IMG/VR virus record: IMGVR_UViG_3300030012_004149
Location: 1-31,524 of that record
Reading direction: 5' to 3' (one strand)
Source of the DNA: a virus
DNA: 31,524 nt
Below, piece after piece: positions 1-31,524 of the stretch (position 1 is its first letter; every line of letters starts with the position of its first letter). The notes beneath the pieces are model-generated. The model was given only the letters and a program-made list of their open reading frames with translations, was not told where the DNA came from and did no database searches. The translations under genes were made by a program, and so were the position numbers.

Positions 1-2175
1 TGAGAACTCAACCTTATACATGGTAACCTTATCAAATGCGAGGTCCCAAATACTTTCATCAGTTTTTATTTCGTTTGTATCAGGATCAATTACATTTGAA
101 CCTGCTCTCTTATCTGCTACAGCATCACTATATAATAATTCTTCAGTCTGTCCGTCTAATCTATCACCACTAAATCTTGATCTTGGAACACGATACTCAT
201 ACACATTCCAATAATCTTGATCTACATTTTGGTTTACCCATTTTTTATAATAAGTATTAACATCATCAATCTCTTCCTTTAATGTTGCTACTTCATTAAA
301 TCCTCTGCTATCATCAATATATCCCTCCTTTACTCCATCGCTATCTTCATAAAATAATGGGAACATTCCAGTTCCTGCAGTGTTACTATCATTTGCACCA
401 GTTTTTAAAGAGGCGTATTTATTTTTATCAGATTTAATTAATGTTCCAACTGTTGGTTGTATGAATGGAACTGGTGTGATTAAACTATGTCCAGCAGAAA
501 CAGAACCATTTGTAAGTCCTGATAAATCTGATTCGCCACTGGTATTCATAACAATAAGATTACATGTGCTGGTACCAGTTGATGTATCAACGGTGAGATT
601 TTTTACTTTGTAAATCTTTTTATCTACAAAACCACCATGCACTGCTGTATTATTACCTTGAGAGTATGATACGTACTGTCCATTAGATAATCCAAGTGCG
701 TGACCACCACTAGTATAAAAAGTTTTAACAGTTGAAACACCAACGTTAACTGTAAATGATTTTTTACCAGTTACCCTTACAACATTATATCCTGTAGTAT
801 CGTCAGGATATGTCTTGGTTCTATTTGTACCAGTCGATAAGGTTTTTGAAATTGTAAATGTTGCATTTTCGCTTGCACCAAATATATCAACAATATTAAG
901 TACATCACCATCTGAAAAATCTTCTAATGCAAGTTGATTATTTGTACCATCTCCAAGTTGAGTGATTGATGTAACTGAACCACCAGAAACTGTAATGTTA
1001 ACTTTTAAATTTGTTAGTACTCCATTTAACTTTGTTGAGACATTTGATTGATTTCCATTATTATATCCACTACCACCAGAAGTTGGTGTTATCGGTACAC
1101 TATTAACATCATGACTTAAGTAACAAGTCATCGCAATGCCTGTTAATGTTATAAATTTACCTTTATGGAATCCATGATCATTAGTAGTGGTTATCTCCAT
1201 CAAACCTGTATCAATATTATACTCTGCATTAGAAAGAGGTTTGGCAAGATCAGTACTAGAAACAGCATTTCCACCAGAAACTGATGTAATACTTACTTTA
1301 TGTTCTGGTTGTAAAAGAGAGTGGTCATACGCACCCGCATGAACCATTAAAAGATTATCTCTATAGATAACAAGATCACCGAATGGTACGTTTACAAATC
1401 CTGTGGGAACTGATGTATTACCTGTACCAACAGTTGGTGGGTCGTATGGATTTCCACTTTCTGAACCTCTTTTCTCTAATGGATCATATGGATTAGTGAA
1501 TCCATGATCTTGAGATTGTTGACCACTACCGCCACCAAATGGTAATGGATTATAAAAAGTTATTGATTGTGTTCGTCTAACAACACAAAAATTATCTCCC
1601 TCTCCACTATTTCTTGTTTCCCAATAGTATCCATCATACTTGTCAAATATACCATACTTACGAACAGCAGGGTTATGAATTCCAACACCACTAGAAGGTA
1701 TAGTTGTTGTCTTTACACCAAAAGTAGCAGCAGATACACGACCTGGTTGGTATCTAAAAAATCTTTTTGATGTTAGAATTGCACTCTTATCTACAGGTGC
1801 CTCTAGAAGAGCACCAGACTCCGCTGGAATATGAGTCAAACCGTGACCCATTGTTCCACCAACACCAGCGTAAGTTCCAGTATTTGCAACGGTCCCAAAC
1901 TGTTCTGGTGTCGCTGCCCATTCAGATGGGTTTACATCGTAAGTATTAACATCAGCAAATATTCCGAGAGCAACTTCAGATCTAGGAATACCCAGTAATG
2001 ATAGTGCGACCTCGGATTGTACTTTATTTTGTTCGGCAACGGGTATTGTCGGTTGGTCACTGGCGATAACAACAGGTAATGATTTTTCCGCCTTTTGTTG
2101 ACCAGGAGGCACTGGAGCAGTCCTACCTACGACTACTACAGATGAATTAGAATTTACATTAGTATTGTCTGGCAT
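1..2175 (-). CDS. Virion structural protein, C-terminus cut by window edge
   Basis: An uninterrupted leftward frame runs from an ATG at 2175-2173 to base 1, so the gene is partial at its 3' end; about 725 codons are visible. The start overlaps the stop of the 2401-residue fibre gene as TAATG, indicating translational coupling. The N-terminus is Ser/Val-rich and then carries SLPVVIASDQPTIPV. From memory, this kind of motif is common near the N-terminus of phage tail or neck-associated proteins. The rest is Gly/Ser/Thr-rich and beta-strand-like, with a GGSGY turn (around residue 365) also seen in neighbouring structural proteins, and no enzyme motif. Its place after the giant fibre gene suggests a tail-fibre or baseplate-attached virion protein. 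The exact role is unknown. Confidence 0.8.
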   Translation of the reverse strand, partial: MPDNTNVNSNSSVVVVGRTAPVPPGQQKAEKSLPVVIASDQPTIPVAEQNKVQSEVALSLLGIPRSEVALGIFADVNTYDVNPSEWAATPEQFGTVANTGTYAGVGGTMGHGLTHIPAESGALLEAPVDKSAILTSKRFFRYQPGRVSAATFGVKTTTIPSSGVGIHNPAVRKYGIFDKYDGYYWETRNSGEGDNFCVVRRTQSITFYNPLPFGGGSGQQSQDHGFTNPYDPLEKRGSESGNPYDPPTVGTGNTSVPTGFVNVPFGDLVIYRDNLLMVHAGAYDHSLLQPEHKVSITSVSGGNAVSSTDLAKPLSNAEYNIDTGLMEITTTNDHGFHKGKFITLTGIAMTCYLSHDVNSVPITPTSGGSGYNNGNQSNVSTKLNGVLTNLKVNITVSGGSVTSITQLGDGTNNQLALEDFSDGDVLNIVDIFGASENATFTISKTLSTGTNRTKTYPDDTTGYNVVRVTGKKSFTVNVGVSTVKTFYTSGGHALGLSNGQYVSYSQGNNTAVHGGFVDKKIYKVKNLTVDTSTGTSTCNLIVMNTSGESDLSGLTNGSVSAGHSLITPVPFIQPTVGTLIKSDKNKYASLKTGANDSNTAGTGMFPLFYEDSDGVKEGYIDDSRGFNEVATLKEEIDDVNTYYKKWVNQNVDQDYWNVYEYRVPRSRFSGDRLDGQTEELLYSDAVADKRAGSNVIDPDTNEIKTDESIWDLAFDKVTMYKVEFS

Positions 2176-5100
2176 TAGTTTGTAACTCCGACTCTTCCTT
2201 TAGCGATAATAAAACGATCCCTTATACTTATATAGTCACCCGCAGTAGCTCCCCCATTGGTAGCAACGTTTACGGCTGTTCCTTGAAGATTAAATCCACT
2301 TACGTATTGATTTGTTGATGGATTGAATACTTGAGGATTAATTAATCTTAATCTTTTTGTTGCAGCATCAACATTAATTTTTCCACCATCAGGAGCAACA
2401 GTAAACTCAACAGCAGATAGAGATGGACTTGATGAATGGTCAACTAGTTTAATTACATCCCCTTCAGATATTGCAGGGAATTGTGAGGGATCTGCAAGTT
2501 GAACATGATAATCAGTCTGACCTGTTCCTATATTAGAAGTACCATCTGCGTTAAATGAAGTTGTAGTAGGATTACCGCTTGCATCTCTCCAAAGTCCTGT
2601 CTCTATTCCAACAAAGGTTGAATATCCAACAGGAACTTGTATAAACTCTTGTGCAAGTATTTGATACCCAAGTGCAGATGTGAAACCGATGTTTCGTACT
2701 AAATCATTTGGATCACTTGCATCTGTACCCACTTCAAATCTTAGGTAACCATTTTCTCTTCCAAATTCTCCAAGATCGGCAGTTGTAAAGTTAAATGGTA
2801 TGAATAATCCATCAAATGTAAGTGCTTCACTTGTGGTTCCTTCGTTAATAATAGTTCCGATTCCAGAGGAAAGAAGTCCAGAACCTGGTAGAAGATTAAC
2901 TTTAGTGCTGCGAATATCAAATGGTTCACCATCCCTTATGTATTGAATGATTGGTGAATCTTCACCCTTCATTCCAGTTTGTCTGCCAATAGTAATATTA
3001 AGTGAATTGAAGTCACTATCAAATATGTCTGGTGAAGCTAAGAACTCATCAGATGGTCCAAGTAAAATATTATTTGTAGTTGTAATCTTACCTGTAGCAT
3101 ACATTCTAAGTCCAGTTCCACAGTTACGAATAATATTACCACCAGTTGAAACAACTGAACTTGCAGATAAATCAACAGGACCAGAGAAGTTTTCGATGAC
3201 AGAATCGTTTAATCTTAAAACTTCAGAATCTTGTGCGTAAATTGGGAAGAATACATATCGATCTGTAAGTCCTCCATCTAAAAATGAGCAATTTTCAATT
3301 GATAATCTCTTAGAATCTTCAACATGTAATGCATGCGAAGGAGAATTTCTAATTTCCACACCTTTGATAAGTGAAGAAGTTATATTTTCAAGATAAACAA
3401 GGAAACTCTTTGATGAATTTTCAACTGCTGGTTCACCAAATCTAATATTATTTCCTGAGTTACCATCAATTGTTACATCTTGAATTGTCATGTCTATTGG
3501 AGTTGTTTGTCTGATACCATCAGATATTATTTCGGTACCAACACCAATAAAGTTACCTGCTCCTGTTGTAGCTGCATCAAATTTTAATTCAACTCCTGCT
3601 CCATCGGTAGCATCCATTGCAAAATATTGTTGTTTAAGAACAGTATTTTTACCATTACCCTTTAAAGTAAATCCATTAGGTAATACTAGATTGTTTGTTA
3701 AATAAGTTCCACTTGGAAGATTTAAATAATTACCTCCATCTGCAACAGTAACTTCTATTGCAGTTCTTAATGCAGATGTATTATCATGAACAACTTTTAC
3801 TTCTGTTGTTCCTGCAGCAACCGATGTTTCATTACCTCCATAAGTAGAACCAATGTTAAGCAGTCCACGCCCAGATATGTCGATGCTGCTAACTCCGATT
3901 GACACAACTGTATCAATTAACCATCCTCTCCTTTGAGCATCAAGTCCAACATTAGAGAAATGTATTTGGTCCTCATCATATTCATTAAGTGTTCCGTTTG
4001 GTGACCATGCAGTTTGATCATAATTTCCGTAATCTTGCCATTGAATACCAGCAGTAGCACTTCCCAATTCTTTTGGACCAAGTATTCCAATAAGTTTTGA
4101 TTCTTTAATATCTCTCGCACCAGTTCCACTAGCTTGTTGACGGTAGATTAGTAGTCCATGATTTACATTATTTCTTGCAAGTGTAAGAACAATATGATTT
4201 AAATCGTTAAAATCGCTGAGAGCTACGTGCCCAATACCAGATCCAACTTCTTTACATGCACCCGCTTTACCAGTTTGATATACATATTCAGCAACCCAAT
4301 AGTAATAAGTGTTAACTGTAGCAGTTGTTCCAACTTTTGAGACGCTGATTGATGGTGGATCTGAAACAATACTACCATCAGTAGAAGTTGAAATACCAAA
4401 TACTTTTACTTTCTCCCCAACATAGAATTTAGCAGTCGCAATACCAGAAATTCTTGTTTTATCACCCACAGTAGATCCACTACCAACATGAACAATAGGA
4501 TCATTACTTACACCATAACTTCTTAGTCTATAAGATTCGATCTCGTGACCATCAACTAACTCATAACCACTCTGATCATCTTTAACTTTTAAGAAACGAT
4601 TTCTTTTAAATGTTGTCTCCTCAGTTGCATCAGGTAAATCACTTAACTTAAAGTTTTCATATACATTTGCACGTATTGTACCATTTACATCAAGTTCATA
4701 TGCAGGATTGAATTGTTTAATACCAACATTCTGAGTTGCTTGTTTAACAATTAATGATGGACTTGCATCGTCACCTACTTGAAACGCTGGATTTACTGCT
4801 GAAGTTCCCTGCAATAACAATTTAATTGCATCAATACCAAACTCAGAAGTTGAAGTTATTTTATTAGTGAAATTAACTGGTCCTCTAAATTCAGAGGGTA
4901 AGTTACGATTTGCACCACCACCAACTGTGAGTGTATTTCTAATGTAAACATCATCAAATGTTGCTGTTAAGTCTGATAGATCTTCTCCAAGAACATTTTC
5001 TCTTGGTTCTAATCTATCATCACCTTTAAAGAAATCACCACGATCATTCATACCAGTATATCGAATTACACCACCATTAGTTTCTCTTGCGATTGCAAGA

Positions 5101-8100
5101 AATTCCTCTTCTAATGTAATTGTTTTCTTTCTAAGTTGTGGTAATGCGGTTGAGTAGTTACCTGGACCATATCCAACATATTCAAATGTTTGTCCAGATG
5201 ATCTAGTGCTAGAATATCTACGGACTTCAGATGGAACTACATTAATTTTTTTCAATAATGATCCTTGATCGTGAGGAACTGATCTAGTTCCAAGAACACC
5301 TCTGAGAATTGTAAATTGACTTGCATTGTCAACTGATTTGATTCTTATAATTTCATTATCAACCTGCAAAAATTCACCTTTTACAAATCCAATTGTGTTA
5401 GTAACTTGTGTTGTCGCCTCATTTGTTCCAATACCTGCAGTTGTGGTAATGTTAATACCTGCTGGCATGTTAACTAAACTACCAGCAATTTTTTCAGTTT
5501 GGAATGATGTATCTTGACCATATGCACCAAGATTATACTTATAAACCTCTGCTGCCGATACGCCAGTTGCTGTTACTCCGACTGGAGCATTGATTGTAAA
5601 TTGAGTAAGACTCTTCTTTTCTTTAACAATAAAATCACCATTGAATATGGTAGATCCCGTTCCAGTCACACCAGTTATCTTAATTTTATTACCAACAAAT
5701 AATCCGTGAGCACTACCAGTTGTGACTGTAACTAAACCTGGAAATGTTGTTACAATACCTGCAATTGCACTTATTGATTTTGCTTCATGACCAAGAAATG
5801 CAATACCATTTCCTGTTGTATAAATTCCAGGATTTGATCCAGCATCATATGTAATAGAGTTTGGTGTTGGAACATCTGTAATTTTATATAATCCATTGTA
5901 ACCACTATTAAATCTATTAGTTGTTGTTCCAATTCCTACGACTTGAATTACATCACCAATATTATTATTAATAGAATTAATTGTTAGAATCGCATTTCCA
6001 TTACCTGTTGAAACATTTACAGTATTACCTATACCATATGCAGATCCACCATCAATAATTACTACTTTTGTAATAACTCCACTAGCGTTAACAGTAATAT
6101 CAGCACTCGCATCTCTACCAGTAATATGTGGACTAGTCAAAGGAACAGCCCTAACAACTCCTGCTGCTCCTCCATTATATCCAGTTCCACCATTTGTAAC
6201 TGTTACATTATTAACTTGTGATGAATCACCTAAACTAATTCCATTCAAATTATGATTTAAATCTGTAAGTATAGTTGAGATACCTGCAGTGCTTGTTTCA
6301 TTATTAGAAAATGCGAATGTAATACCGAAACCTACTCCGATATCGTTTAAGTAATCTATTGCAACTTCTTTTGTGCTACTATTTAAAGAATCATTTACAC
6401 TTGTTTTACCTAAAGTTTTATTAGATGCAAATGACACTGCTTGTAATGGATCATTTTCTTGATTATCTTTATCAATTGTTGGGAATAATGTTTGAATATC
6501 TTGTTTTAGTTTAAGACCTGAAAACTCAGATACGGTTGGACTTACAGTAACCTTTTGGCAAGTTAAATAATAAATTCCGTCTGTAAGATTTTCCTCATAA
6601 TCTTGTATCGTCTCAACATCTTGAATAAAGTAAGTTGTATTATACTCATTTCTTGAAAATCTTGGTTGATCAGAGTTTTGTTTATCAAAAGTTCCACCAT
6701 CACCTACAATTCTATAAGTGAATGACTTAGTTGTAGGTGTCGATGTTACTGTATAATCTCCATTGAATCCAGCATTATCTTCACCATCAGTATTAGTGCT
6801 ACTCTTAATGTCAGTGAGTGATACTTTATCATTTATATGCAAATCATGAGGTAACTCTGTAGTCACAGTAACCACAGATTGATTTGTAGTAATACCAGAT
6901 ATTATTCTTGGATTTCTATTAATAGTTACACCAGTTGGATCTGAAGTATCTTTAGTGGTTGTTGATGATTCTTGAAGTGTGTAAAATTTTTCTGGTGCTT
7001 TTGCAACACTTGCACCACTATAATCTTTAGGTATTACGTAACGTAATTTGTAAATTCTATCTCTTGCATCACGATTTTCTGGTTGTCTTAAAATGTAAGT
7101 AGATGAATTTCCTCCCTCAATACTTGGGTTATTATCTATTGCGGTAAATATTTCGTTTGTGCTTGAACTTGTTACGAACCAATTTTCATTGTCAGTATCA
7201 AATTGAATTGGATGTCCTGGATCTCCAGGAACTTTATCTGTAACTCTACTTACAACTTCTAATATACCACCATTCGCATTTTTAATATCAACTCCAGTTC
7301 CTTCATCCGCAGCGTTCCGAGTTTTAGCAAGTTTAATTGTTAAACCAATACCAGGATTTGATGTATTCTCAACATTAATTACAAAATATAAAGTGCTTTC
7401 ACTATCAATTCCATCTGGTGTATAACCATTGTCACTGTAAATTCTCACAGTTTCACCATCTACAAAATTATGTTGTGATGGAAAAGTTAGAGTATCAGAA
7501 CTAGCATCTACAGTTTGAACAGTGAATCTTTTTTCTGAGGATGGACCATCACCAGATGCAACTTGCATAAGAACTGGTGCAGTTTTAATTACTTCCTGTG
7601 CATTTTCTACTACATTTAAATATAATAATTCATTCTTTCTCGCACCAACTCGATAACCATTTACAATATTAGATGGTGGATTCTCTTCATCTGTTGCATC
7701 TTGGATGAATAATTTAGAAGCACTCTTAGATCCTACACTAGGATTTGTGGTGAGAGAAACATCAAGTGACCTCCAAACTGAATTAAATTGATTATCTTGT
7801 AGATCTTTTGGTGGAACGATGTGAGTGATGTATCCTGTGTCGTCTCTGGCAAATGCTTTTTTTCTAAATCCTGCTGATACTAATGATTTCGCACCAAAGT
7901 TAGAGTTAGAGTTTGTAATTGATTGGTCAGCACCACTTTCTGTTAGGAAATGTTGTGCAAATCCAATCGCAAATACAGAGACCGCTTGAATAAACCCATC
8001 ATTTGCTGCCTTTATATGAAAATTGTCATATGATGTTTTATAAACTGAGTTTTGATTGCTATGTAATGGACGATCAGCGATTCCAACTTGTGAATTTGTT

Positions 8101-9380
8101 TTATAATTACCAGTTGCAGGATCATAAAGCACAAAAGCATTATCGTCTTTCTGCAATGAGATACCAGTGAACTGGGCAACAACCATTGATTTAAATCCAG
8201 TTGCCTTCGCACCATCAGCATTCAATCCACACATTCCAAATTCAGAACGTAGAGATAAATTAAAGATATATGGAGAAGCACCAGCAACAGTGTCTGATGA
8301 TAAGTTAACACCTTCACTAGCGTTGACTGAAATTATTAAATCATTTGGAGTTGATGGTAATTGATAAGTAAATGTTCTATCACTTGTAACACCAACAACA
8401 TTAAATGTACCATTGTATAATGAGGAACTGATACCAGAAACAATGATTCGATCATCTTTAGATAGATTGTGTTTGGTATTTGGTTGTACTGTTAAACTTG
8501 CGATATCTGCTTCTGCACGAATATCTGATAATAATAATGTATCACTCTGTAAATCACCAACAATTTTAAATTCTGGTGTATTAGGTTCAAAGTCTTTTTT
8601 GTCGGGAAAGTTTGTGATCTCTCTGTTCTTTGTATCATCTCCATAAGCGTTCATCACTTTGAAGTAATACTGTTGAAGATCAGTGAGTCCTGTTAATTCT
8701 TTTTTATTAACACCATCTGCATATTCAAAACAAGTTAATTTATGATGTGAAAATTTTGGTGCTGCTTTTTGTGAATAGTTTTTATTAAAATATACTGCTC
8801 TGTCTGCATCGAAAATACTGAACTGCCAGAAGTAGCAAGCACCAGTAACTCTAAAGATTGCAGACCTTTCAATTGATGCATCTTCTGGATCAGGAACATA
8901 TAATGGTCTTATTTTTGTCTTACGTAAATCCATACCGACTATGGATGTACCTTTTGGAATTATTATACCACCATCTACTGAATTAAACTTTTGAAGAACA
9001 TTAGATGCATTCCCTAAATCAAATACAGAGGAATTAGTTAGTTCTACATTTGCTGTTCCTGCTGATATTGCATTCCCATTCTGATCATAATACTGTACTG
9101 TTCCACCATTATCCTTAATTGATAAACCTGGTCGGTTGTCAATCAAATGTTGTCCAGGATACAACATAATTGTCGTCCTGTCAAATCTATCATTGTTAAG
9201 TCCACTTTGATATGAGAACCTTGCAGACTCTAAAAGAGCCCTTTGAATAGTAACGAAGGGTCTTGTTAAAGAGTTTCCTCTATTGTCAAAACTATCAGTT
9301 GCATCCAAGTCTGATGGGTTAACATATAGAATATTACCATCAGTGTTAATTAAGAAATTTTCTAACCTAGAAAGAGGCAT
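2175..9380 (-). CDS. Giant tail-fibre/baseplate-associated structural protein (2401 aa)
   Basis: The largest gene in the window. The N-terminus (PLSRLENFL, then NILYVNPSDLD and RPFVTIQRALLE) resembles, from memory, a protein conserved in T4-like cyanophages and annotated as structural or fibre. Residues about 295-340, 830-890, 1135-1180 and 1205-1265 repeat a beta module of the form H-x-L...GD.I.I.G followed by FNG.F.V....SFTY, similar to the FCCH-like modules annotated in phage tail proteins. Around residue 1550 the motif YELDVNGTIRA resembles fibre shaft segments. Residues about 1895-2110 alternate hydrophobic and Asn/Asp/Ser-rich strands (IDMTIQDVTIDGNSGNN, LIKGVEIRNSP, LSIENCSFLDGG), as in a right-handed parallel beta-helix of the pectate-lyase type. 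It probably contacts host surface glycans, but this is inferred. A T4-type late promoter lies about 110 bases upstream. Confidence 0.85.
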   Translation of the reverse strand: MPLSRLENFLINTDGNILYVNPSDLDATDSFDNRGNSLTRPFVTIQRALLESARFSYQSGLNNDRFDRTTIMLYPGQHLIDNRPGLSIKDNGGTVQYYDQNGNAISAGTANVELTNSSVFDLGNASNVLQKFNSVDGGIIIPKGTSIVGMDLRKTKIRPLYVPDPEDASIERSAIFRVTGACYFWQFSIFDADRAVYFNKNYSQKAAPKFSHHKLTCFEYADGVNKKELTGLTDLQQYYFKVMNAYGDDTKNREITNFPDKKDFEPNTPEFKIVGDLQSDTLLLSDIRAEADIASLTVQPNTKHNLSKDDRIIVSGISSSLYNGTFNVVGVTSDRTFTYQLPSTPNDLIISVNASEGVNLSSDTVAGASPYIFNLSLRSEFGMCGLNADGAKATGFKSMVVAQFTGISLQKDDNAFVLYDPATGNYKTNSQVGIADRPLHSNQNSVYKTSYDNFHIKAANDGFIQAVSVFAIGFAQHFLTESGADQSITNSNSNFGAKSLVSAGFRKKAFARDDTGYITHIVPPKDLQDNQFNSVWRSLDVSLTTNPSVGSKSASKLFIQDATDEENPPSNIVNGYRVGARKNELLYLNVVENAQEVIKTAPVLMQVASGDGPSSEKRFTVQTVDASSDTLTFPSQHNFVDGETVRIYSDNGYTPDGIDSESTLYFVINVENTSNPGIGLTIKLAKTRNAADEGTGVDIKNANGGILEVVSRVTDKVPGDPGHPIQFDTDNENWFVTSSSTNEIFTAIDNNPSIEGGNSSTYILRQPENRDARDRIYKLRYVIPKDYSGASVAKAPEKFYTLQESSTTTKDTSDPTGVTINRNPRIISGITTNQSVVTVTTELPHDLHINDKVSLTDIKSSTNTDGEDNAGFNGDYTVTSTPTTKSFTYRIVGDGGTFDKQNSDQPRFSRNEYNTTYFIQDVETIQDYEENLTDGIYYLTCQKVTVSPTVSEFSGLKLKQDIQTLFPTIDKDNQENDPLQAVSFASNKTLGKTSVNDSLNSSTKEVAIDYLNDIGVGFGITFAFSNNETSTAGISTILTDLNHNLNGISLGDSSQVNNVTVTNGGTGYNGGAAGVVRAVPLTSPHITGRDASADITVNASGVITKVVIIDGGSAYGIGNTVNVSTGNGNAILTINSINNNIGDVIQVVGIGTTTNRFNSGYNGLYKITDVPTPNSITYDAGSNPGIYTTGNGIAFLGHEAKSISAIAGIVTTFPGLVTVTTGSAHGLFVGNKIKITGVTGTGSTIFNGDFIVKEKKSLTQFTINAPVGVTATGVSAAEVYKYNLGAYGQDTSFQTEKIAGSLVNMPAGINITTTAGIGTNEATTQVTNTIGFVKGEFLQVDNEIIRIKSVDNASQFTILRGVLGTRSVPHDQGSLLKKINVVPSEVRRYSSTRSSGQTFEYVGYGPGNYSTALPQLRKKTITLEEEFLAIARETNGGVIRYTGMNDRGDFFKGDDRLEPRENVLGEDLSDLTATFDDVYIRNTLTVGGGANRNLPSEFRGPVNFTNKITSTSEFGIDAIKLLLQGTSAVNPAFQVGDDASPSLIVKQATQNVGIKQFNPAYELDVNGTIRANVYENFKLSDLPDATEETTFKRNRFLKVKDDQSGYELVDGHEIESYRLRSYGVSNDPIVHVGSGSTVGDKTRISGIATAKFYVGEKVKVFGISTSTDGSIVSDPPSISVSKVGTTATVNTYYYWVAEYVYQTGKAGACKEVGSGIGHVALSDFNDLNHIVLTLARNNVNHGLLIYRQQASGTGARDIKESKLIGILGPKELGSATAGIQWQDYGNYDQTAWSPNGTLNEYDEDQIHFSNVGLDAQRRGWLIDTVVSIGVSSIDISGRGLLNIGSTYGGNETSVAAGTTEVKVVHDNTSALRTAIEVTVADGGNYLNLPSGTYLTNNLVLPNGFTLKGNGKNTVLKQQYFAMDATDGAGVELKFDAATTGAGNFIGVGTEIISDGIRQTTPIDMTIQDVTIDGNSGNNIRFGEPAVENSSKSFLVYLENITSSLIKGVEIRNSPSHALHVEDSKRLSIENCSFLDGGLTDRYVFFPIYAQDSEVLRLNDSVIENFSGPVDLSASSVVSTGGNIIRNCGTGLRMYATGKITTTNNILLGPSDEFLASPDIFDSDFNSLNITIGRQTGMKGEDSPIIQYIRDGEPFDIRSTKVNLLPGSGLLSSGIGTIINEGTTSEALTFDGLFIPFNFTTADLGEFGRENGYLRFEVGTDASDPNDLVRNIGFTSALGYQILAQEFIQVPVGYSTFVGIETGLWRDASGNPTTTSFNADGTSNIGTGQTDYHVQLADPSQFPAISEGDVIKLVDHSSSPSLSAVEFTVAPDGGKINVDAATKRLRLINPQVFNPSTNQYVSGFNLQGTAVNVATNGGATAGDYISIRDRFIIAKGRVGVTN

Positions 9381-9486
9381 TGTATTAACACACTAAATTT
9401 TTCTTCTGATTTATTTATCAATAAACAAATAGGGATATTTATCAAAAAGGTATTTTGCTAAAAAATGGCCCAAAAATTTTTTTCAA

Positions 9487-9494
9487 TATTTATA
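9487..9494 (-). promoter_or_regulatory. T4-type late promoter for the giant fibre gene
   Basis: The leftward strand reads TATAAATA, an exact match to the T4 late promoter -10 element recognised by gp55 sigma with gp33 coactivation. It lies in the 130-base gap between the 65-codon gene and the fibre gene and points at the fibre gene, giving a leader of roughly 100 bases. Two near matches (GATAAATA) occur downstream at about 9410-9440. A gp33 homologue is encoded at 28244-28519, so the matching coactivator is present. The rest of the gap is AT-rich with no clear hairpin. Confidence 0.7.
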
Positions 9495-9510
9495 AAAACA
9501 CACATCAATT

Positions 9511-9708
9511 TTATTTTTTGGTTGATGAGTCATCATCTGAAAGGTCAAATTTAATCTTTCCTGTGATCTCAAGTAACTTAACTTGAGCAACCGACTCAAC
9601 ACATGTCCAGTATGTTTCTCCACTTACAGCAAACTCATCACAAAAATGCTCTGCCATATCTTCTTGAAGATACTGTAACTCTCTCAATGATTCTCTTTGG
9701 ATTTCCAT
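9511..9708 (-). CDS. Small conserved cyanophage protein (65 aa), function unknown
   Basis: The product starts MEIQRESLRELQYLQEDMAE, contains FCDEFAVSGETYWTCVE and ends in an acidic and Lys-rich tail (SDDDSSTKK). I recall similar short proteins in T4-like cyanophages, always hypothetical. It is predicted to be mostly helical, with two Cys (C23, C36) and no membrane segment. It differs from its neighbours in having its own consensus sigma70-type promoter immediately upstream (9730-9758) and a separate late promoter immediately downstream. It is therefore probably expressed early, inside a late structural cluster, and may not be a virion part. No strong Shine-Dalgarno sequence precedes the ATG. 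Confidence 0.75.
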   Translation of the reverse strand: MEIQRESLRELQYLQEDMAEHFCDEFAVSGETYWTCVESVAQVKLLEITGKIKFDLSDDDSSTKK

Positions 9709-9729
9709 TTTAATTATGCTTGGTGAATG

Positions 9730-9758
9730 ATTCTAACATCACATAGGTCTGGTGTCAA
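9730..9758 (-). promoter_or_regulatory. Host sigma70-type (early) promoter for the 65-aa gene
   Basis: On the leftward strand the -35 TTGACA (9758-9753) is separated by exactly 17 bases from the -10 TAGAAT (9735-9730). A TG one base upstream of the -10 makes it an extended -10. The -35 overlaps the stop region of the 640-residue gene. Predicted transcription starts near 9723, leaving a leader of about 15 bases. The architecture matches the promoter at 31347-31375. Confidence 0.75.
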
Positions 9759-11677
9759 CCATATGATTCTAGATCTTGTTTTTTCAGATCGTTTAAAAGA
9801 ACTGTCAGTCTATCTATCTCCTTTCGAGCTGCTGCAGAAGCCTGTAACAAACCAAATGCTTCAAGTTCCATGTCATCTCGAAGTTCTCTTAACGCTGCTG
9901 ATTGTGTAGCGAACTGTTGTGCTTTCGGGAGATTTTCATTTCTGATATTAGTCAGTGCAGTTTCTGCTGCTGTTATATTGTTGGCAAGTGTAGTGCAGTT
10001 GCCAGTTATTCCTGGAGATGTTGGAGTGGTGCTCACATTTCTAGTTGTTCCTGATCCCTCACCACTATCATCATCTGGATCGGTAATTACAAAAGTTCCA
10101 CCATTACCATCTATGTTACCTACGACTAGTACTTCTCCTTCATATGCATATCTTTCGTCTGATCCACCATCACCGTCATCTGTTACAACAGTTGGCCATA
10201 ATTCATTTCCTCGATGGTACACTGCTCTTCCTGCACCCTGCTCTGGTTCGGGATCGTATTCTCTAATTTCACCGTTTGATTGTCGAAGCGAGTAACTTCT
10301 AAGTTGGTGCCAATTAATAGTTCTCTCTGGTTCTGCGTTATTAATAATCAATGAGGTATGTCCAACACCTAAATTATTACTATTGATTAATCCAATTGTA
10401 ACTGGATCTAAAGGATTTTTTTGCTGATCAAAATCTCTATCTGGATCATCTGCTGATCGAATAATACTTAATTGAATATCAGACGCAGTTACATTCGCTG
10501 GTGTATCTAGAGTAAGAGTAGGTGTAAATGAAGTTATACCCACATTAAATATAGCAGTCGAAGTTGATGCAATCGCTGTTTGATTTAAAACTAAAGTAGT
10601 AACATTTTGAGTTTTTGAAACAAAGGCACCTCTACCAGATCCCGCTTGAGGATCATAAATTTCATAAGTCGTCGATCCATTTCCAATTGATAAAACTCTT
10701 GTATTGTCTGGTAGTATACCAGTTCTTTCAATTCCAGATCCCACTTTTACAGCAAAATCTGCTTCCGTAGATGTAAATCTATCAGTGTTTAAACGGTTAA
10801 GAAAATTATCATTTGTAAAACCAACATCTACAGTTCCGATTCCTATCAAAGAAAGAGTGTTCGATCCTGTAGATATGTTTCCTCTAACTGTGGTCGTGAT
10901 ACCAGTAAAGGTACGTGATGATGATATACCTATAATTTTTGGAAGATCCCCAAAAGAAAATACTGTTGGATTTTCTATGCTATCAGTAACTACATCTCCA
11001 ATTCTAAGTTCAAATTCTCCCTCACCTGCAGAATCATCAAATTCACCTCCTTGCTTTACCTCAACAGTTGTTGACCCTGCAGTAGTAGATCCTATGATAA
11101 CATCTATCAAATTTGAACCATAGTCTCGATTAAGTGGTTTTCTGTAAAATTTATATCCATAGTAACCAGTAACAATAGTGTCTGGATCTGTCAACCCAGT
11201 TTTAATTTCCTCAATACTCCCATCCAATCTCTCTTGTCTTGTTACAGTCTGAAGTGCATTTTTTTGGCACTCATAATATATGAGTTGATCACCATTATCA
11301 TCCACTCCCCATGCTACTGGAACCCATTTTAAATTATTTTTACAACCAGCACTTATTCTTGCATCGTACGCTGCCTTTACCACATTAATTTGATCATTAA
11401 TTGGATCAAGAAGTGGTTGTATTTTTTTATCAATACTAACTATTAATGAATCATAATTATCAATTCTAATATCTAATAATTGTAATTGATCTAATAATTG
11501 TTCTCTTTGATTATTTGTTCTTTTTAATTTTTCTTCTACGTCCTCAATTATTGAATCAACTTTTCTCTTTTCTTTTTGTTCAGTGGTTGATTCACCACCA
11601 GGTTCTCCTCTAAAAATAGAGTTAACATCACTTTGACTGAAATAGTTATTTACCTCACCTATTTTAAATTCTGCCAT
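9755..11677 (-). CDS. Coiled-coil virion structural protein (640 aa)
   Basis: The N-terminus (MAEFKIGEVNNYFSQSDVNS) is followed by a long helical heptad-rich stretch (about residues 30-110; KLKRTNNQREQLLDQLQLLD) and then by beta-rich Thr/Gly-heavy sequence. The C-terminus is again coiled coil (about 560-640, with ALRELRDDMELEAFG and KEIDRLTVLLNDLKK). Helical ends around a beta middle suggest an elongated oligomeric tail or fibre-connector component. The start overlaps the stop of the 290-residue gene as TAATG. I recognise it only as a cyanophage-type structural protein in this synteny and no enzymatic motif is visible. It could be a baseplate-fibre adaptor. Confidence 0.75.
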   Translation of the reverse strand: MAEFKIGEVNNYFSQSDVNSIFRGEPGGESTTEQKEKRKVDSIIEDVEEKLKRTNNQREQLLDQLQLLDIRIDNYDSLIVSIDKKIQPLLDPINDQINVVKAAYDARISAGCKNNLKWVPVAWGVDDNGDQLIYYECQKNALQTVTRQERLDGSIEEIKTGLTDPDTIVTGYYGYKFYRKPLNRDYGSNLIDVIIGSTTAGSTTVEVKQGGEFDDSAGEGEFELRIGDVVTDSIENPTVFSFGDLPKIIGISSSRTFTGITTTVRGNISTGSNTLSLIGIGTVDVGFTNDNFLNRLNTDRFTSTEADFAVKVGSGIERTGILPDNTRVLSIGNGSTTYEIYDPQAGSGRGAFVSKTQNVTTLVLNQTAIASTSTAIFNVGITSFTPTLTLDTPANVTASDIQLSIIRSADDPDRDFDQQKNPLDPVTIGLINSNNLGVGHTSLIINNAEPERTINWHQLRSYSLRQSNGEIREYDPEPEQGAGRAVYHRGNELWPTVVTDDGDGGSDERYAYEGEVLVVGNIDGNGGTFVITDPDDDSGEGSGTTRNVSTTPTSPGITGNCTTLANNITAAETALTNIRNENLPKAQQFATQSAALRELRDDMELEAFGLLQASAAARKEIDRLTVLLNDLKKQDLESYG

Positions 11678-12549
11678 TACTTGCCTCCTCTAACATCATA
11701 ATCGTATCCAGCAATAGAGTGTTGAGATTGATCTCCAGGATAATCTGCTGGCGATTCTCCATCATACTGTACATGTAATTTTGGACCTATTCGATTTGCC
11801 CAGATAGAATAATAACAATCAATTGTAGTTCCATTTCCAGATTTAACATGAACCTGTTTGCCCCATTTGACACCCTCCACTATCAAATCTTGTGAATACC
11901 CTATTTGTGTTACTGATACTGTAACTGTATCTAGGTCAACTAAACCATCCCAATAATCTGGTAGTTCTATTATATTTGAACCAGTCAACCTACCTCGAAT
12001 ATAAACAGCAGACTCTGGTCCCTCAACACAAATATGTCTTACTCTCTTTCCCTCCTTAGTTGGATGTGGTATATCAAATCCCTTATTTCCTAACGCTCTC
12101 CCAGTAAAAATTCTACCAAATACAATAGGAGCACCAATCATTCCATTGGCAGCACAGAAAGCATTTTTACTTTGAACTCCGTTGTCAACCTTTGCTCCAT
12201 TCGTTAACACAACACCATTTGCTTGTTTCGCACCATTAGTCTGATGGAAACCATTGTTCTGTACAAAGGCGAGAGAAATTCTAGCACCAATAAAAAATGT
12301 TGTACCAACAAATACAGAGATACCATCTACCCATAGTGAAAATGGTAAAGTAATTCCTGGTATTGAAACAGGTGGTCCAATATTTACTGCTGCTCTGGCA
12401 ATTCCTAACTGTAATGTTCCTCCAAAGAAACTTACTCCAGAGTTAACTAGAGTTCCAGGAACTAGACCTAAATTAGATACAGTTGCGATGGAAGTATCCA
12501 ACGGACTGCAAAGAATTTTTGGGCAATGTATGGTAGTAAGTCTTGCCAT
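11677..12549 (-). CDS. Spike/fibre-like protein with NG hexapeptide repeats and VEGPE motif (290 aa)
   Basis: Residues about 50-95 are hydrophobic and Gly-rich. Residues 95-136 form a perfectly phased hexapeptide repeat in which NG recurs every six residues. After that comes FDIPHPTKEGKRVRHICVEG, followed directly by PESAVYIRGR. This HP..EG.R.RH..VEGPE..VY.RG signature is found in many phage tail-fibre and spike proteins, often near the distal end. The C-terminal part is beta-rich. There is no signal peptide. Placement two genes downstream of gp5 suggests a spike- or fibre-associated virion protein. The precise location in the particle is not known to me. Confidence 0.75.
   Translation of the reverse strand: MARLTTIHCPKILCSPLDTSIATVSNLGLVPGTLVNSGVSFFGGTLQLGIARAAVNIGPPVSIPGITLPFSLWVDGISVFVGTTFFIGARISLAFVQNNGFHQTNGAKQANGVVLTNGAKVDNGVQSKNAFCAANGMIGAPIVFGRIFTGRALGNKGFDIPHPTKEGKRVRHICVEGPESAVYIRGRLTGSNIIELPDYWDGLVDLDTVTVSVTQIGYSQDLIVEGVKWGKQVHVKSGNGTTIDCYYSIWANRIGPKLHVQYDGESPADYPGDQSQHSIAGYDYDVRGGK
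12142..12267 (-). repeat. In-frame hexapeptide (xxxxNG) tandem repeat
   Basis: Within the 290-residue protein, residues 95-136 form seven consecutive six-residue units. Six end in NG (TNG, ANG, TNG, DNG and so on) and one ends in NA. The spacing is exactly 18 bases per unit. The DNA units are diverged, so the periodicity appears to be kept at protein level rather than being a recent duplication. Such periodicity suggests a beta-helical or stacked-turn shaft. Confidence 0.8.
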
Positions 12550-12550
12550 G

Positions 12551-13180
12551 CTAACTAAAAATTGCTATTCGTTTAATGTCATCAGATAATTTAGTAAGTC
12601 TATCCACTACGCTAGTGCTTAACAAATCATCAACACCTTCAGATATTTCAACTGAGGTCTCACCATATATATCAGTCGATCCACCAATTATATGTGTCTC
12701 TAATATTCCAATAAAATCTGCGTTATTTGCAACGAAAGCGATAGATGGTGCATCACCTTGAATAATTTTACCACCATTTAGTTGAAGAGTATCCGCTGCT
12801 AATATTTTAATATTATTTGCTTTTAAAACTAAATCATGCTCCGCTGATACTAATACTGATCCATGTATCGCTTCAACCACAACTCCATAATCTTCTTTTT
12901 TATTTACTTTTCCACCCTTCTTATAATCAACCCCTCCATCACCTCCATATATTTCAATGGATTGATTTGCACCTATTTTACCTCTCCCTCCTTCATAGAA
13001 ATGAACTCCTTGAGTTGTATCAGTAGTCAGGCAAAATTCACCAATACCATGTCCAGGAACTTTATGCCCAGAAACAATCTCAAATCCTGGACGAGACATA
13101 CGAAAATAATTTTCTAATTTTTCTTCAACTATTTTATTTACTAAGTCTTCTATTTGTTTTGAAGATACCAATTCTGACAT
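12551..13180 (-). CDS. Beta-helical needle-like baseplate protein (209 aa)
   Basis: The N-terminal 45 residues are helical (KQIEDLVNKIVEEKLENYFR). Short alternating strands follow: SIEIYGGDGG, GVVVEAIHGSVLVSAEHDLV, LKANNIKILAADTLQLNGGK and GGSTDIYGETSVEISEG. This octad-like pattern of hydrophobic strands and Gly/Asn turns resembles the C-terminal triple-stranded beta-helix of T4 gp5. The gene lies directly downstream of the gp5-like OB-fold gene, which has no such domain of its own. I infer that it could supply the needle or spike portion as a separate polypeptide. The family is otherwise not recognised. Its stop is separated from the ATG of the next gene by one base. Confidence 0.7.
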   Translation of the reverse strand: MSELVSSKQIEDLVNKIVEEKLENYFRMSRPGFEIVSGHKVPGHGIGEFCLTTDTTQGVHFYEGGRGKIGANQSIEIYGGDGGVDYKKGGKVNKKEDYGVVVEAIHGSVLVSAEHDLVLKANNIKILAADTLQLNGGKIIQGDAPSIAFVANNADFIGILETHIIGGSTDIYGETSVEISEGVDDLLSTSVVDRLTKLSDDIKRIAIFS

Positions 13181-13182
13181 TA

Positions 13183-15735
13183 TTAATATCCTCCTCCGCT
13201 ACTTTGATTTTGATTTGGAGTTGAGGTTTGTGTTGGCGGTGTGGGTGTAGTAGTTGTTGTCTCTGTTGGAGTTGTAGTCATTGTTTCTGTTGGAGGTGTG
13301 GTCACTGTCTCTGTTGTTTGTGTTATAGGTGTGGTCGTAGTCGGAGTTGGTTCTACAGTTTCAATTTGGTTGGGTAAGTGTTCTTTTGGTGGGCAATCGA
13401 TTACACTAGTTATTCCAATTAGTGGTCTTACACCAGATGATCCATCCCTATCAGTCATTAACTGTGTATTATATTTCATAATTGGTATTAGTTCTCCGTT
13501 AAAACCAGTGTTACTATTAAACAATACAATCGGTCTCTTATCAAACTCGAAGTTATAATTTGTTGGTAGTTGTGCTCCTATTATAGAACCATTTGGTGTA
13601 ACTGTCAAGGATCCAGTAACTCCAGATCCCACAAGTGTGAATGTATCACCAGTAGTATATCCCAATCCTGGTTTAGAAACATATACACTAGTTACAATTC
13701 CAGAAACATTTGTTCCAATTCCAATGTTTATGCCATTATCTCCTTCGGTACCACCACTAACATCAAGGTCTCCTCCACAATATCCAGAACCTTGATTTAT
13801 AAGAACAATACTCTTTACAGAACCATTCTCTACTATTACAGATCCTCTTGCACCCTCACCATGATTACTCTTATCAAAAATAGTTATTGATGTCGCACTA
13901 TCATATCCACTTCCACCATTCAATACCTCAACTGAAAAGATTTGCCTATTATTTCCAACAATTGGTTTAACAATTGCACCTGTTCCTTCTCCATAAATTT
14001 CTGCTGCTGGTGGTATACATTGAGGATGTTTGACACCCACAGGTAGAGGACTTAAATCATCTTGAGTTCTTGGATTAAATATCCTATTATTGCAATCACT
14101 GAATGAGTCTGAACCATTGCCAAAGATAGAGTAAGATGCAATCGCTGCCTCTATTGATCCAAGTCCACCTTTCTCAAACAATTCTGATGTTTTGCCATCA
14201 GTTATTTTATCAATTGTTTTTAATAATTCATAAACATTAGATCCATTAATGATAGTTTTCTTTGCCTTATCTAAATTTTCACCTGCGATCCACCCTGCTA
14301 ACTCTTGTCTTCCTAATTGTTTTTCTACTTCTGTTAAATCTTTTTGAACTCCTCCTAAGAAATCAGTTCCCTCAAGTATTTTACTCCAATTATCCGCCTT
14401 AACTTTTATTGCTCCTCCAAAATTAGTTACCCACTCACTTGTTTCATCACATTTAACACCAGTACAATCTAAAAATGCTATAATTTTCTTTGCAAAACTA
14501 CTTGCTTTTGACAATACATTAGTAATATTCCCAAGTCCACCTGTCAACCAATTGATTCCAGAAAGTATCGGACTCGTTACTTTTTTAACCATGTCCATTA
14601 CCTTACCTAGTATACCTGATGTGAATTGTTCCACAGCACATGTGCCAACGTTTATTATCTTTCCAAGTAATGATTTTATTATATTTTCTACGAATCCAAA
14701 TATGTCACCAAATATACCATCAAACAAACAAAAAAGTATTTTTATAATTTTCTTAAATGCTTTCTGTGCTGCTGGACCTAAAAAGAAATCAAGAGGGTTA
14801 AGTTTCTTACCAATTGCTGCAAAAATTTTAAAGAGTTTCATTACTCTTTTTATTAGTCCCGTGCGAATATTGTTTAATATTTTTTTAATTATTCTCTGTA
14901 TTTGTCTGGCAGTCTCTCTGATTCTGTCTTCCATATCTATTATCGCATTCGTAATAGGATCTATGAAATTACCTTGAAATGATTCAAGAACACTTGTAAA
15001 TTTAACAAAATCATTTAATACTTTTGCTATATCTCCAATTACATTATCCTCACATAGAGATGGATTAACTTGTGTTCTAGTATATTTTTTTGTGAAAGCC
15101 TCTGCAGCAGCACTACTTATTGTGTTTCCATCTTTATCAAATAATACATTACTTGATTCATTTGTTATTCCTAATTTATTTGATATACCTAAATCTACAG
15201 ATCCAAATTCAACTTTACCAGTGGTTGTTCCTACTCCTTGTTTAGCAGTCGGATCTTTTACTAACACTGAAGTTCTCTTTGTTCCCTTTACAACTTTACC
15301 TGTATATCCTGTAAAAGGTTTGAATTGATTACTACCACTTAATATTACCTCTTCTTCTGCTATTGAATTTGATACCTCATGTGATCTATGAAGTAATCCA
15401 ATGATGACAGGTTGTTGTGCATCCTCCCCATCAGCAAAAAATCCAATTGCAGTTTCACCACCAACTAGATTTATTGTATCTCCCATTGAACCCTGTCCAC
15501 TACCAGTTACAGGATCCATCATTACATTTGCCCAAGGAAGATCATTTTCTTTTAAAGTATCATCCCAAGGATGATATCCTATGATTCTAACTTTGACTCG
15601 ATGCGATTCAGATCCTGCAGCAGCAGAGGCAAGATTTTGAAGTTTCCAGTATTTTGGATGGGCGACTCTTCCTATCCACCAGGAAAAGCCGTCCTTACCA
15701 GAAAAATTAGATTTTAATAACTGTTCAGTGATCAT
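13183..15735 (-). CDS. gp5: gp5-like baseplate hub protein, OB-fold without lysozyme (850 aa)
   Basis: Residues about 15-117 match the N-terminal OB-fold of gp5/VgrG-type hub proteins (FSWWIGRVAHPKYW, HRVKVRIIGYHP, PWANVMMDP, GDTINLVGGETAIGFFADG, QQPVIIGLLHR). I see no T4-lysozyme domain after it. Instead come a long helical, partly hydrophobic region (about 240-500, e.g. IIKILFCLFDGIFGDIFGF), a beta region with GSGY-type turns (about 600-730), and a Thr/Pro-rich low-complexity tail ending in SSGGGY. T4 gp5 is 575 residues, so this protein is much longer and organised differently. It would sit at the centre of the baseplate on the gp27-like trimer. The start overlaps the CP12-like gene as TAATG. 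Confidence 0.85.
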   Translation of the reverse strand: MITEQLLKSNFSGKDGFSWWIGRVAHPKYWKLQNLASAAAGSESHRVKVRIIGYHPWDDTLKENDLPWANVMMDPVTGSGQGSMGDTINLVGGETAIGFFADGEDAQQPVIIGLLHRSHEVSNSIAEEEVILSGSNQFKPFTGYTGKVVKGTKRTSVLVKDPTAKQGVGTTTGKVEFGSVDLGISNKLGITNESSNVLFDKDGNTISSAAAEAFTKKYTRTQVNPSLCEDNVIGDIAKVLNDFVKFTSVLESFQGNFIDPITNAIIDMEDRIRETARQIQRIIKKILNNIRTGLIKRVMKLFKIFAAIGKKLNPLDFFLGPAAQKAFKKIIKILFCLFDGIFGDIFGFVENIIKSLLGKIINVGTCAVEQFTSGILGKVMDMVKKVTSPILSGINWLTGGLGNITNVLSKASSFAKKIIAFLDCTGVKCDETSEWVTNFGGAIKVKADNWSKILEGTDFLGGVQKDLTEVEKQLGRQELAGWIAGENLDKAKKTIINGSNVYELLKTIDKITDGKTSELFEKGGLGSIEAAIASYSIFGNGSDSFSDCNNRIFNPRTQDDLSPLPVGVKHPQCIPPAAEIYGEGTGAIVKPIVGNNRQIFSVEVLNGGSGYDSATSITIFDKSNHGEGARGSVIVENGSVKSIVLINQGSGYCGGDLDVSGGTEGDNGINIGIGTNVSGIVTSVYVSKPGLGYTTGDTFTLVGSGVTGSLTVTPNGSIIGAQLPTNYNFEFDKRPIVLFNSNTGFNGELIPIMKYNTQLMTDRDGSSGVRPLIGITSVIDCPPKEHLPNQIETVEPTPTTTTPITQTTETVTTPPTETMTTTPTETTTTTPTPPTQTSTPNQNQSSGGGY

Positions 15736-15962
15736 TAGTCGTCATATACCAGACACTCTGGTTCGTCTGGATGTTGATCACAGAATAATTCAAGTGCATT
15801 GGGGTCATGATGATCTCCTGCTTTGATCTCATCCTTATGATGTTCTACATACTCTTCGAGATCATGTAACTCTTCTATCGTATGCCTTTTCATTGGCTCA
15901 GATGTATTTGGATCGGCAAGAAGTTCCTTGTCGTATTGAATGTGGTCTTCGATTGATTTCAT
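15735..15962 (-). CDS. CP12-like small protein (75 aa), putative Calvin-cycle inhibitor
   Basis: The C-terminus LELFCDQHPDEPECLVYDD carries Cys61 and Cys70 in a C-x8-C arrangement ending in a Tyr-Asp-Asp tail. This closely resembles the GAPDH-binding C-terminus of cyanobacterial CP12 (C-x8-C...YED). CP12 bridges GAPDH and phosphoribulokinase and switches off the Calvin cycle; cyanophages are known to carry cp12 as an auxiliary metabolic gene. The N-terminal Cys pair of full CP12 is absent, and the helical core (HTIEELHDLEEYVEHH) only loosely recalls the usual core motif. A strong Shine-Dalgarno AGGAGA overlaps the stop codon of the hub gene. The gene sits between two baseplate hub genes, which is unexpected for a metabolic gene. 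An alternative is a virion protein that merely resembles CP12. Confidence 0.7.
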   Translation of the reverse strand: MKSIEDHIQYDKELLADPNTSEPMKRHTIEELHDLEEYVEHHKDEIKAGDHHDPNALELFCDQHPDEPECLVYDD

Positions 15963-15971
15963 AATTGTCTC

Positions 15972-17294
15972 CTATTGATTTTGACCGTACAAACCATAAG
16001 AATCTCTCATAAGTGTAAGAGATGTCGAGTTTTGCCCATTTGAAAAGTGATGTCTTAATTGTCTAACGACATAATTACCACTCATCTGATCATCAACTTC
16101 AGTGGATTGTCCACCCTGTACTAAAGGAAATTCACAGTAAATAAGGTCTCCTACTTTTAATTTAACGTTCAGTGGTACTAAAATATTTAGTGCCTGAGTG
16201 AACAACAAATTAATTCTTGACATGGATTTTGCTAACATAGCATCACCACCACTATCTGATTGTGACTCAGTTAATGATCCACTAGGATCTAAAGTGCCAT
16301 GATCAGAAGTTCTAAGCATGGTTCTTGTAGGAACACTTGCAAAATCACTATTCACTGTTATTGATTCTTCATTACCTAGTTTCGTTGCATCTCCAATTTC
16401 ATCTTTCAATTTATAATTATAAAGAGAGAGCACATTTTTTCGAGTATCATAATAATAAAACTGATTATTATACATTCCAACTGTTAGTGCTTTTCTCAAA
16501 TCAATATTTTTACTAAGGTTATAATTTAAAATAGTTACATTGTTTCTAAGTTTTCCTGCCTCTATAACTTTACCAGTATAACTATATGAAAATTTAGGTT
16601 CACGATCAGAACTATTATTTTGGATTTGAGTGTTCGCTACTAAACTATCAATGCTTCTATAATGATACCCATCATAATTTTCGTAACATAAAAATCCAGC
16701 AGTCCCTTTACTTTCTGCATACTTCCCTTCACCTGAGACTCCACTCTTTTTTGTATGGACTGATATCGATTTAGATCCTAACCAAGATAAAGTATAGAAT
16801 GGTTTTTTAGTATTACCAATAAATGTATAAGAGTTTGCAGTCGGTTCAATTTTAACATCTTTTTTTGTTTGTAATGTATTTTTTAAAATATCTTCTACAT
16901 GAGTATCAATAGTTTTAAATTGATACTTCTTCACACACCTTGTGCTTTGGTTGGAAAAATGTTCTAATGATGTCAAATGTATTGTACACTCCTCTACCAT
17001 TCTCTGTGTGTTCCAATCACTAACTTTATAAACATATAAAGCATTATCTCCTTCAAATATGGTATCTCCAAATGAAGACATTATATTTAACTCTACTTTT
17101 TCTCCACCACGTATCGGAAGTTGATTGACATAACTAAAACTTGAAACAATTTTCATTGTTGCAGTAACTGATTGTTGTAGTATATCTTCAAAGTAATCAA
17201 ACTCTATAATTGATCTACTGATATCAAAAGATTTTCCATCTAAAGATATAATTCTTCCTATTCGATATAAAATTGTTGATACTGCGTCTGACAT
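15972..17294 (-). CDS. gp27-like baseplate hub protein (440 aa)
   Basis: The N-terminal half is a tail-tube-like beta-barrel domain (FDISRSIIEFDYFEDILQQS; VKIVSSFSYVN-type strands; VEECTIHLTSLEHF). The C-terminus has the hub signature VKLKVGDLIYCEFP, then GNYVVRQLRHHF and TSLTLMRDSYG. This pattern is shared by gp27/gpD-type central hub subunits, which form the trimer that carries gp5. Length is close to T4 gp27 (391). It lies between the tape-measure-region genes and the gp5-like gene, as expected for a hub. It is assigned by pattern and synteny rather than strong sequence identity, so the gp27 equivalence is an inference. Confidence 0.7.
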   Translation of the reverse strand: MSDAVSTILYRIGRIISLDGKSFDISRSIIEFDYFEDILQQSVTATMKIVSSFSYVNQLPIRGGEKVELNIMSSFGDTIFEGDNALYVYKVSDWNTQRMVEECTIHLTSLEHFSNQSTRCVKKYQFKTIDTHVEDILKNTLQTKKDVKIEPTANSYTFIGNTKKPFYTLSWLGSKSISVHTKKSGVSGEGKYAESKGTAGFLCYENYDGYHYRSIDSLVANTQIQNNSSDREPKFSYSYTGKVIEAGKLRNNVTILNYNLSKNIDLRKALTVGMYNNQFYYYDTRKNVLSLYNYKLKDEIGDATKLGNEESITVNSDFASVPTRTMLRTSDHGTLDPSGSLTESQSDSGGDAMLAKSMSRINLLFTQALNILVPLNVKLKVGDLIYCEFPLVQGGQSTEVDDQMSGNYVVRQLRHHFSNGQNSTSLTLMRDSYGLYGQNQ

Positions 17295-17295
17295 T

Positions 17296-18762
17296 TTAGT
17301 TTTTATCTAATTTGAATAGTAACAAATCATCTGCTACATTATCATCTGAATTGATATCTATTATATTAGTATTAAAATTAATATTTAATCCATTACTACC
17401 ACTTATAGATTTAGAGGATTTTGTTGCATCAAATGGTAAAATAAATTGTTCTCCGTTTTGAATTATAGTTAGAGAAGTCTTACCATCAAAATTTACTTCA
17501 GGTTTTAAATTTTCAATTAATTGTTTTGTTTCTTTATTCTCAGGCATTAATAACAATTTATCAGTCTGTTCTTTTAATTCTTCATCAGACAATCTCATTA
17601 CCTTTTGTATTTCATTTTCATAGTGTGAGTCCATTAATGAATCTGGATCATTTTTTTGTTGTTCTTCAATTTGTTTTACCAACATATTTTTTCTTAGTCT
17701 ATTCTCTTTTTCTTTATTGGAGAGATGAGAAAATGCACCGTTCTCTTCTTTTAATGCATCTTCTAATGGTTTAACACCTAATTTTTCTTCTCTCTCTTTA
17801 TCTTTTTGTTTCTTTGATTTAAGAACATTAAGGAAATCAATTTTACCAAGAATTGTACTATCATCATCAAATACATTAAAGTCTCTTGCAATATCAACTG
17901 CTGCAACTGGTATGCCAAGAATAGGAATTGCACTCAACGTTGATAGAACACCACCAGTAACATCTCCTTTTTTGAATCTATACGCTGCCATACTTAAGTC
18001 CACAGCAATACCACCAATTACAGTAAGTTCACCTGCTGTTAAACTTGCTAATTTTGGTCCTGCTTTTTTTGTAACTTTTTGAATTATATTAGTGGATGCC
18101 TTGACAACTTTTGAATTTGTAACAACTTCCTTACCCACCTTAACTGCATCATCCGCAATAGTTTTTAGTTTATTTGCTTTTGATAGTATATTTTTAACAA
18201 ATTTGGAATTCTTTAAATTTTTTAAGAAATTTTTTATACCTAATATTGCTTCGTCAAAATTTTTTCTTATAAAAGTCTTTACCTGATTAAATTTTTTACG
18301 TCCCCAGTTTATTATTTTACCAGGAAGTTGTCTAAAAAATCTTCCGAGTCGTCTAAATCGCATCGTTCTATTTCTCCACCATCTCTTCAATCTAAGTCTT
18401 AATCCTCTTGGAATTAAATTTTTCAAACCCTTAAGTAATCTTACAAGTTTCATCGCTGTAAGTGCTAACTTACCTGCTATTGGTGTTAATAATAGTGATG
18501 CCAATAGACCTAATCCACCACCTCCACCACCGCCATCATCATCCGATTTAATATCTTTTGATTTTGGTAAATTAATTTTCAATAATTCTTTATTACTTGA
18601 TTCAATAAATTTTATAAATTTATCATACTCATGTTTCTTATCAAAATCTATTGATTTTACTTTATTAAATGTAGGTGAAGTTACTATTTTATTTGCTGCT
18701 TTCACAAGAGGTGAATTCAACGTGCTTTGTCTAGGTACTCGAACTGGTGCTGGATTTACCAT
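17296..18762 (-). CDS. Arg-rich, membrane-segment tail protein; tape-measure candidate (488 aa)
   Basis: A run of seven Gly (residues 77-83) precedes a hydrophobic helix (about 84-106). A very basic stretch follows (about 117-146, with LRLRLKRWWRNRTMRFRRLG) and then Lys-rich helices. Two more hydrophobic segments lie at about 240-262 and 270-292. The C-terminal 190 residues are charged helix and then an Asn/Asp-rich beta tail. The gene lies in the interval between gp51 and the gp27-like hub, close to where T4 keeps its tape-measure gene 29. Hydrophobic segments in a tail-interior protein fit a tape measure or an ejected pore-forming protein. I do not recognise a named family. It abuts both neighbours with one-base gaps. 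Confidence 0.65.
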   Translation of the reverse strand: MVNPAPVRVPRQSTLNSPLVKAANKIVTSPTFNKVKSIDFDKKHEYDKFIKFIESSNKELLKINLPKSKDIKSDDDGGGGGGGLGLLASLLLTPIAGKLALTAMKLVRLLKGLKNLIPRGLRLRLKRWWRNRTMRFRRLGRFFRQLPGKIINWGRKKFNQVKTFIRKNFDEAILGIKNFLKNLKNSKFVKNILSKANKLKTIADDAVKVGKEVVTNSKVVKASTNIIQKVTKKAGPKLASLTAGELTVIGGIAVDLSMAAYRFKKGDVTGGVLSTLSAIPILGIPVAAVDIARDFNVFDDDSTILGKIDFLNVLKSKKQKDKEREEKLGVKPLEDALKEENGAFSHLSNKEKENRLRKNMLVKQIEEQQKNDPDSLMDSHYENEIQKVMRLSDEELKEQTDKLLLMPENKETKQLIENLKPEVNFDGKTSLTIIQNGEQFILPFDATKSSKSISGSNGLNINFNTNIIDINSDDNVADDLLLFKLDKN

Positions 18763-18763
18763 A

Positions 18764-20296
18764 TTATACTACTCCAAGAAGACTTTTTGTTGATATATTA
18801 GATGCATCTGGATTAGATGAAGAGTAAAATTTCTGAGTAGGTCCTGATGCTGACCCTCTACCACTATCATTATTGACCATCGCAACCTTTTTACCTTTCC
18901 CCCCACTAATCATTTGAAGATCTTTCGTGTTATCAATTACAATAATTTCACCCTTACTTTCACCTTTCAAAAGTGTACTTAGATCTTGATCTTTATATTT
19001 TGATTCTTGAGATTTAATAAGGTCGAGCACAGAAGTATTCGCTTTATTCATTTTATCAGTATCATATACACCCTCACCGCTAGTAGTTTTAATAGATGCA
19101 AATTGTTCTGCTAATCTATTGTTAAACTCTTCTGCAGTTATATCTCCCGCTTCAAATTCTTTTAGACCAGAGTAATTTAAATAATATTCTGACATCATAT
19201 CTTGAGTCTTTTTATCAAAGACAGTTGTTTCTGGATCAAGATTCATCATTTCTGCAACCTTTTTAGGATTTAGCATTTGATATGCACCCATCGCAGCACT
19301 CCTATCATCTCCACGACCAATTGATGTTTGATAATTTAGATAATCTGTTTGTAGTTTATCAACGTCACTGATTGTCATCTTTGTTATGTCTTCATCACCA
19401 CGTTCAAATCCTTCACGATCTCTGCTATACATTGCACCATAATCAGTATTAGATTCTCCTTCAGCAATTTTTCCTTTTAATTGATCTTTAAATGAATTTT
19501 CTATACCATTAATTAAATCCTCACCATTCTGATTTTGATTAGACGAATCCGCTTTTTCTATTTTTAATGTATTATCAGATTTTTCAACTGGTTCATTTTC
19601 TTCTTTTTTAGTGTTACTCTCTAAGTTTGTACCATTCTTGAATCCTTCCATGAAATTATTAAATGCATCCGTTATAGTTTGGATTAAACCTTTTGATGAA
19701 TTGTCCAAATCTGAATTTAATTTATCGTCATCATATTCTTCAACTTCAAGTTTGCTATTATCTGCTTCAATATCTTCATCCAATCCATTCACTACCGTAT
19801 TAGATAATTCTTCCTCTATTTTTTTAACATCTACTTCTTTTTCTTCTACATTTTCTTTCTTATCTGAAAGTAATTTTCCAGCACCCATACCAAGACCGAG
19901 ACCAGCACCACCCACAAGAGCTGCACCAACTAATACCCCACTATAATTTTTTGATTTACTCCCTACACTATTCGCTGCATTCATACGTAATAGTTTAGCA
20001 ATCTCAAATGTCTCAACTAAAGTATTCCTTAGTAATTGTAAATTTTTTCTAATTATTTTCTCATTCCTTTCTGTTCCAAATGTACCTAACATATTAAATA
20101 GTGTTCTTGTTCCTCTTTTATTTCTTACTTCTGGATTTCTTTCTTGTAATTTTGAAAATAAGTTATCACTATCTGTAATATTTCTAACTAAAGGATTTAC
20201 ACCTTTAGATTTTGCTCCACCATAAACTCCCTTACTTCCCTTAACTATTTTGTTAGGTTGAATATTAGGTTTAATTTTAGGAAGTTTAGGTTCCAT
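18764..20296 (-). CDS. Tail protein with lysozyme-like domain and membrane segment (510 aa)
   Basis: Residues 118-142 form a Gly-rich hydrophobic segment (GVLVGAALVGGAGLGLGMGA). A long acidic linker follows. Residues about 270-425 resemble lambda-R/GH104-type lysozyme-like domains: KIAEGESNTDYGAMY aligns E279 with the catalytic Glu of a SEGTD-type motif; then come MTISDVDKLQ, AAMGAYQML (the GxYQ motif), FDKKTQDMM, and the ITAEEFNNRLAEQFASI helix before a short GEGVYD. Family knowledge says such domains cleave peptidoglycan. This protein could therefore act as the tail-associated lysozyme that gp5 lacks here. Its position beside the hub and hub-assembly genes fits a tail component. The start overlaps the gp51-like stop by 11 bases. 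Confidence 0.7.
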   Translation of the reverse strand: MEPKLPKIKPNIQPNKIVKGSKGVYGGAKSKGVNPLVRNITDSDNLFSKLQERNPEVRNKRGTRTLFNMLGTFGTERNEKIIRKNLQLLRNTLVETFEIAKLLRMNAANSVGSKSKNYSGVLVGAALVGGAGLGLGMGAGKLLSDKKENVEEKEVDVKKIEEELSNTVVNGLDEDIEADNSKLEVEEYDDDKLNSDLDNSSKGLIQTITDAFNNFMEGFKNGTNLESNTKKEENEPVEKSDNTLKIEKADSSNQNQNGEDLINGIENSFKDQLKGKIAEGESNTDYGAMYSRDREGFERGDEDITKMTISDVDKLQTDYLNYQTSIGRGDDRSAAMGAYQMLNPKKVAEMMNLDPETTVFDKKTQDMMSEYYLNYSGLKEFEAGDITAEEFNNRLAEQFASIKTTSGEGVYDTDKMNKANTSVLDLIKSQESKYKDQDLSTLLKGESKGEIIVIDNTKDLQMISGGKGKKVAMVNNDSGRGSASGPTQKFYSSSNPDASNISTKSLLGVV

Positions 20297-20474
20297 AGTC
20301 TGCTTGTTGCTGTCTTGCCTTTAAATTTTCTTCCTCAATGTACTGATTTAATAATCCAAGATAGATATCTCTCTCCCAAGGCATCATGTTTTCAATTTCA
20401 GTCAAAGAGTATTTATGGTGTTGCATCAAGGCAAAGTTAAGTTTAAAGTATGACTCAAGATCAATATGAGACAT
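20286..20474 (-). CDS. gp51: gp51-like baseplate hub assembly protein (62 aa)
   Basis: The product reads MSHIDLESYFKLNFALMQHH, then KYSLTEIENMMPWERDIYLG. This motif set, ending in a charged Gln-rich helix, is how I remember the short gp51 or tail-chaperone-like protein of T4-like cyanophages. I chose the ATG at 20474 because the longer frame would begin at a TTG at 20480. With the ATG, the gp26 stop (TGA at 20479-20477) lies two bases before the start. The gene is far shorter than T4 gp51 (249 residues), so equivalence rests on synteny and cyanophage annotation practice. Paired with gp26, it resembles the chaperone pair that precedes tape-measure genes in other tailed phages. Confidence 0.65.
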   Translation of the reverse strand: MSHIDLESYFKLNFALMQHHKYSLTEIENMMPWERDIYLGLLNQYIEEENLKARQQQADYGT

Positions 20475-20476
20475 AC

Positions 20477-21202
20477 TCAAGCGAAAAAAGATGCTAGTCC
20501 CTCCAACGTTACATCATTTTCAACTTTTGTATTTGGGTTGGTAACTTTAAATGTATGAGATAATTTAGGCATTGTACTAAAAAATTCTTCAATTAATTTA
20601 AATTGATTAGTGTTTAATGTTTCAACCCACTCCAAAAGTTCCTTCTTTGTACAATCAGACGCTGCCCATGACTCATCTTCATTATACACTTGATCAATAC
20701 AGGATGCAATAATTTCAAAGGATTGATCTAATACACCTTCCTCTCTTGAACTAAAATCAAAATTATTTTTTATAAACTCATCAAGAGACGGGTATTTTAA
20801 TCTTAATGTTAGTTTATCATCTAATTTTATATCATTTGAATGTTTAGGATCTTTAACTACCTCTATTTCATCAATATAAACTTTAACTGGTACAGTAGTT
20901 TTACCATCATCAGGACAAGTTACAATTAAATCTAACGCTTCACTTACAGATTTACCCCTCACATTTAAAAACAAATACTCAATATCAAAAATAGGAAGAT
21001 TATCAATCTTCACACCTCTAGTGCTAATACACTCCTTTAATATAGATTTTACAGATGTTGTTATTTGTTTTGTATTTTCACTTTCTAATGCAAGTATTAG
21101 AATTTTTTCTTCTTTAACTAAGAATGGTCTGTATTTAATTTTCTTCCCAGTGGATGGAAGTTCCAACTCATAAGTCGGTGTCGATATCTTTGGTAAAGGC
21201 AT
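20477..21202 (-). CDS. gp26: gp26-like baseplate hub protein (241 aa)
   Basis: The N-terminus (MPLPKISTPTYELELPSTGK, then KIKYRPFLVKEEKILILALE) is the signature of the T4 baseplate hub/assembly family annotated as gp26 in cyanophages. That family is typically 200-250 residues, as here. The middle contains conserved acidic and aromatic residues (FDIEYLFLNVRGKS) and a DCTKKELLEWVETL helix. The protein is expected in the cytoplasm during baseplate hub assembly. It lies directly upstream of the gp51-like gene, as in T4. The ATG at 21202 is preceded by an AT-rich 33-base gap. Confidence 0.8.
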   Translation of the reverse strand: MPLPKISTPTYELELPSTGKKIKYRPFLVKEEKILILALESENTKQITTSVKSILKECISTRGVKIDNLPIFDIEYLFLNVRGKSVSEALDLIVTCPDDGKTTVPVKVYIDEIEVVKDPKHSNDIKLDDKLTLRLKYPSLDEFIKNNFDFSSREEGVLDQSFEIIASCIDQVYNEDESWAASDCTKKELLEWVETLNTNQFKLIEEFFSTMPKLSHTFKVTNPNTKVENDVTLEGLASFFA

Positions 21203-21235
21203 AATATTTTATTCAGTATTGTATATAGCAAGGTT

Positions 21236-22675
21236 TTAGTAACCTCCTCCTCCACTTGGTGGTGTGTATCCACCGCCACCACCACCTTGCTGACCACCAC
21301 CTTGTTGACCACCACCTTGTTGACCACCAGAGGGACTGGTATCAATTGTGTGTGAAATAGTGGTTGTGTTTGATACGTTACCAGAGGAATCGGTAGCAGT
21401 AACAGCGAAAGGATATGTTCCATCTGCTAATGCAGATACAACTGTGATCGTAAATGTTCCATTTGAACCAGCACTAGTGCTACCTAATTCTATAGAACCA
21501 GTAGTCAATTTAACCGTGCTACCAGCCTCTGCTTGACCTGTAATTGTTGGTGTATTAACATTTGATGCAGTTGTAACACTTACATTTTCTGGTGCTGCTG
21601 GTGGTGTGGTATCTGCTGGTGGTTGCTGCTGTCCCTGTTGATTACCTTGTTGCTGTGGTGGTTCAGTAGTAGTTGTAGTTATACCACTTGCTATCAAACT
21701 TTCCTGTAAGGTATCGTATATGATATTATGTGGATAACTTAAGTGAGCAGCACCAACCATTCTAACAACCGATCCGTCATCTCTTACATGTCTATGGAAT
21801 GGTCCAGTGTAAAGTTCACCATTTACATATCCAGGTTGAGTAGTTGTCTTCGCACTAGTTGCACCCAACTGTCCTACCACTGAATTATCATAGTTCTTTA
21901 TAACATCCTCACCAAATACATTTTTAGAATAAAGATCATCTTTATCATTATTTGTGATAACATTATATCGAAGATATTGAAATTCAATTGTCACCTTCAT
22001 AACACTTGTTCCTTGATAAGTTAAAGGTATCGCAACTATGTTACTTGGGAATGCATCAATGAATTGATAAAATAAAAGTGATCCAGGAATCAAGTCATCA
22101 CCATCACGGATGCGAGTCTCATTCATATTCGCACCACCATAAAAATCTTTTTCAAATTTAGTTACTATTAGTCTTCTTTTGTATTGATCTGGATATCTAA
22201 ATTTATAATAATTATTTCTATCACTGTATCCATTTGTTCCTTGATATGATCCTTTGTATCTTCCACTACTATTATGAATGGGATTGATATAATTCATCCA
22301 CTCTTCAAATAATCTAAGAATATTGTAATCAGAATCAACATAAAATGTAACGGACAGTGGTGCATATAATCTTCTCTGAGCAAATCTTTCTATTGTTCCT
22401 TGCCTATCTCCCATGCTTTCTGCCATGTCAAATGACGCACCAGGTAGGGTCACATCAGATGCAAAAAAATCGTATCTGCCTATATTTTCTGCACTATTTA
22501 CTATTCCACATGCATTTAACCATGAACTTAAACTATTTTCAGATTCCTGTCCACTCTCAAATCCAATACCAAGCGTTACTTTAAACTCTGCAGTCAGAGA
22601 CAGAGGAAACAGATCGCTCTGGGCATCATTTATCTTCTTATATAACGGTAGTACAGAGTTTTTTATTTCTGCCAT
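21236..22675 (-). CDS. Tail-tube-like baseplate protein (gp54-like) with Ig-like domain and GGGGY tail (479 aa)
   Basis: Residues about 20-240 have the layout of the tail-tube fold shared by gp19, gp48 and gp54 (DVTLPGASFDMAES, RRLYAPLSVTFYVDSDYNIL, LFEEWMNYINP, TYQGTSVMKVTIEFQYLRYN). Residues 278-320 carry a His-rich motif (YTGPFHRH then MVGAAHLSYPH). A Gln/Pro linker leads to one bacterial Ig-like domain (about 354-446: TPPAAPENVSV, TITGQAEAGSTVKL, ALADGTYPFAVTATDSSGNVS). The end is three QQGGG repeats closing in SGGGGY. T4 gp54 has 320 residues, so the C-terminal 150-200 residues are additions. It is the first gene of the leftward tail cluster. The gp54 equivalence is moderate; the tube-fold call is stronger. 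Confidence 0.7.
   Translation of the reverse strand: MAEIKNSVLPLYKKINDAQSDLFPLSLTAEFKVTLGIGFESGQESENSLSSWLNACGIVNSAENIGRYDFFASDVTLPGASFDMAESMGDRQGTIERFAQRRLYAPLSVTFYVDSDYNILRLFEEWMNYINPIHNSSGRYKGSYQGTNGYSDRNNYYKFRYPDQYKRRLIVTKFEKDFYGGANMNETRIRDGDDLIPGSLLFYQFIDAFPSNIVAIPLTYQGTSVMKVTIEFQYLRYNVITNNDKDDLYSKNVFGEDVIKNYDNSVVGQLGATSAKTTTQPGYVNGELYTGPFHRHVRDDGSVVRMVGAAHLSYPHNIIYDTLQESLIASGITTTTTEPPQQQGNQQGQQQPPADTTPPAAPENVSVTTASNVNTPTITGQAEAGSTVKLTTGSIELGSTSAGSNGTFTITVVSALADGTYPFAVTATDSSGNVSNTTTISHTIDTSPSGGQQGGGQQGGGQQGGGGGGYTPPSGGGGY
21281..21325 (-). repeat. 15-bp tandem repeat (three copies) encoding QQGGG units
   Basis: Three adjacent 15-base units (21281-21295, 21296-21310, 21311-21325) differ at one position only. 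They lie in frame near the 3' end of the tail-tube-like gene and encode Gly/Gln linker units. The near identity suggests recent expansion or contraction, for example by slippage. Confidence 0.9.
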
Positions 22676-22707
22676 CTAAATATTTTTATAGTTATACATT
22701 ACTATGT
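22676..22707. promoter_or_regulatory. Short divergent intergenic region between the two late operons
   Basis: Only 32 AT-rich bases separate the divergent ATGs at 22675 and 22708. The leftward strand contains TATAAAAA (22690-22683), one mismatch from the T4 late element, but it is so close to the ATG that the transcript would be nearly leaderless. The rightward strand has no clear late element and no Shine-Dalgarno sequence before gp4. Both promoters must therefore lie in this gap or inside the opposing coding regions. The assignment is weak. Confidence 0.35.
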
Positions 22708-23148
22708 ATGTCATATAATGGAAAGTTTAGGCCCAGACACCCGAAAAAATATAAGGGCGACCCTACTAATATAATTTACAGATCTTTGTGGGAAAGAAAA
22801 TTTATGAATTACTGTGATCTCACAGAGAGTGTGAGTGAATGGCAATCAGAGGAGTTCTGGATACCTTACATATCTCCGAAAGATAATCGAGTTCATAGAT
22901 ACTTCCCTGACTTCTTTCTTAAATACTATGACAGGAATAAAAATAAAAGAGTCATGGTGGTTGAAGTCAAACCAAAAAGACAAGTAGAGAGACCACCACA
23001 AAATCCAAAGAGGAGAACCAAATCATGGGCATATTCAGTCCAGACTTGGGTAATCAACCAAGCAAAGTGGAAGGCAGCAAAAGAATTTTGTGCTGATCGT
23101 GGTTATGAGTTTAAGATAATGACAGAAGACGACTTAGGAATCAAATGA
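22708..23148 (+). CDS. gp4: gp4 head completion protein (nuclease-fold, 146 aa)
   Basis: Strong similarity to T4 gp4 (150 residues): MSYNGKFRPRHPKKYKGDP, IIYRSLWERKFMNYCD, then HRYFPDFFLKYYD and VMVVEVKPKRQ, ending KWKAAKEFCADRGYEFKIM. The pattern RSxWE, YFPDF and (V)EVKPK is that of a small endonuclease-like fold (PD-(D/E)xK type: D71 in YFPDF, E87 and K89 in VEVKPK). In T4, gp4 finishes filled heads before tail attachment. First gene of the rightward late operon. Its last codons overlap the next ATG as ATGA. Confidence 0.92.
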   Translation: MSYNGKFRPRHPKKYKGDPTNIIYRSLWERKFMNYCDLTESVSEWQSEEFWIPYISPKDNRVHRYFPDFFLKYYDRNKNKRVMVVEVKPKRQVERPPQNPKRRTKSWAYSVQTWVINQAKWKAAKEFCADRGYEFKIMTEDDLGIK

Positions 23149-24008
23149 GTATTTACAATCAACTAGGAGCCATGCGTAATGATGGTGTTATTGGAGATGG
23201 TGAAGGTAATGTTCTTCCATTAACACGTTATAATAAAGATGAATTGATAGGCATCACATTTTATTATGGAATACGGTTGGGAAATCCAAATAACAAAAGT
23301 AAAAAACAATTAATCAAAACCATACAAGCAAACAGAGAATATCAAAGAAGAGTAAGAAAAGAAGAAAACAATCCAAGAGTCAATCCTGTTTTAAGAAGAG
23401 CTGCCAACAAAATAATAAAAGAATTGAGGAAGGAAGCAGAAGAAGAAAGAAGATTGGTAGATCCAGATCCTAGAGATTTAGAATTACTTGATGAAGTAGA
23501 ACTGGAAGAAAAGGGAACGGATATATCATATACAATTATGGAAAAAGCAAATCAAACGTCTGGTACTGATTCTGATTGGTATGCTAATGAGTTAAGATCT
23601 GAATTAAGTTTAGCAGGTATGGAAATGGGTGTGAATGAAATAAGACCAGGAGATTTTATATTTTTTGGATACACTGCAAGATACCCAGAAAGATATCCAT
23701 ATTATGATAGAAGACCACTCTCTTTTGTATTAGATATGAAGGGTGATAAGATGTTTGGTTGCAATGTTCACTACCTAAATCCAGACATTCGTGATTCTTT
23801 TGCTCTAACTATGATAAATAAAACAGCAATCCAAGTTCCTAAAGTATTTGAGAAGACACTTCACTCATATTTTTACACAAATATTAGTGGTGTTTATCGT
23901 ATCCCAGAAAATGAATATGGTGATATTGCAAGATTAGTGACTGAGGATTTTGTAGATTCTGATGGTATGCCCGTTGACCTAAACGCTGTATGGGATTCTG
24001 TTAATTAA
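23145..24008 (+). CDS. Conserved T4-like cyanophage protein with SAP-like N-terminus (287 aa)
   Basis: Residues about 28-62 (RYNKDELIGITFYYGI, then NKSKKQLIKTIQAN) look like a SAP DNA-binding motif: a helix, a YGI turn, a Lys-rich loop and a second helix. A highly charged helix follows (65-125). The C-terminal half has RPGDFIFFGY, PYYDRRPLSFVLD and MFGCNVHYLNP, a domain I remember in many T4-like phages as hypothetical. Between gp4 and gp48 it could be a head-tail or DNA-end factor; in T4 the DNA end protector gene 2 adjoins gene 4, but I see no clear identity with gp2. Expected to be cytoplasmic or virion-associated. Function not established. Confidence 0.75.
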   Translation: MSIYNQLGAMRNDGVIGDGEGNVLPLTRYNKDELIGITFYYGIRLGNPNNKSKKQLIKTIQANREYQRRVRKEENNPRVNPVLRRAANKIIKELRKEAEEERRLVDPDPRDLELLDEVELEEKGTDISYTIMEKANQTSGTDSDWYANELRSELSLAGMEMGVNEIRPGDFIFFGYTARYPERYPYYDRRPLSFVLDMKGDKMFGCNVHYLNPDIRDSFALTMINKTAIQVPKVFEKTLHSYFYTNISGVYRIPENEYGDIARLVTEDFVDSDGMPVDLNAVWDSVN

Positions 24009-24014
24009 AAATAA

Positions 24015-25412
24015 ATGTCTCTTAAAAAAGTAAAAAACAATTTAGAAATAAATGGGGTTGAGTACGATATTTGGTACGACTCAGAGAGTGGATCAGTTCA
24101 GGTAAGAACAGACGTAGGTGTGTTTGGAAAACAAGGAGATTTAATTTATGATAGTGAGGGGGGTAAAAAAAATAGTATATTTGAAGAGGCAATTAAAAAA
24201 GATTCTAAAACTGTTAACAATATTAAGAAATCAAAAAAATCCGATGGTGGTAAAGGGACACAACCTGGATTTTTAACAGATTCGTCTGTAAAATCTGGAT
24301 TTGATAGCATTCAAGAAAGAATAAAAGAGGAATTTGAACTTGTTCCACAAGATTATTTCTTTAATGGTGGATCAGCAAAATATCCAGAGGATGCAATATA
24401 TGATAAAACTAGAAAGGATGCTCAAGATCATTTAGTGATTTCTCAGTATAGTTACAAAGCACCGAGAGCAAATGAAATATGGGGACAGGATGGAAAGAAT
24501 GCAGGAGATATATTAATTAATGGAGTTGGAAGAGAAAGTGCTCTTGACAAATTCCTTGGTTTAGTACAACTACCAATGCCAAATAACATTACTGACTCAA
24601 ACAATGTTAGATGGGGTGAGGATACAATGAATGCTATTGAGGCTGCTGCTTTAGCAGTAACATCTGATGGTTTTGGAGATGATGGTCTTGCGGCTCTTAT
24701 AGGTGGTGGTCTAAGTGCTGCAGGTGGTGGTGATGCTCTTGAAGGTGCTGCACAAACTGTTGCTTTTAACAATATGCGTAAAGCGATAGGTCAGTTGGAA
24801 AAGGGAGACTTTAATAAATCAATATTAGGTCCTGAATTACAAGCAAGAATCTTAGCAGCAATGAATATTGAAAGTTCTGCAGAATCAATTCTTGCAAGAA
24901 GGGATGGTGTTATTCCAAATAGTAATTTAGAATTATTATTTTCAGCACCAACTCTCCGACAGTTTTCATTCATGTACAAATTAAGTCCAAGAAGTGCATC
25001 TGAAGCAAAGATAGTTAATGGAATACTTAGATTTTTTAAACAAGGAATGGCAGCAAAGAAAAGAAATAAAAATGCAGGTGGGATAGAAGGTGGCGGACAA
25101 TCATATTTCTTGGGAACACCAAATGTTTTTAGGTTACAATACCGAACCAGTGGGGGTAAAGCAATAGAAGGTTTAAATCGAATTAAAACATGTGCACTTA
25201 CAGGAACTTCGGTTAATTATACACCTGAAGGTGCATTTGCATCCTATGATGGAGGTCAACCCGTGTCAGTAATATTAACTTTAGGTTTTCAAGAACTCGA
25301 ACCAATCTACGATACAGATTATAAGTTTACAGGTGGTAAAGGTGAAAGAGGAGATTCTGATAGTGGTGAGGGTTACAGATGGGCTATCAGCGAAAATGAG
25401 GTTGGATACTAA
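24015..25412 (+). CDS. gp48: gp48 baseplate tail-tube cap (465 aa)
   Basis: The C-terminal half carries the gp48 signature: LFSAPTLRQFSFMYKLSPRS, GTPNVFRLQYR, LNRIKTCALTGTSVNYTPEG and SVILTLGFQELEPIYDTDY. This is a tail-tube-fold protein that caps the baseplate hub and starts tube polymerisation. T4 gp48 has 364 residues, so this one is longer. The extra N-terminal part (about 1-150) is Lys/Ser-rich, and residues about 210-250 are Ala/Gly-rich. The gene overlaps gp53 as TAATG. No strong Shine-Dalgarno sequence precedes the ATG. Confidence 0.88.
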   Translation: MSLKKVKNNLEINGVEYDIWYDSESGSVQVRTDVGVFGKQGDLIYDSEGGKKNSIFEEAIKKDSKTVNNIKKSKKSDGGKGTQPGFLTDSSVKSGFDSIQERIKEEFELVPQDYFFNGGSAKYPEDAIYDKTRKDAQDHLVISQYSYKAPRANEIWGQDGKNAGDILINGVGRESALDKFLGLVQLPMPNNITDSNNVRWGEDTMNAIEAAALAVTSDGFGDDGLAALIGGGLSAAGGGDALEGAAQTVAFNNMRKAIGQLEKGDFNKSILGPELQARILAAMNIESSAESILARRDGVIPNSNLELLFSAPTLRQFSFMYKLSPRSASEAKIVNGILRFFKQGMAAKKRNKNAGGIEGGGQSYFLGTPNVFRLQYRTSGGKAIEGLNRIKTCALTGTSVNYTPEGAFASYDGGQPVSVILTLGFQELEPIYDTDYKFTGGKGERGDSDSGEGYRWAISENEVGY

Positions 25413-26071
25413 TGAGTTACTTTAGAGAACTACCAAACATATCTTATGTTTCACTTCTACCAAATCAAAACAGAAGTGATGAAAGAATTGAAGTCAAAAA
25501 TTTATTTAAAAGAGCAAAGTTAAGAACAGATGTTGATCAATCGGTAACCTCTTTTGATTATTATCTCGTACAAGATAATGAGAGACCTGACATCATTGCT
25601 CAAAAAATATACGAAGATCCAAATTTAGATTGGGTGATACTAGTTACAAATAACATTACAAGTATCAGAAATCAATGGCCTCTCAGTAATAACGAACTTT
25701 ACCAATACTGCTTAGAAAAGTATGGATCTGATCTCGCTGTTATGCAAACAAAACATTTTGAAACACAAGAAGTCAAAGATAACTTTGGTCGAATCCTTTT
25801 GAAAAAAGGATTGATTGTAGATGAGAATTTTAAATTTACATATTCTAAAGATGATAATACCATAGAAACTGTAAATCCTGCAAAATCTGTATCTCGTTAT
25901 ACTTATGAACAAAGAATAAATGAAGATAAAAGAAAGATTCGAGTGCTTAGACCTGGTTTATTATCAGCATTCATAACAGATTTTAGAAACATAATGAAGT
26001 ATGATAAGTCATCTTCATTTATTAATAAGTCATTAATATCATCATATAATCCTAGAGAATCTGGAGTATAA
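25412..26071 (+). CDS. gp53: gp53 baseplate wedge protein (219 aa)
   Basis: Matches T4 gp53 (196 residues) at DYYLVQDNERPDIIAQKIY, NLDWVILVTNNIT, NQWPLSNNELYQY and, near the end, KRKIRVLRPGLLSAFITDF. gp53 joins wedge components and links wedges around the hub. A LysM-like fold is known for its N-terminal part in T4. Last gene of the rightward operon; the stop codon is followed immediately by a hairpin shared with gp32. Translation is probably coupled to gp48. Confidence 0.9.
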   Translation: MSYFRELPNISYVSLLPNQNRSDERIEVKNLFKRAKLRTDVDQSVTSFDYYLVQDNERPDIIAQKIYEDPNLDWVILVTNNITSIRNQWPLSNNELYQYCLEKYGSDLAVMQTKHFETQEVKDNFGRILLKKGLIVDENFKFTYSKDDNTIETVNPAKSVSRYTYEQRINEDKRKIRVLRPGLLSAFITDFRNIMKYDKSSSFINKSLISSYNPRESGV

Positions 26072-26114
26072 AAAAACCCCCTCAATGCAAGAAAGGAAAA
26101 AGCGAGGGGGGTTT
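26071..26114 (-). terminator. Intrinsic terminator between convergent gp53 and gp32
   Basis: The arms 26074-26083 (AAACCCCCTC) and 26104-26114 (GAGGGGGGTTT) form a ten-pair stem with one bulged G and a 20-base A-rich loop. On the leftward (gp32) transcript the stem is followed by six U residues (26076-26071), a textbook intrinsic terminator. On the rightward transcript only UUU follows the GC part of the stem, so termination of the gp53 transcript would be weaker. Confidence 0.85.
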
Positions 26115-26173
26115 GAGTTATTTGGATCAAAAGAAGGGCACTCTTTCTATGCAGAGATCTTTTGTATTCCCTT

Positions 26174-27088
26174 CTAGGAGTTAACTAGTTTAGAAAAGTA
26201 ACTTAGAGATTCATCATCTTCATCTTCTGATGCTGCAACCACTGGTTCTGGTGTCGGTGTAGCAGACTCACTGTAGTCTCCACGACGTTCCCTTTCCCAT
26301 GTTGCATCTTCTTCTGCTACCTCTGGATCAACTCTCTTTGTAGGTTGATTTGCACCAAGAACATATGCAAGACGTTTTTTCAATTCATCATATGATTTAA
26401 ATTTATCATCTGATATCAATTCTGAAAGATCATACTCTGCATCATAGATTTTTTCTAGTTTTGCATCATCATCAAATAAAGCAGAGGGATTATCAAATTC
26501 TGACTTATCGTAGTTTTGATAACCTTCAACTCTACGAATCTTTAATTTAAAGTTTGCACCTTGCCAGAAATCAAATGGATTAATTGGATCCTCATCAGCA
26601 AATTCTGGTTTCATCGCCTCTTGAATCTTATCAAAAATTTTCTTACCATATTTGTATAAGAATACTTTACCTTCGTTCTCAGGGTTTGAAGGATCACTCA
26701 CAACATAAATGTTGCTGTAATATGATAGTCTACGTTTTTGCTTACGAGCAATTTCTTTATTTGCTTCAGAACCAGAATTCCATAGTTGTGAATTATGCTC
26801 TGACACTGGATCCTTTACACCTTGTTTTGTGGTCAGAGAGTTTTCTATGTACCAACCACCAGGTCCTTGAAAGGCATGAGTATATAATCTAACCCAAGGT
26901 AATTCATAACCTTTTGCTTCTGGAAGAAAACGAATAATTGCATAACCATTACCAGATTTATCTACTGATGGTTTCCAGATACGTTCATCAACGTTACTGG
27001 TTTTATCATTTAATTTTTCTACTTGTTTAATTAGTTTCTCAGTAAGAGAACCTGATCTGGATTGTTTTTTTAAGTTTGCGAATGACAT
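26174..27088 (-). CDS. gp32: gp32 single-stranded DNA-binding protein (304 aa)
   Basis: Clear gp32: a basic N-terminus (LKKQSRSGS) like the LAST cooperativity motif, then an OB-type core with GYAIIRFLP, GPGGWYIENS, NIYVVSDPSNPENEGKVFLY, KYGKKIFDKI and WQGANFKLKI. The acidic C-terminus (SEDEDDESLSYFSKLV) is the protein-interaction tail. The T4 zinc ligands C77, C87 and C90 are not conserved: the region reads ENSLTTKQGVKDPVSEHN, although the upstream His (H71) remains. It coats ssDNA and recruits gp59/helicase in replication and recombination. It has its own sigma70-type promoter (27126-27154) and a strong terminator. I see no clear Shine-Dalgarno sequence before the ATG. Confidence 0.95.
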   Translation of the reverse strand: MSFANLKKQSRSGSLTEKLIKQVEKLNDKTSNVDERIWKPSVDKSGNGYAIIRFLPEAKGYELPWVRLYTHAFQGPGGWYIENSLTTKQGVKDPVSEHNSQLWNSGSEANKEIARKQKRRLSYYSNIYVVSDPSNPENEGKVFLYKYGKKIFDKIQEAMKPEFADEDPINPFDFWQGANFKLKIRRVEGYQNYDKSEFDNPSALFDDDAKLEKIYDAEYDLSELISDDKFKSYDELKKRLAYVLGANQPTKRVDPEVAEEDATWERERRGDYSESATPTPEPVVAASEDEDDESLSYFSKLVNS

Positions 27089-27125
27089 GCGGATTTTATT
27101 TTATGTGTTTTATGTGGACTTTATT

Positions 27126-27154
27126 ATTATACATGATCTAAGAGCATTTGTCAA
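27126..27154 (-). promoter_or_regulatory. Consensus sigma70 promoter for gp32
   Basis: The leftward strand has TTGACA (27154-27149), a spacer of exactly 17 bases, and TATAAT (27131-27126): a perfect bacterial consensus on both hexamers. The -35 is inside the last codons of the DUF1825-like gene. Transcription should start near 27119, giving a leader of about 30 AT-rich bases. It allows gp32 expression independent of the upstream replication genes. Confidence 0.85.
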
Positions 27155-27476
27155 TGTTGTCCTCGATCTCAGTGATAGTCTCATCTAACTTGTCAAAGAA
27201 CTTGTTCATATCATCAATTTCATTGTAACCGAACATTCTTGCAGACTCAATTAATTTTTCTTTAATTAAATCTACCTCTTTATCCTTGACTAGATTCATG
27301 CGAAAGAAAAAAAGTTTTTGTTTTTCAAGAAATACTTTCATCTCTTTAAGATGATTTTTTCTTTGATCAATTGTCATCATATGAAGCACTGACATCTGCA
27401 TCACAAGTTTGTGTTGCATTTCCTGCAATTCCATGATGGTATTCTTTACCACAGATGACTCGAAAAAATCACTCAT
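27138..27476 (-). CDS. DUF1825-like protein (112 aa)
   Basis: MSDFFESSVVKNTIMELQEM, then LKEMKVFLEKQKLFFFRMNL, resembles a helical protein found in cyanobacteria (DUF1825: FFxSEIV at the start, then a helix with ERYRxFxxRxxL) and in T4-like cyanophages. It appears all-helical, Met-rich and soluble. The start overlaps the gp59 stop as ATGA, so it belongs to the replication operon. The role is unknown. The cyanobacterial homologue suggests a gene shared between host and phage. It is not UvsY as far as I can tell. Confidence 0.65.
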   Translation of the reverse strand: MSDFFESSVVKNTIMELQEMQHKLVMQMSVLHMMTIDQRKNHLKEMKVFLEKQKLFFFRMNLVKDKEVDLIKEKLIESARMFGYNEIDDMNKFFDKLDETITEIEDNIDKCS

Positions 27477-28060
27477 TTTAATCTTTCTAATAGTATTTTT
27501 TTAAATTTGCCCACATCAATATTTAGGAAAGGTTTATACTTTTTAATCTTGAGTCCGACGGTTTTCCACACTGGATCAAGTAATTTTTTATCAAACTTTT
27601 TAGAATAGTTTAACATCATGTCAAGTATAATCATACTTTCAATTGATATGTTACCTTGAAGATACCTCTTTAATATCTCTGGATGTGAATGACCCTTTAT
27701 CAAAAACAAATCCTCAAAGTTATTCTTACTAATAAATGTAGATTCATTCTCAAATAGGTATGACATACCTTGAAACCTCTTTAACCAAGAAGTGTGGTAG
27801 TCATTACCACTTCTAATTATCTCACCTATCCATAGAGAGTCGGGGTCACTACACTCTACGAAGTTTGCAAGAAAATAATGTTTAATCTCCTCATCAGTTT
27901 TCTTGCGAGACATTCTTTCAAAAAAATATCTGTCCTTTCTCTTATTAAATGCATTCCTTGATGCATTTGTCTTACCACAATATCTAAAGTAATCGTAGTT
28001 CTCTTTGGTAAAATGATTTTTGAATGCTAAGTATGTTTTATATACTTCAATCGGTGTCAT
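27473..28060 (-). CDS. gp59: gp59 loader of replicative helicase (195 aa)
   Basis: Matches T4 gp59 (217 residues) at KRKDRYFFERMS, SLWIGEIIRS, GNISIESMIILDMMLNYSKK and KIKKYKPFLNIDVGKFKKIL. gp59 binds forked DNA and gp32 and loads the gp41 helicase. Two-domain all-alpha protein, basic overall. The coding start overlaps the preceding 65-codon gene by 14 bases. Neighbours gp32 and gp33 are the same as in T4. Confidence 0.85.
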   Translation of the reverse strand: MTPIEVYKTYLAFKNHFTKENYDYFRYCGKTNASRNAFNKRKDRYFFERMSRKKTDEEIKHYFLANFVECSDPDSLWIGEIIRSGNDYHTSWLKRFQGMSYLFENESTFISKNNFEDLFLIKGHSHPEILKRYLQGNISIESMIILDMMLNYSKKFDKKLLDPVWKTVGLKIKKYKPFLNIDVGKFKKILLERLK

Positions 28061-28244
28061 CTTCCACTGGTTCTAGGTCTTCAATCATATCAACAGACAC
28101 TTCATGATTCGCTATTTTATAATAGTGATGCTTGACTCCCCATGCGTCAGGTTTGTATCCGAGATACTTTAAATCTTTATTTGATTTATTCTCTCTGATC
28201 CATGCCTGTAAACGGTAGTGCATCATTTCAGATTTACTAGGCAT
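28047..28244 (-). CDS. Small conserved hypothetical protein (65 aa)
   Basis: MPSKSEMMHYRLQAWIRENK, then LKYLGYKPDAWGVKHHYYKI, ending in the acidic tail LEPVEDDTD. Helical N-terminus, aromatic middle with WGVKHHYY, no Cys and no membrane segment. The start overlaps the gp33 stop as TAATG and the stop overlaps gp59, so it is clearly part of the operon. I do not recognise a family beyond cyanophage occurrence. Confidence 0.75.
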   Translation of the reverse strand: MPSKSEMMHYRLQAWIRENKSNKDLKYLGYKPDAWGVKHHYYKIANHEVSVDMIEDLEPVEDDTD

Positions 28245-28519
28245 TATAAAGGTAGTTTTGCTCGTGAGGTTTTCTTTAGAAAGTTAAGTTGTGTAGCATC
28301 ATACTTCAACTTTTCTTTCATCGGTTTACTAATCAATTTGGATACTGATTGCAACTCGATTTTATTTTCCTCACAGAATGTAAGGATGGCATCAATATAA
28401 TTGAAGTTATAGTTCTTAACTAACTCTTCAACTTCTTGAGTAAACCTTTGTTTGCACAGGAATTTTTCCTTAATGACATCATCAAGTTTGTCCTCAGTTT
28501 TTTTGTCTTTACTTGCCAT
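28244..28519 (-). CDS. gp33: gp33 late-transcription coactivator (91 aa)
   Basis: The frame could start at 28618, but the ATG at 28519 is preferred: it gives MASKDKKTEDKLDDVIKEKF, typical of cyanophage gp33, has AGGA five bases upstream, and overlaps the nuclease gene by only 11 bases rather than 110. The rest (YNFNYIDAILTFCEENKIEL, then ATQLNFLKK) fits the gp33 family. In T4, gp33 bridges RNA polymerase and the gp45 clamp to activate late promoters with gp55. Its presence agrees with the TATAAATA element at 9487-9494. Confidence 0.75.
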   Translation of the reverse strand: MASKDKKTEDKLDDVIKEKFLCKQRFTQEVEELVKNYNFNYIDAILTFCEENKIELQSVSKLISKPMKEKLKYDATQLNFLKKTSRAKLPL

Positions 28520-29189
28520 TTGTTCCTGTTTTGTAATCGACAAACTTTCTAATGTACCTGGTAAGAAGTTTAATATACTCACCTTTGTTTCGTTTTTCGT
28601 AGACAATGCAGTCTCCATTTTCCGCCACCATAATAGTAATCAATTTTTTGACTGGGATTCCAGTCATTTCAAAATACATACATGCGTATGCAGTTTCTTG
28701 TACGAAATAGTTTTCAATCCATTCCTCTGGTTTAATCTTTGTTGCAGTTTTAAAATCTATTACCGCTAACTCTCCATCAAACTCTGCTATACAATCTACT
28801 CTACCCGCTAACCCTAGATAATCGCTATACAATGATTTCTCTAGAGCATGTATGTTATTTATGCGATCCAAATGTTGTTTAGATTGCAAGAACAAAAATT
28901 TTGTAGAAGGAAGAATATTCAATTGATTGATATCTTCATTCTTCATGTAGTGTTCTACTACATCATGATACTTAGTTCCTCTAAAAGTAGATTCCCTAGT
29001 GATCTTGTTTGCCTTTTCTTCTCCAACTTTTTTTCTCCACTTAATGAATATATCACGATTGTAGAAACTTGTCACAGAAGTGATTGAAGGATATTTTTTA
29101 CCTGACGGAGTTATATAAAAACGAGTACCGTCAATTGCCACAGTTTTAAGATCAACACTCTCTGACAAATTATCTAAATGAGTAAACAT
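28509..29189 (-). CDS. PD-(D/E)XK family exonuclease (226 aa)
   Basis: RecB-like nuclease motifs are present in order: PSITSVTSFY near 34-43, RGTKYHDVVEHY (G71, H75), GRVDCIAEF (D132), AVIDFKTATK (D145, K147) and QETAYACMY (Q164, Y168). This is the (D..DxK..QxxxY) arrangement of PD-(D/E)XK exonucleases, which need a divalent metal. Cyanophages commonly carry such a gene near phoH and gp33. It probably acts in DNA degradation or recombination. The start overlaps the phoH stop as TAATG. Confidence 0.85.
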   Translation of the reverse strand: MFTHLDNLSESVDLKTVAIDGTRFYITPSGKKYPSITSVTSFYNRDIFIKWRKKVGEEKANKITRESTFRGTKYHDVVEHYMKNEDINQLNILPSTKFLFLQSKQHLDRINNIHALEKSLYSDYLGLAGRVDCIAEFDGELAVIDFKTATKIKPEEWIENYFVQETAYACMYFEMTGIPVKKLITIMVAENGDCIVYEKRNKGEYIKLLTRYIRKFVDYKTGTNGK

Positions 29190-29953
29190 TACATACCTAA
29201 AGTTGTTTTAGCAAGGAGGTAATTGCGGACAAGTCCAGAACGGACGATATCCTCAATACCAAATTCAATAGAAGCAAAGTCTTGCTTCATTGCAGAAATG
29301 ATTTTCATGAATTCAAGAATACCATTCCTTTCATTTGTTTTCGTAAGGTCAGTCTGTGATGCATCACCACAAAATAATATCTTACTGTTTTCACCAACTC
29401 TTGTTATTATACTATCAAGTTCGTGAAAATTCAAGTTTTGCATTTCATCAACAAGAATGATAGAGTTGTCTAGTGTTGTTCCACGAATGAATGATGTGGA
29501 CCAGAACTTAACTGTTTCTTGTGATTTGAGTGCACCATAAAGTAATTCAAACTCAGTATCATCTGCCATCTCAAACATATATTTTACCATATGTTTGTAT
29601 GGAATTTGATATAGAAAAGATTTGTCTTCATGGTCTCCAGGTAGGAAACCAATCTCACGAGTAGATACTAATGATCTAACAAGATAAACATTCTCATAAG
29701 GTGTTAGCGGATCAAGAACGTCCTTGAGTGCAAGGTATAATGCAACAAAAGTTTTACCTGTTCCTGCACAACCATATGAAAATATATTTTTACCCTCTGA
29801 ATATGCTTCAAAAAATCTTTCCTGACTTTTTGTTAATGGTTGAATATCAACCATTGCATCAGCGTTAATGGGTTTTTTTCTTTTTAACTTTCTTGCACTC
29901 ATGCTACCAATTCCACTAATGGAATCACCATTTTTTCTTTTCTTTGCTGGCAT
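29189..29953 (-). CDS. phoH: PhoH-like P-loop ATPase (254 aa)
   Basis: Walker A GCAGTGKT (residues 61-68), Walker B IILVDEMQNL (about 165-174), then a GDASQTD motif (196-202) and an Arg finger-like VRSG, all as in PhoH. The N-terminus is a short basic tail (MPAKKRKNGD). PhoH is an RNA-helicase/nuclease-related ATPase, very common in marine phages; its function in infection is unsettled. No Pho-box-like regulation is visible because it is internal to an operon. The start overlaps the 83-codon gene as TAATG. Confidence 0.93.
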   Translation of the reverse strand: MPAKKRKNGDSISGIGSMSARKLKRKKPINADAMVDIQPLTKSQERFFEAYSEGKNIFSYGCAGTGKTFVALYLALKDVLDPLTPYENVYLVRSLVSTREIGFLPGDHEDKSFLYQIPYKHMVKYMFEMADDTEFELLYGALKSQETVKFWSTSFIRGTTLDNSIILVDEMQNLNFHELDSIITRVGENSKILFCGDASQTDLTKTNERNGILEFMKIISAMKQDFASIEFGIEDIVRSGLVRNYLLAKTTLGM

Positions 29954-30204
29954 TAGAAGTGTACTGTTTTGTGTGGTTTTACGTTTGATCCTGGAACTTG
30001 ACTTACTTTTGATAAGACTTCATTCCATCCTCCGTCAGTTTTTGAAGTGACATCTCCAACTCCGCTAACCACTGCTCCAGCACCTTGAGACCAGTCTTTA
30101 TCCCAGTCTGGGTTCTCTTTTCTCCAACCATCATATTGTTTCATAGACATAGATAATTCTTTTGTTTCGCCAGTTTTTAAATTTTTAACAGGATAAGTAG
30201 GCAT
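29953..30204 (-). CDS. Conserved cyanophage hypothetical protein (83 aa)
   Basis: MPTYPVKNLKTGETKELSMS, then MKQYDGWRKENPDWDKDWSQ, then a Gly/Val/Ser-rich half. The start resembles a small cyanophage family that itself looks like a FmdB-type strand pair (YPVKNLKTGE), but the zinc-binding cysteines are absent; the protein contains no Cys. Placed between thyX and phoH in the DNA-metabolism operon. Function unknown. Confidence 0.75.
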   Translation of the reverse strand: MPTYPVKNLKTGETKELSMSMKQYDGWRKENPDWDKDWSQGAGAVVSGVGDVTSKTDGGWNEVLSKVSQVPGSNVKPHKTVHF

Positions 30205-30229
30205 AAGTGTTTAAGTTTTGTAAAGTTAT

Positions 30230-30877
30230 TTAGACCCACTCAAGGGCTTCAGATACAGCAGGGAATTGTTCGGTAAACACCTTACGACATCCCTCTGCAA
30301 TATCCATGTGTTCTTTTTGAGTTCCGTGTGCAGATCTCAAATTAATATAATGAATCCAAGAACGACATGATCCTGTCATGTATATTCTTGTGGGTGTGCA
30401 CAATGGTAATACCATTCTAGCACATTCTTTTGCAACACCCAACTCTAGCATTTGATTGTATAATGCCAATGCTGAACCAAATAAAGTTCCCATTTGCATA
30501 TTTAATGTTTCAATTACTTTGGGATCTAAATCATCAGTAGAGTTTTGACGATTCTTCTTATCTTGCTTACGAAGTTTTGGTAATTGAATACTTCCTAGCA
30601 GATTACTATCTGCATATCTCTGTGAAAATTCTTGAAATGTAAAACTACGATGTCTTAATATCTGTGCTGCAATCGCACGAGTAGTTTCAATCTCTAGTGT
30701 CATTGTTGATTGTTCAAACACTGACCAATGATTGTGCTTAATACAATACTTCAATAATCCTGAGTAGTTTTCATTATCCTGATTTGACGGATTAGATACT
30801 CTGGCAATGTATGCCATTGTCTTTTCTGCATCAGGAGTAACACTCACCAATTTAATCGGGGTACCCATCATCGTCAT
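30230..30877 (-). CDS. thyX: ThyX flavin-dependent thymidylate synthase (215 aa)
   Basis: Contains the ThyX signature RHRSFTFQEFSQRY (RHR-x7-S), plus NHWSVFEQ upstream and RIYMTGSCRSWIHYINLRSA downstream. It makes dTMP from dUMP using methylene-tetrahydrofolate, FAD and NADPH, supplying thymidine for phage DNA. The ATG at 30877 has GAGG six bases upstream; ATGs at 30871 and 30868 are possible. The start lies inside the preceding 54-codon ORF (26-base overlap), suggesting coupled translation. A typical cyanophage replication-support gene. Confidence 0.95.
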   Translation of the reverse strand: MTMMGTPIKLVSVTPDAEKTMAYIARVSNPSNQDNENYSGLLKYCIKHNHWSVFEQSTMTLEIETTRAIAAQILRHRSFTFQEFSQRYADSNLLGSIQLPKLRKQDKKNRQNSTDDLDPKVIETLNMQMGTLFGSALALYNQMLELGVAKECARMVLPLCTPTRIYMTGSCRSWIHYINLRSAHGTQKEHMDIAEGCRKVFTEQFPAVSEALEWV

Positions 30878-31016
30878 CTAAAACCTCATCATAATCGTGT
30901 ATAATCGTGGATGGTGGACTTCTATATAGATCCACATCAGAATAGACTTCTGCCTTGATGTCTTCAACTAATTTTTCTAAGTTGATAACCATCAATTTTA
31001 ATTTTGCTCTGTCCAT
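30852..31016 (-). CDS. Small ORF upstream of and overlapping thyX (54 aa)
   Basis: An ATG at 31016 opens a 54-codon frame: MDRAKLKLMVINLEKLVEDI, a middle with VYSDVDLYRSPPS, and an acidic C-terminus VLDDDDGYPD, ending at TAA 30854-30852. It begins 19 bases downstream of a consensus -10 and ends 26 bases inside thyX. An amphipathic helix plus acidic tail suggests a genuine small protein, and I have an uncertain memory of similar cyanophage peptides ending in an acidic DDDGYPD-type tail. No clear Shine-Dalgarno sequence is seen. It could also act mainly as a leader coupling translation to thyX. Confidence 0.65.
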   Translation of the reverse strand: MDRAKLKLMVINLEKLVEDIKAEVYSDVDLYRSPPSTIIHDYDEVLDDDDGYPD

Positions 31017-31034
31017 GATATTATCTTTTCATAC

Positions 31035-31063
31035 ATTATAGCACAAAAAAAGGAGGGTTTCAA
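31035..31063 (-). promoter_or_regulatory. Consensus sigma70 promoter for the thyX operon
   Basis: The leftward strand has TTGAAA (31063-31058), a 17-base spacer, and TATAAT (31040-31035). The -35 hexamer lies inside the preceding terminator hairpin, spanning its loop and second arm. The predicted start is near 31028, about 12 bases before the 54-codon ORF. It would drive the DNA-metabolism genes down to gp59 and beyond. Confidence 0.8.
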
Positions 31064-31070
31064 CCCTCCC
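31044..31070 (-). terminator. Intrinsic terminator after the DUF4278 peptide gene
   Basis: On the leftward strand GGAGGGT and ACCCTCC pair around a TGAA tetraloop, followed at once by seven T. It begins about six bases after the stop codon of the YRG peptide gene. This is a strong intrinsic terminator, so the riboswitch-peptide unit is a self-contained transcript of roughly 300 bases. Confidence 0.9.
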
Positions 31071-31075
31071 TAATG

Positions 31076-31219
31076 TTAACTGCAAGGTGATGCCTTACTT
31101 TTAACTTTTATACCACGATACATGAGATCGTGACGTTCACGCTTCTGTGATTCTGCAATCACCATTGCGTTGTATTCTTCAGAGTCATATTTGACTCCAC
31201 GATAAGTGACTTGTGCCAT
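31076..31219 (-). CDS. DUF4278-type YRG peptide (47 aa) under the tandem aptamers
   Basis: The ATG at 31219 (GGAG seven bases upstream) gives MAQVTYRGVKYDSEEYNAMV and, at the end, DLMYRGIKVKSKASPCS. The two YRG[VI]K units are the hallmark of DUF4278, small proteins of cyanobacteria and their phages. A longer frame starting at 31267 would run through the second aptamer and is rejected. Function is unknown. The preceding glutamine-riboswitch-like RNA suggests a nitrogen-related role, as for the Downstream-peptide RNA class, whose genes are also short. Confidence 0.8.
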   Translation of the reverse strand: MAQVTYRGVKYDSEEYNAMVIAESQKRERHDLMYRGIKVKSKASPCS

Positions 31220-31252
31220 TGGTTTTCTCCAAAGTAGTAGGGATTTTTGCCC

Positions 31253-31294
31253 CGTTCCTTCAGTCAACTGTGCGTCCTCCGAAGAGGATGAACG
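31253..31294 (-). promoter_or_regulatory. Glutamine-riboswitch-like aptamer, gene-proximal copy
   Basis: The copy starts CGTTCATCC and ends GGAACG. The ends pair as P1 (CGTTC with GAACG). An internal hairpin TCCTC-TTCG-GAGGA has a UUCG tetraloop. It is followed by ACGCA, a small hairpin CAG-TTGA-CTG, and the element GAAGGAACG. These elements resemble the glnA RNA/Downstream-peptide class (GUUCA, GACG, GAAGGAACG in a three-way junction), known to bind glutamine in cyanobacteria. The usual GGAAGUAGG segment is altered here. The Shine-Dalgarno sequence of the YRG peptide follows about 25 bases later. Confidence 0.7.
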
Positions 31295-31297
31295 ATC

Positions 31298-31338
31298 CGT
31301 TCCGAGTCGGCTTACTTGCGTCCCTTGCGGGATGAACG
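31298..31338 (-). promoter_or_regulatory. Glutamine-riboswitch-like aptamer, promoter-proximal copy
   Basis: This copy has the same borders as the other (CGTTCATCC at the start, GGAACG at the end) and the same P1. P2 is TCCC-GCAA-GGGA with a GNRA tetraloop, followed by GACGCAAGTAAGC, close to the GACGGAAGUAGG core of the glnA/Downstream-peptide class, then a CCG-ACT-CGG hairpin. The predicted transcription start (about 31340) is two bases before it, so the RNA begins directly with the aptamer. It is separated from the second copy by three bases. Confidence 0.75.
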
Positions 31339-31346
31339 TTGTGTTA

Positions 31347-31375
31347 ATTCTAACACATTCCTATTATATAGTCAA
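31347..31375 (-). promoter_or_regulatory. Sigma70-type promoter for the aptamer-YRG peptide unit
   Basis: On the leftward strand: TTGACT (31375-31370), a spacer of exactly 17 bases, TAGAAT (31352-31347), with TG one base before the -10. It starts five bases after the stop of the upstream gene. Layout and -10 sequence match the promoter of the 65-codon gene at 9730-9758. Confidence 0.8.
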
Positions 31376-31379
31376 GCAT

Positions 31380-31524
31380 TTATGTATTTTCTGATACATT
31401 TTCATTTTCTTTTAATAAATTGGTAATGGTTTTTTCATTACCGTCCATCATTCTAACTTCATAGATAGATGATTTCATATATTTTTTAAGTTTCTTATAC
31501 TGTTTTTTGATTGGACCTAACTCA
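31380..31524 (-). CDS. C-terminus of an unidentified protein (cut by window edge)
   Basis: A leftward frame enters from the right edge and ends with TAA at 31382-31380. About 47 codons are visible: LGPIKKQYKKLKKYMKSS, then IYEVRMMDGNEKTITN and a Glu/Asn-rich end (LLKENENVSENT). It is Lys-rich and probably helical, with a strand pair. There is no recognisable family from this fragment. The stop lies just before the -35 of the next promoter, consistent with a real gene end. Confidence 0.55.
   Translation of the reverse strand, partial: ELGPIKKQYKKLKKYMKSSIYEVRMMDGNEKTITNLLKENENVSENT

Follow-up and report, generated by a model that had tools for sequence, protein, structure and literature searches.

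The CP12 protein of cyanophages is a textbook example of how a virus can redirect the carbon metabolism of its host. The cp12 gene is carried by 15 of 16 cyanomyovirus genomes at variable positions, including positions near gp5 (Sullivan et al. 2010, PMC3037559). CP12 is known to bind GAPDH through its C-terminal tail, which carries the CxxxPxxxxC loop (PMC9406205), and CP12 forms possessing only the C-terminal Cys pair have been described in cyanobacteria and phages (PMC3906501). The stretch of viral DNA analysed here (31,524 nucleotides, referred to below as the window) contains an ORF of this kind. It occupies positions 15735..15962, exactly as the original prediction had placed it between two baseplate hub genes, and lies on the minus strand, which had not been specified. 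The 75-aa product (15962..15735) is MKSIEDHIQYDKELLADPNTSEPMKRHTIEELHDLEEYVEHHKDEIKAGDHHDPNALELFCDQHPDEPECLVYDD.

The last 19 residues, LELFCDQHPDEPECLVYDD (15738..15794, minus strand), correspond to the GAPDH-binding tail. They include the predicted C-x8-C and YDD ending, found as C61-x8-C70 with the canonical CxxxPxxxxC spacing (C61DQHPDEPEC70 followed by LVYDD). Cys61 (codon 15780-15782, minus strand) and Cys70 (codon 15753-15755) are the sole Cys residues of the protein. The likeness to CP12, initially noticed only in this tail, proved to run through the whole protein. The Pfam CP12 profile (PF02672) matched with 44.6 bits and E=2.5e-11 against a gathering score of 22.7, the match spanning residues 3-74 of the product and positions 4-70 of the 70 in the profile, and phrog_627 matched with E=1.5e-37. 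The tail weakly matched the CP12 peptides in PDB entries 3zdf and 3b1j (E 0.02-0.07), and in NCBIfam neither the phage protein nor that of the host had a CP12 match. Judged by its sequence, the gene is a true full-length CP12 with the C-terminal Cys pair only, and with high confidence it can be assigned to the cyanophage CP12 auxiliary metabolic genes (T4-GC337 / phrog_627) of a T4-like cyanomyovirus. The cyanophage cp12 gene and its place by gp5 are already known, and the window provides one more member.

As was found by the tblastn search, relatives of the product are present in 435 phage records, all of them cyanophages or unassigned 'Marine virus' entries. The top relative was the P-TIM68 'CP12 protein' (82.7% identity), and a megablast search with the cp12 region did not find a close phage genome. 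A tblastn match in ACG-2014f (E 6) was considered as a hub-linked CP12 and rejected. Compared with CP12 of cyanophages P-TIM68, P-SSM4, S-SM1, S-SSM7 and S-RSM4 (55-83% identity), the protein shares the C-terminal-only Cys pair and the CxxxPxxxxC tail and, with most of them, the length and the position between the tail protein and gp5; nothing essential differs. The C-terminal pair is the only one in 80 of 80 IMG/VR phage CP12s, which are the closest relatives of the window's gene rather than a census; eight of them add one Cys at position 56. Cyanophage-type CP12 is also encoded on several contigs (L102-L104, L106-L110) that are assigned to genomes of Nonlabens, Euryarchaeota, Anaerolineales and Rhodopirellula. 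Most of these contigs carry phage hub genes as well, and they appear to be cyanophage DNA that was misbinned or entered as contamination.

Canonical CP12 of plants, algae and cyanobacteria (PF02672; PDB 3qv1, 6gfo, 3b1j) has the GAPDH-binding C-terminal tail and the overall CP12 profile in common with the window's protein, but it also possesses an N-terminal Cys pair and an AWD_VEE core. Neither was found in the window's sequence, where EELHDLEEY stands in place of the core. The absence of the N-terminal pair had been predicted correctly, but it is not a peculiarity of the phage. Chromosomal CP12s of Prochlorococcus, gathered by a genome scan, are 53-66% identical to the window's CP12 by tblastn over the full length. 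The two are collinear from end to end, with two interruptions: two residues are inserted near position 20, and ahead of DHHDP there is a gap of five residues that the Prochlorococcus proteins mostly lack. The Prochlorococcus CP12 (e.g. MIT 9401, L175) has 72 aa, begins with MKSIxxHI and carries a single Cys pair, both as in the phage, and contains LELFCDANPDEPECLVYDD; its tail is nearly identical to that of the phage protein. The core segment reads, for example, DELHSLEEY in the host versus EELHDLEEY in the window. The Cys pair, the central Pro and the final Asp are invariant among the aligned phage and host proteins.

The genomic neighbourhood was inspected in MIT 9401, where cp12 adjoins the Obg and glutathione-transferase (GST) genes; for the other contigs the host origin is presumed. 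Since 71 of the 71 presumed host CP12s possess the C-terminal Cys pair only, the missing N-terminal pair would most simply be an inherited trait and not a phage modification. We infer the host of this phage, of which the window is a fragment, from its relatives. In the Prochlorococcus assembly AG-402-N21, the CP12 (L139:1501-1734) contains the phage-type KEEIEAGDHHDP, which is absent from other host CP12s; a phage-host exchange within the gene is possible.

The genes on both sides of cp12 encode tail proteins. Upstream, on the same strand, is a 440-aa tail/hub protein (15972..17294; phrog_350 'tail protein', 6.8e-92) belonging to the T4-GC15 family by synteny, with tblastn matches in 417 phage records, non-cyanophages included. 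Downstream is an 850-aa gp5-like baseplate hub subunit and tail lysozyme (13183..15735, minus strand; phrog_1922, 3.5e-97). Both tight junctions that had been predicted were found. The AGGAG ribosome-binding site (15969..15973, minus strand) overlaps the TAG at which the upstream gene ends (15974-15972) within TAGGAG, a few bases 5′ of the cp12 ATG. At the TAATG junction (15733..15737, minus strand), cp12 and gp5 overlap by one base: the stop codon TAA of the former (15737-15735) ends in the A that opens the ATG of the latter (15735-15733). A TAATG or TGATG junction between the two genes is also present in many relatives. The gp5-like protein finishes with a low-complexity Thr/Pro-rich tail (13183-13360, minus strand), and a tail-tube-like protein (phrog_45; 21236-21430, minus strand) with an Ig-like part followed by a Gln/Gly-rich low-complexity tail; both end in SGGGY or GGGGY.

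The standard gene order of cyanomyoviruses is tail protein-cp12-gp5. The three genes follow one another with none intervening in S-SSM7, S-RSM4, S-CAM4, the freshwater phage DSL-LC03 and Sf-FS3, and both hub genes lie within 300 nt of cp12 in 43 of 49 IMG/VR loci; the 49 are those of the 80 closest relatives whose flanking sequence reaches 1.2 kb or more on each side, and they are not a census. This conserved position with its tight junctions in many phages, together with the location of P-TIM68 cp12 beside baseplate wedge genes, would be expected if a CP12-like tail had come to serve in the virion or in baseplate assembly, which was one of the two roles initially proposed. The comparison of loci makes such a reuse very improbable. 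The two hub genes abut each other with no cp12 between them in P-SSM2, ACG-2014f, S-CAM7 and Rhizobium phage P10VF, and cpeT, tRNA or other genes separate cp12 from gp5 in many phages (P-SSM4, P-RSM6, S-SM1, S-RIM8, P-TIM40, S-IOM18). In P-TIM68, P-HM2 and L053 the gene lies away from the hub pair, next to the wedge genes, next to talC and close to a helicase gene, respectively. Its sequence has suffered no loss at such places, and the CP12 of another locus lacking hub neighbours (L008) is 87% identical. The restriction of all tblastn matches to cyanophages and unassigned 'Marine virus' records is expected of a host-metabolism gene, and it is the entire protein that matches the host CP12. Moreover, S-CREM2 encodes a divergent cp12, yet the list of its 52 virion proteins (PMC10665884) does not include CP12. 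A virion structural protein was thus rejected by the synteny controls, there being no constant hub linkage and the hub module remaining intact elsewhere. Because the hub pair abuts in the absence of cp12 and cp12 is also located elsewhere, the gene appears to be an inserted metabolic gene, and the hub site a favoured place of insertion with no sign of a structural role.

The best-supported role of the window's CP12, as far as can be judged from its sequence, is the inhibition of the Calvin cycle, the other role originally proposed. The AF2 model of the product (mean pLDDT 92) comprises an N-terminal helical hairpin (residues 4-16 and 22-41) and a C-terminal helix pair (56-63 and 68-73) bearing both Cys residues. 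A fold search of the PDB with this model gave neither a CP12 nor any significant hit, a result that carries little information, since most CP12 structures solved so far are disordered or short peptides. It seems that the phage lineage originally acquired cp12 from its host, Prochlorococcus or marine Synechococcus, and that the gene was inserted between the two adjacent baseplate genes. The protein would be made in the cytoplasm during infection, and its C-terminal tail, closed by a Cys61-Cys70 disulfide, would most likely dock on the host photosynthetic GAPDH (Gap2). The helical N-terminal half may recruit phosphoribulokinase (PRK), as in the host, although this step is uncertain. With the Calvin cycle slowed, NADPH, ATP and pentose phosphates would remain available to the phage for making nucleotides. 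It is known that the NADPH/NADP+ ratio doubles in the light in infected cells and that phage cp12 is highly expressed (PMC5082946); a comparison published in 2016 and cited in PMC10665884 is confounded by talC, gnd and zwf.

With the AWD_VEE core and the N-terminal Cys pair absent, the inhibition may involve GAPDH alone. Plants and algae require the N-terminal pair to form PRK complexes. In early studies, both Cys pairs proved necessary for the GAPDH/CP12/PRK complex (PMC3906501). A protein whose target is GAPDH only, or some other host partner, with no GAPDH-CP12-PRK complex formed, is a compatible variant of Calvin-cycle inhibition, and the uniform presence of the C-terminal pair only in the phage proteins is in line with it. 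However, the Prochlorococcus CP12 likewise lacks the N-terminal pair and an N-terminal helical hairpin is predicted, so PRK binding with no disulfide is possible. In view of both, we consider the variant a reasonable suspicion with a somewhat less than even chance of being right.

The time at which cp12 is expressed is of interest for the proposed inhibition. Late promoters of the S-PM2 type have the sequence NATAAATA (PMC2984593). Of the 84 distinct sequences upstream of phage cp12, 60 (71%) contain the motif TAAATA in the last 45 nt before the gene, compared with 13% for gp5, 22% for the tail gene, 15% for the starts of ORFs of at least 100 aa and 2.7% for random stretches; the scored sequences are related and the counts are not independent. 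It clusters at -25 to -38 from the phage cp12 starts (L001-L110; for example, L006:6574-6613 and L010:8961-9000), in hub-located and stand-alone copies alike, and is present in all 26 loci where neither hub gene was found. At the corresponding place upstream of host cp12 it was found in 2 of 61 sequences. Stand-alone copies (L012, L028, L031, L036, L050, L053, L055, L056 and similar) have a terminator-like C-run/G-run hairpin with a T run directly 3′ of the gene, which suggests a single-gene transcription unit.

Whereas most cyanophage relatives possess TAAATA just upstream of cp12, the window's copy does not, and the same is true of S-SSM7, DSL-LC03 and Sf-FS3. The lack of a dedicated late-promoter motif could be taken as a sign that cp12 is a decaying passenger devoid of function, but the ORF is intact and preceded by a ribosome-binding site, and the median dN/dS of cp12 among the IMG/VR relatives is 0.07 (608 pairs with dS 0.1-1.5, which are not independent). 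This value places the gene under strong purifying selection and argues for a functional protein; decay is contradicted by the selection test and is hardly credible. RNA folding of the cp12 region was no better than that of shuffled sequences (z -0.04).

In the window, the closest upstream exact NATAAATA (CATAAATA; 20410..20417, minus strand) is a candidate late promoter by pattern match only, the number of such matches in the window being at chance level. It precedes a packed run of tail genes (20296..13183) that includes cp12. Scans for sigma-70 promoters and terminators gave results at chance level. Because of the packed tail operon here and the late-promoter motifs in relatives, the late synthesis of CP12 assumed in the original prediction is plausible. 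This part is counterbalanced by P-HM2, where cp12 (L086:4971) has CATAAATA about 30 nt upstream and was measured as a middle gene, like all AMGs of this phage (PMC5082946). We tentatively propose, as a conceivable but rather doubtful scheme, that cp12 has its own gp55-type late promoter in most T4-like cyanophages and rides the packed tail operon here, Calvin-cycle inhibition thus proceeding in step with virion proteins and not only in the middle period as in P-HM2.

For the understanding of phage CP12, the present locus suggests two corrections. The single Cys pair would be inherited from the picocyanobacterial CP12, and at the hub, cp12 would have been inserted into a pair of structural genes that functions in its absence. 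The promoter pattern, in turn, raises the question of when the Calvin cycle is blocked during infection.
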